The notes under the pieces were generated by a model. The model made no database searches, had not been told where the DNA came from, and saw only the letters and a list, made by a program, of their open reading frames with translations. DNA of 64,000 nt from Ruminococcus sp. (GTDB lineage: Bacteria > Bacillota > Clostridia > Oscillospirales > Ruminococcaceae), in the NCBI RefSeq assembly GCF_017549005.1, contig NZ_JAFYYT010000040.1, positions 62,001 to 126,000 of the forward strand, read 5' to 3'. Position 1 is the stretch's first letter; each line of letters starts with the position of its first letter. A program made the position numbers and the translations under genes. Shown one piece after another: positions 1 to 64,000 of this stretch.

Positions 1-434
1 TCTTACAGGACGTTAAAGGTTCAGGCAAAAAAGGCGAAATCAAGAACGTTGCAGACGGTTATGCACGCAATATGCTGCTCCCTAAGGGTTACGCCGTTGA
101 AGCAACTGCTGCTAATATGAACAAGCTCGAAGGAGCTCAGGCTTCCGCACAGCACAAGATAGACGTTGACATACAGGCCGCTCAGGAAGCAGCTGCTAAG
201 CTCAAAGGCAAAAAGGTGAATATCGCTGCAAAGGCAGGCTCGAACGGTAAGCTTTTCGGCTCTGTTACAGCTGGAAATGTTGCTGATTGCCTTGCAGAGC
301 AGTTCGGCGTTAAGGTCGACAAGAAAAAAGTCGTGCTCAGCACGGATATCAAGAATTTCGGTTCATATACTGCTACTGTAAAGCTTTACAACGGTATATC
401 CGAGACTATCGACGTTGAAGTAGTCGAAGGCTGA
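1..434 (+). CDS. rplI: 50S ribosomal protein L9, 5' end cut by window edge
   Basis: The reading frame is open from base 3 and begins [12 protein letters not shown], the hallmark N-terminus of L9 (family MKVILLQDVKG...), so only about five residues are missing. L9 binds 23S rRNA at the base of the L1 stalk and bridges to the small subunit. The N-terminal RNA-binding domain is followed by a charged linker helix and the C-terminal domain ending at 434. The stop lies 3 bp before the helicase start, the usual rplI-dnaB arrangement. The assignment is firm; only the start is unseen. Confidence 0.97.
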
Positions 435-437
435 CCG

Positions 438-1802
438 GTGAACACTATGGGTGAACATGAACTCCTGCTTTCCGCCCGTGAGCTGCCTCACAGCATAGAA
501 GCAGAACAGTCTGTCCTCGGAGCTATAATTTCTCAGCCCTCCGTTCTTCCCGACGTTATCGAGCTTATAAAGCCCGAATACTTTTACAATGAACAGCATA
601 AGGCATTATATTCAATAATGCTTCAGATGAACTCAATGAGTCTGCCTGTTGACATTGTTACGGTTCTCAACGAAGCTGAAAAGCAGCATATCTTTGAAAG
701 CCCTGCGGAGGGACGAAGATATCTTGCCGAAATAGGCAATATGCTCCCCTCTACTGCGAATATTCAGAGCTACTGCAAGATAGTTGCGGACAAATACTTC
801 CTGAGAAGTCTCAGCTTTGTTGCAAAAACTATCCTTGATGAGGTGCAGTCAGGCGAACAGGACGCGCAGCTCCTGCTTGACTCGGCAGAACAGAAGATAT
901 ACGATATCAGACAGGGCAAGGACGTAAGAGGACTTGTTCCCCTTTCGGAGGCTATTGCCGAGGCGTATGACAGGCTCGGAAAGATATCTGGTCCCGACAA
1001 GGAAAAATATGTAGGTGCAAGAACAGGTTTTACCCTTCTTGACAGCATTACCTCCGGTCTTAACAAATCCGACCTTATCATAATCGCTGCCCGTCCGGGT
1101 ATGGGAAAGACCTCTTTTGCAATGAATATCGCTACAAATGTAGCTCGAAGAGCGGAAAAGGAAGTAGTTACCTTCAACCTCGAAATGTCAAAGGAACAGA
1201 TAGCTACACGTATCCTTTCAACAGAAGCCCTTGTTGAGTCAAATACACTCAGAAACGGCAGGATATCAGGTGACGACTGGGTAAAACTTGCTACAAGCGC
1301 AGGCTATCTCAGTACACTTCCGCTTTTTATAGACGATACAGCAAGCATGACAGTTCAGCAGATGAAAGCAAAGCTACGCAGAACCAAAAATCTCGGACTT
1401 GTCATCATCGACTACCTTCAGCTCATGGAATCGACCTCGCGTTCCGATAACCGAGTTACTGTCATCAGTGAGATAACCCGTCAGCTCAAGGTAATGGCTA
1501 AGGAACTGAATGTTCCGGTCATACTTCTTTCACAGCTCTCTCGTGCTGTTGAGAGCCGAACGGATAAGCGCCCTATGCTTTCAGACCTGCGTGAGTCAGG
1601 TTCTATCGAGCAGGACGCAGATATAGTTCTTTTCCTTTACAGGGACGCTTACTACAACAAGGAAAGTCAGCGTCAGAACATTTCTGAGTGTATCGTTGCC
1701 AAAAACAGACATGGTGAAACAGGTACAGTTGAGCTTATATGGGACGGTCAGTTCACAAGATTCTCGAATCCCGACTATAATGCTCCGCCTGAGAATGTAT
1801 GA
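438..1802 (+). CDS. dnaB: Replicative DNA helicase DnaB
   Basis: This 454-residue protein (GTG start at 438; an ATG three codons later is possible) is the hexameric fork helicase. The N-terminal DnaB domain (about residues 12-115, LPHSIEAEQSVLGAI) is followed by the RecA-type motor with Walker A ARPGMGKTSFA (about 219-229), Walker B VIIDYLQLM and the DLRESGSIEQDAD signature. A GAAGG ribosome site lies inside the end of rplI. The stop overlaps tilS by 4 bp (ATGA), so the genes are translationally coupled. Length and motifs are normal for Firmicutes; no intein. Confidence 0.97.
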   Translation: MNTMGEHELLLSARELPHSIEAEQSVLGAIISQPSVLPDVIELIKPEYFYNEQHKALYSIMLQMNSMSLPVDIVTVLNEAEKQHIFESPAEGRRYLAEIGNMLPSTANIQSYCKIVADKYFLRSLSFVAKTILDEVQSGEQDAQLLLDSAEQKIYDIRQGKDVRGLVPLSEAIAEAYDRLGKISGPDKEKYVGARTGFTLLDSITSGLNKSDLIIIAARPGMGKTSFAMNIATNVARRAEKEVVTFNLEMSKEQIATRILSTEALVESNTLRNGRISGDDWVKLATSAGYLSTLPLFIDDTASMTVQQMKAKLRRTKNLGLVIIDYLQLMESTSRSDNRVTVISEITRQLKVMAKELNVPVILLSQLSRAVESRTDKRPMLSDLRESGSIEQDADIVLFLYRDAYYNKESQRQNISECIVAKNRHGETGTVELIWDGQFTRFSNPDYNAPPENV

Positions 1803-3139
1803 TAATGTTAAATAAAGTTTATAACTTCATTAATAAATATAATATGCTTAGCTGCGGCGATACCGTGATATGCGGTCTCTCGGGCGGTGCTGACAGTGTT
1901 GCTTTACTGCTTATTCTAAATGAATTGAGCGATTCTCTTGGCATAAAATTGGAGGCTGTCCATGTAAATCACTGCCTCAGAGGTGATGAAAGCGACAGGG
2001 ACGAGCTCTTCTGCAAGAAGCTCTGCGCTGACAACAACATCCCGTTTACAGCTGTTTCATGCGATGTAAAGAGCTTTTCTCAGGAAAAAGGTCTTTCCAC
2101 AGAAGAAGCTGCAAGAGAACTCCGATATTCCATATTCAGAGAAAAGTCGTCTGGCAAAAAAATGGCGACGGCTCATAATGCAAATGACGCTCTTGAGACT
2201 GCTATTCTCAATCTTGCCCGCGGAACAGGTTTAAAGGGACTTGCAGGAATACCGCCCGTAAGAGGCAATATAATTCGTCCCTTGCTTCCTGTTACCCGTG
2301 CTGAGATAGAAAACTATCTCAAAATCAAGGGACAGACTTACGTAACTGACAGTACGAACTTATCCGATGACTATACAAGAAACAGGATAAGGCATAGGAT
2401 AATCCCCCTTTTACAGGAGATAAACGCCTCTGTTATTGAATCGTCGGTCAGTTCGTTAGACGTTGTCCGCGATGAAAATATGCTCATCGAAAAAATGGTC
2501 GATGAAGCCGTGAAAAACTGCCTTGACGGCAAAAGGCTGTCGGGACTTGAAAAATATGACCATGTAGTGCGAAAAAGAGCGATATCGAGACTTTTGTCAG
2601 AAAATAAGCTCCCCTATTCGCATAAGCGACTTGACGAAGCAGATAATATACTTATTAACGGCGGAAAAATCAATATTTCCGACCAGTATTATCTTATCGG
2701 TTCAGAAAAAAACATTGAATTAAAAAAAATAACGCCTGTTTCAACGGAAGTTGTTTCGGCTCCGCTGAAAATGGGTATCAATCGGATATTTGCGGAATCT
2801 TCCCTTTTCTGCGAACTTATCGAATGTGATAATTTGAAGAAAAATGAAACTGTTAACAAAATATCCACATTTTTTCTTCTTGATTATGATAAAATAAGAG
2901 GAAGAGCAATTGTCAGAAGCCGTGTATATGGTGACAAAATAAAGCTCAGAGGAAGAAGCTTCACTTCTTCTGTTAAAAAATTGATAAACGAAATGATCGC
3001 CGTTGAAAACAGAAGTACTCTGCATTTCATTGAGGACGAGGAAGGAACGATCTTTGCCGAGGGTATAGGAATTGCCGACAGAGTCGCTCCGGATAAGGAT
3101 ACAGCCAGATTTCTAAAGATTTCTGTAAATCGAATATAA
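1799..3139 (+). CDS. tilS: tRNA(Ile)-lysidine synthase
   Basis: TilS attaches lysine to C34 of tRNA-Ile(CAU), converting it to lysidine so that it reads AUA. The PP-loop motif [10 protein letters not shown] sits near residue 30, followed by the HVNHCLRG and [11 protein letters not shown] segments of the ATP pyrophosphatase domain, then the substrate-binding and C-terminal domains; 446 residues is typical. The start overlaps the dnaB stop by 4 bp. In many Firmicutes hpt lies between tilS and ftsH; it is absent here. The enzyme protects AUA decoding, of interest because whiA in this window appears to start at AUA. Confidence 0.95.
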
Positions 3140-3156
3140 AGAATGGAGAGGATAAT

Positions 3157-5064
3157 TTGACACCAAAGAAGAGTAAAGGCGTTCTTACCTATCTGCTTAT
3201 CGTAGGAATTGCCGTTTTCATGCTGGTATTTATCAGCTCAAAGCTCAATCAGAACGCTGAAAAGACTGAATACACCGAGATAATCAGTCTGTTTGACGAG
3301 TATAAGGTAGCTTATTACGAGCTTGACCTCGGTACAGGCGAGCTTACCTACAGACTTGAAGACAGCGAGGAAGAAAAGCATTACAACGTTCCTAATGTCA
3401 ATATATTCCTTAGCGATACGGAGAATTACCGTAAGGAATATAATGCAAAGCACGATAAGCCTCTTGAACAGGACTATATCAAGATCACAGACAGAACGTG
3501 GATATATTCCCTTATCCCTGTTATACTGACCGTTCTCCTCGGCATATCCATACTCTATTTCATTATGAAACAGAACGGCGGCGGAAGCAAGTATGCCACA
3601 TTCGGCAAGGCTAACCTCAAAAACGGCGCAAGCGCGCGTAAAGCGACCTTTAAGGACGTTGCAGGTGCTGACGAGGAAAAACAGGAGCTTATCGAAATAG
3701 TCGACTACCTCAAAAATCCGAGAAAATACACAGAACTCGGTGCCAAGGTGCCTAAGGGCGTTCTTCTTCTCGGCCCTCCTGGTACAGGTAAAACCCTCCT
3801 TGCACGTGCAGTTGCAGGCGAGGCAGGCTGCCCGTTCTTCCCTATCTCGGGTTCTGATTTCGTTGAAATGTTTGTCGGAGTCGGTGCTTCGCGTGTAAGA
3901 GACCTTTTTGAACAGGCTAAAAAACACGCTCCTGCTATAATCTTCATTGATGAGATAGACGCTGTAGGACGTCACAGAGGTGCTGGTCTCGGTGGCGGAC
4001 ACGACGAGCGTGAGCAGACTCTCAACCAGCTGCTCGTAGAAATGGACGGATTTACAGGTAATGACAGTGTTATTGTTATCGCTGCTACCAACAGACGTGA
4101 TATCCTTGACCCTGCTCTTCTCAGACCAGGTCGTTTCGACCGCCAGATCGTTGTCGGATATCCTGATGTAAAGGGTCGTGAGGAGATACTCCGCGTCCAT
4201 GCAAAGAACAAGTCACTCGGTCCCGATGTTGACCTCAAGGTTATAGCAAAGACCACCCAGGGCTTCACAGGCGCCGATCTTGAAAACGTACTGAACGAAG
4301 CTGCTCTCCTTGCAGCAAGAAACAATCGTCTTGCTGTTACTGAAGCTGATATCGAAGAAGCTACAATGAAGGTCATTGCAGGTCCTGAGAAAAAGTCACG
4401 TATAGTAACAGAGCACGATAAACTTGTTACTGCTTATCACGAGGCAGGTCATGCTGTTGCGGCATACAACCTCAAAACTCAGGATAAGGTACACCAGGTC
4501 ACGATCATACAGCGTGGTATGGCTGCAGGACTTACTGTTACAAGACCTGATAACGATGACAGACACGTTTCACGCAATCAGATGCGCGAGAGTATCATAA
4601 TGCTTCTGGGCGGTCGTGTTGCCGAAGAGCTCTTTATCGACGACATCTGCACAGGCGCTTCAAATGATATCGAGCGTGCTACTTCAACTGCAAGAAACAT
4701 GGTTACAAAGTACGGCTTCTCAAAGAAGATAGGTACTGTTGTATACGGTTCAGAGAGCGATGAGGTATTCCTTGGCAAGGATTACGGTCATACACGTAAT
4801 TACAGCGAAGCTGTTGCAGCACAGATCGATGAAGAAGTAAGAGCTATCATCGAAAAGGCTTACAGCGATTGTACAGCTCTTCTCAAGGCTAATGAAGACA
4901 AAATGCATTTCCTTGCAAAATATCTTCTTAAATTTGAAAAGATCGACGGAGATGACTTTGAAAAGCTCATGAGTGGAGAAATGTCAGAGGAAATTCTTCT
5001 TACTGATCCCCTTGAGGAGGAAAAGCCGGAGGAAACTTCCGAAGAAGAAACTACAGAAGAATAA
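3157..5064 (+). CDS. ftsH: ATP-dependent zinc metalloprotease FtsH
   Basis: FtsH is a membrane-anchored hexameric AAA+ protease for membrane and regulatory proteins. The TTG start at 3157 has GGAG at 3145-3148. Two transmembrane segments (about residues 8-26 and 115-138) flank an extracytoplasmic domain. The AAA module has Walker A GPPGTGKT, Walker B IIFIDEID and the arginine-finger region [10 protein letters not shown], and the protease domain carries the zinc motif HEAGH. The C-terminus is a low-complexity Glu/Thr tail. Length 635 is normal. A strong terminator follows at 5072. Confidence 0.97.
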
Positions 5065-5071
5065 TATAAAG

Positions 5072-5099
5072 TCCCGAAGAGCTCTCTTCGGGATTTTTA
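5072..5099 (+). terminator. Rho-independent terminator after ftsH
   Basis: A 9-bp stem TCCCGAAGA/TCTTCGGGA with loop GCTC is followed by TTTTTAT. It closes the rplI-dnaB-tilS-ftsH unit and separates it from the FHA gene. Confidence 0.9.
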
Positions 5100-5139
5100 T
5101 TGAAAATATTCTTCACTTTCATCACAAGAAGGTGTTTTT

Positions 5140-5559
5140 ATGGATTCTATTAATCTTGTTTTATGTATTATAGCTGCCGCAGCTCTTGATATATGCGTCC
5201 TTGTAATACTGCTGACTGCTTATCGCGAGAAAAAGTCGGCAAAGAAAAAATGGTCCGAAATATCCATGGATATGGAGCTTGCCGAACAGGGTATGACTTA
5301 TGAGCTTGGCTGCGACGAAGTACTTATCGGACGTCATGCGTCTGCGGATATACGGCTCCCTGACCTTTCTGTTTCACGATATCACGCTATACTTACAGTT
5401 TCCGACGGAAAATGGTCAATTAAGGATATGGGCTCGAAATCAGGACTCTTCATCAACGGGAGCATGGTCAAAGAGGCAGTACTCAACGAAAACGACGTTA
5501 TAACCCTCGGAAACCGTCGTCTTATATTCAGAAAAAGGGGGCGTGAACGTGTACGCTAA
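5140..5559 (+). CDS. Membrane-anchored FHA-domain protein
   Basis: The 139-residue protein has one N-terminal membrane helix (about residues 5-27), a short basic cytoplasmic linker and an FHA domain (about 55-132) with the phosphothreonine-binding core IGRHASADIRLPD, SVSRYHA and the SGLFING turn. FHA domains dock Thr-phosphorylated partners. It overlaps the SEDS gene that follows. The FHA-SEDS-PBP order resembles the actinobacterial fha-rodA-pbpA clusters, which suggests a scaffold role in wall synthesis under Ser/Thr kinase control (inference). No kinase or phosphatase gene lies nearby. Confidence 0.85.
   Translation: MDSINLVLCIIAAAALDICVLVILLTAYREKKSAKKKWSEISMDMELAEQGMTYELGCDEVLIGRHASADIRLPDLSVSRYHAILTVSDGKWSIKDMGSKSGLFINGSMVKEAVLNENDVITLGNRRLIFRKRGRERVR
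5532..5552 (+). promoter_or_regulatory. G-rich ribosome binding site and double-GTG start, duplicated at 22886
   Basis: A 21-base segment, AAAAAGGGGG then CGTGAACGTGT, is identical at 22886-22906 in front of the TerB-N gene. In both places the GGGGG run sits 7 nt before the second GTG, which decides the start. Confidence 0.7.
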
Positions 5560-6844
5560 CCCGATTGCATTCGGTTTATCAAGTTTTTTTGTTCTTTTAG
5601 CTCATATTGCAATGCTGTTCAACGTTTATATCAACGGAAATTATAAGAATGTCAGAGATGTTGTTATTCTCGGTGCAGCTGTCCTGCTGGTGGACATAGC
5701 CTACTTTGCTGTGATACTCTTCTTCAGGCAGACCACATATGCCCTTGATTTTCTGCTGATACTCATACTTAACATGAGCTTTATATTCCAGTCGTGCTTC
5801 GGAGAAGTCGGCTTTAATGTAAAACACCTGATAACCTGTATCGCCTGCATAGCTTCCTGCAAGGCAGGTTTTATACTTTGCAGGAACCATAAGCTGCTTC
5901 AGAGCAGAAAAAAGCTAATTTATGGCTTAGCTGTCGGCGTTCTGTTTGTAACTCTCATTGTTACGCTTGTAAAAAAGGATATGTGGATATACATCGGAAA
6001 GTTCACATTACAGCCCTCAGAGTTCATAAAGCCTCTGTTCGTACTTGCCTGCGCGACTTCCATAGAAGATCAGCAGAAGAAACACAAGGTCCTTTTTGTA
6101 AACGTAGTTTACGAAAATATAACACTCATTATTCTTACGGCGGCAATATGCCTTGTTCAGGTAAAATCTCACGATTATGGCAGTTTGCCTACCTTCCTCA
6201 GTATTTTTTCCGTTGGATTCCTCCTCAGGATATGCTATCCTAAGGCGAAATTCTCGAAAAAGAAGCTTTTTGCTGTTATCGGTGTTATAATCGTATTTGT
6301 ACTGATCGGTCTCAAATATGCTCCGGATTACGTACAGCACAGACTTCATGTGGATATATGGAGCGACAAGACGGGCGACGGTTATCAGCAGTCAAAGGCA
6401 CTTATCGCCATTGCAAACGGCGGCTGGCTCGGACTTGGTCCCGGAAATGGCTTTCTCTCCAATATCTTTGCCTATGACAACGACATAGTTTTCGCAACGA
6501 TAAGTGAGGAATGGGGACTTCTCTTTGCACTTATGGCTGTACTTGCGATAATAATCATAACTGCCATACCACTTGTCAATCCTGCAAGGTCTTATTATCA
6601 CGGAACTATCTCCGCCTGCGTTTGTGCAGCATTTATCGTACAAATGGCACTGAATATATTCGGTTCCTGCAACCTTATCCCGTTTACCGGCGTAACGATT
6701 CCCTTCCTTTCATCAGGCGGAAGCTCTCTAATGGTCAGCGGCTTTATGGTCGGAATGCTCATGGCAACTCAGTCTCCTTCATTCAGAGAACCCGGACATC
6801 CAAAGCAGGAGCCGTCTGTACCAGCATGGAGGTGGCAGGAATGA
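5549..6844 (+). CDS. SEDS-family peptidoglycan glycosyltransferase (FtsW/RodA/SpoVE-like)
   Basis: This polytopic protein (about 431 residues) belongs to the SEDS family, which polymerises lipid II into glycan strands with a class B PBP partner. Signature segments are FTLQPSEFIK, GPGNGFLSN, the extracellular loop NDIVFATISEEWG (its Asp, about residue 312, aligns with the essential RodA Asp) and the C-terminal VTIPFLSSGGSS. Two in-frame GTG codons at 5543 and 5549 are possible. The GGGGG site at 5537-5541 is 1 nt from the first and 7 nt from the second, so 5549 is chosen. The gene overlaps the PBP gene by 4 bp. Whether it serves elongation, division or sporulation cannot be told. Confidence 0.9.
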   Translation: MYANPIAFGLSSFFVLLAHIAMLFNVYINGNYKNVRDVVILGAAVLLVDIAYFAVILFFRQTTYALDFLLILILNMSFIFQSCFGEVGFNVKHLITCIACIASCKAGFILCRNHKLLQSRKKLIYGLAVGVLFVTLIVTLVKKDMWIYIGKFTLQPSEFIKPLFVLACATSIEDQQKKHKVLFVNVVYENITLIILTAAICLVQVKSHDYGSLPTFLSIFSVGFLLRICYPKAKFSKKKLFAVIGVIIVFVLIGLKYAPDYVQHRLHVDIWSDKTGDGYQQSKALIAIANGGWLGLGPGNGFLSNIFAYDNDIVFATISEEWGLLFALMAVLAIIIITAIPLVNPARSYYHGTISACVCAAFIVQMALNIFGSCNLIPFTGVTIPFLSSGGSSLMVSGFMVGMLMATQSPSFREPGHPKQEPSVPAWRWQE

Positions 6845-8202
6845 AAAGCATTAAACGAACTCAGCGTATAATAAGTGCTGTTATTCTGCTGTTTATTATC
6901 GGTATGGCTCTCCTTGTCATTAAACTTGTACATGAGTCTTCCTTTTACATGATGAACTCCGATGTTCATCAGCTCGGATATGTTTACGACCGTTCGGGTG
7001 ATGTACTGTTTGACGGTAGCGGGACAGGTTCCTATCCTGATAATCATTTCCTTGATGTAGGTAATCTTATCGGCGATGACAAGGGACAAATGGACAATAC
7101 TCTTGTTGCGCGAAATCTTGAGAAAATAAACAATTACAGCTTCAATGACGGACTTGTGCCCAGCGGCGGAAAGGCTGCAATATATACGACCCTTGACCAC
7201 AATGCCAACAGAGCTGTTTTTGACGCATACGACTATATGGAGGGCTGCGTTTCTGCATATAACTATAAGACGGGCGAACTGCTCGTATGTGTAAGTCTCC
7301 CATCCCTTGATGTCACAAATGGTTATGATAATTTGGGAAGTTTCAAATCAGGTACACTTTTATCGAAGAATATGTACGGAACTGTTCCGGGTTCTACGCA
7401 GAAGGTCTCAACTGTTATCTCTGCTATTGAAATTATGGGCAGCGATCAGCTTTTTTCGAAGAGCTACACCTGTTCTGGCAGATACCAGAATTTATCGGGA
7501 GCTTTCATCGACTGCCATAATCCTTACGGACACGGCACTCAGAACATACAGGAAGCCTTTGAAAACAGCTGCAATCCGTTCTTTGCTCAGCTTGTGGAGG
7601 ACGAGGCTCTGCCTCTCGAAAAAGTGAAAAAACAGTATGCAAAAATGGGGTACGCTCTTAACGGCGAGGATATGACTTATATCGACATAAACGGGATCAA
7701 GTGCGAGACAGCTTCTACAACTCTTGTTGATCCATATGAGTTCAGGACACAGTGGGGCTGTATTGGTCAGGGCGATACTCTTGTCAGTCCGATGCAGCTT
7801 ATGATGTGGCAGAGCGCTATTGCAAACGGCACCGGAAAAATGACAATGCCTCACCTGATTGACCATGTTACCGATACACGTGGTAAAGAGAAGGAAAAAG
7901 CTCCAACAAAGTTCAGCGAAAAGCTATTCTCAGAGAATACTGCCGAAGCTGTTAAGCAGATAATGCTTACAAACGGTGCTGACAGATATACATACCTGAT
8001 AAACGGATACAAAGTCGGAGTAAAGAGCGGAACTGCTCAGGTCGATGAAGGAATGAAGGAAAATTCGCTGCTTGTGGGCTTTGTTGACGATCCTTCCTTC
8101 CCTATCGCTTTTGCTATTCTTATCGAGGATAAGGACAGCGGATACCTCACAACGGAACAGATCGCACAGGTGCTTCTTGATAATTTAAAAAACGATTTCT
8201 GA
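6841..8202 (+). CDS. Class B penicillin-binding protein (PbpA-like transpeptidase)
   Basis: This DD-transpeptidase cross-links peptidoglycan outside the membrane. The ATG at 6841 overlaps the SEDS stop (ATGA); the longer open frame upstream is out-of-frame SEDS sequence. A 453-residue product follows: membrane anchor at about 9-30, short N-terminal region, then the transpeptidase domain with catalytic SxxK as STQK (Ser185, Lys188), SxN as SCN (243-245) and KSGT (395-398). All active-site motifs are intact. Size and absence of PASTA repeats resemble actinobacterial PbpA. It is very likely the dedicated partner of the upstream SEDS polymerase. Confidence 0.92.
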   Translation: MKSIKRTQRIISAVILLFIIGMALLVIKLVHESSFYMMNSDVHQLGYVYDRSGDVLFDGSGTGSYPDNHFLDVGNLIGDDKGQMDNTLVARNLEKINNYSFNDGLVPSGGKAAIYTTLDHNANRAVFDAYDYMEGCVSAYNYKTGELLVCVSLPSLDVTNGYDNLGSFKSGTLLSKNMYGTVPGSTQKVSTVISAIEIMGSDQLFSKSYTCSGRYQNLSGAFIDCHNPYGHGTQNIQEAFENSCNPFFAQLVEDEALPLEKVKKQYAKMGYALNGEDMTYIDINGIKCETASTTLVDPYEFRTQWGCIGQGDTLVSPMQLMMWQSAIANGTGKMTMPHLIDHVTDTRGKEKEKAPTKFSEKLFSENTAEAVKQIMLTNGADRYTYLINGYKVGVKSGTAQVDEGMKENSLLVGFVDDPSFPIAFAILIEDKDSGYLTTEQIAQVLLDNLKNDF

Positions 8203-8265
8203 TGTCAGATTAAACAAAATATACCATTTAGTTTGTGCATTTCAAACGAATTTAACAAAATTCTC

Positions 8266-8294
8266 TTGTAAAGCCACTTCTTTTATGGTATAAT
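8266..8294 (+). promoter_or_regulatory. Sigma-A promoter for hpf
   Basis: TTGTAA at 8266-8271, 17-bp spacer, TATAAT at 8289-8294, about 54 bp before the hpf start. Confidence 0.85.
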
Positions 8295-8347
8295 ATAACC
8301 ATAAAGTACAGTTTTGCATCTTGCAAAGCTATAAAAGGAGGACCAAT

Positions 8348-8875
8348 ATGAAAACAACTATCACAGCTAAGAAAATGCAGATACCTACTAACTTTACTGA
8401 GTACGCAGCGAAGAGGATCGATTCACGTCTCGGAAAATTTTTTGGAGAGGAAGCTGATGCTAAGATTGTAATTTCGGAAATAAAGACTCAGATAATTCTT
8501 GAGCTTACTGTTAAATATAACAGCATAATATTCCGTGCAGAGCGTTCTGCCGAAGACAAATATGTTGCGCTTGATGATGCTATCGACAAGATAATCAGAC
8601 AGATCAGAAAGAACAAGACAAAGGTCGAGAAGAAGCTTAAAGACGCTGCTTTCAAGGAAGCATTTGCTTATCCTGTTCCCGATACTGTTGACTACGAGGT
8701 AATCAAGCACAAGAAGTTCAAGATGAGACCTATGGACATTGACGAAGCTATTCTTCAGATGAATCTTCTTGATCATGAGTTCTTTATGTTCACAAATGCT
8801 GATTCAGGTCTTATTAATGTGGTTTATAAGCGTGACGACGGCAATTATGCCGTTCTCGAACCTGATAACGATTAA
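8348..8875 (+). CDS. hpf: Ribosome hibernation promoting factor (long form)
   Basis: Long HPF dimerises 70S ribosomes into inactive 100S particles in stationary phase. The 175-residue product has the N-terminal HPF/RaiA fold (about 1-100, MKTTITAKKMQIPTNFTEYA) and the C-terminal dimerisation domain (about 118-172, VIKHKKFKMRPMDIDEAILQ ... FMFTNADSG), the usual two-domain layout in Firmicutes. AGGAGG just before the ATG at 8348 fixes the start, not the upstream ATG. It has its own promoter and a weak downstream hairpin, so it is probably monocistronic. Confidence 0.96.
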   Translation: MKTTITAKKMQIPTNFTEYAAKRIDSRLGKFFGEEADAKIVISEIKTQIILELTVKYNSIIFRAERSAEDKYVALDDAIDKIIRQIRKNKTKVEKKLKDAAFKEAFAYPVPDTVDYEVIKHKKFKMRPMDIDEAILQMNLLDHEFFMFTNADSGLINVVYKRDDGNYAVLEPDND

Positions 8876-8888
8876 TTGCAAATACTGT

Positions 8889-8915
8889 ATGCGGGGCTTA
8901 TGTCCCGCATATTGA
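8889..8915 (+). terminator. Probable weak terminator after hpf
   Basis: Stem ATGCGGG/CCCGCAT (8889-8895 and 8904-8910) is followed by a poor T-tract (ATTGATTTTA), so read-through into the next gene is likely. Confidence 0.5.
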
Positions 8916-8938
8916 TTTTATGAATGGAGTGTAATACA

Positions 8939-9610
8939 ATGGACGAAAACAAGAAAACAATAATCGAAAAACGTATCCGTAAAACAGGCGAAAATCTCGT
9001 TAAGAACAATATGGAGTTCTATTATGCAAAAACCAAAGAGGACGTCTGTCCTATAGTTGAATCCCTGCTTAATGACGGCGATGTTATCACAAACGGCGGC
9101 ACAATGACAATGAAAGAGTGCGGTTTGGCAGACCTCTTCAATTCTCCCAAATATAAATATCTCGACCGCGCAAAGGTCAATACGCCCGAGGAAGTTGTGG
9201 AGCTTTACAGAAAAGCTTTCTTTGCCGACGTTTATATTTCGAGCTCCAATGCAATAACCGAGGACGGTGTCCTTTACAATGTTGACGGAAACAGTAACCG
9301 TATAGCTGCTATTGCCTTTGGTCCGAAATCAGTCATAATCATTGCAGGCTACAACAAGATCGTCAAAGACCTTGATGAAGCTGAAATAAGAGTCAAGCGC
9401 GATGCTGCACCGCCTAACTGCGTCCGCCTTGACTGCGCTACATATTGCAGAGAAAAGGGCGAATGTGTTTCTTTCGGAAAAGCTGGCAGACAGATCACCG
9501 ACGGCTGTTCCAGCGACAGCAGGATTTGCTGCAATTACCTTATCTCAGCTCATCAGCGCCATAAAAACAGGATAAAAGTAATTATCGTGGGCGAAGAGCT
9601 TGGATATTGA
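8939..9610 (+). CDS. LUD-domain protein (LutC/YkgG-like)
   Basis: The 223-residue product is one LUD domain (formerly DUF162), the fold of lactate-utilisation proteins LutB/LutC. Visible family segments are VITNGGTMTMKECGL, DVYISSSNAITEDGVLYNVDG and IIIAGYNKIVKDLDEA. A Cys-rich stretch (about 165-195, including CATYCREKGEC) might bind metal. ATG 8939 is chosen because GGAG at 8926-8929 is 9 nt away; ATG 8924 overlaps that site. No lutA or lutB neighbour exists, so a lactate role is not supported by context. Stand-alone LUD proteins are common in Clostridia and largely uncharacterised. Confidence 0.85.
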   Translation: MDENKKTIIEKRIRKTGENLVKNNMEFYYAKTKEDVCPIVESLLNDGDVITNGGTMTMKECGLADLFNSPKYKYLDRAKVNTPEEVVELYRKAFFADVYISSSNAITEDGVLYNVDGNSNRIAAIAFGPKSVIIIAGYNKIVKDLDEAEIRVKRDAAPPNCVRLDCATYCREKGECVSFGKAGRQITDGCSSDSRICCNYLISAHQRHKNRIKVIIVGEELGY

Positions 9611-9636
9611 TTAAACTGAACAGTAAAAAATATTTC

Positions 9637-9675
9637 AAATGGGGATTTTACATATAAATCCCCATTTATTTTTTT
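9637..9675 (+). terminator. Strong terminator after the LUD gene
   Basis: 12-bp stem AAATGGGGATTT/AAATCCCCATTT (9637-9648, 9656-9667) with a 7-nt loop, then ATTTTTTT. Confidence 0.92.
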
Positions 9676-9710
9676 GATTTTGATACAATAGGGAAAATCT
9701 CAGAAATCGT

Positions 9711-9739
9711 TTGACAAATGCTTGAGACTATGTTATACT
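9711..9739 (+). promoter_or_regulatory. Near-consensus sigma-A promoter for the aldolase gene
   Basis: TTGACA at 9711-9716, 17-bp spacer, TATACT at 9734-9739, about 70 bp before the start codon. Confidence 0.88.
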
Positions 9740-9808
9740 ATATTCAGCGAATATCGCTTTAAAGTATTACAGTGTAAAGTGGTATAGTCAAAAAGGAGAG
9801 GGATAAGT

Positions 9809-10783
9809 ATGAAAGAATTATCAAAGCTTATGAATTACAGATCCGATGTCAAGGTCGTAGACGCAACGCTTCGAGACGGTGGACTCGTTAACGATTTCAA
9901 GTTCAGCGACGAATTTGTGAGAGATCTTTATCTTTCAAACATCAAGGCCGGCGTTGATTACATGGAGTTCGGCTACAGAGCTGACAAGGAAATGTTTGAT
10001 GTCAATAAATTCGGTCCGTGCAAGTTCTGCGACGATGAGTATCTCCGTTCGATCGTAGGCGACAATCACACCGATCTCAAGGTAGCTATAATGGCAGACG
10101 TCGGACGCTGCAATTACAAGCAGGATATTGCAGACCGTGAAAACAGTCCTGTTGACCTTGTACGCGTTGCCGCTTATATCCATCAGATACCAACAGCTAT
10201 AGATATGATTGAGGACGCCAAGAAAAAAGGCTATGAAGTCAGCTGCAATATCATGGCTATTTCCAACGCTCAGGAATCGGACATAAAGGTGGCTCTTGAC
10301 CTTCTCGGTCAGTCCCCTGTTGACGTATTCTATATCGTTGACAGTTTCGGCTCTATCTATCCCGAGCAGATGGCAAGGATATCAGAGCTTTACGTTGAAA
10401 TTGCTGAAAAGTACGGCAAAAAGGTGGGTATCCACGCTCATAACAATCAGCAGCTCGCATTTGCGAATACTATTGAAGCTGTAGGAGACGGAGTTGACTG
10501 GCTTGACGCTACATACGCTTCTATGGGCAGAGGCGCAGGAAACTGCGCTATGGAGCTTCTCCTCGGCTTCCTTAAAAACCCAAAATACAATGTATATCCT
10601 GTATTCCAGTTTATAGAAAAGCATATCAACAAGCTCCGTGAAGAGGGTACTGTTTGGGGCTACGATCTCCAGTATCTCCTCACTGGCCTTTTCAATCAGC
10701 ACCCAAGAACAGCTATTCAGTACACAAAGGAAAAGAGAAATGACATATCCGAGTTCTATAAGGAGATCATTTCACAGGAATAA
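9809..10783 (+). CDS. DRE-TIM (HMGL-like) aldolase-domain protein
   Basis: The 324-residue TIM-barrel protein belongs to the DRE-TIM metallolyase superfamily (HMG-CoA lyase, isopropylmalate synthase, 4-hydroxy-2-oxovalerate aldolase). The N-terminal VDATLRDGG motif carries the catalytic Arg and metal-binding Asp, and IHAHNN gives the metal-binding His pair. It lacks the C-terminal communication domain of 4-hydroxy-2-oxovalerate aldolase and the leucine-regulatory domain of IPM synthase. The gene stands alone between a strong promoter and a terminator. The substrate cannot be inferred; only the divalent-metal C-C lyase chemistry is supported. Confidence 0.82.
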   Translation: MKELSKLMNYRSDVKVVDATLRDGGLVNDFKFSDEFVRDLYLSNIKAGVDYMEFGYRADKEMFDVNKFGPCKFCDDEYLRSIVGDNHTDLKVAIMADVGRCNYKQDIADRENSPVDLVRVAAYIHQIPTAIDMIEDAKKKGYEVSCNIMAISNAQESDIKVALDLLGQSPVDVFYIVDSFGSIYPEQMARISELYVEIAEKYGKKVGIHAHNNQQLAFANTIEAVGDGVDWLDATYASMGRGAGNCAMELLLGFLKNPKYNVYPVFQFIEKHINKLREEGTVWGYDLQYLLTGLFNQHPRTAIQYTKEKRNDISEFYKEIISQE

Positions 10784-10786
10784 AAG

Positions 10787-10818
10787 AAAAATCCGCATTT
10801 TATATAATGCGGATTTTT
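10787..10818. terminator. Bidirectional terminator between aldolase gene and parC
   Basis: 13-bp stem AAAAATCCGCATT/AATGCGGATTTTT with T-tracts on both strands between two converging genes. Confidence 0.9.
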
Positions 10819-10821
10819 CTA

Positions 10822-13062
10822 TCAGAATGTAAGCTGATTGCTGTCGCCGAGCTCCTTTGCAGGCTTTCCCGCGGCCGGGACGCTCTTTGACCGGTATTTT
10901 TCAAGCTCTGGAAGCTCCTCGGGAGAAATAAGCTCGGCAGAAGAAAGAGCAGCTTTTCTACGGAGATTAATGACCTGTACTCCCTGAGAGTCTCTTGTGG
11001 TCTTTGGAAGTATCATTCCTGTATTGAAAACAAGAGCATGACCGCTTGTCGTCCTGAGAAGTATATCAGACTCCGCTGCAATAAATATTGCAGCGATAAG
11101 AGGAGATTTCGACGAATATGCATTTGCAAGCTTCTTGCGGTTGGTCTTTGTTTCATATGATTTCAGCGGGACCTTTGCAGCCTTTCCGTTTTCAAAAAAG
11201 AACACGATATATCCGCTGTAATCGGTAGTCGTAACAAGGGTTTTTAGGTTTTCTCCTTCGTCAAAGCCAAGCTTTGCAGGTATATAATCGCCCATAACGC
11301 TTGCCTTTGTATCGTCGAATGCGCTTGCCTTTGATTTATATGCCTGCGCCTTGTCTGAGAAGAATACAAGCTCTGTCTTGTTTGTTGCTTCAAAGCTCTG
11401 ACTGATAAAGTCTCCCTCTTTAAGCTTCTGCTCACTGCTCATACGCAGGGACTGAGGTGTTATCTTTTTGAAGTATCCGCTGTCGGAGACAAAGATATTA
11501 ACGGGATAATCAGGAGTATCGTCAATTTCCTCGGCTTCTTCCACATCAGACTGATAGTAGAACATGGTCTTTCTTGGCTGAGAATAGTTCTTTATAACGT
11601 CCTTTAGCTCGTCTACGATTATCCTGCGTATCTTCTTCTTATCGCGGAGGATATCCTCCATTTCAGCAATATCCTTTTTCAGCTGGTCAACTTCTTCGAC
11701 CCGTCTGAGAATGTACTGCTTATTGATATTACGGAGCTTGATCTCGGCAACAAATTCAGCCTGTACCTCGTCGATACCGAAACCTATCATCAGGTTCGGA
11801 ACAACATCGGCTTCGTTTTCTGTTTCACGGATTATCTTTATAGCCTTGTCTATGTCGAGAAGTATTTTTGAGAGAGCTTCCAGTAAATGGAGCTTCTCTT
11901 TTTTCTTTTGCAGGTCGTGATAAGTTCTGCGCTGTATGCATTCCTCACGGAAAGCGGTCCATTCCGTAAGGATCTCACGGACGCCCATTACCTTAGGTGT
12001 TCCTGCAATAAGGATATTGAAGTTGCAGGGATAGCTGTCCTGCAACGGAGTTAGCCTGTAGAGCTTCTGCATGAGCTTGTCGGGATCTGTACCGCGCTTC
12101 AGGTCTATCGCTATCTTCAGGCCGTCAATATCGGTCTCGTCGCGGATATAGGATATCTCTCTGATCTTGCCCTGTTTAACAAGGTCGATTATCTTTTCGA
12201 TAATAGCCTCGATAGTTGTAGTATATGGTATCTCTGTTACCTCGATACAGTTTGCTGTCTTGTCGTAGCTGTATTTTGCACGAACCTTTATGCTTCCTCG
12301 GCCTGTCTCGTATACCTTGTTGAGCTCAGCTTCATCGTAGAGCATAAGTCCGCCGCCCGGGAAGTCCGGCCCTTTAAGTGTGCTGATTATATCATGATCA
12401 GGGTCCTTCATCAGTGCGATAGTAGTTTCGCAGACCTCCTCAAGATTAAAGGGACACACATTGCTTGCCATAGAAACAGCAATACCCGTATTTGAATTGA
12501 CCAACACTGTAGGAAAAGTTGCAGGCAGAAGAGTAGGCTCCTGCATGGTATTATCGTAATTGGGTACGAAATCAATGGTCTCCTTGTCGATATCACGGAA
12601 GAGCTCATTACATATCTTTTCAAGCTTTACCTCGGTGTATCGCGGAGCTGCGAAGTGCATCTTGCTCGAATACTGCTTTCCGAAGTTGCCCTTGCTGTCG
12701 ATATATGGGTGCAGAAGAGCCTCATTGCCTCTCGTCATACGGACAAGTGTCTCATATATTGCCTGATCGCCGTGAGGGTTGAGCTTCATGGTCTCACCAA
12801 CAATATTGGCCGACTTTGAACGCTCCTTGTCAGGGCTGAGCAGTCCCCTCTTGTACATCATATAGAGAAGCTTTCTGTGAGAAGGCTTGAAGCCGTCTAT
12901 CTCGGGAAGAGCTCTTGATATGATAACGCTCATGGCATAGGGCATATAGTTCTTTTTAAGCGTATCCGCTATCTTTTCGTCAACAACGCTGCCCGAGCCC
13001 TCTATATACGCTTCATGCTTGAAAACAGGCTGCTTTGAGGGAGTACTTTTTTTCCTTGGCAT
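10822..13062 (-). CDS. parC: Type IIA topoisomerase subunit A (topoisomerase IV ParC-like)
   Basis: Breakage-reunion subunit, 746 residues. The catalytic tyrosine is Y142 in APRYTE. The N-terminal helix-turn-helix region (SANIVGETMKLNPHGDQ) and tower domain are normal. The C-terminal domain is short and no GyrA-box (QRRGGKG) is visible, which favours topo IV over gyrase. Positions equivalent to E. coli GyrA Ser83 and Asp87 are Gln100 and Glu104 by eye. AAGGAG lies within the end of the preceding zinc-ribbon gene. Likely co-transcribed from 15350 with that gene and the ATPase subunit to decatenate chromosomes. Confidence 0.9.
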   Translation of the reverse strand: MPRKKSTPSKQPVFKHEAYIEGSGSVVDEKIADTLKKNYMPYAMSVIISRALPEIDGFKPSHRKLLYMMYKRGLLSPDKERSKSANIVGETMKLNPHGDQAIYETLVRMTRGNEALLHPYIDSKGNFGKQYSSKMHFAAPRYTEVKLEKICNELFRDIDKETIDFVPNYDNTMQEPTLLPATFPTVLVNSNTGIAVSMASNVCPFNLEEVCETTIALMKDPDHDIISTLKGPDFPGGGLMLYDEAELNKVYETGRGSIKVRAKYSYDKTANCIEVTEIPYTTTIEAIIEKIIDLVKQGKIREISYIRDETDIDGLKIAIDLKRGTDPDKLMQKLYRLTPLQDSYPCNFNILIAGTPKVMGVREILTEWTAFREECIQRRTYHDLQKKKEKLHLLEALSKILLDIDKAIKIIRETENEADVVPNLMIGFGIDEVQAEFVAEIKLRNINKQYILRRVEEVDQLKKDIAEMEDILRDKKKIRRIIVDELKDVIKNYSQPRKTMFYYQSDVEEAEEIDDTPDYPVNIFVSDSGYFKKITPQSLRMSSEQKLKEGDFISQSFEATNKTELVFFSDKAQAYKSKASAFDDTKASVMGDYIPAKLGFDEGENLKTLVTTTDYSGYIVFFFENGKAAKVPLKSYETKTNRKKLANAYSSKSPLIAAIFIAAESDILLRTTSGHALVFNTGMILPKTTRDSQGVQVINLRRKAALSSAELISPEELPELEKYRSKSVPAAGKPAKELGDSNQLTF

Positions 13063-13287
13063 TTATTTTTCTCCTTCTGAACGTCTTTCGCTCTTTTTCA
13101 GAAGCTTTTCGGGATCTTTGACAAAAGTCCTCACAACGCTTCCGCAGTCACGGCATATTGTATGATAAAGCGATGTCGAATGCAGAAGACTGTCGGCGCT
13201 GTAAACCGCTCCGTAAAAGTTCTGATATCCTGTTATGAATTCAGTACCGCCGCAAAAACGGCATTTTGTCATTCTTACCTTTTTCAT
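13063..13287 (-). CDS. Small zinc-ribbon protein between topoisomerase subunits
   Basis: I do not recognise a named family. The 74-residue protein has two CxxC pairs, CRFCGG (C9, C12) and CRDCGS (C45, C48), typical of a zinc ribbon, and a basic C-terminal tail (KKSERRSEGEK). GGAG 7 nt before ATG 13287 supports the start. It starts 12 bp after the parE stop and its stop directly abuts the parC ATG, so the three genes form one unit. Position suggests a role linked to the topoisomerase, but that is inference; it may simply be a co-expressed nucleic-acid or protein binding ribbon. Confidence 0.75.
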   Translation of the reverse strand: MKKVRMTKCRFCGGTEFITGYQNFYGAVYSADSLLHSTSLYHTICRDCGSVVRTFVKDPEKLLKKSERRSEGEK

Positions 13288-13299
13288 ATTATCACTCCG

Positions 13300-15279
13300 T
13301 TAGCTTATATCAGCAAGATCAAGGTAATCTGCTCCGTATTCGGAGATATAGTCCTTACGTCCCTGGAGGTCATCGCCCAGGAGCATTTCAAATATTTCGG
13401 CTGATTCGCTGATATCCTCAGCAGTTACCTTGATAAGACGTCTTGTGTCGGGATTCATTGTAGTAAGGCTCATCATATCGGGCTCGTTTTCACCAAGACC
13501 TTTAGAGCGCTGTATAGTATACTTCTTATCGCCTATCATCTCTAGAATGCGCTGTTTTTCCTGCTCAGTATAGGCAAAATAGGTCTTTCCCTTGGTATTT
13601 ATCTCGAAAAGAGGAGATTCTGCAATATAAACATATCCCTGCTCGATAAGCGTAGGCGTGAGCCTGTAGAGCATGGTAAGTATGAGCGTTCTGATCTGGA
13701 ATCCGTCAACGTCAGCATCAGTACAGATAACTATCTTGCTCCAACGGAAGTTGTTGATGTCAAAGTTTGAAAGCTCCTTGTTGGCTTTTGTTGTCACTTC
13801 GACACCACAGCCCAGTACTTTGATAAGGTCTGTGATTATCTCGCTCTTGAATATCTTGGAGTACTCAGCTTTCAGGCAGTTCAGTATCTTTCCGCGTACA
13901 GGGATTATCGCCTGAAATTCTGCATTTCTCGCAAGCTTTACGGAACCGAGAGCCGAATCACCCTCAACGATATATATCTCGCGGCGTGAAACGTCCTTTG
14001 TACGGCAGTCCACGAATTTTTCAACCATATTTGCAAGGTCGATAGTTCCTGTGAGCTTTTTCTTTACGTTAAGGCGGACTTTTTCTGCGTTTTCACGGCT
14101 TCTCTTGTTAATAAGCACCTGTTCTGCTATCTTCTGTGCCTCATCAGGGTTCTCGATGAAGTAGACCTCAAGCTGATGACGCAGGAACTCGGTCATAGCC
14201 TCGCGGATAAATTTATTGGTAATTGCCTTTTTTGTCTGGTTAGCATAGGAGGTCTGAGTTGAGAACGATGAAGAAACAAGGATAAGGCACTCCTCAACAT
14301 CTGCGTAGGTTATCTTGCTTTCGTTTTTCTGATAACCGTTTATTGACTTGATGTAGCTGTCTATCTGAGCCTGAAACGCTCTCTTTACAGCTTCTGCAGG
14401 AGAACCGCCGTGCTCAAGAAAGCTGGAGTTGTGATAATATTCCGTGAGCTTGGCTTTATTTGAAAAAGTAAGAGCAACATCGAGCTTTACCTTGTACTCG
14501 GGCTTGTCGTCACGGTCCCGTCCCTTTTTCTCGGCAGTCCAGTGCTGGATAGAAGAAAGCGTTCCCTCCCCTGCTATCTCCTGAACATACTCCGTAATAC
14601 CCGATTCATAGAAGAATTCCTGCTCGTTGAAACCGCCTGCCTCATTCTCTGAACGGAAAACAAAGAGGATATTCGGGTTTACTATAGCCTGTCTCTTTAA
14701 AATATCGCAGAAGAACTCGTCAGAAACGTTTATATCGGTAAATACCTCAAGGTCGGGGCGCCAGCGTGTCTTTGTACCTGTCTGTTTTCTCTTGCAGGGT
14801 TCTTTTTTCAAGCCGCCCACGTTATTTCCCTTTTCAAAGTGAAGATCATACTTGAAACCGTCACGGATTACCTCAACATCCATGAACTCCGACGAATACT
14901 GCGTAGAACAAAGGCCAAGTCCGTTAAGGCCGAGCGAATACTCGTATGATTCGGCAGCAGCGTCATACTTACCGCCTGCATAGAGTTCGCAGTAAACAAG
15001 CTCCCAGTTATAGCGCTTCTCGTTATTGTTATAGTCAACAGGACAGCCTCTGCCGAAGTCCTCGACCTCAATCTCGTTGTTTCTGTAATGAGTGATTATT
15101 ATCTTGTTGCCGTATCCTTCACGGGCTTCGTCGATAGAGTTTGAGATGACTTCAAAAATCGAGTGCTCACAGCCGTCAAGGCCGTCAGAGCCGAATATAA
15201 CCGCCGGACGCTTACGGACTCTGTCCGCGCCTTTGAGCATTGATATACTGTCGTTGCCGTAATCTTGTTTCTTAGCCAT
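13300..15279 (-). CDS. parE: Type IIA topoisomerase subunit B (topoisomerase IV ParE-like, divergent)
   Basis: ATPase subunit, 659 residues. The GHKL ATPase has ISNSIDEA (Mg/ATP Asn), DFGRGCPV and a divergent ATP lid LGLNGLGLCST where most family members have GLHGVG. The transducer is followed by the TOPRIM domain with IVEGDSALGS and CTDADVDG. No 170-residue insert like that of proteobacterial GyrB is present. Start chosen at ATG 15279 (AGAGGA just upstream) rather than GTG 15300, which lacks a ribosome site. The divergent ATP lid suggests a Clostridia-specific topo IV-like paralogue alongside a normal gyrase elsewhere (inference). Confidence 0.9.
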   Translation of the reverse strand: MAKKQDYGNDSISMLKGADRVRKRPAVIFGSDGLDGCEHSIFEVISNSIDEAREGYGNKIIITHYRNNEIEVEDFGRGCPVDYNNNEKRYNWELVYCELYAGGKYDAAAESYEYSLGLNGLGLCSTQYSSEFMDVEVIRDGFKYDLHFEKGNNVGGLKKEPCKRKQTGTKTRWRPDLEVFTDINVSDEFFCDILKRQAIVNPNILFVFRSENEAGGFNEQEFFYESGITEYVQEIAGEGTLSSIQHWTAEKKGRDRDDKPEYKVKLDVALTFSNKAKLTEYYHNSSFLEHGGSPAEAVKRAFQAQIDSYIKSINGYQKNESKITYADVEECLILVSSSFSTQTSYANQTKKAITNKFIREAMTEFLRHQLEVYFIENPDEAQKIAEQVLINKRSRENAEKVRLNVKKKLTGTIDLANMVEKFVDCRTKDVSRREIYIVEGDSALGSVKLARNAEFQAIIPVRGKILNCLKAEYSKIFKSEIITDLIKVLGCGVEVTTKANKELSNFDINNFRWSKIVICTDADVDGFQIRTLILTMLYRLTPTLIEQGYVYIAESPLFEINTKGKTYFAYTEQEKQRILEMIGDKKYTIQRSKGLGENEPDMMSLTTMNPDTRRLIKVTAEDISESAEIFEMLLGDDLQGRKDYISEYGADYLDLADIS

Positions 15280-15321
15280 AATCCTCTGCCTTTCGGTCAC
15301 GTTTTAAATGCATACTTGAAT

Positions 15322-15350
15322 ATTATAGCACATATATTTCTTTTTTGCAA
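15322..15350 (-). promoter_or_regulatory. Sigma-A promoter for the parE-ribbon-parC operon
   Basis: On the minus strand TTGCAA (15345-15350), 17-bp spacer, TATAAT (15322-15327). Confidence 0.82.
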
Positions 15351-15390
15351 GTCAGCGGCAGTTTTTTCTCTTAAAATGATAAATAACTGG

Positions 15391-15413
15391 AAAAGGCAGT
15401 CAATTCGACTGCC
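15391..15413 (-). terminator. Terminator after the ArsC/Spx-like gene
   Basis: 7-bp stem GGCAGTC/GACTGCC (15395-15401, 15407-15413), with TTTTCC following on the minus strand. Confidence 0.65.
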
Positions 15414-15421
15414 CCTGCCGC

Positions 15422-15772
15422 CTATTTCAGCGCTTCCTCATATTCCTTTTCCTTAAAGCCAACGATCACCTTATCGCCGGTAACGACTATAGGTCTTTTT
15501 ACCAGCATTCCGTCAGAGGAAAGAAGCTTGTACTGCTCCTCCTCAGACATATCCTGCAGCTTATCCTTTAGCTGCATTGACTTGTACAGAAGTCCGCTGG
15601 TATTGAAGAACTTTTTCAGCGTAAGACCGCTCTTTTTATGCCATTCCCTTATCTCGGCAAGAGTCGGGTTATTTTCTTTGATATCGCGGAATTCGTATGA
15701 AATTCCATTTTCGTCCAGCCATTTTTTGGCTTTCTGACAGGTAGTACACTTCGGGTAACATATAAACAGCAT
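15422..15772 (-). CDS. ArsC/Spx-family thioredoxin-fold protein
   Basis: The 116-residue protein has the ArsC/Spx fold with a CxxC redox motif near the N-terminus (YPKCTTCQKAKKWL, C10 and C13) and the C-terminal segment LLSSDGMLVKRPIVV. ArsC uses glutathione or thioredoxin to reduce arsenate; Spx and MgsR bind RNA polymerase alpha under thiol stress. The CxxC pair is Spx/MgsR/YffB-like. No ars genes are nearby, so an arsenate role is not supported. It could be a redox regulator or an orphan reductase. AAAGGAG precedes the ATG. Confidence 0.85.
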   Translation of the reverse strand: MLFICYPKCTTCQKAKKWLDENGISYEFRDIKENNPTLAEIREWHKKSGLTLKKFFNTSGLLYKSMQLKDKLQDMSEEEQYKLLSSDGMLVKRPIVVTGDKVIVGFKEKEYEEALK

Positions 15773-15800
15773 TGTTATGACTCCTTTTTACTGTATTATG

Positions 15801-15828
15801 AAAAAACAGCCGGCTGAAAGCCGACTGT
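15801..15828 (-). terminator. Terminator after the SleB-like gene
   Basis: Minus-strand hairpin CAGTCGGCT/AGCCGGCTG (one mismatch, 15807-15827) followed by TTTTTTCAT. Confidence 0.82.
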
Positions 15829-15842
15829 CGTTTCCTGATTGA

Positions 15843-16844
15843 TCAATACGATGTTCTGAAAATATTTTCTCTGCCATTGCCTGTAAAAAATAAATACCCC
15901 TGAGTAAAGGAGTCAGGCTCTGTAAAATAAAGGGTAACAGAATCCTTAACGCTCTGTGTGACCTTGTAAGAGAAAGTTCCCAGATTTACGTAACTCCAAC
16001 ATCCCGTAAACTGACCGTTTTGTGTGAGCACGTCATATATTGTGTTCGGGAAGATCGGAGAATCTTTTCTATTCATGATCACTTCTACTACATACGCCTT
16101 GTTGTAATTACTGATCGTATCACTGCCTGCTTCGTGAGCAACAGCGTTACAGAGAAGTATGTATTCTTCATCTGATATCGGCAGTTGAAACTCAGTTGAT
16201 TCAACGTCGGTAGATGTCGGCTCTGTCTGAGGTTCAACATATGTCTCTGTTGTTACCTCCGGAGCCTCAGTTACTGTTTCGACAACAGTTGTAGTTGTTT
16301 CTGCTGTTGTTTCAGCAACCGTGGTAGTTACCGTAGTTGTTGTTTCCTGCGTTGTAGCAGCCTGTGTAGTTGTCGAAGAAATTTCAGCTATGGTAGCTGT
16401 AGTAGCCTCCCTAATAGCATCAGCAGCAGTTGCGATGATAGTCGCTGTTGTAGCTGCCTCTGTGGAGGTCTCTGTGATTAATGCGGGCGCGTGAGCCCTT
16501 GCTGGCACCGATCTTGAAATCTTTGCAGCCTTGTCAGCTGCCGTACTGTACTGGGAAGTTGTGCCTTCCTGTGCAGAACTTGTTTTCTTGCTTGTTGCTG
16601 ATGTATTATCAGCCTTGTTAGATTTCTTGGTGGTTGTTCCTTTGTTTGCGATTGCCGTTAATGCCTCACCTGCTGTTGCAGCTGTTGAAGTATCGTCTCT
16701 GTCATAGTTATTGACTTCGACTTCTTCAGTGACAAGATCAGCTGTGCTAATAGTGGAGGAAGTAAGATATGCAACTCCTGCACCACCGCCCAGAACTGCA
16801 GCAACCACTCCGCAAGCTAACGCTGCGGTTTTGAGATTACCCAT
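15843..16844 (-). CDS. Exported Thr-rich cell-wall hydrolase (SleB/Hydrolase_2 domain)
   Basis: The 333-residue product has an N-terminal signal or anchor (MGNLKTAALACGVVAAVLGG), a 190-residue low-complexity Thr/Ala/Ser linker and a C-terminal SleB-type domain (about 225-333) with ILLCNAVAHEAGSD, VVEVIMNRKDS and NGQFTGCW. The Glu in the first segment is the presumed catalytic residue. SleB enzymes are lytic transglycosylases that open spore cortex; vegetative homologues also occur. The start is set at 16844 by AGGAAAGGAT at 16851-16860; the longer frame to 16943 would overlap the promoter. The linker implies wall-spanning display. Confidence 0.85.
   Translation of the reverse strand: MGNLKTAALACGVVAAVLGGGAGVAYLTSSTISTADLVTEEVEVNNYDRDDTSTAATAGEALTAIANKGTTTKKSNKADNTSATSKKTSSAQEGTTSQYSTAADKAAKISRSVPARAHAPALITETSTEAATTATIIATAADAIREATTATIAEISSTTTQAATTQETTTTVTTTVAETTAETTTTVVETVTEAPEVTTETYVEPQTEPTSTDVESTEFQLPISDEEYILLCNAVAHEAGSDTISNYNKAYVVEVIMNRKDSPIFPNTIYDVLTQNGQFTGCWSYVNLGTFSYKVTQSVKDSVTLYFTEPDSFTQGYLFFTGNGRENIFRTSY
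16200..16490 (-). repeat. Low-complexity Thr/Ala-rich linker coding repeat
   Basis: Imperfect runs of ACA/ACT/ACC codons encode the linker of the wall hydrolase. The repeat is irregular and codon-based, not a DNA-level array. Confidence 0.8.
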
Positions 16845-16893
16845 CAACTCATCCTTTCCTGAAAAAGCATTTTCATTTTTTCGGGCTGTTGAT

Positions 16894-16922
16894 ATGATAA
16901 CACATCTTCCCGGAAATGGCAA
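16894..16922 (-). promoter_or_regulatory. Promoter for the SleB-like gene
   Basis: Minus strand TTGCCA (16917-16922), 17-bp spacer, TATCAT (16894-16899). It lies inside the upstream extension of the open frame, supporting the shorter start at 16844. Confidence 0.72.
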
Positions 16923-16944
16923 TACTTTCAAATTTTTTTCCATT

Positions 16945-17215
16945 TAATGGCTAATAGTTTCCACTAAAAAAGCCGTATCGGAGTAAAACTGCACATATTA
17001 ATTGTCCTTTTTATTGCTTATTAATTAATATTTTGTTAACAATGAATGTGATTTAACTGTATTTTGTTACAAAACAGTAACAAAAAAGACAGTGAAGTAA
17101 CCAAAAAACGACGATTTCGGGCTCATTTTCCCCTCATTTTATTTTTTTAGGTTTTAAAAAATGGAACTGCCTGCGTTTTTTATTTCAAAAATGACTAAAA
17201 ATATAGCTTCTGCTA
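16945..17215. other. AT-rich intergenic region between divergent promoters
   Basis: About 270 bp of AT-rich DNA between the SleB-like and MoxR promoters. It holds an AT-rich imperfect hairpin (ACTG..TTTT/AAAACAGT, 17056-17078) and no convincing gene, riboswitch or terminator. Confidence 0.6.
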
Positions 17216-17244
17216 TTGCAAAGGATGCAAAAAAATGCTATAAT
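17216..17244 (+). promoter_or_regulatory. Promoter for the MoxR-DUF58-transglutaminase operon
   Basis: TTGCAA (17216-17221), 17-bp spacer, TATAAT (17239-17244), 33 bp before the ATG. Confidence 0.85.
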
Positions 17245-17277
17245 ATATAGGTATAAACAAATTTATAGGAGAAACAT

Positions 17278-18231
17278 ATGAACAACACATATTATACCGA
17301 ACAGATCAACTCTGTAATTACAGAAGTCAAAAAAGCCGTTATCGGCAAGGATGCAATAATCATAAAAGTCCTGCTCGCTATGCTCTGCAAGGGTCATATC
17401 CTTATTGAGGATATCCCGGGCGTCGGAAAAACTACCCTTGCTCTCGCATTTTCAAAGGCTCTTTCCCTTGAACATAACCGTATGCAGTTCACCCCCGATG
17501 TACTTCCCTCAGACGTTACGGGTTTCTCTGTATATAATAAGAGCAACGGAAAATTCGAGTTTCGTCCCGGCGTCGCTTTCTGCAATCTCTTTCTCGCTGA
17601 CGAGATAAACCGTACATCGAGCAAGACGCAGTCTGCTCTCCTCGAGCTCATGGAGGAAAAAAGCATTACTGTTGACGGAAATACCTATAAGCTCCCTGAG
17701 CCGTATACCGTTATAGCTACACAGAACCCTATCGGTTCGGCAGGAACTCATAATCTTCCCGATTCACAGCTCGACAGATTCATGATAAAGCTCAGCATGG
17801 GCTATCCCGATTTCAGCGGAGAGGTCTCGATACTGAAAGCAAAACAGACTATCAATCCTCTTGACAGGGTAATTCCTGTTGCTGACGCTTCGTTCATAAC
17901 AGAACTTCAGGAATATATTTCCAATGTATATGTAGACGACCGTATTTATGAGTATATCGTTTCCGTTTCGGCGGCAACAAGAAATCACCCTATGCTCAAG
18001 CTCGGCGTAAGTCCCCGCGGAACCCTTGCTCTTATGCAGCTTTCAAAGGGTATTGCTGTTGCAATGGGACGCGATTACGTGATCCCTGAGGATATTTCCT
18101 ATATATGCAATGATGTGTTCGAGCACAGGATCATCCTCAACTCAAAGGCAAAGCTTTCGGATACAACGGCTTCGGATATAATCACCGAAATACTCAGAAC
18201 AGTTCCTGTTCCCGGTATTACTGCAAAATAA
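17278..18231 (+). CDS. MoxR-family AAA+ ATPase
   Basis: MoxR ATPases act as chaperones that mature or insert partner proteins, usually von Willebrand or DUF58 proteins encoded alongside. The 317-residue protein has Walker A EDIPGVGKTTLA, Walker B LFLADEINR, sensor region TVIATQNPIG and the C-terminal lid with VSPRGTLAL. It is followed 9 bp later by a DUF58 gene and then a transglutaminase gene, the standard MoxR-DUF58-transglutaminase operon of unknown envelope function. The operon has its own promoter. Confidence 0.94.
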   Translation: MNNTYYTEQINSVITEVKKAVIGKDAIIIKVLLAMLCKGHILIEDIPGVGKTTLALAFSKALSLEHNRMQFTPDVLPSDVTGFSVYNKSNGKFEFRPGVAFCNLFLADEINRTSSKTQSALLELMEEKSITVDGNTYKLPEPYTVIATQNPIGSAGTHNLPDSQLDRFMIKLSMGYPDFSGEVSILKAKQTINPLDRVIPVADASFITELQEYISNVYVDDRIYEYIVSVSAATRNHPMLKLGVSPRGTLALMQLSKGIAVAMGRDYVIPEDISYICNDVFEHRIILNSKAKLSDTTASDIITEILRTVPVPGITAK

Positions 18232-18240
18232 GGCGGAATT

Positions 18241-19434
18241 ATGCTTCTGACGAAACTTCTGTTTATAATACTTATTATAATATGTATCTTTTTCTACATA
18301 CTTTATCTGTGGGACTTCGCACTTGTACTTCTTGTCGTTGTTGCGGTTCTACCGATAATTATGTTCATAATTACATATATAACGAAAAAACGTATCTCTA
18401 TCGAGTTTGCTGTAAAGGATAAAAGCGTTGCAAAAAACGTTGATTTTCCCGTTCAACTCGTAGTTACAAATAAAAGCTTCTTCCCTATAGGCAAGGCTGA
18501 TGCAAAGATAGAGTATTATAATATTTTTAACGACGAGGTCTCGGCTTTTGACCTCTATCTCCCTATACAGGCAAGGAACTCTCAGCGGGTCACTTTCAGA
18601 CTCAGCTCCAAATTCTGCGGTATCATAAAGATAAAGTCCTCATGTCTGCATATATATGACCCGTTGAAAATATTCAGGTTCAAGGCTGCGGATTGTATCA
18701 GCACCGAGGTGAATGTTCTTCCCGAGGGACACGATATAAGCGGTATCGTACAGTATACCGACCGCGTGAACGAAGAAAGCGATATTTTTTCGGAACATCG
18801 TGCAGGTGATGATCCCTCAGAGGTTTTTGACCTGAGAGAATACAATCCCGGAGACAAGCTCAACAGAATACACTGGAAGCTGAGCTCAAAGAAAGACGAT
18901 TTCATTGTCAAAGAGTACAGTATGCCTATTGATGTCCCCTGCGTTCTGTTCCTTGATCTTAAATCTTATTCGGATAATTCAAGGAACCTGCCTGTTCTGG
19001 ACACTGTTATTGAAACTTTTCTTTCTCTTTCACAATTCCTGCTGGATAATGAAAGAGGTCATTCAGTTGTCTTCTTTGACGCTTCTCAGAACTGTTTTGC
19101 GGAAGAGCATATTTATAATCCCTCTGACCTGAATAAGTTCATCAAAAAGCTTTTTTTATCATTTACCGACTATATGGAATGTCCTTTGCCCGAAAAGTAT
19201 TTCATCGACAATTCCGGACTTTCTTTTGCCTCATTTACTTATATAAGCTCCGCGGCAGATCAGAAAGTTCTCGGTGAGATTGATGAAAACGTTGACGCGG
19301 ACATTAAAAACGCATTTATAGTAGTAAGCTCTGATAAAAAGATCTCTGAATGCGACGCTGCTTTTTCATCGCTTAATATTACCCCTGTATTAATCGGCAG
19401 GATATCTGCCTCGATAAAGGATATAGAAATATAA
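18241..19434 (+). CDS. DUF58 membrane protein
   Basis: Two membrane helices at the N-terminus (about 4-22 and 26-46) precede a beta-rich domain and the DUF58 core with the family signature REYNPGDKLNRIHWKLSSK (about residue 200). A vWA-like C-terminal domain follows (VLFLDLKS is its first strand, with a MIDAS-like DxxS in weakened form). DUF58 proteins are the usual clients of MoxR. The stop overlaps the ATG of the transglutaminase gene by one base. The exact role is unknown. Confidence 0.88.
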   Translation: MLLTKLLFIILIIICIFFYILYLWDFALVLLVVVAVLPIIMFIITYITKKRISIEFAVKDKSVAKNVDFPVQLVVTNKSFFPIGKADAKIEYYNIFNDEVSAFDLYLPIQARNSQRVTFRLSSKFCGIIKIKSSCLHIYDPLKIFRFKAADCISTEVNVLPEGHDISGIVQYTDRVNEESDIFSEHRAGDDPSEVFDLREYNPGDKLNRIHWKLSSKKDDFIVKEYSMPIDVPCVLFLDLKSYSDNSRNLPVLDTVIETFLSLSQFLLDNERGHSVVFFDASQNCFAEEHIYNPSDLNKFIKKLFLSFTDYMECPLPEKYFIDNSGLSFASFTYISSAADQKVLGEIDENVDADIKNAFIVVSSDKKISECDAAFSSLNITPVLIGRISASIKDIEI

Positions 19435-22190
19435 TGAAAAGAAAGAACATACAAAACTCAAACGGCATATCAATAAGCGACAGCATTATAATGTCTGTCA
19501 AGCAAAAACATGCCAATCTAAGGAAGTTATACTCTTCCGTCATAGCTGTTATCGGTTTTATATCGGTTATAATTGCTTTTCTCGGAATGTACGGCATAAA
19601 TTACAGTAAAAAGGCTGTGGTCATGTCGGGGATCTGCATACTTGCCTTTTATGTTACGGTCTCTGTCGTTGGCGGCAGGGCGCTGTGGCTGTACGGGGCT
19701 TCTGTGATAGTCTTCCTGATTTCTGTGTTTAAAAATATTTCAGTGGATAAGGCGGCTTCGGAGAAAGATGAGGATCCGATCCTTGTCCTCGGCTTCAAAT
19801 TCATTTATAATGTTATCTACAAGGTGTCTTTTGATTCAAAAGTAAACCATTACACGAGTCTCGAAATATCCAAGGAGATACCGGCAGTGACCACATTTTT
19901 CATCTTTTATATGTGGCTTCTCGCTATTGTTATATGCTTTTTCACAATATGCCGTCCTAACCCCGTGCTCCCGATACTCGTTACTTTCCCGATAATCGAG
20001 ATAGGTCTTTATAACGGCGTAAAGATCCCTGTATTCTGGGGAATGCTTTGTATCGCCTACTGGTTTGCTTTAATGGCTATGTCTACCATAGATGTTGGCG
20101 AATATTCAGGCGGACAGAGCGGATTTGTCCGAAAAAACAACCTGTTTTTCCCGAAACGGCATATGAAGCTGAAAGTTACGGAAAAATGCGGAATGATAAT
20201 TATTTGCTCCGTAATGGCGACAGCTTTTGCAACTTCAGCCATTATGAAGCTTACAAACTATGAACGAAGCGACAGCATAAATCAGAAGCGCCGTGATATT
20301 TCCGACGCTGTTGAGGATTTTTCATTCATCAACTTTGGCGATAGCATTTCTCGTATTATAAATGCTTTTGGTGTTGAACTTGACTATGACAGCCACAAGC
20401 TCGGTACAAGCAGCCGAATAAGATACAAAAACGTCACCGATCTTACAATTACTCTTGATGAACCTGTATCGGGGCCATTGTATCTCAAGGAATATGTGGG
20501 CTCCAAATATGACAGGCGCTCCAAATATGACAGTTACGAGTGGTTTGAACTGCCGTCCTCTGCCTATGATGATAAAATATTCGAGGATTTCAAGTACTTC
20601 GGAGTTTATCCGCAGGATTTTGCGCTGAATAATTACACTTTGTCACAAGACACGACTTTATCCAATCATATTGAGATAAAACCGTGCAACAGGAAAAAAA
20701 ATTATGTTTATGTTCCTTATTTTTCTTCTGCAAGCGAAGGACATAATGAATATATATATGATACACTGAAAAAACCTCTTGATCAGAAAAAGGGCGATAA
20801 TCACTATATCTTCTGCTCTGATGCAATAGTAAAAAACATATATCATATGTCTTCGGAAAGATCCGATCTGGTTCGTATATCTTTCCCGTCGGACCTGATA
20901 AGTGACAGTAATTTCCGCGCTAAAGTCATGGAATACTGCAGATCCAACGATTTATTGCAGGACAATGATTATATCATGGTTGATTGCGACGGTATTTATG
21001 GTACAATTGATTCACGTAAAATCGCAAACGATCAATACGGATTTCCTACAATTCTTCTGAAAAAAAGATACAATGACTTCGCTCGCAAAACTTACCTTGA
21101 TGTTCCCGATAACAAGGCAATGGCTGAAGTTCACGCACTCTACTCCGATGTTGTAGATAATCAGGACATAAGCACGGCAGCAAAAGAGATCGATGTGCTT
21201 GAAGCTATCAAGAATAAAATGGCAGAATCCAATGCATACTCTCTAAATCCCGGAAAAACTCCGTTATCACACGACTTTGTCAACGATTTTCTGCTTGAGA
21301 GCCATAAAGGCTTCTGTATACACTTTGCCACAGCAGGAATCATGCTGGCAAGAATGGCAGGTATCCCTGCGAGATATGCTACCGGCTATGTTGTGGTCGA
21401 AAACGACATAAATACAGGCAAAAAAAATGACAACGGCTCTGTTACTGTCAACGTAAAGGATAACCGAAGCCATGCGTGGGCTGAAGTATACCTTGAAGAT
21501 ATTGGCTGGGTACCTTATGAGTTTACGCCGGGATACTCTTCTCCGTTCGTTGAATCTAAGCCGACAGATCCTGCAACGACTACAACTTCGGCAACTACTT
21601 CACATGATCCGTCACAGACTACCGCTGTTTCAACAAGCTCTTCCGACCATTCCACACAGGTAATATCAACTCAGGTATCCACGTCTTATATATACACTTC
21701 TGCCGGAAAGGGCAATAAAACAAGTACTACATTCCAAAAATGGATTTCTCCTTACATTAAAGGCTTGAAAAAGATTCTGAAATTCATATGTTACTGCATC
21801 CTTGCTTTCATTGTTCTCGTTATAAGAAGACATATCATACTCAGGATAAGAAAACAGAAGCTTACTACAGGAAAAGCAGCTGACCGTGTTATAAATATCT
21901 ACTCTTATGCGGAAAAGCTTCTTGGCGAAATGAATATGCATAGTGAAATGAGCAGTTATGTCAGGTTTGCAGATGAAGTTGAACACTACCACGGCGGTGT
22001 CTACTTCGATAATGACAGCTTCCGCGCTCTAACGGATATAGCTCTAAGGACAAGGTTCAGCGAGACTGCCCCCACAACTGAAGAGGCTGTAAATTGTCTG
22101 AAATTCGTTGAGCAGCTTTCCGAGAATCTCTATAATAAATCAAGCCTGCTGCGTAAGCTGAAGATCAGATACATAAGTGTTCTGAGATAG
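19434..22190 (+). CDS. Multi-pass membrane transglutaminase-like protein (TgpA-type)
   Basis: The 918-residue protein has a cluster of N-terminal membrane helices (about 30-240), a long exposed region, and a transglutaminase/protease-like core with Cys in HKGFCIHFATAG, His in NRSHAWAEVY and Asp in EDIGWVPYEFTPGY, an intact catalytic triad. A Thr/Ser-rich linker (about 705-755) leads to a last membrane helix and a DUF4129-like C-terminal cytoplasmic region. Such proteins may cleave or cross-link envelope proteins. It is the third gene of the MoxR operon. Confidence 0.88.
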   Translation: MKRKNIQNSNGISISDSIIMSVKQKHANLRKLYSSVIAVIGFISVIIAFLGMYGINYSKKAVVMSGICILAFYVTVSVVGGRALWLYGASVIVFLISVFKNISVDKAASEKDEDPILVLGFKFIYNVIYKVSFDSKVNHYTSLEISKEIPAVTTFFIFYMWLLAIVICFFTICRPNPVLPILVTFPIIEIGLYNGVKIPVFWGMLCIAYWFALMAMSTIDVGEYSGGQSGFVRKNNLFFPKRHMKLKVTEKCGMIIICSVMATAFATSAIMKLTNYERSDSINQKRRDISDAVEDFSFINFGDSISRIINAFGVELDYDSHKLGTSSRIRYKNVTDLTITLDEPVSGPLYLKEYVGSKYDRRSKYDSYEWFELPSSAYDDKIFEDFKYFGVYPQDFALNNYTLSQDTTLSNHIEIKPCNRKKNYVYVPYFSSASEGHNEYIYDTLKKPLDQKKGDNHYIFCSDAIVKNIYHMSSERSDLVRISFPSDLISDSNFRAKVMEYCRSNDLLQDNDYIMVDCDGIYGTIDSRKIANDQYGFPTILLKKRYNDFARKTYLDVPDNKAMAEVHALYSDVVDNQDISTAAKEIDVLEAIKNKMAESNAYSLNPGKTPLSHDFVNDFLLESHKGFCIHFATAGIMLARMAGIPARYATGYVVVENDINTGKKNDNGSVTVNVKDNRSHAWAEVYLEDIGWVPYEFTPGYSSPFVESKPTDPATTTTSATTSHDPSQTTAVSTSSSDHSTQVISTQVSTSYIYTSAGKGNKTSTTFQKWISPYIKGLKKILKFICYCILAFIVLVIRRHIILRIRKQKLTTGKAADRVINIYSYAEKLLGEMNMHSEMSSYVRFADEVEHYHGGVYFDNDSFRALTDIALRTRFSETAPTTEEAVNCLKFVEQLSENLYNKSSLLRKLKIRYISVLR

Positions 22191-22200
22191 GAGTGATAAA

Positions 22201-22782
22201 ATGAAAATAGATAATACAGGCTATATCATCAAGGCTATACTCCTTCTGGTATGCGGAATTCTTTTCGCATTCTTCCCCGGAGTCATTTCATGGGTATTCT
22301 ATATTATCGGCGGAGCTATCATCATTGGAAGCGTTTTCACAGCTATAAGCAGCTTCGGCGACGGAGGTTCGCTTCTTCCTGCCGGCATTGTGGGAGTGCT
22401 TATCGGACTTCTCGTTATATATATCCCAAAATTCATTGCTTCTCAGATGTCGGTGATCGCAGGAATAATACTGGGAGTTCTTGCTGTAACTCAGATAGTA
22501 AAGGCTCTGAGCAAGGAGCTTACAAAGGGCTTGAAGATATTACAGCTCATATTCGGTATCGCACTTCTTGTTTCGTCCGTTTTTCTTATTTTCAATCCGT
22601 TCAAGGGCGGAAAGATCATAAGGATCATAATCGGACTTGTAATAATGGGATTTGCAGCTTTCAACTTCTACGTTGCCTATGTCATCAGTGAAAGAAACGG
22701 CGAAGTCATTGAATCTAACAATATAGTCGATACAAACGCCTACGAAGTACATGACAGCGACAATCAGAAGCTCATTAAATAA
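22201..22782 (+). CDS. DUF308 (HdeD-like) membrane protein
   Basis: Six predicted membrane helices in 193 residues form three hairpins with repeated short Gly-rich turns (VISWVFYIIGGAIIIGS, IIAGIILGVLAV-like), the DUF308/HdeD pattern. The C-terminal ~30 residues are hydrophilic. It starts 10 bp after the transglutaminase stop and is followed by a strong terminator, so it is the last gene of the operon. HdeD is linked to acid resistance in E. coli, but function in Firmicutes is unknown. Confidence 0.82.
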   Translation: MKIDNTGYIIKAILLLVCGILFAFFPGVISWVFYIIGGAIIIGSVFTAISSFGDGGSLLPAGIVGVLIGLLVIYIPKFIASQMSVIAGIILGVLAVTQIVKALSKELTKGLKILQLIFGIALLVSSVFLIFNPFKGGKIIRIIIGLVIMGFAAFNFYVAYVISERNGEVIESNNIVDTNAYEVHDSDNQKLIK

Positions 22783-22788
22783 GTTTAT

Positions 22789-22818
22789 GAACTGCCGGAC
22801 AACCGGCAGTTCTTTTTT
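22789..22818 (+). terminator. Strong terminator ending the MoxR operon
   Basis: 10-bp stem GAACTGCCGG/CCGGCAGTTC with loop ACAA, followed by TTTTTT. It separates the operon from the TerB-N operon. Confidence 0.95.
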
Positions 22819-22840
22819 ACCGCAAAAATCGAACAAGTGT

Positions 22841-22869
22841 TTGACATTTTTGATTTGATATGCTATAAT
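22841..22869 (+). promoter_or_regulatory. Consensus sigma-A promoter for the TerB-N / BrxD / BrxHI operon
   Basis: Perfect TTGACA (22841-22846), 17-bp spacer, perfect TATAAT (22864-22869). The strength suggests constitutive expression of the module. Confidence 0.9.
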
Positions 22870-22885
22870 ATATAGTAAATCTTAT

Positions 22886-22906
22886 AAAAAGGGGGCGTGA
22901 ACGTGT
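22886..22906 (+). promoter_or_regulatory. G-rich ribosome binding site and double-GTG start, copy of 5532-5552
   Basis: Identical 21-base segment to that before the SEDS gene. GGGGG at 22891-22895 is 1 nt from GTG 22897 and 7 nt from GTG 22903, so 22903 is the favoured start. Confidence 0.7.
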
Positions 22907-24405
22907 CAGATAAAAAAGTAATACTCGATCAGGTTCTTTCGGACGAGAAGCTCATAAACAGTCTTGCTTTCAAGGACAGAGTATACAAGGACGAACCGAT
23001 AATCCGCACCGCTTCACAGCTGAAACCTCTCAGCACTCCCCGAAAGATAAAAGAAATGAAGGATATCATGTACTCCCCTGCGGCATACTGGAAAACCTCC
23101 GCATGGCTTTTCTATTCACAGGGCAAGTTCATGGAGGATTATGAGGACAGCTTCAGCTACAGCGAAGATTTTACGAAATATTATCCCTGTTACAGGGATC
23201 TTTCCGTTGAACAGCTCCGCGGATATTTTACCTGGCGAAAAAACGTCCGTCAGAATAAAATTGAAAAAGCGCCTCTCCCCTTTGTTTATATCTACATTTA
23301 CGAGCTTCTGAACTGTATCGGAGCCGAAACTCCCGAGGAAGGCTTCAAGCTTCTTAAGTATTTCAGCGACGAATATGCAAAGATCGATGATTCCATAAAA
23401 AAATACACAGAAAGCTGGCTTGTTGACTTTATAGTTTATTATGAGCTTTCTCCGGAGCTTGCAAATGATATGTCAGATATCAGGCACGATAAAGCGCTGC
23501 TGACTCTCATGCACTGGAACGAGCGTTCTGATGATCAGCTTTTTGAAGCTATATCCGAGCTATCGTCCTATCAATTCCAAAGATCTCTTTATTATGTTTC
23601 ATACCCTGATGAATTCAGGACAGTTCTTATAAGGAGCTTCATAAAAATATCTGAATTTTTCAGTGAAAAACGCAAGCTTCCGCTTTTTACAAAGCTCTTT
23701 GGCAATATAGTCGAATGCAGCCATAATATGTTCCAGTCAGCCGTATTTTACGACAGACAGTCTCTCCGGAGCTGCGAATATTCCCTCAGTGAAATACACA
23801 CTTATACCTGTAAAAACGGCAAATGGAGCTGTAGAAAAATATACGGAAACCGCAGCAGGAACGGCAGACTTGGCGACCTTGTAAAGGCAGTCGACAGCCT
23901 TTTGCGAAAAAAAAAGGATTTCAGACATAAGTTGTCATGTACCGATGTTTCAAAAACGACTTTGAAGCTCATACAAAACGTTATTGACGAGTATTATGAA
24001 GAACTTCACAGAAAAGAAGCAAGAAAAATAACTATTGATCTTTCAAAGCTGAGCGGAATACGTAGAGCGGCTGATATCACACGTGAAAAGCTTCTTGTGG
24101 ACGAAGAAGAAGCTCAAGATACAGTGTGTGCTGCTGAGGTTGAGAAAACTCACGAAATTGCTGATATTCCAGATAACGCTCCTCTTGAAGCCGATGAGAA
24201 AGAGTTCCTTATCGCTCTGCTTTACAATGGAGATATAGCAGCCGCTGCAAAAAAATGCGGCAAAATGCCGTCAATACTTGCAGATTCCATAAATGAAAAG
24301 ATGTTCGAGGTCTTTTCTGACAATATCATTGATTTTTCCGAAGATATACCTCAGCTTATCGAAGATTACACTGACGAACTCAAAGAAATGTTTCATAAGG
24401 AGTAA
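22903..24405 (+). CDS. TerB-N / TerB-C domain protein
   Basis: About 500 residues. The N-terminal half (about 55-190) matches the TerB-N pattern: KYYPCYRDLSVEQLRGYFTW, then PFVYIYIYELLNCIG and a helical Trp/Tyr-rich stretch. The C-terminus (about 425-500, FLIALLYNGDI ... EKMFEVFSDNIIDF) matches TerB-C. A charged, variable middle joins them. I see no nuclease or ATPase motif. TerB-type domains were first noted in tellurite-resistance proteins, and TerB-N/C proteins have been linked by comparative genomics to DNA processing. It begins a tight three-gene operon (3 bp, then 11 bp spacing) and probably acts as its adaptor or sensor. Confidence 0.82.
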   Translation: MSDKKVILDQVLSDEKLINSLAFKDRVYKDEPIIRTASQLKPLSTPRKIKEMKDIMYSPAAYWKTSAWLFYSQGKFMEDYEDSFSYSEDFTKYYPCYRDLSVEQLRGYFTWRKNVRQNKIEKAPLPFVYIYIYELLNCIGAETPEEGFKLLKYFSDEYAKIDDSIKKYTESWLVDFIVYYELSPELANDMSDIRHDKALLTLMHWNERSDDQLFEAISELSSYQFQRSLYYVSYPDEFRTVLIRSFIKISEFFSEKRKLPLFTKLFGNIVECSHNMFQSAVFYDRQSLRSCEYSLSEIHTYTCKNGKWSCRKIYGNRSRNGRLGDLVKAVDSLLRKKKDFRHKLSCTDVSKTTLKLIQNVIDEYYEELHRKEARKITIDLSKLSGIRRAADITREKLLVDEEEAQDTVCAAEVEKTHEIADIPDNAPLEADEKEFLIALLYNGDIAAAAKKCGKMPSILADSINEKMFEVFSDNIIDFSEDIPQLIEDYTDELKEMFHKE

Positions 24406-24408
24406 ATA

Positions 24409-25722
24409 ATGAAAATTCCCAAAAGAATCGCCTCTGCCGTTGTCAATTCACTGAAAGGCGGCGTTGTGCCCCGAACAGGTCTGCCATACATAACTGTCGG
24501 ACGTGAAACGGAAATAGACGCCCTCCTGCACGATGTTGACATAATAGCGGACGGCGGAGCTTCCTTCCGATTTATCGTCGGAAAATACGGAAGCGGTAAA
24601 AGCTTTCTGCTGCAAACTATAAGAAGCCATGTCATGGACAGGAATTTTGTCGTTGTTGACGCCGATCTTTCCCCCGAAAGGCGCTTACAGGGCACAAAAG
24701 GTCAGGGACTTGCCACATACAAGGAGCTTATACGGAATATGTCCACAAAGACACGTCCCGATGGAGGAGCACTTTCTCTTATACTCGACCGCTGGATAAG
24801 CAATATCCAGAGCGAAACTGCGGCAGAAACAGGGCTTTCCGCAGATACTGCCGAGTTCTCAAAGGCTGTTGAGAAGAAAATTTTTGAAGTCATCAATTCT
24901 CTGAATGAAATGGTACACGGCTTTGACTTCGCAAGACTTCTCACTATATATTACAATGCAGCAGTTAACGGAAACGACGAGGAAAAGACTAAGGTAATCA
25001 AGTGGTTCCGCGGTGAGTACAGCACAAAAACCGAGGCCAAAGCAGACCTCGGAGTTAATATTATCATCACTGACGATGACTGGTACGAATATATCAAGCT
25101 CTTTGCTATGTTTCTGAAAAAAGCAGACTATAACGGACTTCTTGTCCTCGTTGATGAGCTTGTTAACATCTACAAGATACCCAACAGTATCACACGTCAG
25201 TACAACTACGAAAAGATACTTACCATGTATAACGACACATTGCAGGGCAAAGCCAAGTATATAGGCATAATCATGGGCGGAACCCCACAGTGTATCGAAG
25301 ATACTCGCCGCGGAGTATACAGCTATGAAGCACTCAGGTCAAGACTTGCCGAGGGACGTTTCGGACGCGAGGGGCTGAAAGATATGCTTGCGCCTGTGAT
25401 ACACCTTTCGCCTCTGAATTACGAAGAAATGACAGTTCTCACGGAAAAGCTTGCCGATATACACTCACAGCTTTTTGACTATGAACAGAAAATAACTCAG
25501 GAAGATATGATAAACTTCATCAAGCTTGAATTCGGACGTATCGGCTCGGACAGCCATATCACTCCCCGTGAGGTGATACGTGATTTTATTGAATTGCTGG
25601 ATATTATATATCAGAATCCCGATATAAATATAAGTGAACTGATAGAATCCGACTCGCTAAGCTTCTCTGCTCCCCTGTCTGAAGCTTCTGCCGACGAGGA
25701 ATTTGCTGAATTTGAGATATAA
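24409..25722 (+). CDS. BrxD-like P-loop ATPase (DUF2791)
   Basis: This 437-residue ATPase looks like the DUF2791/BrxD family of type 2 BREX systems. The N-terminal segment has Walker A VGKYGSGKSFLLQ (about 58-70); Walker B is LLVLVDELVNIYK (about 244-256), and a sensor-like IGIIMGGTPQ follows. An Arg-rich stretch (EALRSRLAEGRFGREG) may hold the finger. AAGGAG inside the TerB-C gene end sets the start. The helicase follows 11 bp later, the pair order brxD-brxHI seen in type 2 BREX, but pglX, pglY, pglZ and pglW are not in the window. It may load or regulate the helicase (inference). Confidence 0.82.
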   Translation: MKIPKRIASAVVNSLKGGVVPRTGLPYITVGRETEIDALLHDVDIIADGGASFRFIVGKYGSGKSFLLQTIRSHVMDRNFVVVDADLSPERRLQGTKGQGLATYKELIRNMSTKTRPDGGALSLILDRWISNIQSETAAETGLSADTAEFSKAVEKKIFEVINSLNEMVHGFDFARLLTIYYNAAVNGNDEEKTKVIKWFRGEYSTKTEAKADLGVNIIITDDDWYEYIKLFAMFLKKADYNGLLVLVDELVNIYKIPNSITRQYNYEKILTMYNDTLQGKAKYIGIIMGGTPQCIEDTRRGVYSYEALRSRLAEGRFGREGLKDMLAPVIHLSPLNYEEMTVLTEKLADIHSQLFDYEQKITQEDMINFIKLEFGRIGSDSHITPREVIRDFIELLDIIYQNPDINISELIESDSLSFSAPLSEASADEEFAEFEI

Positions 25723-25733
25723 GGTACGTAATA

Positions 25734-27968
25734 ATGAGTATTTTTGATAGATATGCGCCTTTTATACAGGATTTCATTTACAGAAACAACTGGGAATCAC
25801 TGAGAGCAATACAGGCTGCGGCAGGCGACGCCATATTCAATACCGAGGATAATGTCCTCCTTACAGCATCTACCGCTTCCGGAAAGACAGAAGCTGCTTT
25901 CTTCCCGATACTTACCCTTTTTTCAGAGGATATGCCGCGTTCCGTCGGAGCTGTATATATTGGTCCGCTGAAAGCTCTGATAAACGACCAGTTCACGCGG
26001 CTCAACGAGCTCTGTGAAGAAGCCGGTATACCTGTATGGCACTGGCACGGCGATGTTGCACAGTCCCATAAAAACAAAATGCTAAAAAATCCCTCGGGGA
26101 TACTACAGATAACTCCCGAATCACTGGAGGCTATGCTTCTGAGAAAGCACGCTCTCGTCCCTAAGCTTTTCAGCGACCTGCGATTTATCGTTATCGACGA
26201 GATACACTCCCTTATGCGAGGCGACCGCGGCGGTCAGACTATATGTCTTATAGAAAGGCTCTGCAAAATGGCGGGAGCCGATCCGCGGAGGATAGGTCTT
26301 TCGGCTACCATAGGCGATCCTGAGGCTGCAGGAGAGTTCCTTTCCTACGGAACAAAAAGACGGACGTTTATACCAAAGATCGAGTCCAAAGGTGTTAAAT
26401 GGCGGCTCTCTATGGAACATTTCTACATTAGTCAGCAGAATCAGCCCGATGAGAAAAACGACGGAACTGCTCTTCCAGTGCTTGAAGAAAAGACTGACAC
26501 AGCTCCTCAGAACGCCGACGCAGGCATGGGCTATGTTTTTGAGCATACAAGAGGGAAAAAGTGCCTTGTTTTTGTCAATTCCCGTGAAGAATGTGAAGCT
26601 GTCACTACTACTCTCCGCTCATACTGTGAAGCAAAACATGAACCCGACCGATTTCTTATCCATCATGGAAATCTTTCTGCTGCTTACCGTGAAACTGCGG
26701 AAGAAGCGATGAAGGACGAAGATGTATACATGACCACCTGCACGACTGCCACTTTGGAGCTTGGAATAGACATAGGAAAGCTTGAACGCGCTTTCCAGGT
26801 CGATGCGCCGTTTACGGTATCATCTTTTCTCCAGAGAATGGGTCGCACAGGCAGACGTGATCTTCCGCCCGAAATGTGGTTTGTAATACGTGAAGAGCTC
26901 CCTGAGCCGCGTTCCATGCTGCCCGAGACTATACCGTGGAAACTCCTGCAAGGCATTGCCCTCATACAGGTCTATATCGAAGAACGCTGGGTCGAGCCGC
27001 CAAAGCTTGACAGGCTCCCCTACAGTCTCCTTTATCATCAGACTATGAGCACTCTGGCTTCATGCGGCGAGCTGACTGCCGCCGAGCTTGCTTCAAAGGT
27101 TCTTACACTGAAATATTTTCACCGTATCTCACAGGATGATTACAGGATTATGCTCCGGCATCTTCTTGAGATCGACCACATACAGCGCACTGAAGAGGGC
27201 GGACTTATCGTTGGCATAACAGGTGAAAGGATAATAAACAGTTTCAAATTCTATGCTGTATTTCAGGAAAACGAGGAATATACTGTCCGCTGGGGCTCCC
27301 AGGAGCTCGGAACGATAGTAATGCCTCCGCCGCCCGGCGAGAAAATTGCCATTGCCGGTCATGTTTGGATCGTTGAAGAAGTCGACCACAAGCGCCATCT
27401 CGTCTACTGTGAGCAGATAAAAGGAAAGGTCCCTGCATATTTCGGTGATTGCCCCGGAGATATAAACACTAAGATACTTCTTCGCATGAGAGATGTGCTT
27501 CGCGAAGAGAAAAGCTATCCATATCTGATGAAGAATGCTGTTGCAAGACTTGCACAGGCACGTCAGACTGCAAAAAATTCGGGAGTAACAGAGTCGCCGC
27601 TGATATGTCTCGGCGGAAATATGTGGTGTCTCCTTCCCTGGCTCGGAACTTATGCGTTTTTCGCAATGGAGCGTTTCATTAAGCTTAAATGTGCTGATAA
27701 GCTCGGCCTTAAAGGAATGGATTCCTGCCGTCCCTATTATATCCAGTTCACTATGAAAGCAGAGCCGTATGAGTTCTTTTCCGTTCTGGTTTCGGAAGCA
27801 AAAAAAGATATTGATCCGATGGAGCTCGTTTACGATAAGGAAGTTCCGCTTTTTGAGAAGTATGATGAGTTTCTTCCTCCAGAGCTTATAAGAAAGGGAT
27901 TTGCTTACGGGATACTTGGTATTACTGAAATGAAGGAACGTATTTTAAGCTGGGAAAAGATTATTTAA
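25734..27968 (+). CDS. BrxHI/Lhr-like superfamily 2 DNA helicase
   Basis: The 744-residue protein has the SF2 motor: motif I TASTASGKTEAA, Ia GPLKALINDQ, Ib TPESLEAML, DEAH-type motif II VIDEIHS, motif III LSATIGD, motif IV/V TTATLELGID and motif VI QRMGRTGRR. The C-terminal region has a winged-helix-like part (TMSTLASCGELTAAELASKV) and a beta-rich end, as in Lhr and BrxHI. It is shorter than Lhr (about 1500). No nuclease domain is visible. As the last gene of the TerB-N/BrxD operon it is the likely DNA-remodelling engine. All motor motifs appear intact. Confidence 0.9.
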   Translation: MSIFDRYAPFIQDFIYRNNWESLRAIQAAAGDAIFNTEDNVLLTASTASGKTEAAFFPILTLFSEDMPRSVGAVYIGPLKALINDQFTRLNELCEEAGIPVWHWHGDVAQSHKNKMLKNPSGILQITPESLEAMLLRKHALVPKLFSDLRFIVIDEIHSLMRGDRGGQTICLIERLCKMAGADPRRIGLSATIGDPEAAGEFLSYGTKRRTFIPKIESKGVKWRLSMEHFYISQQNQPDEKNDGTALPVLEEKTDTAPQNADAGMGYVFEHTRGKKCLVFVNSREECEAVTTTLRSYCEAKHEPDRFLIHHGNLSAAYRETAEEAMKDEDVYMTTCTTATLELGIDIGKLERAFQVDAPFTVSSFLQRMGRTGRRDLPPEMWFVIREELPEPRSMLPETIPWKLLQGIALIQVYIEERWVEPPKLDRLPYSLLYHQTMSTLASCGELTAAELASKVLTLKYFHRISQDDYRIMLRHLLEIDHIQRTEEGGLIVGITGERIINSFKFYAVFQENEEYTVRWGSQELGTIVMPPPPGEKIAIAGHVWIVEEVDHKRHLVYCEQIKGKVPAYFGDCPGDINTKILLRMRDVLREEKSYPYLMKNAVARLAQARQTAKNSGVTESPLICLGGNMWCLLPWLGTYAFFAMERFIKLKCADKLGLKGMDSCRPYYIQFTMKAEPYEFFSVLVSEAKKDIDPMELVYDKEVPLFEKYDEFLPPELIRKGFAYGILGITEMKERILSWEKII

Positions 27969-27986
27969 TTAACCGCAATTAAAGAC

Positions 27987-28015
27987 TTGATTTTTCAGCT
28001 AAATTGTGTTATAAT
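27987..28015 (+). promoter_or_regulatory. Promoter for the LysR gene
   Basis: TTGATT (27987-27992), 17-bp spacer, TATAAT (28010-28015). No clear terminator separates it from the helicase gene. Confidence 0.82.
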
Positions 28016-28059
28016 ATAAATAAGTAAAAAATACTGCTAAAAATGAGGTAGGATGTCAT

Positions 28060-28998
28060 ATGAAAATACAACAGCTTGAATATGTCATTGCAGTAGCAAG
28101 AGAGGGCAGCATAACCAAAGCAGCTAAAAAACTGTATCAGGCTCAGCCTAATATCAGTATCGCCCTTAAGGAGCTCGAAACTTCTCTTGGAATACAGATT
28201 TTTAACCGTTCTCCCAACGGTATGATCCTCACCACCGAAGGTGAAGAGTTTCTCGCAAGAGCCCAGACTATAGTTGACGAAATGCAGAGTCTTGAACGTG
28301 ATTACGCTCATATTCCCGAAAATGAGCTCAAGCTCAAGGTCGCTTCAGCACGCTCCACATATGCAACAAACGCCATGGGAAAGCTTATAAGCGATTATTC
28401 TGAAAAGACAGATAAAATAGAAGTTCACATCATGGAAACCAGTACTGCCAAGGTAATGGAGGATATATGTGCAGGCAAGTATGATATCGGATTTATCCGT
28501 GTTCCAAGCACATATGCTGAAATGATCGAGAGTCGCCTTAAAGCAAGGAATCTTGTAGGCAAGACCATTATGGAGTTTCCTCTTCAGATCGTTATAAAAT
28601 CAGATCATCCGCTTGCAAAGTATGAGGATATCCCGTTTGAGCTTCTTTCACAGTATCCTGAGATAATCCATGGAGACGATGAGCCCGAAATGGTTAGGCG
28701 TGCTTCCATAAATCAGGATTACGATGAAAAAAGGTCCACTAAAAAGATATATATCTATGACAGAGGAACTCAGATAAGTATGCTGAAAACAGTCAAGGAC
28801 GCATATATGTGGGTAGCTCCGATGTCGCAGAGTATACTTCGCTATAATGACCTTGTGCTGAGGAAGTGCTCATACGCTAACAATCTTAACCGCGATATGA
28901 TAATCTATCGCAAGGCAAGCGAAAACAGTACTCTCATAACAGATTGTATCAGGACTGTTTATGAATACGCCGATATGATCGAAGGACTTGAAATATAA
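28060..28998 (+). CDS. LysR-family transcriptional regulator
   Basis: The 312-residue protein has the N-terminal winged HTH (residues 1-60, QQLEYVIAVAREGSITKAAK ... QPNISIALKELE) and a C-terminal two-lobed effector domain (about 90-300). It has its own promoter and terminator and no divergent target gene, which is unusual for LysR regulators. The downstream operon is on the other strand beyond a 290-bp gap. Effector and regulon are unknown; the upstream helicase trio could be a target but nothing in the sequence demonstrates this. Confidence 0.93.
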   Translation: MKIQQLEYVIAVAREGSITKAAKKLYQAQPNISIALKELETSLGIQIFNRSPNGMILTTEGEEFLARAQTIVDEMQSLERDYAHIPENELKLKVASARSTYATNAMGKLISDYSEKTDKIEVHIMETSTAKVMEDICAGKYDIGFIRVPSTYAEMIESRLKARNLVGKTIMEFPLQIVIKSDHPLAKYEDIPFELLSQYPEIIHGDDEPEMVRRASINQDYDEKRSTKKIYIYDRGTQISMLKTVKDAYMWVAPMSQSILRYNDLVLRKCSYANNLNRDMIIYRKASENSTLITDCIRTVYEYADMIEGLEI

Positions 28999-29003
28999 AA
29001 CCT

Positions 29004-29029
29004 ATCCCCGACCACTGGTCGGGGATTTC
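29004..29029 (+). terminator. Terminator after the LysR gene
   Basis: 10-bp stem ATCCCCGACC/GGTCGGGGAT with a 3-nt loop; the T-tract is short (TTTCT). Confidence 0.82.
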
Positions 29030-29067
29030 TATACTATATATAATTATATCTTTTAAACAAATATGGA

Positions 29068-29155
29068 TAGAAAAAGAATGAGAGCCATTAGGGGGGAGGT
29101 TCTCATTCTTAATAAGGGGATATGAGATTGTCATTTATGAAAGAATGACTTTCCA
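29068..29155 (-). ncRNA. Predicted ~90-nt C-rich small RNA
   Basis: A minus-strand promoter at 29162-29190 and an intrinsic terminator at 29071-29110 bound an 88-nt transcript with no credible open frame. From the 5' end it shows a small stem GTCATT/AATGAC, a single-stranded stretch with CCCC, then the terminator stem AAGAATGAGA/TCTCATTCTT whose loop reads CCTCCCCCCTAATGG. The loop includes the anti-Shine-Dalgarno core CCTCC and can pair with AGGGGGGA-type ribosome sites. C-rich exposed loops are typical of Firmicute regulatory RNAs such as RsaE. The unit is predicted only from promoter and terminator. Confidence 0.6.
29071..29110 (-). terminator. Terminator of the predicted small RNA
   Basis: 10-bp stem AAGAATGAGA/TCTCATTCTT, C-rich loop, then a TTTTTCTATCC tail on the minus strand. 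On the plus strand no T-tract follows. Confidence 0.7.
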
Positions 29156-29161
29156 TATGTT

Positions 29162-29190
29162 ATTATAGCATAGAGGTCAATATATTGCAA
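29162..29190 (-). promoter_or_regulatory. Promoter for the predicted small RNA
   Basis: Minus strand TTGCAA (29185-29190), 17-bp spacer, TATAAT (29162-29167), with no gene downstream before the terminator. Confidence 0.75.
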
Positions 29191-29288
29191 ATATAAAATA
29201 TTTATGTCTTTATATGCTATATTAATTACTGCTAATTTAAGTAAGTTATTTACATCGCAGACATAATTTATAATATCTTTTGAAATAA

Positions 29289-29317
29289 AAAGCTCCGTAT
29301 ATTTCATACGGAGCTTT
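29289..29317 (-). terminator. Terminator after the M18 aminopeptidase gene
   Basis: 12-bp stem AAAGCTCCGTAT/ATACGGAGCTTT with a 5-nt loop, followed on the minus strand by TTTTATTTCA. Confidence 0.9.
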
Positions 29318-29321
29318 GACT

Positions 29322-30725
29322 TTAATCAGCCATGAATACTTCAAATGCTTTGTATGCCATGTAGGTATCGAGCTTTGAAACTATTTCATACGGAGCGTGC
29401 ATTGACAGCACGGGAACTCCAAGATCAATGGTATCAACATCAAGATTTGCGATATATGCTGCAACTGTTCCGCCGCCGCCCTCGTCGACCTTGCCGAGCT
29501 CTCCTGTCTGCCATATTACATTTTTGGAGTCCATAAGCCTTCTTACACGGCCTGTAAACTCGGCAGAAGCATCAGAAGTGCCAGCCTTTCCACGAGCACC
29601 TGTGTATTTTGTAACGACTACACCGTGATTGATGTAGGCGCTGTTGTTACGCTCGTTAACCTCAGGGAATGTCGGGTCAAAAGCTGCGTTAACATCAGCA
29701 GAAAGGCACTCGGAAGCAGAAAGGACAGTTCTTCCGTCAGAACCGAGAGCTTCGGCTATATCCGCAATGAAATATTCGAGATATGATGAGCGGAGACCTG
29801 TGTTTCCGTCGCTACCTGTTTCTTCCTTGTCAGTAAGTATCGTTACTACAGTATGTTTCGGCTTTTTGCATTCAGCAGTTGCAATAAGCGCAGGATATGC
29901 ACACACCTTGTCGTCGTGGCCGTATGCGCCTATCATGCTGCGGTCGAAGCCTATATCCTTTGCCTTGAATGCAGGAACCGCTTCAAGCTCTGACGATATG
30001 AAATCAGCCTCGGTCATACCGTATTTCTTATTGAGAATATCAATTATCGCAAGCTTTACAGAACCGCTCTCCTCGTCGTCCTTGAAGGGACGCGACCCGA
30101 TAATGATATTGAGCTGTTCGCCTGTGATACCCTTTGCAAGGGGCTTCTGCATCTGTGCAGCTGCAAGGTGAGGAAGCAGATCGGTCACACAGAAAACAGG
30201 ATCGTTGTCATCTTCACCGATATTAACGGATATACTTGTTCCGTCAGCCTTTATTACAACACCATGAAGTGCAAGCGGGATAGTCGTCCACTGATATTTC
30301 TTTATACCGCCGTAATAATGAGTCTTGAAAAGCGCAAGCTCCGTATCCTCGTATAACGGGTTCTGCTTGAGGTCGAGCCTCGGAGAGTCGATATGAGCCG
30401 CACACAGTCTTACGCCATTCTCAATGGGGGCTGTTCCGATTATCGAAGCGATTACGGACTTGCCACGGTTATTGCGGTATATCTTATCCCCTGCCTTCAG
30501 GGTCATGCCCTTTTTATACTCGACAAAGCCCTTTTTCTTCAGAAGCTCGATAGAATAAATAACAGCTTCGCGCTCTATCTTTGCCTTGTTCATGAAGTCC
30601 TTGTAGCCCTCGCAGAACTTATCGCAAGCCTTGAGTTCTTTGTCGGAGATAAGATGATATCCATTCTTGCGCTGCACAAGAAGCTTTTCTTTAAGCTTTT
30701 TTACTGCGTCCTTTTTTTCTGCCAT
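29322..30725 (-). CDS. M18-family zinc aminopeptidase
   Basis: The 467-residue protein matches M18 aspartyl-type aminopeptidases, cytosolic dodecameric enzymes that trim acidic or neutral N-terminal residues. Metal and catalytic segments are visible: CAAHIDSPRLDLK (His, Asp), TDKEETGSDGNTG (Glu pair), LSADVNAAFDP (Asp) and SMHAPYEI (His). AAGGGAG lies 9 nt before ATG 30725. The gap to the coaE stop is about 45 bp without a clear promoter, so it may be read from the upstream prfA unit. A good terminator follows. Confidence 0.93.
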   Translation of the reverse strand: MAEKKDAVKKLKEKLLVQRKNGYHLISDKELKACDKFCEGYKDFMNKAKIEREAVIYSIELLKKKGFVEYKKGMTLKAGDKIYRNNRGKSVIASIIGTAPIENGVRLCAAHIDSPRLDLKQNPLYEDTELALFKTHYYGGIKKYQWTTIPLALHGVVIKADGTSISVNIGEDDNDPVFCVTDLLPHLAAAQMQKPLAKGITGEQLNIIIGSRPFKDDEESGSVKLAIIDILNKKYGMTEADFISSELEAVPAFKAKDIGFDRSMIGAYGHDDKVCAYPALIATAECKKPKHTVVTILTDKEETGSDGNTGLRSSYLEYFIADIAEALGSDGRTVLSASECLSADVNAAFDPTFPEVNERNNSAYINHGVVVTKYTGARGKAGTSDASAEFTGRVRRLMDSKNVIWQTGELGKVDEGGGGTVAAYIANLDVDTIDLGVPVLSMHAPYEIVSKLDTYMAYKAFEVFMAD

Positions 30726-30770
30726 GATAAATTACTCCCTTCCGAAAATATACATCATATACTATAAAAT

Positions 30771-31418
30771 TTACTGCGCCTTTGCAGGCATCTGCTTATT
30801 GTAGTAAAGCTCCCTTATTTTTCCCGAAACTTCCCATGCAATACCGTTTACGGTGTCCATACCGCCGTTATTCCTGATTATATAGTCGGAATGACTGCGG
30901 AAGAACTCCTCGTCAAGCTGAGAGTTCATTCTTCTTCTTGCCTGTTCGGCAGTGAGACCGTCACGTGAGATTATTCTTTTCTCCCTGATATCAGCATCGG
31001 CAAGTACAGAAATGATGATCTCGCAGAAATCGTCAGCTCTGCTCTCGAAAAGTGTGGGAGCGTCAAGAAGTATGAGCTTCTCCCCTTTCAGTGAATGAAC
31101 ACGTATCTGACGGAGGATCTCTCCTGTAATATAAGGATATGTAATGGTATTAAGAGCTTCAAGCTTGGATTTATCTGAAAAAACTATCCCTGCAAGCCCT
31201 TTTCTGTTGAGTGTGCCGTCCTCGTTGATAACTTCCTGACCGAAAAGATCAGATATCTCGTCAAGGCACTTAGTACCTTTTTCTACTATCTTTCGTGCTA
31301 CCCGGTCAGCGTCAATGACTGCAAATCCATTAGCGGCAAATATCTTTGAGACTGTGCTCTTTCCTGCACCTGTCTGTCCGGTAAGTCCGACGACCATAAC
31401 ACCGTTCAAACTGTTCAT
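30771..31418 (-). CDS. coaE: Dephospho-CoA kinase
   Basis: CoaE makes the last step of CoA synthesis, phosphorylating the 3'-OH of the ribose of dephospho-CoA. The 215-residue protein has the P-loop GQTGAGKST (about 13-21), the DADRVAR substrate motif, LLDAPTLFES and the LID segment RDGLTAEQARRRMNSQ. Its ATG overlaps the stop of the threonylcarbamoyl-AMP synthase gene by 4 bp. Length is slightly above the usual 200. Confidence 0.95.
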   Translation of the reverse strand: MNSLNGVMVVGLTGQTGAGKSTVSKIFAANGFAVIDADRVARKIVEKGTKCLDEISDLFGQEVINEDGTLNRKGLAGIVFSDKSKLEALNTITYPYITGEILRQIRVHSLKGEKLILLDAPTLFESRADDFCEIIISVLADADIREKRIISRDGLTAEQARRRMNSQLDEEFFRSHSDYIIRNNGGMDTVNGIAWEVSGKIRELYYNKQMPAKAQ

Positions 31419-32428
31419 ATCCTTATCACCTCGAATCCTGCCGCCCTGATAAGACGGTTATATACCGCAAGCCCTACTCCTTCCGTTTCAGGAGCGCGGA
31501 CATAGACTTTCCCTGCACCGGCGTCATCCAGCTCACGAAGTCTCTGGAACAGCAGATGTGCCTGTTCGGAGCTGTCCTTTCCGTAAGTCATATACCTGTA
31601 AGGGAACTTATCCTTGTCTGTGTCAAAAATAAGAGAAAAAACGTTATCGCCGTTGTGAGCGCCCACATAAGATATAAAGCTTTCAAGATCGCCCTCTACC
31701 ATAATTATATCAGCTTTAGGCGAATAATGCTTGTACTTCATTCCAGGAGAAGCAGCTTTCTGTCCCGCTTCAAGCTCATGAAGTATCGCGCGGTCGATAA
31801 TAACCTCGCTGCAAAGCTCCGTAAGCATTTCCTTTGTGATACAGCCGGGACGGAGTATCCTTACTGAGCTTCTGCCCTCAATGGATATAACAGTAGACTC
31901 AACGCCGAATTCAGAGCTTCCGCCGTCTACGACTGCTGCGATCTTTCCTTTCATGTCGCGCATTACGTGCTCGGCAGAGGTGGGACTCGGGTAGCCCGAT
32001 GTATTAGCCGACGGAGCAGCTATAGGTCTGCCGGAAAGTTCGATTATCTTGTGCATGACATGATGGGACGGGACTCTGATACCAACTGTATCAAGTCCGC
32101 CTGATGTTATCATAGGTATCCTATCATTCTTAGGGAGCACCATTGTAAGAGGTCCCGGACAGAAGCGCTCTGCAAGCTCAAACGCAAGCTCCGGAATAGA
32201 TGTTGTGTAGTCCTTAGCCTGTGAAAAATCCGCAAGATGAACTATCAGCGGATTATCCGCAGGTCTGCCCTTAGCCTCGAAAACTCTGCGTACTGCGTCC
32301 TCGTTTGACGCATCAGCACCGAGACCGTAGACTGTCTCCGTAGGTATACCGACTATCTCACCGTTTCTTATTAAATCAGCCGCTTTTTCAAGCTCATTGT
32401 TACTATCACTTAGTAAAACTGTATCCAT
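31415..32428 (-). CDS. L-threonylcarbamoyladenylate synthase (Sua5 type)
   Basis: This enzyme makes threonylcarbamoyl-AMP from Thr, bicarbonate and ATP for the t6A37 tRNA modification. The N-terminal YrdC domain (about 1-200) shows IPTETVYGLGADA, KGRPADNPLIVH and APSANTSGYPSPT; a linker leads to the C-terminal Sua5 domain (about 230-337), so it is the long Sua5 form (337 residues). It lies between prfA and coaE, and pairs logically with prfA in translation. The gap to prfA is 5 bp. Confidence 0.94.
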   Translation of the reverse strand: MDTVLLSDSNNELEKAADLIRNGEIVGIPTETVYGLGADASNEDAVRRVFEAKGRPADNPLIVHLADFSQAKDYTTSIPELAFELAERFCPGPLTMVLPKNDRIPMITSGGLDTVGIRVPSHHVMHKIIELSGRPIAAPSANTSGYPSPTSAEHVMRDMKGKIAAVVDGGSSEFGVESTVISIEGRSSVRILRPGCITKEMLTELCSEVIIDRAILHELEAGQKAASPGMKYKHYSPKADIIMVEGDLESFISYVGAHNGDNVFSLIFDTDKDKFPYRYMTYGKDSSEQAHLLFQRLRELDDAGAGKVYVRAPETEGVGLAVYNRLIRAAGFEVIRI

Positions 32429-32433
32429 AAAAA

Positions 32434-33507
32434 CTACGCTTCCTGATTTGCGAGCTTGGCAGCCTGATCGGCAGTCGCAAGCGCATCAAACACTTCATCA
32501 AGATTTCCGTTAAGGATGTCTTCAAGTCTGTAAATAGTCAGACCTATACGGTGATCCGTAAGACGTCCCTGCGGATAATTGTATGTTCTGATCCTCTCGG
32601 AACGGTCGCCTGTACCGACCTGCATTTTTCTTTCCGATGCGATCTTTGCGTCTTGCTCCTCCTGCATAGCCTCGTAAATCCTCGAGCGCAGAATCTTCAT
32701 AGCTTTATCTTTGTTCTTATGCTGACTTCTTTCGTCCTGACACTCCACCACCGTATTGGTAGGCAGATAAGTTATTCTTACAGCGGACTCTGTTTTATTT
32801 ATATGCTGTCCGCCTGCACCGCTTGCGCGGAAATAGTCTATTTTCAGATCCGTGGGATTTATCTCCAGTTCGACCTCGTCTGCCTCGACGAGGACCGCCA
32901 CGGTTACTGTTGAAGTGTGGATACGTCCCTGAGACTCTGTCTCGGGAACTCTTTGTACACGGTGAACACCGCTTTCATATTTAAGGCGTGAATAAGCTCC
33001 CTCACCTTCAATGGAGAAGCTTATCTCCTTAAAGCCTCCGAGCTCTGTGGGGTTGGCGCTGAGGACTTCCTGTTTCCAGCCCATAGTCTCGGCATACATT
33101 GTATACATACGATACAGAGAATTTGCGAACAGCGAAGCCTCTTCGCCGCCTGCGCCGCCTCTGATCTCAATAATAACGCTTTTATCGTCATTGGGGTCTT
33201 TGGGCAGAAGAAGGACTTTAAGCTCCTGAGTTATATTCTCCATAGCCTCTCTCGACTCGTCAAACTCCGCCTGAGCCATTTCCTTGAAATCCTTGTCAAG
33301 TCCGCCGCCGTCAAGAAGCTCCTTTGCTTCTTCAAAAGAGCTCTGTGCTTTTTTGTATTCCCTGTACTTTTCGATAATGGGAGTCATTGTCTTGAACTCC
33401 CTCATCAGCTGAGTATACAGCTTATTGTCGTTAACGATATCGGGATCGGAGAGCTTTTCGCTTATCTCCTCATATTTTTGCTCCATAACTGCAAGCTTTT
33501 CAAACAT
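32434..33507 (-). CDS. prfA: Peptide chain release factor 1
   Basis: RF1 reads UAA and UAG stop codons. The 357-residue protein has the discriminator tripeptide PET in [14 protein letters not shown] and the catalytic GGQ in [16 protein letters not shown]. Length and domain order are normal. AGGAGAAT precedes ATG 33507. The gene sits downstream of a DUF951 gene and upstream of the Sua5 gene; prmC, which methylates the GGQ glutamine and is often adjacent, is not in this cluster. Confidence 0.97.
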
Positions 33508-33556
33508 CAGGTATTCTCCTTAAAGCTAAAATAATTACTGTTAATGTTGCAGTCGG

Positions 33557-33745
33557 CTAACCCTCATCGGCGTGCTTGACAGTGCGGATACTTTTTTCTA
33601 TCTTGTTGCGCGGGACCATGAATTCCCTCGAACATTTCACACATCTGAGTCTGAAATCCATTCCTGAGCGCAAAACGAACATTTCATTGCCGCCGCAAGG
33701 ATGATTCTTCTTCATTGTTAGAATATCTCCGGCTCTGATATCCAA
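33557..33745 (-). CDS. DUF951 small Cys-containing protein
   Basis: The 62-residue product is a DUF951 protein: DIRAGDILTMKKNHPCGG, then SGMDFRLRCVKCSREFMVPR. Cys residues (one in HPCGG, two in RCVKC) could bind a metal. TTG at 33745 is chosen: AAGGGGGG is 7 nt upstream and the family begins right after it; the longer open frame to 33895 runs through the promoter at 33791-33819. The function of DUF951 is not known; it is conserved in Firmicutes. It is the first gene of the prfA unit. Confidence 0.85.
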   Translation of the reverse strand: MDIRAGDILTMKKNHPCGGNEMFVLRSGMDFRLRCVKCSREFMVPRNKIEKSIRTVKHADEG

Positions 33746-33790
33746 AAAAGTATCCCCCCTTAAACGAAAAAATAAAAATCGAACATTTTT

Positions 33791-33819
33791 ATTATACCTC
33801 AAATCAACTTTCAAATCAA
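33791..33819 (-). promoter_or_regulatory. Promoter for the DUF951-prfA-tsaC-coaE unit
   Basis: Minus strand TTGATT (33814-33819), 17-bp spacer, TATAAT (33791-33796). Confidence 0.83.
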
Positions 33820-33917
33820 TATTTCCGAGGTATATTTTTTTCATTTTGGTGAAAAATAATAAAAAATGCCAATCAATCATATTGAACACATACAAAAATT
33901 AGAAAGGATATATAAAT

Positions 33918-34274
33918 ATGATCTCAAGAGTTACAGCTGATTTCGAGTCTCCCGAGCTTGCCCATATGGCGGTGAAAAGATTGAGAGAAAGCGTAGAATA
34001 CGTGTATTCAGCCAAAATGATGTATCACAGGATAGGTAAAAACCAGGCAAGAACAAGTCGTTCATCAGCTTTTTCACTTATACCGGCTTATTATAATTCT
34101 CATTCAAATTACCTTACAGATGTAATCAGTTCGCCTGTTTCGGAAGATATTTCTGTTTCGCGCCGCAGAAACAGGACTACTACAGCCTGCATCGTATGCG
34201 GAAGTGCTGCTGTAGACAATGTAATCTCAGTCCTTAATGCAATGGGCGGCTCAAATATAAGATTCGCACAGTAG
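33918..34274 (+). CDS. Uncharacterised 118-residue protein
   Basis: I do not recognise the family. The N-terminus (FESPELAHMAVKRLRE) and C-terminus (TTTACIVCGSAAVDNVISVL) look like two strand-helix units of a small alpha/beta domain, split by a variable Ser/Arg/Tyr-rich middle (about 40-85). No signal peptide or membrane helix is present. AGAAAGGA precedes the ATG. It is encoded about 60 bp before the S1-domain gene and in the same direction, so the two may be co-expressed. The base composition is like its neighbours. Confidence 0.7.
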   Translation: MISRVTADFESPELAHMAVKRLRESVEYVYSAKMMYHRIGKNQARTSRSSAFSLIPAYYNSHSNYLTDVISSPVSEDISVSRRRNRTTTACIVCGSAAVDNVISVLNAMGGSNIRFAQ

Positions 34275-34335
34275 AATATTATACCTTCACTCTGAATAGA
34301 CTTGAATATCAAAGTCAGATAACGGAGGTACAAAC

Positions 34336-35256
34336 ATGGAATACAAACCCGAAGGAACGATTTACGGAACAACTTCCAATCAGAAGTATATCTCAACAGC
34401 CGCCGGACTTTCCGAAGCAATGAACAGGAACATCACCCTTGAAGGAAAGGTAATACTTTGCACAAGCAGTCATGACCTTATCGTTGATCTCCCGTGCGGA
34501 CGAGGCATAATCCCGCGCGAAGAGGGAGCTGTAGGCGTAAAAGAAGGAACTACCCGTGATATCGCGCTGATATCACGGGTAAACAAAATCGTATGCTTCA
34601 AGATAGCAAGTCTCACGCTTTCTGACAGCGGAGAAATAACCGCTCAACTTTCAAGAAAAGCGGCGCAGGAGGAATGTCAGGCTGAATTTGTATCAAAGCT
34701 CGTAAAAGGTGACATTATCGACGCAACAGTAACTCATCTTGAACAGTTCGGCAGCTTTGTCGATATCGGCTGTGGTATTCCCTCGCTTATACCTATTGAT
34801 GCTATGTCAGTATCCCGTATCTCTCACCCGTCGGACAGATTCTATCCGGGCCAGAAAATAAAAGCAGTCGTTACAGATAATATAAAAGGCAGAATAAACC
34901 TCACACACAAGGAGCTTCTCGGAACATGGGACGAGAATGCTTCAAAATTCAACATCGGAGAGACAGTACCAGGGATAGTCCGCTCCATCGAGAGCTACGG
35001 AGTATTCGTTGAGCTCTCACCGAATCTTGCTGGTCTTACCGAACCGTATGACGATATAAAGATAGGACAGAGCGTCAGTGTATACATAAAAGCTATTATT
35101 CCCGAAAAGATGAAAATAAAGCTTATAATCGTCGATATATGCTGTGAGAGAGCTCCTGTTCCCGAGTATGATTATTTTATCGCGGACGATCATATTGAAA
35201 ACTGGGTGTATTCGAGCAGATTCTCCGACAAAATCATAAAAACCAGCTTTTCGTGA
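34336..35256 (+). CDS. S1-domain RNA-binding protein (ribosomal protein S1-like)
   Basis: The 306-residue protein has OB-fold S1 motifs: a degenerate one at about 30-110, a clear one at about 125-195 (GDIIDATVTHLEQFGSFVDI ... GRINLTHKELLG) and one at about 205-265 (ETVPGIVRSIESYGVFVEL). This is the size and layout of short Firmicute S1-like proteins (about four motifs or fewer), which bind RNA rather than being a full ribosomal S1. GGAGG precedes the ATG at 34336. It could act in translation or RNA decay; no context decides. Confidence 0.85.
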   Translation: MEYKPEGTIYGTTSNQKYISTAAGLSEAMNRNITLEGKVILCTSSHDLIVDLPCGRGIIPREEGAVGVKEGTTRDIALISRVNKIVCFKIASLTLSDSGEITAQLSRKAAQEECQAEFVSKLVKGDIIDATVTHLEQFGSFVDIGCGIPSLIPIDAMSVSRISHPSDRFYPGQKIKAVVTDNIKGRINLTHKELLGTWDENASKFNIGETVPGIVRSIESYGVFVELSPNLAGLTEPYDDIKIGQSVSVYIKAIIPEKMKIKLIIVDICCERAPVPEYDYFIADDHIENWVYSSRFSDKIIKTSFS

Positions 35257-35286
35257 AAAAATGCACCTGAAAAACAGGTGCATTTT
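35257..35286. terminator. Bidirectional terminator between S1-domain gene and pfkA
   Basis: 13-bp stem AAAATGCACCTG/CAGGTGCATTTT with a 5-A loop between converging genes. Confidence 0.9.
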
Positions 35287-35292
35287 ATAACA

Positions 35293-36255
35293 TTAATATG
35301 CGATCTCTTCTGCAATGTGGTGAAGCTTTTCGTCATAATCCTTATGCATTGAAAGAGCTTCCTGGATATCGTAGTCAACAAGCTTGCTGTCCTTGATACC
35401 AACAACACGGTTGCCGATACCCTGCTCGAGAAGTTCAACTGCATAGTAGCCCATTCTTGTAGCTTCAACTCTGTCGCGTACTGTAGGTGTGCCGCCTCTC
35501 TGAACATGGCCGAGTATTGTAAATCTTGCGTCGATACCGGTCTTTTCCTGGAGCATCTTGGCGATCTCCTCGGAATGGCCAACACTCTCTGCAACGATAA
35601 CTACGAAATTCTGCTTACCCTTTGCCTTCTTTGCAAGCATTGTGTTTGCGATAGCGTTTATATCGTAAGGAACTTCCTTTGTAATTATATCTGTAGCACC
35701 GCAGGCAATACCAGTATTAACTGCAATGTGGCCTGCGCCTCTGCCCATTACCTCAACAACGGAGATCCTGTCATGAGACTGAGCTGTATCACGAAGCTTG
35801 TCAACGAGATCCATTGCTGTGTTCATAGCTGTATCAAAGCCGATAGTATAATCTGTACAAGCAATATCGTTGTCGATAGTTCCCGGGATACCGATGCAAA
35901 GCACACCCTGTGCAGAAAGATCAGCAGCTCCTCTGAACGAACCGTCACCGCCGATTACTACAAGTCCCTCGATACCGAGTTCATCGCACTTAGCCTTGCC
36001 CTTTGCAACGCCCTCTGCTGTTCTGAATTCGGGACATCTAGCTGTATAAAGAGTAGTTCCGCCTCTATGAATAATATCAGAAACACTTCTTTCATCCATT
36101 TTGATGATATCGCCATTGATAAGACCTACATAACCTCTGCGGATTCCGTAGACCTCCATCCCCTTGCTGAGAGCCGATCTAACTACAGCTCTTACTGCGG
36201 CATTCATTCCCGGGGCGTCGCCGCCGCTTGTTAAAACACCGATTTTCTTGATCAT
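35293..36255 (-). CDS. pfkA: ATP-dependent 6-phosphofructokinase
   Basis: PfkA phosphorylates fructose-6-P to fructose-1,6-bisP, the committed glycolytic step. The 320-residue protein has GVLTSGGDAPGMNA, GGDGSFRGA (Gly at the position that selects ATP over PPi), PGTIDNDI (catalytic Asp) and VEVMGRGAGHIA. Start set at ATG 36255 with GGAG 8 nt upstream; the longer frame to 36282 lacks a ribosome site. It follows dnaE on the same strand, a common Clostridia order, and also has its own promoter at 36330-36358. Confidence 0.96.
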   Translation of the reverse strand: MIKKIGVLTSGGDAPGMNAAVRAVVRSALSKGMEVYGIRRGYVGLINGDIIKMDERSVSDIIHRGGTTLYTARCPEFRTAEGVAKGKAKCDELGIEGLVVIGGDGSFRGAADLSAQGVLCIGIPGTIDNDIACTDYTIGFDTAMNTAMDLVDKLRDTAQSHDRISVVEVMGRGAGHIAVNTGIACGATDIITKEVPYDINAIANTMLAKKAKGKQNFVVIVAESVGHSEEIAKMLQEKTGIDARFTILGHVQRGGTPTVRDRVEATRMGYYAVELLEQGIGNRVVGIKDSKLVDYDIQEALSMHKDYDEKLHHIAEEIAY

Positions 36256-36292
36256 AAATATTCTCCATTCTGCACTTGGCAAATATTTTTAA

Positions 36293-36311
36293 TTCGCAGA
36301 TCATCTGCGAA
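36293..36311 (-). promoter_or_regulatory. 5' leader hairpin of pfkA
   Basis: 8-bp stem TTCGCAGA/TCTGCGAA with a 3-nt loop between the pfkA promoter and its ribosome site. It lacks a T-tract directly after it; it may stabilise the mRNA or act as a weak terminator for dnaE transcripts. Confidence 0.5.
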
Positions 36312-36329
36312 ATAATCCCATACTCTTAT

Positions 36330-36358
36330 ATTTTACTACTTTGTGTAAAAAATGTCAA
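36330..36358 (-). promoter_or_regulatory. Promoter for pfkA
   Basis: Minus strand TTGACA (36353-36358), 17-bp spacer, TAAAAT (36330-36335). Confidence 0.8.
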
Positions 36359-36407
36359 GAGTATTAATGATTTTTTTCGTTAAAACTGATATTTTGCCCA
36401 TCTGCTG

Positions 36408-39400
36408 CTATATAAGGCCTATCTGCGAAGCTGTGAAATGTTTTTTCAGCTCTTCATATGACTCTTTTGTAAGCTTCAGGCTCAGCTTTGCCCGCGGAAC
36501 GACAGTTTTTCTTACATCGGTAAGATAACAGCAAACGGCCGTATCTCCCTCATACCGCGAACAGATATCAACAAGCTCGGGACGCAACACTGTTTCGGTA
36601 GATAAAGTTTTCACGCAAAGCTTCATATTGGATATAAGGCTTTCAAACTCTGTTTCGGCAGTAATAGCTCCGCATATAACAGTTATACGGTCGTCCTTGA
36701 CGGAGATCTTACCGTTTATGATCACTATCGAGTCATTTTTCAGCTTTTGTCCGCTGACAAGGAAAAGATCGGGGAATACAACCCCCTCTGCCTCTCCCGT
36801 TTCGTCCGCAAAGTTCACAAAGCACATCTTATCGCCTTTTTTTGTGACGTGAAGCTTCATGCTTTCAACAAAGCACAGGAGTTTTACAGACTTTCCATCG
36901 CTTTCTGCGCCGAGCGAATTGATCTCCCTTATCTTTTGCGTATGCATGAGCTCCCCTATCCAGCCGTAAGGCGTAAGAGGATGACCGCTGAGATACATAC
37001 CGGTAGCGTCCTTTTCAAGGGCAAGTATGTCCTTGTGCTCGTATTCTGGCTTGAATGGGATACGGATATTCATTTCAGTAGTATCGGTCCCCTCGAGGAA
37101 ATTGAGCTGTCCGTCGATGATCCCTCTCGAACTCGAGCCTGCCATTTCAAACAATGCTTCATAACTTTCAAGCATTTGCCTGCGATTGAGGCCTAAACCG
37201 TCAAAAGCTCCTGCTTTTATGAGGTTTTCAAGGGCTTTTTTATTGAGCTCGCGTCCGCCGATACGCTCGCAGAAGTTCTGCAAGCTGAAAAAGGCTCCGT
37301 TTTCTTCCCTTTCGTTGATTATCTTGTCTGCAAGACCGCTTCCTGCGTTTTTAATGGCAAGAAGTCCGAAATACATCTTTCCGTCAACAAATGTGAAGCC
37401 TTTGTTGCTCTTGTTTATGTCGGGACGAAGTATCTCAATACCGTAATCGCGGCAGGAATCTATGTACTCCGAAAGCTTTGAACTCATTCCCATAACGCTG
37501 GACATAAGCGCAGCCATGTAAATTCCGCGGTAATGATATTTAAGATATGCTGTCTGATACGCAAGATAGGCGTAAGCAGCCGCATGGGACTTATTGAATG
37601 CGTATGAGGCAAAGCTTACCATTTCGTCAAATACAGAATTTGCAATATCCTCGGAAACTCCGTTATCGGCAGCTCCTTTTACAAAGCTTTCCCGCTCTTT
37701 AAGCATGACATCGTGCTTTTTCTTAGCCATTGCACGTCTTACGATGTCCGCATGGCCGTAGGAATAACCTGCAAGCTTTCGGCATATCTCCATTACCTGT
37801 TCCTGATACACCATACAGCCGTATGTATCGGAAAGAATTTCCCTTAGCAGTTCATGCTTGTATGTTATGTTTTCGGGGTGTTTCTTGTTTTCTATGTAAA
37901 TAGGTATGGATTTCATCGGTCCAGGACGGTAAAGGGATATAACAACGATAAGATCCTCCAGCCGCTCCGGACGAAGCTCCATGACTCTTGCTGTCATGCC
38001 CTCGCTCTCAAACTGGAAAATCCCGCACGTATCCCCTTCCGACATCATCTCAAATACGCCCTTATCATCGATAGGTATACTGTTTATATCAAAATCAGGC
38101 TCGGTTTTATGTATTTCCCTTACCGTATCCCTTATTATTGTAAGGTTTCTCAGTCCGAGGAAGTCCATTTTAAGCAGTCCGAGGGACTCAAGAACTCCCA
38201 TTGTATACTGAGTCACTACCGTATCATCGTTCCTCTGAAGAGGGACAAGGTCGCTCAGAGGCACAGCGGATATGACAACTCCGGCTGCATGAGTTGAAGC
38301 GTGGCGAGGCATACCTTCAAGCTGCATTGCAAGGTCGATAAGCTTCCGCATTGTCCTGTCGGAGTGGTACAGACCGCTCAGTTCTTCAGATTCCTTCAGA
38401 GCTTCGCTCAAAGTTGCTCTTGGGTCTATCTCTTTTGCGGCACTGTCGCATAACTGGTACGATACGCCGAGAACTCTGCCCACATCACGCACAGCAGCAC
38501 GTGCTTTCAGAGTATCAAATGCGATTATTTCTGAAACATAGTCCTTTCCGTACTTCTCTACGACGTAATCCTTAACGCTCTGTCTGCCATCGATACAAAA
38601 ATCTATATCAAAGTCAGGCATACTTACTCTTTCAGGGTTGAGAAAACGCTCAAAAAGAAGATTGAACTTGATAGGGTCTATTCCTGTGATACCGATACAG
38701 TAGGCGCAGAGACTTCCTGCACCCGAGCCTCTTCCCGGACCTACAGGAACATCATGTTCCCTTGCGTAACGGATAAAGTCCCAAACTATAAGATAGTAGT
38801 CGGTATAGCCCATTTTCGTTATAATATCAAGCTCATACTCCAGGCGCTCAGTCACTGTTGCCGACGGCTCGGAGCCGTACTTTTCAAACATGCCCTTGCG
38901 GCAGAGACTGCGGAAAAACTGCTTGTTATCGTCAACTCCGTCTATGGTGAACTTAGGGAGCTTTATATTTCCGAACTCAAACTCAACATTGCATCGTTCC
39001 GCAATAAGCCTTGTATTTGATACGGCTTCCTCATGACCTTTGAAGAGTTCCGCCATTTCGTCGGCTGATTTTACATAAAACTCATCAGTCCCGAACTTCA
39101 TACCGTTCGGATCGTCAAGAGTCTTTCCGGTCTGAATGCAAAGCAGAACGTTCTGCATTTCCGAGTCTTTTTTATTTATGTAGTGGCAGTCGTTGGTAGC
39201 AGCAAGAGGAATACCTGTTTCCGCCGAAAGCTTATAAAGAAGAGGAAGATTTTTTACTTCCTCCTTAATGCCGTGGTTCTGTATTTCAATGTAATAATTG
39301 TCTTTACCGAATATATCCCTGTACTTCAGCGCAACTGATCTTGCGGCTTCATACTCGCCGTCGGTTAGAAGTCTCTGAACCTCGCCTGCAAGACAGGCTG

Positions 39401-39812
39401 ACATACAGATAAGTCCGTCGTGATACTTTTTCAGCAGTTCAACGTCAACTCTCGGCTTGTTGTAAAATCCTTCTATGCTCGCATATGAGACAAGCTTTAC
39501 AAGATTGCGGTAGCCCTCGTTGTTCTCGCATAAAAGTATAAGATGATAGGGAGAAGAATCAAGTTTCGGCTCACGGTCGTGTCGAGTACGCCTTGCAACA
39601 TATACCTCGCAGCCGATGATTGGCTTTATCCCCTGAGCTCTTACAGCGTTCCAGAACTCAACGGCTCCGTACATATTGCCGTGGTCGGTTATGGCTACTG
39701 CCGTCTGTCCTAGCTCTTTTACACGGGATATAAGCTCCTTTATGCGGCAGGCACCGTCAAGCAGACTGTATTCCGTATGTACATGAAGGTTTACAAACTC
39801 GTCCGCTCTCAT
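36408..39812 (-). CDS. dnaE: DNA polymerase III alpha subunit DnaE
   Basis: The 1134-residue polymerase has the N-terminal PHP domain (VNLHVHTEYSLLDGAC, VAITDHGNMYG), the palm with catalytic aspartates in MPDFDIDF, fingers, thumb, helix-hairpin-helix region and C-terminal OB fold. In Clostridia DnaE usually works beside PolC; PolC is not in this window. ATG 39812 overlaps the whiA stop by 4 bp. Length matches Firmicute DnaE (about 1100-1160). No intein or split is seen. Confidence 0.97.
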   Translation of the reverse strand: MRADEFVNLHVHTEYSLLDGACRIKELISRVKELGQTAVAITDHGNMYGAVEFWNAVRAQGIKPIIGCEVYVARRTRHDREPKLDSSPYHLILLCENNEGYRNLVKLVSYASIEGFYNKPRVDVELLKKYHDGLICMSACLAGEVQRLLTDGEYEAARSVALKYRDIFGKDNYYIEIQNHGIKEEVKNLPLLYKLSAETGIPLAATNDCHYINKKDSEMQNVLLCIQTGKTLDDPNGMKFGTDEFYVKSADEMAELFKGHEEAVSNTRLIAERCNVEFEFGNIKLPKFTIDGVDDNKQFFRSLCRKGMFEKYGSEPSATVTERLEYELDIITKMGYTDYYLIVWDFIRYAREHDVPVGPGRGSGAGSLCAYCIGITGIDPIKFNLLFERFLNPERVSMPDFDIDFCIDGRQSVKDYVVEKYGKDYVSEIIAFDTLKARAAVRDVGRVLGVSYQLCDSAAKEIDPRATLSEALKESEELSGLYHSDRTMRKLIDLAMQLEGMPRHASTHAAGVVISAVPLSDLVPLQRNDDTVVTQYTMGVLESLGLLKMDFLGLRNLTIIRDTVREIHKTEPDFDINSIPIDDKGVFEMMSEGDTCGIFQFESEGMTARVMELRPERLEDLIVVISLYRPGPMKSIPIYIENKKHPENITYKHELLREILSDTYGCMVYQEQVMEICRKLAGYSYGHADIVRRAMAKKKHDVMLKERESFVKGAADNGVSEDIANSVFDEMVSFASYAFNKSHAAAYAYLAYQTAYLKYHYRGIYMAALMSSVMGMSSKLSEYIDSCRDYGIEILRPDINKSNKGFTFVDGKMYFGLLAIKNAGSGLADKIINEREENGAFFSLQNFCERIGGRELNKKALENLIKAGAFDGLGLNRRQMLESYEALFEMAGSSSRGIIDGQLNFLEGTDTTEMNIRIPFKPEYEHKDILALEKDATGMYLSGHPLTPYGWIGELMHTQKIREINSLGAESDGKSVKLLCFVESMKLHVTKKGDKMCFVNFADETGEAEGVVFPDLFLVSGQKLKNDSIVIINGKISVKDDRITVICGAITAETEFESLISNMKLCVKTLSTETVLRPELVDICSRYEGDTAVCCYLTDVRKTVVPRAKLSLKLTKESYEELKKHFTASQIGLI

Positions 39813-40714
39813 ACTGCACCTCCGTTTCTGAGCTCATCTGCCATCTTTGCAAGCTTCTTGAAACGATGATTGACTCCAGAGCGGCTTATGGGTTCGCTTA
39901 AAGACTCCCCTATCTCCTGTAGACTCATGTCGATATTGTCAAGCCTGAGCTGAGCTACCTCACGAAGCTCTTCGGACAGAGTATCAAGTCCTACAGCACG
40001 GTCGATAAGCTTGATATCCTCTATCTGCTTCATGGCCGCCTTAACGACTTTGTCGATATTTGCAGCGTCGCAGTTTGCTATCCTGTTGGCTTTATTGCGG
40101 ATATCCTTGTATATCTTCATATTCATCAGCTCAAGAGTACACTGGGACGCACCGATAAAGGTCAGCGTATCCTCGATGGACTCGCTGCCCTTGATATATA
40201 CTATATGCTGCCCCCTGCGGAGAACTGTTTTTGCCGTTACGCCTATATCGCTTAAAAGCGTCATAAGCTGTATTGCAAGTCCCTCCTCAGGGCAGGCAAA
40301 TTCAAGGTGATACTCCTTTGACGGGTCGTTAACGCTTCCGCAGGCAAGAAATATCCCTGCTGTAAAAACTCCGAGACTATTTGTTGCAATAATCTCGGAA
40401 TCTATCTCTCTTTTGTTTTCAGCTAATCTGTATTTCTGAAAAACGGCGGCTGCTTTTTCTCCGTACACGTCACAGGTATGGAGAACCGCCCCGTTTTTTC
40501 TTGTATGCTCGCCTGATTCGGGCTTATATTTGAAAACAGCTTCAAAAAGTCCGCTGAAAAGCTCTGCGGAAGTCCTGCTCTCACTCTGAAAGCATATATG
40601 TCCGCTTGTGAGCGTTCTGCAAAACAGCAGCATACCATAAAGGCAGGCAAAACGCCTGTCTTTATCGTTCACAGATGTGCTTATTTCATGTCTTACATCG
40701 TTTGAGAATGATAT
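39809..40714 (-). CDS. whiA: WhiA-family DNA-binding protein, apparent AUA start
   Basis: WhiA has a LAGLIDADG-like N-terminal domain and a C-terminal HTH (here LDNIDMSLQEIGESL ... SRSGVNHRFKKL); it affects division and chromosome segregation. Family members begin MSFS.., and the sequence SFSNDVRHEI lies upstream of the first standard start (GTG 40672) right after an ATA codon at 40714. AGGGAG at 40724-40729 is 9 nt from that ATA, and TGA at 40721-40723 closes the frame just before. AUA is therefore the best start (301 residues). GTG 40672 would remove the conserved first 14 residues. yvcK/glmR, often between rapZ and whiA, is missing. Confidence 0.88.
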   Translation of the reverse strand: MSFSNDVRHEISTSVNDKDRRFACLYGMLLFCRTLTSGHICFQSESRTSAELFSGLFEAVFKYKPESGEHTRKNGAVLHTCDVYGEKAAAVFQKYRLAENKREIDSEIIATNSLGVFTAGIFLACGSVNDPSKEYHLEFACPEEGLAIQLMTLLSDIGVTAKTVLRRGQHIVYIKGSESIEDTLTFIGASQCTLELMNMKIYKDIRNKANRIANCDAANIDKVVKAAMKQIEDIKLIDRAVGLDTLSEELREVAQLRLDNIDMSLQEIGESLSEPISRSGVNHRFKKLAKMADELRNGGAV

Positions 40715-40731
40715 TTTAACTCACTCCCTGT

Positions 40732-41604
40732 TCAGAATTTTTTATCCTTTGTTATATCCCTGTGGTATTTCTGCACCTTGTAATCCTTTTCGATAAGGTG
40801 CTTTGCCATAAGCTCAGCAAAGGTTATGGAGCGGTGTTTGCCGCCTGTACAGCCAAAGGATATTACGAGCTGGCTCTTTCCCTCCTGTACGTAAAGAGGT
40901 ATAAGGTAGTCAATGAGGTCGGTCAGCTTCCTAAAGAGCGTCTGCGACTGCTCAAAACCCATAACATAATCCCTTACGCAGCTGTCACAGCCTGTATGGT
41001 TGCGAAGCTCCTCGATATAGAAAGGATTGGGCAGACATCTTACATCAAACATGAGGTCTGCGTCAGTTGCCACACCGTACTTGAAACCGAAGGACATCAC
41101 CTTGATTATCAGCGAATCAGAGCTTTTTTCAAGGAAAATGGTCTTGACCTGTTCCTTCAGCTGCGACGATGTGAAATTGGAAGTATCAATGTAATAATCC
41201 GCAATCTCACGAAGCTGAGAAAGCTGAGACCATTCATAGTTTATGGCTTCCTGTATATTACCGTTGAATTTCTCCGACAAAGGGTGCTTTCTGCGTGTTT
41301 CCTTGTATCTTTTAAGGATAACATCGTGAGTTGCCTCGATAAAGAGCACCTTTACATCCACATCAGGCTGGCGCTTCATTTCCTGCCATGAGCGGAATAT
41401 TTCAGCAAACATATCGCCTGTTCGTATATCTACTGCAACAGCGATCCTGCATATATTGGATTCGGACTGTCTGCAAAGGTCAACGAACTGAGTAATCAGC
41501 TTTGGCGGTATATTATCTATACAGTAAAAGCCGATATCCTCCATTACGTCCATTACACTTGATTTTCCCGAACCCGACATCCCCGTTACAATCAAAATTT
41601 GCAT
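40732..41604 (-). CDS. rapZ: RapZ-family RNase adapter / nucleotide-binding protein
   Basis: The 290-residue protein has the P-loop GMSGSGKSS near the N-terminus, the FGFKYGVATDADLMFDVRCLPNP signature (in parts) and the C-terminal GCTGGKHRS anion-binding motif. In E. coli RapZ senses glucosamine-6-P and guides RNase E; the Firmicute protein (YvcJ) binds nucleotides and affects competence and envelope. ATG 41604 has GGAGAG upstream; the longer frame adds only ERS. The stop is 18 bp before the whiA ATA start. Confidence 0.94.
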   Translation of the reverse strand: MQILIVTGMSGSGKSSVMDVMEDIGFYCIDNIPPKLITQFVDLCRQSESNICRIAVAVDIRTGDMFAEIFRSWQEMKRQPDVDVKVLFIEATHDVILKRYKETRRKHPLSEKFNGNIQEAINYEWSQLSQLREIADYYIDTSNFTSSQLKEQVKTIFLEKSSDSLIIKVMSFGFKYGVATDADLMFDVRCLPNPFYIEELRNHTGCDSCVRDYVMGFEQSQTLFRKLTDLIDYLIPLYVQEGKSQLVISFGCTGGKHRSITFAELMAKHLIEKDYKVQKYHRDITKDKKF

Positions 41605-41626
41605 AGATCTCTCCAAATCACGCTTA

Positions 41627-42532
41627 TCAGCTTAGTATCACAGGTTCAAGCTCAAGCTTATAGCCTGTTTTTTCGTTTACGATCTTTTTAACTCTGTCAC
41701 AGAGCTCAAGTACGTCTGAACAAGTTGCATAGCCTTTATTAATTACAAATCCGCTGTGCTTTTCGCTTACCATAGCGCCGCCGCAGCTAAAGCCCTTGAG
41801 TCCGCACTGGTCAATAAGCAGAGAAGCGTAGCTTCCCTCGGGGCGCTTGAATGTGCTTCCCGCACTTGGAAATTCAAGAGGCTGCTTTGAGCTTCTTTTC
41901 GCCATACATTCGGACATTGCGTTCTTTATTTCATCGGGCTTTCCGTTTTTGAGCCTCAGGGTAACAGACGTTATCACCCTGTCAGTTCCCGAAAAGATGC
42001 TGCTGCGGTAGGAAAGTTCCATATCCTCGGCCCGGATTGTGCGGATATTGCAGTTTTCGTCTATATACTCGGCGGAACAGACAACATCTTTCATTTCGCT
42101 GCCGTATGCTCCCGCATTCATATAAAGAGCGCCGCCGATGGTACCGGGTATACCGAAAAGGTTCTCCATTCCGGTCAGACCAAGCTGCTGTGCGCGAACA
42201 CAGGCGGAGGCAAGAAGCGCTCCCGCATCGCAGCGGATAGTATTGCCGTTTTCTTCGATATTCGAAAAATCACTGCCGAAATGAAGAATAACGCCGTCAA
42301 AGCCTTCATCAGGAACAAGTACATTGCTTCCTCTGCCGAGGACGCCGTACTTTATTCCGTTTTCCTTGAGGAATCTTATCAGCTCTGCTGCAGAAGAAGC
42401 GGAATTAACACTGATAAGAGCTCGGCAAGGTCCGCCGAAGCGGAATGTGATATATTCGTTGAGTGGAGCCTCGGGAGTTATCCTGCACCCGAGCTTATCG
42501 CATAATACAGTCAGTTCACTTATATCTATCAT
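41627..42532 (-). CDS. murB: UDP-N-acetylenolpyruvoylglucosamine reductase
   Basis: MurB reduces UDP-GlcNAc-enolpyruvate to UDP-MurNAc with NADPH and FAD. The 301-residue type II protein has the FAD segments YGVLGRGSNVLVPDEG and GIPGTIGGALYMNAGAYG, the catalytic Ser in PSAGSTFKRPEG and the C-terminal Glu. ATG 42532 is supported by AGGGGG 5 nt upstream. It lies between hprK and rapZ, a conserved Clostridia order linking wall precursor synthesis to carbon control. Confidence 0.96.
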   Translation of the reverse strand: MIDISELTVLCDKLGCRITPEAPLNEYITFRFGGPCRALISVNSASSAAELIRFLKENGIKYGVLGRGSNVLVPDEGFDGVILHFGSDFSNIEENGNTIRCDAGALLASACVRAQQLGLTGMENLFGIPGTIGGALYMNAGAYGSEMKDVVCSAEYIDENCNIRTIRAEDMELSYRSSIFSGTDRVITSVTLRLKNGKPDEIKNAMSECMAKRSSKQPLEFPSAGSTFKRPEGSYASLLIDQCGLKGFSCGGAMVSEKHSGFVINKGYATCSDVLELCDRVKKIVNEKTGYKLELEPVILS

Positions 42533-42570
42533 AGTGTCCCCCTGATCTAATGTATATTTTTTCAAGTTTC

Positions 42571-43530
42571 TCAGAACGCCTCATAATCGCGGACAACTTC
42601 CTTAGGCTCCGACTCCATGCCGAGTCTGTTAAGGAGCTCACGGGCTGCATTATAGCCCATCTTTTTCTGTCTGTTGTTCATAGCTGCGACCTCGAGTATG
42701 ACCGCAAGGTTACGGCCCGGCTTTACAGGGATGGTAAGAGAAGGTATCTTAACACCGAGCAGGCTTACAAACTCGGTGTCAACGCCCATTCGGTCATATA
42801 CCTTTTCGGAATTCCACTGTTCGAGCTCAACAACAAGATCGATCTTTTCCGTCATCTTTACAGCACCGATACCGAAAAGTCTTCTTGCATTTATGATTCC
42901 TATGCCGCGGAGTTCGAGAAAATGACGGATATTATCGGGAGAGCTTCCCACAAGGCTGATATTTGACACCTTTCTTATCTCGACTGCATCGTCCGCAACA
43001 AGTCTGTGACCTCTTTTTACGAGCTCGATAGCAGTCTCACTCTTACCTACGCCGCTCTCGCCTGTTATGAATACGCCTTCGCCGTAAATTTCAATGAGTA
43101 CGCCGTGACGTGTCACACGGGGAGCAAGGTTGAGGTTGAGAAAAGCGATAAGTCCCGACATAAAGTTTGAAGTGCTTTCCTTGCTTCTGAGGAGCGGTAC
43201 CTCATATTCCTTTGCAAGCTCAAGCATTTCCGCAAAATACGGAAGCTCCCTTGTGATTATGAGAGCCGGTATCCTCTGGGCAAAAAGAAGCTGCAGGCGT
43301 TCCTTCCTTGTCTTCTCATCGATAGTCGAAAGGTAAGCAAACTCCATTTTGCCGATGATCTGGATACGCTCGGGATTGAAGTACTCATAGAATCCCATGA
43401 GCTGCAATCCCGGACGATTAACATCATTTTCATCGATCATTACATCGTTGGCGTCCTTGTGTATGTAGATAGTTTCAAGCTTAAATTCATCAATGACGCG
43501 CTGAAGTGAAACCTTAAAATTCTCTGCCAT
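42571..43530 (-). CDS. hprK: HPr kinase/phosphorylase
   Basis: HprK phosphorylates HPr on Ser46 (and reverses this) to drive CcpA-type catabolite repression. The 319-residue protein has Walker A ITGESGVGKSETA (about 152-164), the VADDAVEIRK segment with His/Asp residues upstream, and the signature FLELRGIGIINARRLFG. The C-terminal helix is complete. GGAG 8 nt before ATG 43530 supports the start. HPr and CcpA genes are not in this window. Confidence 0.96.
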   Translation of the reverse strand: MAENFKVSLQRVIDEFKLETIYIHKDANDVMIDENDVNRPGLQLMGFYEYFNPERIQIIGKMEFAYLSTIDEKTRKERLQLLFAQRIPALIITRELPYFAEMLELAKEYEVPLLRSKESTSNFMSGLIAFLNLNLAPRVTRHGVLIEIYGEGVFITGESGVGKSETAIELVKRGHRLVADDAVEIRKVSNISLVGSSPDNIRHFLELRGIGIINARRLFGIGAVKMTEKIDLVVELEQWNSEKVYDRMGVDTEFVSLLGVKIPSLTIPVKPGRNLAVILEVAAMNNRQKKMGYNAARELLNRLGMESEPKEVVRDYEAF

Positions 43531-43570
43531 AACAAACTCCGTTCTCCGATCCTGGACCGGGAATTATTTT

Positions 43571-44770
43571 TCAGCCGATTACGTATGAATCATATCCGCA
43601 GCCGACTATTTCATCCTTTGCATCAAGCAGCTCCTGTATTCCGGCTGTAGAGCCTGAAACACGGACAGCCACGTTAAAATCTTCAAGATCCTCTCCCACA
43701 AGGTCAAGCATTTTCTTTACATTTTCAGCGGGAGTTCCGTTAAATTCGTAAACCGTATCAGGCGTAACAACGCCGTATGAAATATTGTCAAGATCGATAT
43801 TTAGTACCAGTGTATTTACTCTGAGCAACATAGGCTGTAAAACATCCTTTTTGCCTTTGAGAAGATCGGAAGCGTCCACCTCGAGAAGCATTTTCGCGTC
43901 GTTTGACATAGCTTTGTCGTACATCATATTCGCTGCCGATGTAAGAGCCATATATCTGTCCGAGCTTACGTATCTGTCACCGAGAATATCGATATCTGAC
44001 TGACGGAAATCAGGAAAGACAAAATCCGAGCATACAACTTTCACAAAGCCGGCTGATGTGACCTCGTCAACAAGATCGGCGTTGTAGTTCACCGCCTTCT
44101 CCGAAAACGGGCTCATCCAAGGCTTTCCGCCTGCCTCAACACTGTTGTCTATCCAAAGCGAACCGTCGGCATATGTAAGATAGCTCATATCCTGAAAATA
44201 CATGGGAACAGTATTGTCGTAAAACGTACTTATATGAGCAACAGGCTTGTAACCTGCGGAAATAATCTCGTTTGCAATGTCCTTCGGAGTCATAGAACCT
44301 ACAACTATTCCCGATGAAGTAGCATAATAGTTATTTGTTGCGTAGTATATATCTCCCCCCGGTTCCTTCATCGGTACGTCGATATATTCTATCTTTTCAT
44401 CGGCAGGAACACGCTTAAGGGCTTTTCTCAGGGTATCCTTGTCGGTTATATCCATAGTACTGAGAGTGAAAGCCTTGAAACGCTCTATATTGAACGGAAC
44501 CACAGCAGTTGTGATCTCCTGGGTTATTTCCTCTCCGTTTGCGTCAGTAACTACCTCCTCTTCAAATGTGGGAGCAGTTGTTGTAACAGTATCGCCCTTC
44601 TGCTTTGCATAGTTTATGAGCGGTCCCGCAACGCTGAAACCTATAAAAAAGATACCGCCTATAAGGAGAACAGTAAGTCCCACGGAAAAAGCCTTTCCAA
44701 CAGGGCTTTTTCCGTAATAATTCTTTTCCTTTGTCTTATAGATCTTGCGTCCTTTGTTTTTGAACTTCAT
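43571..44770 (-). CDS. Membrane-anchored putative glycoside hydrolase (DUF4015-like)
   Basis: The 399-residue protein has a basic N-terminus, one membrane helix (about 28-50), a Thr/Glu-rich linker and an extracytoplasmic domain (about 95-399) that looks like a TIM barrel: YIDVPMKEPGGDIYY, AGYKPVAHISTFYD, NYNADLVDEVTSAGFVKVV and a late DLDNISYGVV strand. This resembles the DUF4015 putative glycoside hydrolases, but catalytic residues cannot be named from the sequence alone. GGAGAG supports ATG 44770. It sits between the Rnf-like genes and hprK. Confidence 0.55.
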   Translation of the reverse strand: MKFKNKGRKIYKTKEKNYYGKSPVGKAFSVGLTVLLIGGIFFIGFSVAGPLINYAKQKGDTVTTTAPTFEEEVVTDANGEEITQEITTAVVPFNIERFKAFTLSTMDITDKDTLRKALKRVPADEKIEYIDVPMKEPGGDIYYATNNYYATSSGIVVGSMTPKDIANEIISAGYKPVAHISTFYDNTVPMYFQDMSYLTYADGSLWIDNSVEAGGKPWMSPFSEKAVNYNADLVDEVTSAGFVKVVCSDFVFPDFRQSDIDILGDRYVSSDRYMALTSAANMMYDKAMSNDAKMLLEVDASDLLKGKKDVLQPMLLRVNTLVLNIDLDNISYGVVTPDTVYEFNGTPAENVKKMLDLVGEDLEDFNVAVRVSGSTAGIQELLDAKDEIVGCGYDSYVIG

Positions 44771-44801
44771 TAAAAAACTCTCCTATATCAGTATATTGCG
44801 T

Positions 44802-45374
44802 TTATTTGAGCGAATATACTGCCATTGATATGATCCCAAGGTATACGAGCATTGCCGGGAAACCTCTGAAAGCCGCAGGGACTTTCGAGGAATTGAGCTT
44901 TCTGTACGCGGCTGTCAGTATAAGTGCGGATATTATGAAGCCTGCACCGGCTTCAAGACCTGCGCCTGCATAGTCGCCGAGGTCATAGGTGCTGCCGTTC
45001 ATTGAAGCTCTTTCATTTATAGTGAAAAGCGTTCCAATAACAGCACAGTTAAATGCTGAAACGTGAACATACTTACGCAGCTCGTCAAAATGCCGCCTGG
45101 CAGTATAATATACTGCTGTAAGAAGCAGAACATAAAGCGCTCCGATAACAATGATATACATCAGCAGTCTGAGGTCAGACACGGCTGAAGGGAGCATTTT
45201 GTCAATAAAATAAGCAGCCGTAGCGCCTGCGGTAGTAAAAAAAGTAATGACGCAGGCAGTTGCCATAAGATTTTTCCTGCTTCCCGCGGCAATGAAAATC
45301 GTACTCGTGCCCAAAGCGCGTGAAAGAATGAGATTGGCTGCAAGAAGAGCGATAAGATCATTTATAAGAAACAT
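44802..45374 (-). CDS. rnfA: RnfA-like membrane subunit lacking one Fe-S cysteine
   Basis: The 190-residue, six-helix protein matches RnfA/NqrE: ILSRALGTSTIFIAAGSRK aligns with LSRFLGxCPFLGVSKK, and VHVSAFNCAVIG aligns with LPLITTNCAVLG. RnfA and RnfE together hold an intramembrane [2Fe-2S] cluster on two Cys each. Here the first RnfA Cys is replaced by Ser24, while Cys110 is kept. ATG 45374 is chosen because AAGGAG is 8 nt upstream; GTG 45383 overlaps that site. It is the last of three Rnf genes, overlapping rnfE by 17 bp. Confidence 0.82.
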   Translation of the reverse strand: MFLINDLIALLAANLILSRALGTSTIFIAAGSRKNLMATACVITFFTTAGATAAYFIDKMLPSAVSDLRLLMYIIVIGALYVLLLTAVYYTARRHFDELRKYVHVSAFNCAVIGTLFTINERASMNGSTYDLGDYAGAGLEAGAGFIISALILTAAYRKLNSSKVPAAFRGFPAMLVYLGIISMAVYSLK

Positions 45375-45993
45375 CAGTACCACTCCTTACTTCGCTTTTA
45401 TCATTTTGGACTGCATTTCTGATAAAACGATAGGCTCCGCACATCAATCCGAGGAAAATGAAGCCTCCGAACGGCTTTGAAAGCCCGTCCGTGAGAGTAT
45501 TCATGTCCACGATATGATTGTTTATTGTACCGTAGGCAAAAAGTTCCCGAAGAAATCCGGTGACAAGCATTACAAGATCAAAACCGAGTATGCAGAATAT
45601 AAGTGAAATCATCATATCACGCCTTGGCATACGGAAGAACTTCGTCTCTGTCTGGAATACGATAAGCGAATTTACCGCAAGAAGCGGGAAATAAATACCT
45701 ATCCTCGGTATAGACTCGGGATAGAGCTGCTTTGAGGCAAATTTAACGGGAATATATACTATCGCCGCTATAAGGGCGTAGATGATCACCTTTACAGTAT
45801 ACGGAAGCTTCTGCGGTACAAAAGAAGAGATCAGCACAGCAAGGAATGTTATTGCCGAAAAAGCATATACAAGGGCTGCCGCGTTTTTCAGAGTATCGCC
45901 GCATACGATAACAGGTGAAATGACCATAAGTCCAGACAGGACAATATTATCGCCAAGTATTCCGTCCATAAGGGCTTTTCTGCGTTCAGTCAC
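45358..45993 (-). CDS. rnfE: RnfE-like membrane subunit lacking both Fe-S cysteines
   Basis: The 211-residue six-helix protein is RnfE/NqrD-like: it begins ALMDGILGDNIVLSGLMV and carries GIYFPLLAVNSLIV. Where RnfE proteins have GLCP the sequence is VISP (Ser26), and where they have NC in PLIVVNC it is NS (Ser109), so both cluster ligands are lost, though Cys31 lies near the first. The GTG start at 45993 has AGGGGG about 9 nt upstream and overlaps the rnfD stop by 8 bp. The loss of ligands makes classical electron transfer doubtful. Confidence 0.8.
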   Translation of the reverse strand: MTERRKALMDGILGDNIVLSGLMVISPVIVCGDTLKNAAALVYAFSAITFLAVLISSFVPQKLPYTVKVIIYALIAAIVYIPVKFASKQLYPESIPRIGIYFPLLAVNSLIVFQTETKFFRMPRRDMMISLIFCILGFDLVMLVTGFLRELFAYGTINNHIVDMNTLTDGLSKPFGGFIFLGLMCGAYRFIRNAVQNDKSEVRSGTDVSYK

Positions 45994-46972
45994 CCGTTAC
46001 TTCCCCCTCTCTGCCTGTGCCTTCACTTATCATTGTCTCTTCATTATGCTCCTCTGCGACTTTTTCTATCCTCTTTTCGAGGTTCTTGAAGCCAAGAGCC
46101 GCAGGAGTGAACAGAACAGACACGATAACTATCGCATTTTCCTTTGCACCCGTAAGAACAAGGACGTATGAGAAGATACCGATGAAAAGTCCGTAGAAAA
46201 AGGCGTAATAATCACGCTTCGGAGCTATTCTTACGTCCGAAACTATATAAACTGCCGCAAAAAGCACCATATTCGTAACAAGCGAGTACTTGAGCGAATC
46301 GGCTTTTGAAGAAACAGCAGGCGTCACAACCGCAAAAAATCCTGTTCCGAAGATAGTTCCGAGAAAAGCTCCTGCTGAAATACTCCTTCTGAACATAAGG
46401 ACAACAGCTGCCACCGCAAGGAGAAGAATGCTTACAGCACCCGAAGGACCGCTGAAATTTCCGAGAAGTATCTCAAAATCCAAATGTTTGAAAGTTCCTG
46501 TAAGGTCAAATGTATGCGAAGCAGAATTGACAAGCACCTCAGGCTTTTCAAAAATGCCTGTTTTAACATGAGGCTCCGTGTACTGGAGAAGCTTGCGCCC
46601 CCATGAAGTCAGTACAAATACGTAAGCCGCAGCCGCAGGTGAAAAAATCATGTTTATCCGTCCGCCGAATACGTTCTTTGCGACAACTATGGCAAAAACA
46701 CAGGCAATAGCCGCTATTTTGTAGTCCATTACCGCAGGGAACATCAATGCTATGATAAGTGCGTCAGATGTGCAGGTAAGATCATCAGCGGAGAATTTCC
46801 GCTTCATGAGCCTTATCGAAATGATCTCTGCTGCAGAAGCTGCTGCAATACATACTGCTGCAAGTACGACCGAACGGATACCGTAATAGAAATAGGACAT
46901 CAGTTCAAGCGTCAGGAGGGTCAGCATGATATCGAGCCAGATATGCCGTTCTTTCCTTGCCTTTTTCAGCAT
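45986..46972 (-). CDS. rnfD: RnfD-like membrane subunit
   Basis: The 328-residue polytopic protein matches RnfD/NqrB: LTCTSDALIIALMFPAV, FGGRINMIFSPAAAAYVFV and LLGNFSGPSGAVS (family LGNxGGxxGETS). RnfD normally carries FMN on the Thr of an SGAT motif just before LGN; here the region reads FDLTGTFKHLDF, so a Thr is present but the motif is not standard. A charged C-terminal tail follows the last helix. ATG 46972 overlaps the rpe stop by 7 bp. RnfB, RnfC and RnfG genes are not adjacent. Confidence 0.82.
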   Translation of the reverse strand: MLKKARKERHIWLDIMLTLLTLELMSYFYYGIRSVVLAAVCIAAASAAEIISIRLMKRKFSADDLTCTSDALIIALMFPAVMDYKIAAIACVFAIVVAKNVFGGRINMIFSPAAAAYVFVLTSWGRKLLQYTEPHVKTGIFEKPEVLVNSASHTFDLTGTFKHLDFEILLGNFSGPSGAVSILLLAVAAVVLMFRRSISAGAFLGTIFGTGFFAVVTPAVSSKADSLKYSLVTNMVLFAAVYIVSDVRIAPKRDYYAFFYGLFIGIFSYVLVLTGAKENAIVIVSVLFTPAALGFKNLEKRIEKVAEEHNEETMISEGTGREGEVTGD

Positions 46973-47625
46973 ATCTTATCTTCCTTCAGTGCTTTTGCTG
47001 CCGCTGCCATATCGTCGGCATGGAAGAGAAAACTTCCCGAAACAAGAACATTCGCACCTGCTTTGCGTACAATAGCAGAAGTCTCGCCGTTGATCCCGCC
47101 GTCCACCTCTACATTCACATTAAGTCCAAGTCCGGTTATCCTGGACCTGACAGCCCTTATCTTGTCAACAGTCTCGGGAATGAAGCTCTGTCCGCCGAAA
47201 CCCGGCTCAACGGTCATGACAAGCACCATATCAAGGTACGGTAGAAGATCGAATACAGCTTCAGCAGGAGTTGCAGGTCTGATAGCAATTGCAGGCTTGA
47301 CTCCGCATTCCCTTATGGCTTTGAGAGTTTCAAGAGCGTTGCTTTCACTTTCGACATGGAAAGATATCATGTCTGCACCTGCCTCGGCAAAACGCTTTAT
47401 ATACTTTGCAGGCTCCTTTATCATAAGATGAACGTCAAGGGTTATACCGGATGCTTTTCTCACCTGTTCCAGTACAGGCAGACCGAAAGTGATATTATTG
47501 ACGAAGATACCGTCCATAACATCAAAATGCAGCATATCTATACCGTTTTTTTCAAGCTTTCGTATCTCGCTGCCGAGATCGAGCATATCAGCGCTCAGAA
47601 CAGACGCCGAAACATAGTTTTTCAA
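46966..47625 (-). CDS. rpe: Ribulose-phosphate 3-epimerase
   Basis: Rpe interconverts ribulose-5-P and xylulose-5-P. The 219-residue TIM barrel has YVSASVLSAD, HFDVMDGIFVNNITFG (metal His, Asp), DVHLMIKEP, VEPGFGGQSF and EVDGGIN. TTG 47625 is chosen: the family starts at NYVSASVLSAD, and ATG 47682 would lie only about 8 nt from the predicted transcription start. It is the first gene of a leftward cluster that continues into rnfDEA. Confidence 0.94.
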   Translation of the reverse strand: MKNYVSASVLSADMLDLGSEIRKLEKNGIDMLHFDVMDGIFVNNITFGLPVLEQVRKASGITLDVHLMIKEPAKYIKRFAEAGADMISFHVESESNALETLKAIRECGVKPAIAIRPATPAEAVFDLLPYLDMVLVMTVEPGFGGQSFIPETVDKIRAVRSRITGLGLNVNVEVDGGINGETSAIVRKAGANVLVSGSFLFHADDMAAAAKALKEDKIC

Positions 47626-47697
47626 TTTATCACTTCTTCCAAAAACGTTCGCCTGCAATGGCAAGCGATCACTATCTTTCAAAATCCATACATTACT

Positions 47698-47726
47698 ATT
47701 ATATAATATTTATTGCGCAACGTCAA
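47698..47726 (-). promoter_or_regulatory. Promoter for rpe and the rnf-like cluster
   Basis: Minus strand TTGACG (47721-47726), 17-bp spacer, TATAAT (47698-47703). The leader to TTG 47625 is about 65 nt. Confidence 0.85.
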
Positions 47727-47856
47727 TACGCAGTATAAATTTTTTCAATAAATTTTATCAATACAGTTATTTCACAAATAAAAGCAAAATAATTATTTTT
47801 ATATTGTCCAGGCTCTGCAGCATAATATATTATAGCTCAACATCAGGAGGTACGCT

Positions 47857-48540
47857 ATGTTTATACAAATACTCAGAAATCTTTTCTTCTTTTCCCTGCA
47901 TATCGACAATTCTGCCGTATTTCCGAAACCGCTTTCAAAAAAGGAAGAAACGGAATGCTTCAAAAAAATGTCAGTCGGTGACAGAACGGCAAGGAACATG
48001 CTGATCGAGCATAATCTGCGGCTTGTGGCTCATATCGTAAAAAAATACGCCTCCGGAACTGACGAACAGGACGAACTTATCTCAGTCGGTACGATAGGTC
48101 TTATCAAAGCCGTTTCCTCCTTCGACTATGAAAAAGGAGCAAAATTTGCGACTTATGCAAGCAGATGTATAGAAAATGAGATCCTTATGCAGTTCCGGGC
48201 AGCTAAAAAGTCCTCAGGCGACGTATACATAAACGAACCTGTTGAAATCGACAAGGACGGAAATGCTCTGACGCTTTTGGACCTTATTGACGACGGCATA
48301 GACATACACGAACAGGTTGACATACTTATCCGTTCAAGACAGCTGTACAGTTTCCTGAAAAAATGCCTCGAACCGCGTGAATACGACATTATCGTGTACA
48401 GGTACGGACTTTACGGCTCATCTCCCCATACACAGAACGAAACTGCCGAAAAGCTCAATATTTCACGCTCATATGTTTCAAGGATAGAAAAAAAGGCAAT
48501 AAGCAAACTGAAAGAAATGTTTGACAGTACAATAATCTGA
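47857..48540 (+). CDS. sigK: Sigma-K-type RNA polymerase sigma factor
   Basis: SigK is the late mother-cell sigma factor of sporulation. The 227-residue protein has an N-terminal hydrophobic pro-like segment (MFIQILRNLFFFSLHI), region 2 with IEHNLRLVAHIVKKYASG and ISVGTIGLIKAVSSF, ASRCIENEIL, and region 4 with NISRSYVSRIEKKAI. The close match to pro-sigma-K, including the Phe-Pro-x-Pro-Leu-Ser junction, points to SigK, not SigE. The gene is a single uninterrupted frame, not split by a skin-type element. CAGGAGG precedes ATG 47857. No vegetative promoter is clear, in line with sporulation control (inference). Confidence 0.92.
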   Translation: MFIQILRNLFFFSLHIDNSAVFPKPLSKKEETECFKKMSVGDRTARNMLIEHNLRLVAHIVKKYASGTDEQDELISVGTIGLIKAVSSFDYEKGAKFATYASRCIENEILMQFRAAKKSSGDVYINEPVEIDKDGNALTLLDLIDDGIDIHEQVDILIRSRQLYSFLKKCLEPREYDIIVYRYGLYGSSPHTQNETAEKLNISRSYVSRIEKKAISKLKEMFDSTII

Positions 48541-48543
48541 TAC

Positions 48544-48572
48544 TTGCTTAAAAAATTTCTGTGTGCTATAAT
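48544..48572 (+). promoter_or_regulatory. Promoter for the HD-domain gene
   Basis: TTGCTT (48544-48549), 17-bp spacer, TATAAT (48567-48572). A 119-nt leader follows that does not match a riboswitch I know. Confidence 0.8.
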
Positions 48573-48691
48573 AAGTATGTATTCAATAACCGGCATTAAG
48601 GCGGTTTGCCATGAAATATATAATTAAGCGCTGATTTCCAATTATTTAAACTTTATCAAGTACACACTACTTTTGTCAAGGAGGAGCACAA

Positions 48692-49135
48692 ATGATATAT
48701 ACACCTCTCACCTGCAAAGCGATGAAGCTCGCATACGATGCTCATCATGGACAGCTCGACAAAAACGGAGTTCCTTACATCTTTCATCCGTTTCATCTTG
48801 CCGAGCAGATGACAGACGAGTATTCGACCTGTGCCGCACTCCTTCATGACGTTGCAGAGGATACTGATATCACAATTGACGAGCTTGAAATGATATTTCC
48901 TCGTGAAGTCACAGACGCAGTAAAACTCCTTACTCATGACAAAAATGACGATTACTTTGATTATGTCGGCAAAATAAGCACCGATCCGATAGCTAAAGCT
49001 GTAAAGATCGCTGATCTTAAACATAATTCCGATACAAGCAGATACTTGGATGAAACAGTGAAAAGTTCGCCTGAGACTCTGAAAAGACTTGAAAAGTATC
49101 AGAAAGCTTTAAAAATTCTTACAAATAATAGCTGA
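48692..49135 (+). CDS. Small HD-domain protein (SpoT/MESH1-like hydrolase)
   Basis: The 147-residue protein is a single HD domain of the RelA/SpoT hydrolase kind: YIFHPFHLAEQM (His32), LLHDVAEDT (His52, Asp53, Glu56, Asp57) and KIADLKHN. No synthetase, TGS or ACT domain follows, so it resembles the small alarmone hydrolase MESH1, which removes the 3' pyrophosphate of (p)ppGpp or dephosphorylates NADPH. Activity is inferred, not shown. AAGGAGGAG precedes the ATG and it has its own promoter. Confidence 0.85.
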   Translation: MIYTPLTCKAMKLAYDAHHGQLDKNGVPYIFHPFHLAEQMTDEYSTCAALLHDVAEDTDITIDELEMIFPREVTDAVKLLTHDKNDDYFDYVGKISTDPIAKAVKIADLKHNSDTSRYLDETVKSSPETLKRLEKYQKALKILTNNS

Positions 49136-49180
49136 AAAAATTTCACATTTATTTCCGATGCTGATTGTACAATTTGCACG

Positions 49181-49209
49181 GTGACAACTTCATAGAAATA
49201 TGGTATAAT
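49181..49209 (+). promoter_or_regulatory. Promoter for the dnaD-dnaC pair
   Basis: GTGACA (49181-49186), 17-bp spacer, TATAAT (49204-49209). It lies within the upstream extension of the open frame and so supports the TTG start at 49243. Confidence 0.8.
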
Positions 49210-49242
49210 ACTTTTTGCAGTATTCTTTCGGAGGTGTCTTTA

Positions 49243-50226
49243 TTGGAATTTAAGGTAAACTGCGGCATATGGGGAACAATGTTCGGAGTTCCTGGTATAG
49301 TTGCGGATAATTTTCTTAAGCTCGCCACAGGCGGACAGATAAAGGTGCTTCTGTATCTTCTCAGGTACTCGGGAAAAATGTGCTCTCTTGACGAGATATC
49401 CTCGAATACGGGAGTCCAGCCCGATCAGGTCGAGGAGGCTATAATGTTCTGGCAGCAGGCAAATGTGCTTACTCCTCAGAACACACCGGAAATATCGGCT
49501 GTAAGATCAATAATGCAGCAGCCTGCCGCTCCTGAGCCCAAGCAGCTCTCCACTTCTGTCGTTCACGAGCCGGTCCCTGACCATAAGGCTAACTACAGCG
49601 GTTCGGAGATTGCTGAGATAATGAAAGATTCCCAAGATATCCGCGAGCTTTTCAAGATAGCGGAAGGCATTCTCGGTACACTGAAAAACAGTCAGATGAA
49701 CTCTATTATATGGATGTACGAACACCTTGGACTGAAAAAAGAGGTGATCATCACCCTTCTCACCTACTGCGCTTCAATAGAAAAGACCAATACGGCCTAT
49801 GTTGAGAAAATCGCAGCAGACTGGGCCGAAAACGACATAAATTCAATGTCTGCGGCACAGGACGAGATCCAGCGCCTTACCTCTTCCAGAGATTACACTG
49901 CAAGTATCATGAAACTTTTTGAAATGACAAGACGTCCAACCACAAAACAGGACGACTTCATAAAACAATGGAAAAACGCAGGCTATGAGCTTGATATTAT
50001 CCATTACGCCTACGAAAAAACGCTGGAGCAGATAAATAAACTCAGCTTCGACTACATAAATAAAATACTTATTTCCTGGAACGACAGCGGTTTCAGGACT
50101 GTTCAGGACGTAAAAAACGCCGAGAGCAGCTTCAGGAAGAAAAAGAAGGATAAAGGTTCTCAGAATAACGAAATTGATCCCGATATCGAAAAATACAAAT
50201 CAGTTATCAATAAATTTCTGTATTAA
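49243..50226 (+). CDS. DnaD-domain replication initiation protein
   Basis: The 327-residue protein has an N-terminal winged-helix domain (about 1-95, GIWGTMFGVPGIVADNFLKL, KVLLYLLRYSGKMCSLDEIS), a Pro/Ala-rich linker and two DnaB_2-type domains; the last contains FDYINKILISWNDSGF, the YxxxIxxxW DNA-binding signature of DnaD/DnaB. Such proteins remodel origin DNA and help load the helicase. TTG 49243 has GGAGG 8 nt upstream. It is followed 11 bp later by a DnaC/DnaI loader gene, a matching functional pair. Confidence 0.9.
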   Translation: MEFKVNCGIWGTMFGVPGIVADNFLKLATGGQIKVLLYLLRYSGKMCSLDEISSNTGVQPDQVEEAIMFWQQANVLTPQNTPEISAVRSIMQQPAAPEPKQLSTSVVHEPVPDHKANYSGSEIAEIMKDSQDIRELFKIAEGILGTLKNSQMNSIIWMYEHLGLKKEVIITLLTYCASIEKTNTAYVEKIAADWAENDINSMSAAQDEIQRLTSSRDYTASIMKLFEMTRRPTTKQDDFIKQWKNAGYELDIIHYAYEKTLEQINKLSFDYINKILISWNDSGFRTVQDVKNAESSFRKKKKDKGSQNNEIDPDIEKYKSVINKFLY

Positions 50227-50237
50227 GGAGTGTAAAA

Positions 50238-51200
50238 ATGGACAGCGAGATATTCGACAAGGCACAGGCTATACTAACTAATCGCCGCATGAAAGCTGTC
50301 AGCGAAAACGAGGAACGGATACGCGAGGTCAATGAAAAAATACCTCAGATACGCGAAATTAACGAAGTCCTTTTTAATACCGGAAAGGAGCTTATCTCCA
50401 TTATATCAAACGGCAGAGGCAAGGATATAACCGATAAAATAGAACAGCTCAGGCAGTACAATCTGGGAGCTCAGGCAATGTGCAAAAAAATGCTTACAGA
50501 GCACGGTTATCCCGAAAACTACCTTGATATACACTACAATTGCTCCAAATGCAGCGATACAGGCTATAACGGCAGTAAATTCTGCGACTGCTTCAATACT
50601 TTGTGCGGAAAACTTGCCGCTGACAAGCTCAACAACCGCTCTCAGCTAAAGCCGTCGAGCTTTGAAAGCTTTTCACTTTCATATTATTCCGGCGAAAACT
50701 ACACGAAAATGAAGAATATTTTCGAGTATGTGAAACAGTATGCTGCAACTTTTACAACAAATTCCAAAAGTATCCTCATGTTCGGTCAAACAGGTCTCGG
50801 AAAAACCCACCTTTCGCTTGCCATAGCGAATGCGGTTCTGCAAAAGGGTTACAGCGTCATATATGATTCAGCTATAAATATTCTGAGGAATATTGAAAAG
50901 GAGCATTTCAGCTACGAGCATTCCTCTGAGATGATAGACCTTGTTATGAATACCGATCTTCTTATTCTTGATGATATCGGTACCGAATACGAATCAAACT
51001 TCTATAACGCAACAGTTTACAACATAATCAATACAAGACTCAACTGCGGAAAGCCAACTATCATCAGCACAAATCTTGATTTTGAGGGTATTGCCCGCAG
51101 ATACGACAAAAGAGTCATGTCAAGAATTATTTCCATGTACTCCTGCCTCGAATTTAAAGGCGAAGATGTAAGAATGCAAAAAAGAGACCTAAACACATAA
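50238..51200 (+). CDS. DnaC/DnaI-type helicase loader ATPase
   Basis: The 320-residue AAA+ protein has an N-terminal coiled region, a four-Cys zinc-binding motif (CSKCSDTGYNGSKFCDC, about 97-113), Walker A FGQTGLGKTHLS (about 180-191), Walker B LLILDDIGTEY, sensor 1 TIISTNL and an arginine finger region RVMSRI. This is the layout of DnaI/DnaC helicase loaders, which place DnaB at origins. It follows the DnaD-domain gene. A bidirectional terminator comes right after. Confidence 0.92.
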   Translation: MDSEIFDKAQAILTNRRMKAVSENEERIREVNEKIPQIREINEVLFNTGKELISIISNGRGKDITDKIEQLRQYNLGAQAMCKKMLTEHGYPENYLDIHYNCSKCSDTGYNGSKFCDCFNTLCGKLAADKLNNRSQLKPSSFESFSLSYYSGENYTKMKNIFEYVKQYAATFTTNSKSILMFGQTGLGKTHLSLAIANAVLQKGYSVIYDSAINILRNIEKEHFSYEHSSEMIDLVMNTDLLILDDIGTEYESNFYNATVYNIINTRLNCGKPTIISTNLDFEGIARRYDKRVMSRIISMYSCLEFKGEDVRMQKRDLNT

Positions 51201-51203
51201 AAA

Positions 51204-51236
51204 AGGCTGCCTTTTCAGGCAGCCTGATTTTTTTAT
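51204..51236. terminator. Bidirectional terminator between dnaC and the lipoprotein gene
   Basis: 8-bp stem AGGCTGCC/GGCAGCCT (51204-51211, 51218-51225) followed by GATTTTTTT; A-tract on the other side. Confidence 0.9.
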
Positions 51237-51237
51237 T

Positions 51238-52491
51238 TTAACCGAGGTTGAGATCAAAAGGAGTATATTTTCTGTAAGCTTTATTGTTCTTTGTTACAGA
51301 ATAGCCCTTTACAACGTTCTTCATCATATCCTCGAAATCCTTGTAATAACGTTCGTTCAGAAGAGACTCTATCTTTTCCTCTGTCCAGAGGTCATCAGCA
51401 GTCATACGCTCCTTGATATCGGCTCTGATTATAACATAAACCGTATCGTCGTCGTACTGATACTTTTCAGCCTTATTGTAAGCCATTGAGAAAACGTGGT
51501 CGTTATAGTTCTTATAAGCCTTTTCACTTGCCTCTGCTTCGGCTGACGCTGTGGTAGTAGTCGTATCGTTGGACTCATCCTTATCGGCAGTTGTAGTTGT
51601 GTACTTTGTTATAGTTATCTCCTTGGCATGGGGATCTGTAGTTGTAGTAGTGGTTGTACCCGAAGAAGTGGTAGTTGTTGTAGTTGTCGTAGTTTCTCCG
51701 GCTTCCTTTGCAGCTTTAGCCTCTGCTTCGGCTTTGCGCTTATCGGTGTACTCCTTGTAGTCCTCCTCGCACTCGTCGATCTTCTTGAGCTTGGCGTCGG
51801 AAGTCTTTTCTTCATTGATCTCCTTTACGTAATCGTCGATCATATTGTTTAGGCGGCGCTTTTCATCAGCGTCATACTGCTCACCGTTTTCATCGACCAT
51901 GCTTATTGAGAAATACTTGACTCTTGTTGTCTTGTCCTGATAGTATGTCTTGAGTTCGTCCTCTGAACATCCCTTTTCAGCATCAAGTCCGTAATAGTGC
52001 TTGAAAATAGCCTCTCTCTTGTAGCTGTTCTCAATTATCTTTCTTACAGACTCCTCACCTACACCGTTTTCGATGAGAGAATTGTCAGACGAATATGAAG
52101 AAGCGAGATTCTTTATTTCGGTAATTTCGTCTTCCTTGAGGCTCTCGCCTATCTTTTCAAATTCCTTTTCATTTGCAACGAAATCCTTGCAGGCGTCAGT
52201 AGCGTTGTTCTGTATCCAGTCTGAAGCACTGAGCTGCTCGATAGTAGATTCCTTTACGTCGTCCACTGAAGGCATTGAACCTTTCTCGTAATACATCTTA
52301 TATGCCGCGTTCTGATAAGCATTTATCTCATTATAGATAAATACTCCTGCAGGCACCTCATAACCGTCAACGGTAAGAGCTGTCTGTGCTCCCTTTCCGA
52401 ATGTGATAGCTTCAGGAGCGCTGCATGAAGCTGAAGCAGCAGCAAGTGCAAAAGCCGCAGCTGCCGACGCGAACCTATTAAATTTATTCAT
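51238..52491 (-). CDS. Thr-rich lipoprotein, SurA/PrsA-like N-terminus
   Basis: The 417-residue protein has a lipoprotein signal with lipobox AASASC (Cys about residue 23). The first 180 residues are helical with TVDGYEVPAGVFIYNEINAY, as in SurA/PrsA chaperone N-domains, followed by SEDELKTYYQD. A Thr-run linker (about 265-310) splits the C-terminal helical part. No parvulin PPIase domain can be seen, so a foldase role is only possible, not shown. GGAGG precedes ATG 52491. Confidence 0.7.
   Translation of the reverse strand: MNKFNRFASAAAAFALAAASASCSAPEAITFGKGAQTALTVDGYEVPAGVFIYNEINAYQNAAYKMYYEKGSMPSVDDVKESTIEQLSASDWIQNNATDACKDFVANEKEFEKIGESLKEDEITEIKNLASSYSSDNSLIENGVGEESVRKIIENSYKREAIFKHYYGLDAEKGCSEDELKTYYQDKTTRVKYFSISMVDENGEQYDADEKRRLNNMIDDYVKEINEEKTSDAKLKKIDECEEDYKEYTDKRKAEAEAKAAKEAGETTTTTTTTTSSGTTTTTTTDPHAKEITITKYTTTTADKDESNDTTTTTASAEAEASEKAYKNYNDHVFSMAYNKAEKYQYDDDTVYVIIRADIKERMTADDLWTEEKIESLLNERYYKDFEDMMKNVVKGYSVTKNNKAYRKYTPFDLNLG
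51548..51720 (-). repeat. Thr-codon low-complexity repeats in the lipoprotein gene
   Basis: Three clusters of ACT/ACA/ACC codons encode Thr runs (TTTTTTTTT and similar). These are slippage-prone trinucleotide-like runs, likely extracellular linkers. Confidence 0.8.
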
Positions 52492-52535
52492 TTGTATATT
52501 CCTCCGATATAATAGTAGATTACAAATACTGTTTT

Positions 52536-52564
52536 ATTATACAACATTTTTTTCTGTTTGTCCA
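52536..52564 (-). promoter_or_regulatory. Promoter for the Thr-rich lipoprotein gene
   Basis: Minus strand TGGACA (52559-52564), 17-bp spacer, TATAAT (52536-52541). Confidence 0.75.
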
Positions 52565-52646
52565 TAGTAAAATGAAAATTTTTTCCGTTTTATCACCTTT
52601 TCAACTTATTAAAACATTTATATTAAAGATTTTTTGTGTAATTTCC

Positions 52647-52675
52647 TTGACTTAACCGCTCAGAAATGATACAAT
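52647..52675 (+). promoter_or_regulatory. Promoter for the thyX operon
   Basis: TTGACT (52647-52652), 17-bp spacer, TACAAT (52670-52675), about 40 bp before the start. Confidence 0.82.
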
Positions 52676-52715
52676 AATTATATGTGCATTATTATTAATA
52701 AGGTAGGTGTCTTTT

Positions 52716-53492
52716 TTGAAAGTCAAACTAATATCACATACTCCCGACGCCGAAAAGCTTGTAGCGACGGCTGCAAAGCTCTGCTATTCTAGCAGCGACA
52801 TCGAGTCCCTGATGGACGGACTTACGGAAGAGAAGACCGAAAGCTTCATTGATATGCTAGTTTCTATCGGACATGAAAGCATTATGGAGCACGTAAGCTT
52901 CACTTTCGGCATCGAAGGTATATCAAGAGCCTGCAGTCACCAGCTCGTAAGACACCGTATCGCCTCATATTCACAGAAAAGTCAGCGTTATGTCAATGAA
53001 AACGGCTTTGAGTTCATAACTCCGCCTGCGATCGGGGCTATTCCCGAAGCCAAAACGGAGTATGACAGGATTATCGGAGAGATAACGGAAAGTTACGAAA
53101 AGCTTGCCGCACTCCTGACCGAAAAGCACACTTCCGAGTTGATTGCACAGGGCATGGACGAGAAGACCGCACGTTCAAAGGCTTCAAAGCTTGCAAATGA
53201 GGACGCAAGATTCGTTCTTCCGAACGCCTGCGAGACAAAGATCGTCGTTACAATGAATATACGCTCGCTTTTTAATTTTTTCAGACATCGCTGCTGCAAC
53301 CGCGCACAGTGGGAGATAAGGGCTGTAGCCAACGAAATGCTCAGGCAATGCCTTGAGGTTGCTCCTCATATATTTGCACACGCAGGTCCGTCATGTGTTG
53401 CCACTGGAAAATGTCCCGAGGGAAAAATGACCTGCGGAAAGATCAGCGAGGTAAAAGAATACTTTGCTTCCATGAAAAAGGAAAATTCCTGA
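52716..53492 (+). CDS. thyX: Flavin-dependent thymidylate synthase ThyX
   Basis: ThyX makes dTMP from dUMP with FAD and methylene-THF, leaving THF instead of DHF. The 258-residue protein has the RHR-x7-S signature as RHRIASYSQKS (R79-S89) and the C-terminal LPNACETKIVVTMNIRSLFNF with FFRHRCC (in parts). TTG 52716 is chosen: GGTAGGTG is about 7 nt upstream and covers GTG 52707. It heads an operon with a folate enzyme (5-formyl-THF cyclo-ligase), which fits one-carbon metabolism. Confidence 0.95.
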   Translation: MKVKLISHTPDAEKLVATAAKLCYSSSDIESLMDGLTEEKTESFIDMLVSIGHESIMEHVSFTFGIEGISRACSHQLVRHRIASYSQKSQRYVNENGFEFITPPAIGAIPEAKTEYDRIIGEITESYEKLAALLTEKHTSELIAQGMDEKTARSKASKLANEDARFVLPNACETKIVVTMNIRSLFNFFRHRCCNRAQWEIRAVANEMLRQCLEVAPHIFAHAGPSCVATGKCPEGKMTCGKISEVKEYFASMKKENS

Positions 53493-53497
53493 ATATA

Positions 53498-54388
53498 ATG
53501 CTTGAATTCAGAGACATATCTATAAACGACAAGGAACGTATCACTGCTGCTCTTGAATATTCTCAGTTCATGGGCTGCGAGTACAGCTTCTCCAACAATA
53601 TGGCATGGAAACGCCTCGGAGATTCGCAGATAGCCTTTTACAAGGATTTCTACATATGCTGTTCGTTCCGTTCGGAGGACGGTATACCGCATTTCTTTCT
53701 GCCTTCGGGCAGCGGAGACTACCGCGAGGTCGTTACGGAAATGAAGATGTATTCGGAAAAACTCGGAAAACCGCTGAGAGTTGCTGGCATCACCGAACCG
53801 TCGCTCAGAATGCTGAACGAACTGTTTCCGGACAGTTTCATCACAGAGACCGACGAGGGCGACTGGGATTACATTTACCTTTCCGATGACCTTATCAGTC
53901 TTACAGGCAGAAAATATCACGGTAAGCGCAACCATCTCGCCCGTTACGGCGAGCTCGGAGCAGTTTACTCCGAAATGACTGAAAAAGACTTCGACGACTG
54001 TATCACGTTCAGCACTCTTGAATATAACAGCAAGGCTGCAGACTCCGATCATTCCTTTATAGCCGAGCAGTATGCAATAAATACGTATTTCAATTATTTC
54101 AATGAGCTCGGACTGCATGGCGGAGTTATCCGCATAGACGGCAAGGTTGCTGCTTTTACTATAGGTGACCGTCTGAACAATGATACTTTCTGCGTCCATA
54201 TAGAGAAAGCCGATACCCGCTTCAACGGCATATACGCAGGCATAAACAACAGCTTTGCAAGATCTGCCGCGAGCGGATATAAATACATCAATCGTGAAGA
54301 GGATCTCGGGATAGAGGGACTGCGAAAAGCAAAACAGTCCTATCACCCTGCTTTTCTTCTAAGAAAATACACTGTTACATTTAAATGA
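53498..54388 (+). CDS. DUF2156 (phosphatidylglycerol lysyltransferase C-domain-like) protein
   Basis: The 296-residue soluble protein is a double-GNAT fold of the DUF2156 type, the fold of the MprF catalytic domain: CEYSFSNNMAW near the N-terminus, LTGRKYHGKRNHLARY in the middle, and GIYAGINNSFARS ... YKYINREEDLGIEGLRKAK near the end. It lacks the MprF membrane part. ATG 53498 lies just after the thyX stop. Lone DUF2156 proteins are probable acyl or aminoacyl transferases with unknown substrates. The separate UPF0104 membrane protein at 59963 resembles the missing MprF flippase half. Confidence 0.85.
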   Translation: MLEFRDISINDKERITAALEYSQFMGCEYSFSNNMAWKRLGDSQIAFYKDFYICCSFRSEDGIPHFFLPSGSGDYREVVTEMKMYSEKLGKPLRVAGITEPSLRMLNELFPDSFITETDEGDWDYIYLSDDLISLTGRKYHGKRNHLARYGELGAVYSEMTEKDFDDCITFSTLEYNSKAADSDHSFIAEQYAINTYFNYFNELGLHGGVIRIDGKVAAFTIGDRLNNDTFCVHIEKADTRFNGIYAGINNSFARSAASGYKYINREEDLGIEGLRKAKQSYHPAFLLRKYTVTFK

Positions 54389-54401
54389 AAGGATAAACAA
54401 T

Positions 54402-54944
54402 ATGATATATGTTTTTCTCGCAAACGGATTTGAAGAGACAGAAGCTATCGCTCCTATCGATCTGCTCAGACGTGCAGGAAAAAAAGTTGTTATGGTAGGC
54501 GTCGGCGACAATATCATAGTCGGCTCCCACGGCATAAGCGTAGTTACAGATACCATCGCTCAGGAAGCCCCTCTCACTGATGAGCTTGAGATGATAGTTC
54601 TCCCCGGCGGTATGCCCGGTACTCTCAACCTTGAAAAATCCGAGTACGTTCAGGCAGCTATCGACTACTGCGTTGAAAACAATAAATACATCGGCGCTAT
54701 CTGCGCCGCTCCTTCAATACTCGGGCATAAGGGACTTCTCAAGGGCAGAACGGCAGTCTGCTACGAAGGCTTCGAGACACAGCTCGAAGGCGCGACTATC
54801 GGCAGCAGCGGCGTTGCCGAGGACGGTATATTCGTTACCGCAAGAGGCGCAGGCGTTGCAGTAGACTTCGGTCTCAAGCTTGTGGAAAAAGTTCATTCAA
54901 AGGAAGAAAGCTGCCGACAGCGTAACGCTATCTTATGTGACTGA
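54402..54944 (+). CDS. DJ-1/PfpI-family protein
   Basis: The 180-residue protein has the DJ-1 fold with FLANGFEETEAIAPID, VLPGGMPGTLNL and the nucleophile elbow GAICAAPSILG (Cys101). The Glu of GFEETE corresponds to the conserved Glu that contacts the Cys. DJ-1 relatives act as oxidative-stress sensors or glyoxalase/deglycase-type enzymes; the activity here is not known. It is the third gene of the thyX operon (13-bp gap). Confidence 0.92.
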   Translation: MIYVFLANGFEETEAIAPIDLLRRAGKKVVMVGVGDNIIVGSHGISVVTDTIAQEAPLTDELEMIVLPGGMPGTLNLEKSEYVQAAIDYCVENNKYIGAICAAPSILGHKGLLKGRTAVCYEGFETQLEGATIGSSGVAEDGIFVTARGAGVAVDFGLKLVEKVHSKEESCRQRNAILCD

Positions 54945-54946
54945 TT

Positions 54947-55507
54947 ATGGATAATAAAAAAGAATTACGAAAAGAATTTTCACATCTCCGTGCAGAGATA
55001 CGCGACAAGGTCTCAAAGGATCTGGATATAACAGAACGCCTTTTGCAGGAGGAAAAAATACTCGAAGCAGATACTATCATGCTTTATGCTTCTTTCGGTT
55101 CGGAAGTCGATACCTATCTGCTCATAGACAAACTGATAGAAATGGGCAAGAAAGTAGCACTGCCTAAATGCGGCCCCGAGCGCTCGATGACATTTCATCT
55201 TATCGGCTCAGTAGCCGACCTTCACGAGGGTATGTACCGTATCCCCGAGCCTGACAGTGCTCTCCCCCAGCCTGAAATGACAGAAAATACCGTATGTATC
55301 ATTCCCGGACTTGCATTTACCGAGGACGGCGGACGTCTTGGCTACGGTGGCGGATACTACGATGAATATATCCTTGCTCACCCCGAGCTTTATACGATAG
55401 CCCTCGCCTATGAGGAGCTCATCGTTCAGCAGCTGCCGCTCATGCAGCACGACCTCAGGGTCGATCTTATTGTAACAGAAGAAAGGACGGTGCTCTGCAA
55501 TGACTGA
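54947..55507 (+). CDS. 5-formyltetrahydrofolate cyclo-ligase
   Basis: This enzyme converts 5-formyl-THF to 5,10-methenyl-THF with ATP, returning stored folate to use. The 186-residue protein has the N-terminal basic KKELRKEF..R, LPKCGPERSMTFH and the strong C-terminal loop GGRLGYGGGYYDEY that binds ATP. It starts 2 bp after the DJ-1 stop and overlaps the mltG start by 8 bp. Operon position with thyX fits folate metabolism. Confidence 0.93.
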   Translation: MDNKKELRKEFSHLRAEIRDKVSKDLDITERLLQEEKILEADTIMLYASFGSEVDTYLLIDKLIEMGKKVALPKCGPERSMTFHLIGSVADLHEGMYRIPEPDSALPQPEMTENTVCIIPGLAFTEDGGRLGYGGGYYDEYILAHPELYTIALAYEELIVQQLPLMQHDLRVDLIVTEERTVLCND

Positions 55508-57038
55508 TAACAACGATATGATAAATGATATCCTCAATCAGCTTGACAAAGAAAAAGCAGAGTCTGATAATAATAACACCATTCCCGATGATGCCCCTGT
55601 AAAAGAGGCTGATGACCAGCTCTCGGATACAAAGGATCTCGGAAGGAATCTCGCTCACGAGGCTGATATCTCCGCTGCAAACCGCGAGAAAAAGCCCGAG
55701 GGCATTGCTCCTGTAAGACGCAGAGTTCACGAAGCTCCGCGGCCTGTAAACAGAGCCGCTTCCGATGAAGCACCTGAAGCACCGCAGTTCCCTGCACGTC
55801 AGAGACCTCCCCGTCCAATGCACGACGAGGACATTCCTATGCGCAATTCGGCAGCTGTAAAGCGCAACACAGCTCACCATAAGAAGAAAAAGAAGAAGAG
55901 ACAGAGAAGCAGACTTCCGGGCGTACTTATACTGACAGTTTTCATTTTTGCTTTGTCCATATGCCTTTCACTTGTTATAATAGCATTCGGCAAAGACGTA
56001 CTCGGAATCGGCAAAGATAACTCCACAAAGATGATAATTATCCCCGACGGAGCAACAGCCGAGGACGTTTCACAGCTCCTTTACACTGAGGGTATCATAA
56101 ACTCTCCGAAGTGCTTCCAGCTTTTCTCAAAGCTGAGGAATGACTCCGATAATTACCTTGCAGGAGAGCATTTCGTAAGTCCGAACATGGCTTACGAAAC
56201 TATCATAAAAACCCTTACCACTTACGAGGATGAGGAACAGAAGGAACCTGTTACCATAACCTTTGTGGAGGGTACGAATATCTTTGAAGCCGCAGATCTT
56301 CTCCAGGAAAACGGCGTGTGCAACTCCGCTGAGTTCATATACGCATTCAACGCAGGCGGATTCGGCTTTGATTTTGAGGAGGAGCTTCCGAAAGATCATG
56401 ATCCTCTTAAATTCGCGGACGGAAGAATGGAGGGCTACCTCTTCCCCGATACCTATACTTTCACAGTTGACATGGAACCGGAACAGGTATGCCAGAAGAT
56501 CTACTACAACTTCAATGAAAAAATAACCTCCGATGACCGGATCAAGAAAATGAAAGAAGTAGGTCTCAGCCTTGACAAGCTTATAACCATGGCCTCTATC
56601 GTACAGCGCGAAGCTCCTTTCCGCGAGGACATGAACCATGTTGCAGGCGTATTCTGGAACCGTCTTGAAAAGCCTGAGGCTGAAACAGCAGGTTTCCTCC
56701 AGTCAGACCCTACTTCAAATTATTCAAAATATGTTATCAAGCCAAGACTTGCCGTTCCTAACAAGGAAATGGTAGACGCTTATGATACTTATATAACCAA
56801 GGGACTTCCTCCCGGACCGATATGCAACCCCGGTCTGGACGCTATTGACGCAGTACTCCAGAAGATGAAGACAGACGACTTCTACTTCGTTGCCAATATT
56901 TATACAAGAGAAACATTCTTCACTCAGACTCTTGAGGAACACAATATAAAGGATGCAGAAGTAAAGGCTGCAGAAGCAGCATATGAAGCTGAACAGGCAA
57001 TTCTCAAGGAACAGGAGGAAGCTAATGCCGCTGAATAA
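55500..57038 (+). CDS. mltG: Endolytic transglycosylase MltG
   Basis: MltG cuts nascent glycan strands at the membrane and sets their length. The 512-residue protein has a long acidic/Pro-rich cytoplasmic N-terminus (about 1-135), a basic stretch, one membrane helix (about 140-162), a LysM-like segment (IIIPDGATAEDVSQLL) and the YceG domain with catalytic Glu in MASIVQREAPF and LPPGPICNPGLDAI. The cytoplasmic extension is longer than in E. coli but common in Firmicutes. It overlaps the U32 gene by 14 bp. Confidence 0.95.
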   Translation: MTDNNDMINDILNQLDKEKAESDNNNTIPDDAPVKEADDQLSDTKDLGRNLAHEADISAANREKKPEGIAPVRRRVHEAPRPVNRAASDEAPEAPQFPARQRPPRPMHDEDIPMRNSAAVKRNTAHHKKKKKKRQRSRLPGVLILTVFIFALSICLSLVIIAFGKDVLGIGKDNSTKMIIIPDGATAEDVSQLLYTEGIINSPKCFQLFSKLRNDSDNYLAGEHFVSPNMAYETIIKTLTTYEDEEQKEPVTITFVEGTNIFEAADLLQENGVCNSAEFIYAFNAGGFGFDFEEELPKDHDPLKFADGRMEGYLFPDTYTFTVDMEPEQVCQKIYYNFNEKITSDDRIKKMKEVGLSLDKLITMASIVQREAPFREDMNHVAGVFWNRLEKPEAETAGFLQSDPTSNYSKYVIKPRLAVPNKEMVDAYDTYITKGLPPGPICNPGLDAIDAVLQKMKTDDFYFVANIYTRETFFTQTLEEHNIKDAEVKAAEAAYEAEQAILKEQEEANAAE

Positions 57039-58248
57039 TCTTGAGGTCCTCGCTCCTGCGGGAGACGAGGAACGCTTCAACGCTGCCATTGATTACGGAG
57101 CTGACGCGGTATACCTCGGACGCAAGCAGTTCGGAATGCGTGCTTCGCCGATGAACTTCGATTTTGAGCAGCTGTGCAGGGCTGTACAGACTGCTCATGA
57201 CCGAAATATAAAAGTTTACCTTACCTGCAATACGCTCCCGAGGAACAGTGAGATACCGTCCTTCGAGCAGTTTGTAAAAGAGGCTGTGGAAGCAAAGGTA
57301 GACGCACTGATAGTAGCCGATATCGGACTGCTTATGCTGATAAAAAAATATGCTCCCGATATGGAGATACATATTTCCACTCAGACAGGTATCGTAAATT
57401 ACGTTACCGCTCGGGAATTGTACAATATGGGAGCTAAAAGAGTAGTTCTCGCAAGGGAGCTCTCACTTGATGAGATAGCGGAAATAAGAGCTAAAACCAG
57501 CAGCGACCTTGATATAGAGACATTCGTCCACGGAGCAATGTGCGTATCGTTCTCGGGAAGATGTCTTTTGTCCCAGTATCTCGTCAACCGAGACGCAAAC
57601 CGCGGTGAATGTGCTCAGCCATGCCGCTGGGGATATCACCTTATGGAGGAAAAGCGCCCCAACGAGTTCTTCCCTGTTTTTGAAGACGAAAAAGGTACAT
57701 ATATACTCAATTCCAAGGATATGTGTATGATCGAGCACATAGACAAACTCGCAAAAGCAGGCGTTAAAAGCCTCAAAATCGAGGGAAGAGCCAAATCTGC
57801 TTACTATGTGACTGTCGTGACCAATGCATACAGAATGGCTGTGGATCATTACTACAAGAACCCTGATAACTTCGTGCTCCCCGACTGGATAAAGGAGGAA
57901 GTCTTCAAGGTAAGCCACAGGAAATACTGCAACGGCTTTTTCTTCGGAGTTCCCGAGGAGTCACAGTACTACGAAAACAGCGGATATATCCGCAATTTTG
58001 ACGTTGTGGCTGTTGTTGAGAGCTGTGAAAACGGCACTGTTTACTGCACACAGAGGAACAGATTCTTCGCAGGTGACAAAGTAGAGATACTTGCTCCCTC
58101 GCAGAAGCCCGTAGAGCTTGTTCTTGATACGCTTTACGACGAAAACGGCGAAACTATCGAGACTGCAAATCACGCAATGATGAAGTTTTCTTTCAAATCG
58201 GACCTTGTTTTCCCGAAAGGAACTGTCATCAGAAAAGAAACCACATAA
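57025..58248 (+). CDS. U32-family protein, TrhP-like tRNA hydroxylation factor
   Basis: The 407-residue protein is U32 family: LEVLAPAGDEERFNAAIDYGAD (in parts), HISTQTGIVN and the four-Cys motif in MCVSFSGRCLLSQY ... NRGECAQPCRWGY. Related TrhP proteins need an Fe-S cluster and prephenate for 5-hydroxyuridine at tRNA U34; earlier annotations call them collagenase-like peptidases. ATG 57025 has GGAGGA 5 nt upstream. In B. subtilis, U32 genes yrrN/yrrO lie near mltG (yrrL), supporting the TrhP reading. The methyltransferase gene yrrM is absent here. Confidence 0.9.
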   Translation: MPLNNLEVLAPAGDEERFNAAIDYGADAVYLGRKQFGMRASPMNFDFEQLCRAVQTAHDRNIKVYLTCNTLPRNSEIPSFEQFVKEAVEAKVDALIVADIGLLMLIKKYAPDMEIHISTQTGIVNYVTARELYNMGAKRVVLARELSLDEIAEIRAKTSSDLDIETFVHGAMCVSFSGRCLLSQYLVNRDANRGECAQPCRWGYHLMEEKRPNEFFPVFEDEKGTYILNSKDMCMIEHIDKLAKAGVKSLKIEGRAKSAYYVTVVTNAYRMAVDHYYKNPDNFVLPDWIKEEVFKVSHRKYCNGFFFGVPEESQYYENSGYIRNFDVVAVVESCENGTVYCTQRNRFFAGDKVEILAPSQKPVELVLDTLYDENGETIETANHAMMKFSFKSDLVFPKGTVIRKETT

Positions 58249-58252
58249 AATT

Positions 58253-58284
58253 AAGGCTGATACTTATCGTATCAGCCTTTTTCT
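58253..58284. terminator. Bidirectional terminator between U32 gene and ExbD-like operon
   Basis: 11-bp stem AAGGCTGATAC/GTATCAGCCTT with a 5-nt loop, then TTTTTC on the plus strand. Confidence 0.92.
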
Positions 58285-58286
58285 TA

Positions 58287-58769
58287 TTATTTTTCGATCT
58301 TTTTGTAGTTCTTGTAGCCCAGTTCGTCGAGTTTGTCCGTTAATTCATCAACAGTGTTTTTAGCAGCCGTATCATCAAGGCTTATACTTATCTGAACGTT
58401 CTTGTCGCTTTCAGAGATAATACTTATCAGATCATCAAGACTTGTCATGTTGTTATTGTAAATATACTCATTTTTTGAAACAGACACCTCTATGATATCC
58501 TCTTTGGTCTCCTCTTCGCTTTCTGTAGCCGAAGTCGTTTCCAACGTAGTCGGCTCTGTTTCGTCAACCTTTTCTGTTGTCTGTGAAACGCTTGTCTCAT
58601 CAGATTCTTTTCCGTTCTTGCTGTTTAAACCGGGAATACCAATACCGTTGAAGTGTAAAAGTAATAAAATAAGTGCTATGATCGCAGGCAGACCTAAAAG
58701 AGGAGCTGCACTTTTTTTCTTCCCTTTTGCTTCAGCTTTTGTTGCTTCATTTTTTTCATTCTTCTTCAT
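58287..58769 (-). CDS. Single-pass membrane protein with ExbD/TolR-like C-terminus
   Basis: The 160-residue protein has a basic Lys-rich N-terminus, one membrane helix (about 22-42), an acidic Thr/Glu linker and a C-terminal domain (about 95-160) with VQISISLDDTAAKNTVDEL and LGYKNYK, the strand-helix pattern of the ExbD/TolR periplasmic domain. Unlike ExbD, the membrane helix has no Asp, so it cannot itself carry protons in the usual way. It is the third gene of a three-gene operon, 11 bp after the ExbD-like gene. Confidence 0.65.
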   Translation of the reverse strand: MKKNEKNEATKAEAKGKKKSAAPLLGLPAIIALILLLLHFNGIGIPGLNSKNGKESDETSVSQTTEKVDETEPTTLETTSATESEEETKEDIIEVSVSKNEYIYNNNMTSLDDLISIISESDKNVQISISLDDTAAKNTVDELTDKLDELGYKNYKKIEK

Positions 58770-58780
58770 TTTTAGTTACC

Positions 58781-59353
58781 TCACTTTTTAGAATTAAGAT
58801 TTGAGAAATATAAATTAGGGTATTCGCGCTGAATACTTTCTATTGCTTCATTTATCACTCTTACTGCACGGGCAGTTCCGAATTGTTCGCCGTCAAATGA
58901 CAGGATACATATGTATGCATCATCATCTGAAAGGGCTGACTTCTGCAAAACTTCCCGTACCGAGGCTTTTACATCACTGGTTTCGTGCGAATCTATCATG
59001 CCCAGCTGTTTGTTTCCGAGCTTTATGTCCAAAGTCCAGTTATCGCTTTTATCAACAACATCAAGAGTGAAAGTAAAAAAGTCGCCTTTATCAAATGCAT
59101 TCAACGCCTTCTGATTTGCAGCCGAATTCTTGTCAGCAGCTTTTATTCTTTCCAGTTCCTTTGAGGCTTCGTCGTTAAGTTCATGCTGTTCTTCTATCAG
59201 GGCATTATATGAAGCTTCTGCTTCTTTTGCCTGATTAGCAGCTTTTTCCGTGTCAATGGTACTGTACAGAACAAAAAAGAAAAGAATTATCATTATTACA
59301 TCGAGCAAAGAAGTAAAATCCAGAATTATCTCGCGTATTTTCATATCCGCCAC
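58781..59353 (-). CDS. ExbD/TolR/MotB-like channel partner with conserved Asp
   Basis: The 190-residue protein begins with KIREIILDFTSLLDVIMIIL, which aligns with the ExbD helix ITPLVDVMLVLL; Asp18 corresponds to the essential proton-carrying Asp. A coiled-coil segment (about 38-75) and a C-terminal globular domain (about 90-190) with FDGEQFGTARAVRVI follow. Its ATG overlaps the ExbB-like gene by 13 bp, as expected for an obligate pair. There is no TonB box or OmpA peptidoglycan motif that I can recognise. Confidence 0.75.
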   Translation of the reverse strand: MADMKIREIILDFTSLLDVIMIILFFFVLYSTIDTEKAANQAKEAEASYNALIEEQHELNDEASKELERIKAADKNSAANQKALNAFDKGDFFTFTLDVVDKSDNWTLDIKLGNKQLGMIDSHETSDVKASVREVLQKSALSDDDAYICILSFDGEQFGTARAVRVINEAIESIQREYPNLYFSNLNSKK

Positions 59354-59862
59354 CCTGATTTATTCTTGAGCGATTCATCAATACCATATTTGATAAGCTT
59401 TTTCTTAAGCGATAAAAGTCTCTGTATTATGTCCTCAACATCAGCAAAATAATAAGCATTTGCAATTTTGAAAACAACAGAAAAAATTATTCCCCATGTT
59501 GTTGAAGTCAATGCGTTAAAAAAGCTGTCTTTTGCAGCATTTATCGCTTCACTGTCAGACATATTAATGCTTAAAAGAGCGATCACAGTTCCGAACATTC
59601 CCAGCAGAGGGAAAATCGAAATAAGGGAGATAAAAACCGTATAGCTTCTGTTCAGATGCTTGTAGCTGTCGAATATTTTATTGTTTTTTTCAGGATTATT
59701 CGATAATTCGTCACTTTTTTCTTCCCATTCATATATATCATTATCAATAAGATTCCTGAGCTTATTGACTCTTAATGCAACATACAGGGTCACAAAACCA
59801 AATATCAGTATATAAATATCAGACGAAATGATACTTTTCAATAATTTAGCGATAATACTCAT
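59341..59862 (-). CDS. ExbB/TolQ/MotA-family proton channel protein
   Basis: The 173-residue protein has three membrane helices (about 12-33, 82-106, 115-140) with the ExbB/TolQ core ISIFPLLGMFGTVIALLSI and FFNALTSTTWGIIFSVVF, whose small and Thr residues line the ion path. It is shorter than E. coli ExbB (244). ATG 59862 is chosen with GAGGTGA upstream; the longer frame lies in the promoter. It forms an operon with two ExbD-like genes and no TonB, ZorC/D or flagellar genes. Confidence 0.82.
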   Translation of the reverse strand: MSIIAKLLKSIISSDIYILIFGFVTLYVALRVNKLRNLIDNDIYEWEEKSDELSNNPEKNNKIFDSYKHLNRSYTVFISLISIFPLLGMFGTVIALLSINMSDSEAINAAKDSFFNALTSTTWGIIFSVVFKIANAYYFADVEDIIQRLLSLKKKLIKYGIDESLKNKSGWRI

Positions 59863-59880
59863 TTTATCACCTCTTACCCT

Positions 59881-59909
59881 ATTATACAGCATAAAATGAC
59901 AAAATGCAA
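59881..59909 (-). promoter_or_regulatory. Promoter for the ExbB/ExbD-like operon
   Basis: Minus strand TTGCAT (59904-59909), 17-bp spacer, TATAAT (59881-59886), very close to the start with a ~15-nt leader. Confidence 0.78.
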
Positions 59910-59921
59910 GATATTTTACGA

Positions 59922-59952
59922 ATAACTAAAAAAAACTCCGCAGCCAGCGGAG
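59922..59952 (-). terminator. Terminator after the UPF0104 gene
   Basis: 6-bp GC stem CTCCGC/GCGGAG (59936-59941, 59947-59952), followed on the minus strand by TTTTTTTTAG. It isolates the ExbB-like operon. Confidence 0.82.
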
Positions 59953-59962
59953 CGAAATCAGC

Positions 59963-60994
59963 TTATTCACTTTGTTTTTTGTCTCTTTTGATCCCGATGA
60001 TATGTACTGCAAAAGTAACTCCCGCACCGAGAAGAAGAATGAGATAGAATGTAAGTCCCCGGCTTATAAGAAGCGCAGGCTTGACGAGTTCCATGCCGAA
60101 TATCTCTGTAAACGCAAGCAGGAAACAACCCTCGGATATTCCCGCCGCACCGGGAAGCGGAAGCATTTCAACCGCAACTCCTATCATAATCTGCAGCGTC
60201 AGTATATCAATAAATCTTGTGCTGCTCAGACCATATGATCTGTAAACTATCCATGTTACACTGAAAAGGCATATTCGCTGTACAGCTGTGATAAGAAAGA
60301 CATTGAACACAACCGAAAGATTGCGCTTGATATAATCGGCGCCCATAGCGTATGTATCGCATATCCTTATGAGCTTTTCCGTATATTTTTCCTTGTTTTT
60401 CCGTTTCATTATCCTGATCTTTGTAAGAAGATCGACAACCTTGATACCAAGAGCTCTAGCCCAAATGGGCTTTATAAAGATGAGCAGAAGCGCCGCGATA
60501 AATGAAAGATTAAGCACAAATCCAAGAACTATGAGCCATTTCATATCTCCTGCATACTGCGCGACAACGTCATGATTAAAGATAAGAAATCCCAGTGCCA
60601 TTAGCACAAGGACAGATTTATATGCAATCGTTATCAGTAGCATGATAAGCGTAGAATATCCTATCTTGATCTTGTCTTTTTTCATATGATACATCTGCAT
60701 TGGCTGACCGCCTGTTGAAGACGGAGTTATATAGCTGAAAAAGAAGCCGATAAACGAATATTTCAGACATTTCAGAAAGCTCGTTTTCTGATCGAGCACT
60801 CTTAGCATATAATGTATTATAGACGATTCACCTGCAACAAACAGTACAGCGGCACAGGCTCCGATGGCTATCCAGCCCGGATCAGCGCCTTTGAGGTCAT
60901 GAATGATCTCATGAAGCTCCTGCTCCTTGAAGATAAGATGAAGCGTAAAAAGTGTTATTACAAGAATAAGACCGATATTCAGCGCGTATTTCAT
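59963..60994 (-). CDS. UPF0104/AglD2-like membrane protein (lysyl-PG synthase flippase region)
   Basis: The 343-residue polytopic protein (about eight helices) matches the membrane half of MprF: SFIGFFFSYITPSSTGGQPMQM and VEMLPLPGAAGISEG, the two re-entrant family motifs. It lacks the catalytic C-domain; a separate DUF2156 gene at 53498 carries that fold. The longer frame to 61084 begins at the -35 box of the gene's own promoter and is rejected. GGGGG at 61014-61018 is 18 nt from ATG 60994 but 7 nt from an in-frame ATT at 61006, so the true start is uncertain. Confidence 0.87.
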   Translation of the reverse strand: MKYALNIGLILVITLFTLHLIFKEQELHEIIHDLKGADPGWIAIGACAAVLFVAGESSIIHYMLRVLDQKTSFLKCLKYSFIGFFFSYITPSSTGGQPMQMYHMKKDKIKIGYSTLIMLLITIAYKSVLVLMALGFLIFNHDVVAQYAGDMKWLIVLGFVLNLSFIAALLLIFIKPIWARALGIKVVDLLTKIRIMKRKNKEKYTEKLIRICDTYAMGADYIKRNLSVVFNVFLITAVQRICLFSVTWIVYRSYGLSSTRFIDILTLQIMIGVAVEMLPLPGAAGISEGCFLLAFTEIFGMELVKPALLISRGLTFYLILLLGAGVTFAVHIIGIKRDKKQSE

Positions 60995-61055
60995 TATTTT
61001 TTTAATAATGTCACCCCCGCGTGAAAAAGGCAAAAACGTATAGTTAGCAACTTTA

Positions 61056-61084
61056 ATTATATCATAATGCCCCTGTAATGTCAA
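61056..61084 (-). promoter_or_regulatory. Consensus promoter for the UPF0104 gene
   Basis: Minus strand perfect TTGACA (61079-61084), 17-bp spacer, perfect TATAAT (61056-61061). Confidence 0.88.
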
Positions 61085-61128
61085 TATAAATGATACTTCG
61101 CCGAATATAGATCAAGGCTTTAACAATA

Positions 61129-63327
61129 TTATTTATAGCCTTTAAGCTTTTTGCGTTTATACTCAAGAGCAGTCATTCCTGTTTTGTTCTTGAAAAGCTT
61201 CATAAAGTATGACTGTTCCGTGTATCCGCATTTTTCAGCAACTTCACAGACGTTTAGATTGGTGCTCACAAGAAGTCTCTCCGCAAGAGCTATCCTCGCG
61301 GAAATAACGTCGGAATTGAAGCTCACATCCACATATTTCTTATAGATATGCTGGAAATACGACTGACTAAGCCGCAGTTTTGCAGCTTCTGCGGCAGCAT
61401 TCCAGCTCAGCTGGGGCTCCTCGTAGATATTGTCGTGAAGCTGACGTATAATGCTCATATATACATTCCCTGCAAACCTCTGCGGATCGCGGCTTTCTTC
61501 CAGTTTCTGCTCAAGCCGTGAAATCAGCAACTCGGGAGCTGATATATTGTCGGTCACAGCCGAAAAATGTGATATCATAGGCAACAGCTGTATATCCTGA
61601 TGCTTTTCTATCATTTTTATGTTTGCCTTGAGAGTATTAATGAAAAGCTGTCCGGGGAACTCAGAACCGTCGCACTCCCCTGTTATGAGAAATTCGTCCC
61701 TGCTTATCCTTGCGGCAAGTTCCCCTCTGACACATGAGAGATTTACAGCCTGTGCAAAGGAAACATACACCCTTTTAAGGTGCTCCTCTCCAAGGCTTCG
61801 CCGCGTCTGTTCTATATCCTCGATATTGTACAGAACTCCGAAATACTCTTTATCGCCTTTTAGCTTTTCCATGTGATTTATGATACCCTTACGGCTGAAA
61901 AGACCTGTAAGTATATCTCGTTCCGACAAGCGCTGTATCTTTTCATTGAGGTATTTCTCATGCTCAAGCATTCTTATGCGCTCTATGCTGTCTGCTGCGA
62001 TCTGACAGAATTCACCGTAAAACTGCTCGAAAACAATCTCTTTGCTGCTGTATCTCCTTACACAGTAGCCAAAGCTGTTGTCAAGATAATGCAGAGGAGT
62101 GCAGAAAAAAGTCCTCGGCTCAGAGATCATATCTTCCTCAGGAATAATGCTTTCGAGACGGAATTCTTTCGCTGCTGCGTCACCTTTATAATTTATATGA
62201 GTAACGATACACTTCATTTTCATTGTGTAACCGCTTTTCCTCTGCGGGACCGCCGAATTACTGTCACCGAACATATCATCGCAGAGGCATATAAAGAAGT
62301 CGCCCGACAGATCGAGGAGATACATATTTCTCAGCATACCCTCTGCAAATTCCCTGATATCTTTAACATTGCTCATTATAGAGGAGTAATTACTGTGCAT
62401 GAAAATATTGGCTCGCATTGCCCTGTCCAGCATTCTCTGGCTTATATCCGCATTTTTAGCAATACTTTCCCTGCAGCCGCAGCTTGCGCCTATCCTCAGA
62501 TACGGAAGAGTCTGTACTATCTCATACTCCTTTTCTCCGCTTATGAGTTCGTGGAGCCGACAGACTGCGTTTACAGCATTTTCAAGGTAAGCTCCGCTGA
62601 ATGAGGTAAGCGAGGGCTGATAGTAATTGACATCGGGATTTCCGTCATATCCGCCCACTGATATCTCCTCTGGTATGCGTATGCCGTTATTTATAAGGGT
62701 GAGGCAGAGCTGTAAAGCCATATAGTCGCTGCCGCAGACAATAGCCTGAGGCCTGGGAAGTTCACCCGAAACTATCTTTTCAGCAAATTCCACAGCTTTT
62801 CCTATCCAGAAGTCGCCGTAAAATATGTGGTCTTGACGGATCTCAAGTCCGTTTTCGGATAAAGCGTCCTTGAAACCGTTTATTCTCTCTTCCGAATGTA
62901 TCTCGCCCTCAGGACCGCTGAGGCAGTATATATCAGTAAAACCATGCTCTTTTATGAAATGCTCCGTGAGCTTTCGGAAGCATTCCCTGTCATTTTGCAG
63001 GCAGTCCTCAAAGTGTTCGCTCTGATAATCGAGGGACACTACAGGGATATTCTTCTCTTTCAGCATTTCGTCCAGCTTTTTAGCGAGGGAGCGGCTGTAA
63101 AAAGAACCGAGGTCAACAATTGCTCCGTCAAATTCAAGCTGAAAAATAAGAGAATAGATATTTTCGTCGCCCTTCATGTAATCGCCGCCGTCGTCATAGT
63201 TCACAAAATGAGTGAGAACAATGAGATCATAGCCGAGAATAGCCGACTGCTCAGACATTACTTTTATCATGCTCGTCTGATAAAGCGTATCCGTATTCGC
63301 AGTTATAAGAGCCAATCTTTTCCGCAT
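61129..63327 (-). CDS. LacI-type sensor / degenerate GGDEF / AraC-HTH regulator
   Basis: The 732-residue protein has an N-terminal periplasmic-binding-like domain without signal or HTH (about 1-285: LALITANTDTLYQTSMIKVM, GAIVDLGSF, IVCGSDYMALQLCLTLI, SVGGYDGNPDV), a middle linker with GAF-like features, a degenerate GGDEF domain (about 475-610: RDILTGLFSRKGI, with SRDEFLI for GGDEF) and a C-terminal AraC HTH (about 630-732: NVCEVAEKCGYTEQSYFMKLF). The sensor fold and the divergent cellulase suggest sugar control of plant-fibre breakdown. The GGDEF site lacks its key Gly pair and is likely inactive. GGAGGTG precedes ATG 63327. Confidence 0.9.
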   Translation of the reverse strand: MRKRLALITANTDTLYQTSMIKVMSEQSAILGYDLIVLTHFVNYDDGGDYMKGDENIYSLIFQLEFDGAIVDLGSFYSRSLAKKLDEMLKEKNIPVVSLDYQSEHFEDCLQNDRECFRKLTEHFIKEHGFTDIYCLSGPEGEIHSEERINGFKDALSENGLEIRQDHIFYGDFWIGKAVEFAEKIVSGELPRPQAIVCGSDYMALQLCLTLINNGIRIPEEISVGGYDGNPDVNYYQPSLTSFSGAYLENAVNAVCRLHELISGEKEYEIVQTLPYLRIGASCGCRESIAKNADISQRMLDRAMRANIFMHSNYSSIMSNVKDIREFAEGMLRNMYLLDLSGDFFICLCDDMFGDSNSAVPQRKSGYTMKMKCIVTHINYKGDAAAKEFRLESIIPEEDMISEPRTFFCTPLHYLDNSFGYCVRRYSSKEIVFEQFYGEFCQIAADSIERIRMLEHEKYLNEKIQRLSERDILTGLFSRKGIINHMEKLKGDKEYFGVLYNIEDIEQTRRSLGEEHLKRVYVSFAQAVNLSCVRGELAARISRDEFLITGECDGSEFPGQLFINTLKANIKMIEKHQDIQLLPMISHFSAVTDNISAPELLISRLEQKLEESRDPQRFAGNVYMSIIRQLHDNIYEEPQLSWNAAAEAAKLRLSQSYFQHIYKKYVDVSFNSDVISARIALAERLLVSTNLNVCEVAEKCGYTEQSYFMKLFKNKTGMTALEYKRKKLKGYK

Positions 63328-63356
63328 ACCGCACCTCCGTTTTTTACTTCATTAAT

Positions 63357-63385
63357 ATTATACTATATTTTCTGCCTGAAATCAA
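63357..63385 (-). promoter_or_regulatory. Promoter for the AraC-type regulator gene
   Basis: Minus strand TTGATT (63380-63385), 17-bp spacer, TATAAT (63357-63362). Confidence 0.82.
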
Positions 63386-63428
63386 CACAAAAAAGCTGAA
63401 ATGTGCACAATTCCAATCAGATACAGCA

Positions 63429-63457
63429 TTGAAATTTACACTTGTGTATTATATAAT
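63429..63457 (+). promoter_or_regulatory. Promoter for the GH5 cellulase gene
   Basis: TTGAAA (63429-63434), 17-bp spacer, TATAAT (63452-63457). The two promoters are divergent with a ~45-bp gap, giving the regulator access to both. Confidence 0.82.
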
Positions 63458-63523
63458 ATAGTCGTAATATAGTTTACTATGTAACCGTGCATAAAAATAA
63501 TAAAACTGAAAGGACGAATGAAA

Positions 63524-64000
63524 ATGAATAAATTCCTTAAAAAGGGCTGTACAGCTCTTATTGCAGCTGTTACAATCGCAACATCATTAACCGCTTTTAC
63601 TGATCGTTGCGAAAACGGTAAGAGCGCAGTTGCTGCTGTTAACGTAAACAGCACACTATTTGAAAGCAGTAATGTAAACGCCGGAGCTTATACTATCCCG
63701 GAGCTCAATATCCCTTCAAAGGATATCCCCAATACAGATGGCATAAACTTTGTAAAGGATATGCGTCTTGGCTGGAATCTCGGAAATACTCTCGACGCTA
63801 TCGATGATACAGGCTGGGTAGGCAGCGAAATGGGTATCGAGACCTGCTGGAACGGCGGATACAAGACATCAAAGGAAATGATAGACGCTGTAAAAGCCGC
63901 AGGCTTCAGAACTGTAAGAGTCCCCGTTTCATGGCACAATCACGTTGACGGCAGCTACAATATCACAAAGCAGTGGATGGACAGAGTACAGGAAGTCGTT
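63524..64000 (+). CDS. Secreted GH5 endoglucanase, 3' end cut by window edge
   Basis: The frame is open from ATG 63524 to the window end (159 codons). It begins with a Sec signal (basic KFLKKG, hydrophobic ALIAAVTIATSLTAF), a short linker, then the GH5 start LGWNLGNTLDA, as in clostridial GH5 cellulases, and RTVRVPVSWHNHV. Catalytic Glu residues lie beyond the edge. AAGGA is about 9 nt upstream of ATG 63524; ATG codons at 63518 and 63524 are in frame, and spacing favours the latter. It likely acts on cellulose or mixed-linkage glucan. Confidence 0.92.
   Translation, partial: MNKFLKKGCTALIAAVTIATSLTAFTDRCENGKSAVAAVNVNSTLFESSNVNAGAYTIPELNIPSKDIPNTDGINFVKDMRLGWNLGNTLDAIDDTGWVGSEMGIETCWNGGYKTSKEMIDAVKAAGFRTVRVPVSWHNHVDGSYNITKQWMDRVQEVV

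Follow-up and report, generated by a model that had tools for sequence, protein, structure and literature searches.

Shango and type 2 BREX

Shango is known here from Johnson et al. 2023 (PMC10250203) and from Millman et al. 2022, cited there. According to Johnson et al., the Shango of Pseudomonas PA14 reduces phage plating and protects cultures, with an effect that is modest and is absent for some phages. A 2026 review (PMC12926258) still lists the mechanism as unknown, and the literature searched yielded no phage test of a clostridial copy. Type 2 BREX (Pgl) is the other described system with related components; according to PMC12839542, its BrxD and BrxHI proteins form a dyad.

The window (the whole 64-kb stretch of DNA that was analysed), from a Ruminococcus akin to R. 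flavefaciens, carries three genes that share with Shango their number, the order A-B-C, a TerB-type protein, a BrxD-like ATPase and an SF2 helicase. Judged by its sequence, the trio is very probably a complete Shango (SngA-SngB-SngC) anti-phage system kept by selection. An earlier, sequence-only reading had suggested a minimal defence or DNA-repair module. The self-contained and probably defensive character of the trio stands, but it is a described system and not an unnamed minimal one, as the genes match the PADLOC profiles of SngA (234 bits, residues 29-498), SngB (642 bits, full length) and SngC (921 bits). An SngA-family protein, an SngB ATPase and an SngC DEAD/DEAH helicase are all present and in order. 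Shango is thus an already described system to which the window copy belongs, and naming the trio takes one candidate new system off the list.

Organization of the operon

The three co-directional genes lie on the forward strand, separated by gaps of 3 bp and then 11 bp. The reading frame of sngA opens with GTG at 22897 and ends at 24405, but translation probably begins at the GTG at 22903 (22903-24405), because the ATG start of relatives aligns there and AGGGGG lies just upstream at 22890-22895. The product, with residues counted from 22897, has Pfam matches to TerB_N (42-227, 83 bits) and TerB_C (365-496, 62 bits). Next, sngB (24409-25722) encodes a BrxC/D-family P-loop ATPase of 437 residues (PF10923, 573 bits) with Walker A GKYGSGKS and Walker B LVLVDE. 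The last gene, sngC (25734-27968), encodes a 744-residue SF2 helicase of the Lhr/BrxHI kind (DEAD, 98 bits; Helicase_C, 61 bits) with the motor motifs ASTASGKT, DEIH, SAT and QRMGRTGR, whose key residues are invariant across 27 aligned helicases. The close packing and the family assignments of the sequence-only reading are confirmed, and so is its claim of a perfect consensus promoter ahead of the trio.

That promoter, of the sigma-70 type (TTGACA-N17-TATAAT), occupies 22841-22869 on the forward strand. A search for exact boxes at spacings of 15-19 found two matches in the 64-kb window where 0.06 would be expected, and none of 100 shuffled windows reached two. Of 25 genus loci examined, 14 have a promoter with 17-bp spacing and no more than one mismatch, 33-42 bp before SngA, including loci where the operon occupies another site. 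That the promoter often moves along with the operon is a new detail.

No solved structure resembles SngB by sequence at E values up to 0.01, or SngA beyond one chance-level match. The predicted model of SngC (mean pLDDT only 77) has the Lhr core fold; its best match, ranked first, is M. smegmatis Lhr bound to single-stranded DNA (PDB 5v9x; E 4.7e-25, TM 0.68), with MrfA also among the best fold matches. SngC is only 18% identical to 5v9x and, unlike it, belongs to a three-gene operon. The SngA model has a pLDDT of 89.8 and matched no fold at E 0.001. Below that threshold the nearest matches (E 0.36 and worse) are winged-helix domains of the LysR type, spanning about 70 columns; by its order of helices and strands the end of TerB_C is the likely counterpart, and the resemblance was given no weight.

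Distribution and genomic site

Of 60 genus genomes, 29 hold the complete set of three genes, and the remaining 31 gave no hit to any of them. In three of the 29 the operon is split, yet no gene is missing. Rare co-occurrence, one of the outcomes that would have refuted the earlier reading, is excluded within the genus. This joint retention of genes that are no longer neighbours is new for Shango. Farther afield, a phylum sample offers 15 other loci, of which 14 show the order A-B-C, and among 80 loci chosen by SngB, SngA is adjacent in 70/70 testable cases and SngC in 68/73. The dN/dS ratio is far under 1 for sngA, sngB and sngC; the trio is under purifying selection.

Presence is patchy (8 changes on 35 tips), and at E 1e-90 SngB was not found in 283 of the 299 genomes of the phylum sample. 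Relatives of SngB occur on 685 plasmid records, and both of the plasmids read, one from Klebsiella and one from Paenibacillus, carry a complete Shango. No SngB match was found in phage records; viral contigs hold seven relatives, at most 43% identical.

Within the clade of the window the site of the trio is stable, while in other relatives the same site is empty, and within that clade the trees of the trio are largely congruent with that of the host. A Pfam scan of the neighbours found housekeeping-type genes or genes of unknown role, which bears out the placement of the trio in a housekeeping region and not in an island. A foreign island was also rejected on composition, with GC of 0.41, 0.45 and 0.47 for sngA, sngB and sngC against 0.436 for the whole window and no clear anomaly. 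By contrast, Johnson et al. (PMC10250203) describe a variable defence hotspot. A stable housekeeping site with mainly vertical descent is unusual for a defence system and counts against the Shango defence reading. A LysR gene (28060-28998) stays with the trio in two genomes (G018 and G049) and was considered as a fourth Shango gene. It is judged to be a gene of the site, because it is also present at the empty site of a third genome (G019) and was not seen beside most of the distant trios.

Alternative explanations

The homologous ATPase and helicase are adjacent here as in type 2 BREX, and matches to the BrxD (163 bits) and BrxHI (412 bits) profiles would suit a reduced locus of that type in which only this dyad (PMC12839542) is left beside an unrelated TerB gene. 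The Shango profiles score far higher for both proteins, however, and the NCBIfam BREX_BrxD match of SngB (164.5 bits) lies below the equivalog cut-off of 350. Across the phylum sample, relatives also have SngA next to the two genes. The BREX core is indeed missing, as the sequence-only reading held: no PglZ was found in the window's genome (94% complete), and the main neighbouring ORFs scanned on both sides include no PglX, PglW or BrxC. Nor is there support for that core as the normal neighbour of homologous trios: PglZ occurs in 5/60 genus genomes and in 3/29 that bear the trio, never near it in the genus sample. Outside the genus the check covered ORF sizes and ten large ORFs only: 26 ORFs of at least 750 residues lie outside the trio, in 20 of the 80 named loci, and the ten scanned with PADLOC gave nothing in nine cases and a weak SduA match in one, a thin control because at least three of the ten (L201, L216 and L255:3536-5998) run antisense over trio genes. 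On the profile scores and the absent or unlinked PglZ, a BREX remnant was rejected as extremely improbable, and the proposal that the TerB protein replaces the BREX core is reduced to a family-level analogy.

Lhr and MrfA are repair-type helicases. Their standing as the best fold matches of SngC, together with the stable site, the largely host-congruent trees and the unremarkable composition, would fit a chromosomal module for DNA repair or genome maintenance, where SngB would place the Lhr-like helicase onto damaged or stalled host DNA, SngA would regulate that helicase, and any influence on phages would be a side effect. Such a role is unlikely for a trio not found in over half of the genus genomes or in most of the phylum sample, patchy in its presence and with SngB relatives on plasmids, and a Shango relative has anti-phage activity (PMC10250203). 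When the earlier reading offered defence or DNA repair, the first probably holds, and the second gained no positive support in the analysis. The TerB_N and TerB_C domains of SngA could instead suggest a Ter-type stress or tellurite-related response; this is highly improbable, as none of the window-type SngA proteins scanned shows the TerB core and the scan of the neighbours turned up no further Ter gene. The trio remains best read as Shango.

SngA divergence and a possible mechanism

Over 46 loci the median identity is 35% for SngA and 75% for each of SngB and SngC. That SngA diverges far faster than its partners is the chief interest of the window operon, and its place as the variable part beside a conserved SngB-SngC pair is new for Shango. 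A nearby gene of the transglutaminase family evolves as fast, and rapid SngA evolution need not mean conflict. The central TerB domain (PF05099) was detected in none of 61 window-type proteins (that of the window and 60 relatives). The Klebsiella plasmid SngA, of 769 residues, has it, and profile comparison matches the two forms in the TerB_N region only. Since the window SngA has about 500 residues and shows no such core, the function of the window Shango may differ. A Paenibacillus SngA without the domain reaches 360 bits against the SngA profile, so the central TerB is not defining for Shango.

By analogy with BREX, a loader-motor mechanism can be put forward tentatively. SngB is an AAA+ ATPase, as is BrxD, for which a loader role has been proposed. 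It would load or gate SngC, and SngC, as a DNA translocase of the Lhr type, might be set on phage DNA or on intermediates of replication. Recognition of the invader, or its coupling to the motor, would fall to the fast-evolving SngA, and translocation by SngC, in an operon without a nuclease, could then disrupt phage replication. It is equally conjectural that a single loader-motor engine (SngB/BrxD with SngC/BrxHI) serves both Shango and type 2 BREX and is fitted with different recognition parts. In Shango the interchangeable part, for recognition or as effector, would be the fast-evolving SngA, which in the window form would work without the TerB core. If so, the equal conservation of SngB and SngC beside the divergence of SngA would reflect this split of roles. 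Also new for Shango is that relatives of the window as a rule have this compact SngA, with no detectable TerB core, which offers a smaller protein for structural work.

Identity of the operon as Shango

Pfam profiles assign TerB_N and TerB_C domains to SngA, a BrxC_BrxD domain to SngB, and DEAD and Helicase_C domains to SngC. The Walker A and Walker B motifs of the SngB ATPase are intact, as are the SngC motifs ASTASGKT, DEIH, SAT and QRMGRTGR, and the key helicase residues do not vary across 27 aligned helicases. The PADLOC Shango profiles score 234 (SngA), 642 (SngB) and 921 bits (SngC), whereas the PADLOC BREX profiles give SngB only 163 bits (BrxD) and SngC 412 bits (BrxHI), and the NCBIfam BREX_BrxD model reaches 164.5 bits, below its cut-off of 350. 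On these scores the trio almost certainly belongs to the Shango family. The sequence-only reading had picked out the three genes and their TerB, BrxD and BrxHI relatives, which the profiles bear out, but it treated them as an unnamed module; Shango had already been named and tested elsewhere. The copy described here has a compact SngA, and its place in the chromosome is stable within the clade.

As described by Johnson et al. (2023; PMC10250203), a TerB-like/ATPase/helicase trio of strain PA14 was cloned into PAO1, where the reduction in plating was modest (10-100-fold) and extended to many phages but not all, while protection in liquid culture was generally strong; the same paper cites an independent E. 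coli report of Shango (Millman et al. 2022). Shango also appears among the DefenseFinder systems of rumen genomes in a rumen survey (PMC13356809). An anti-phage role for the trio in the present host is very probable.

Operon layout and promoter

The genes sngA (22897-24405), sngB (24409-25722) and sngC (25734-27968) all lie on the + strand, with gaps of 3 bp (sngA/sngB) and 11 bp (sngB/sngC). The sngA reading frame opens at GTG 22897, but the SngA proteins of relatives open with ATG at the position of GTG 22903, and the latter is therefore the likelier start. Upstream, at 22841-22869 (+), is a perfect TTGACA-N17-TATAAT promoter match, one of two exact matches in the window against 0.06 expected. 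The second (61056-61084, - strand) lies within the 5' end of ORF 59963-61084 (-), an LPG_synthase_TM protein, so the true start of that ORF is probably further downstream than listed.

Among 25 loci examined (the window and 24 others), the promoter has no mismatch in 8, one in 6 and two or three in 6, and in the remaining 5 (L034, L048, L049, L053 and L057) the match is no better than most shuffles. All 14 loci with at most one mismatch keep the 17-bp spacing, several of them at sites other than the window's. The promoter often moves together with the operon.

Co-occurrence of the three genes and of BREX components

The genus sample was a selection of 60 genomes from a larger group; it contains the window's own genome, and some of its members are incomplete. 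At E-value cut-offs of 1e-3 (SngA), 1e-10 (SngB) and 1e-60 (SngC), each gene was found in 29 of the 60, with identical genome lists, and in 19 of the 33 genomes with completeness of 90% or more and contamination of 5% or less. SngC lies on a separate contig from SngA-SngB in G005 and G031, as does SngA from SngB-SngC in G027, in each case with other genes adjoining; the operon is therefore broken in these genomes (loci L048, L052, L049), yet all three genes are kept. Other genomes have SngA in two pieces (G045), cut by contig ends (G006, G016) or represented by its ends only (G036), and G030 has an internal TAG in SngC.

In the phylum sample, SngB was found at E 1e-90 in 16 of 299 genomes, the window's own included. 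At the 15 other loci SngC always adjoins SngB, and an SngA-like protein lies upstream in 14; at the exception, L175, SngB is in two pieces. The 80 named loci are the best SngB matches of more than 588, a choice by SngB rather than an unbiased census; SngA adjoins SngB in all 70 that extend 1 kb or more upstream, and SngC does so in 68 of the 73 that extend 1 kb or more downstream. At the other five, SngC is found about 1-2.6 kb further on in three and was not found in two.

On plasmids, a relative of SngB occurs in 685 records at E 1e-20 (449 Klebsiella, 144 Salmonella), of which 541 are predicted conjugative. Plasmid gene context comes from 2 of the 685 records; in the single Klebsiella stretch read (CP110754.1), a complete Shango lies between two IS5-family transposase genes and is adjoined by silver/copper resistance genes.

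PglZ was not found in the window's genome. It is present in five of the 60 genus genomes, three of the 29 with the trio and two of the 31 without; it is on a different contig from the trio in G031 and G045, and at least 1 Mb away on the same contig in G034. No BREX component was found in ten large ORFs near named trios, a thin control in which at least three ORFs are antisense to the trio.

Genomic site and descent

The window represents 64 kb of a 3.33-Mb assembly (completeness 94%), and its closest named relatives among those listed are strains of Ruminococcus flavefaciens, together with MAGs labelled Ruminococcus or Clostridia. By Pfam, one flank of the trio encodes DnaB, FtsH, topoisomerase subunits, a transglutaminase-family protein, a MoxR-type ATPase and DUF308, with a DUF58 match below cut-off on the same side; the other encodes LysR, M18 aminopeptidase, dephospho-CoA kinase, Sua5, RF-1, phosphofructokinase and DNA polymerase III alpha. 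The transglutaminase-family neighbour in G018 (L038, 16106-18801) was matched as two pieces.

Eleven of the 29 genomes with the trio, counting the window's own, have it flanked by DUF308 and LysR/M18 in the arrangement of the window, with only one side visible in G009, G006 and G016, where contig or stretch ends; the block is inverted together with LysR in G018 and is about 3 kb from DUF308 in G044. The trio of G049 is inverted too, at a distance of about 5 kb from DUF308. Of nine trio-less loci fetched, six (G019, G010, G051, G025, G014 and G002) have both flanks with at most 3.8 kb of other DNA in between, and in three the right flank is off the stretch; G039 and G030 have the same site without the trio and carry theirs elsewhere.

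On a tree of the transglutaminase-family protein from the 35 genomes with that gene in hand (21 with the trio, 14 without), trio presence requires 8 changes versus 11.2 for shuffled labels, a value as low in 11 of 500 shuffles, and one group consists of ten trio-bearing genomes, the window's included. Trees of SngB+SngC (23 genomes) and SngA (25) reproduce most of its close pairs and triples, with G049-G018, G043-G047 and G007-G037 recurring, although G044 is placed elsewhere in both Shango trees and many inner branches are weak. Flanks, presence and gene trees together thus argue that at shallow depth the trio has been inherited mainly vertically, but has also been lost and relocated. Over larger distances exchange between phyla is likely, judging from sequence identity; SngB identity is 69-72% in records whose titles name Desulfovibrio, Bacteroidales and Victivallales, although MAG titles may be wrong.

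Unequal evolution of the three proteins

Median pairwise identity in the genus is 48% for SngA (25 proteins) and 84% for both SngB (27) and SngC (24). All three proteins were available for 46 of the 80 named loci, which had been picked by SngB rather than by SngA or SngC; there the median identity to the window's protein is 35% for SngA and 75% for each of the other two. The dN/dS values, rough because dS approaches or exceeds 1 in several pairs, are 0.06-0.23 for SngA, 0.02-0.05 for SngB and 0.03-0.05 for SngC (7 of 11 pairs, where all three were computable). All three genes are constrained, SngA least. The transglutaminase-family neighbour is as divergent as SngA (50%), which speaks against a special reading of SngA divergence. 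In L252, one of the 46 loci, and L165, of the phylum sample, SngC is 42-43% identical to the window's and SngB 71-76%, which suggests that single genes may have been replaced within the operon and parts exchanged.

SngC and a proposed mechanism

The SngC model (pLDDT 77) has as its top fold match mycobacterial Lhr with ssDNA (E 4.7e-25, TM 0.68), followed by MrfA and then archaeal Hjm/Hel308. In the Hachiman paper (PMC12278908), SngC is grouped with BrxHI, DruE and DpdJ as a potentially distinct SF2 helicase defence clade. According to PMC12839542, BrxHI combines a helicase with a winged helix, a beta-barrel and a C-terminal domain of the Lhr type, and BrxD, an AAA+ ATPase of the ORC/Cdc6 type, may serve to load or activate BrxHI.

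No mechanism for Shango was found among the papers listed by the literature searches, most subscription papers being beyond reach, and a 2026 review (PMC12926258) gives it as unknown. The trio consists of three intact, constrained genes retained together, with one promoter, an Lhr-type motor and an ATPase partner. In a tentative proposal, which in this form is less likely than not, SngB would load or gate SngC on phage DNA and SngA would recognise or couple. Since Pfam, PADLOC and NCBIfam profiles detect no nuclease domain in the three proteins, damage would have to come about by translocation, by displacement or by a block to replication, or through host enzymes.

SngA anatomy

All 61 SngA proteins scanned (the window's and 60 from named loci) have TerB_N and TerB_C, and none has a TerB core at E 0.01. 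The core is present in a 769-aa Klebsiella plasmid SngA and absent from a 573-aa Paenibacillus SngA. A fold search of the SngA model against solved structures gave no match at E 0.001. The model (pLDDT 89.8, pTM 0.68) is mostly helical, with a few strands at 271-315 and a poorly predicted linker at 403-425; the helix/short-strand order of its last part would fit a winged helix. YjbR was also matched in 2 of the 61 proteins (alignment A4), and at L164:1096-5388 SngA is contained in a 1431-aa ORF.
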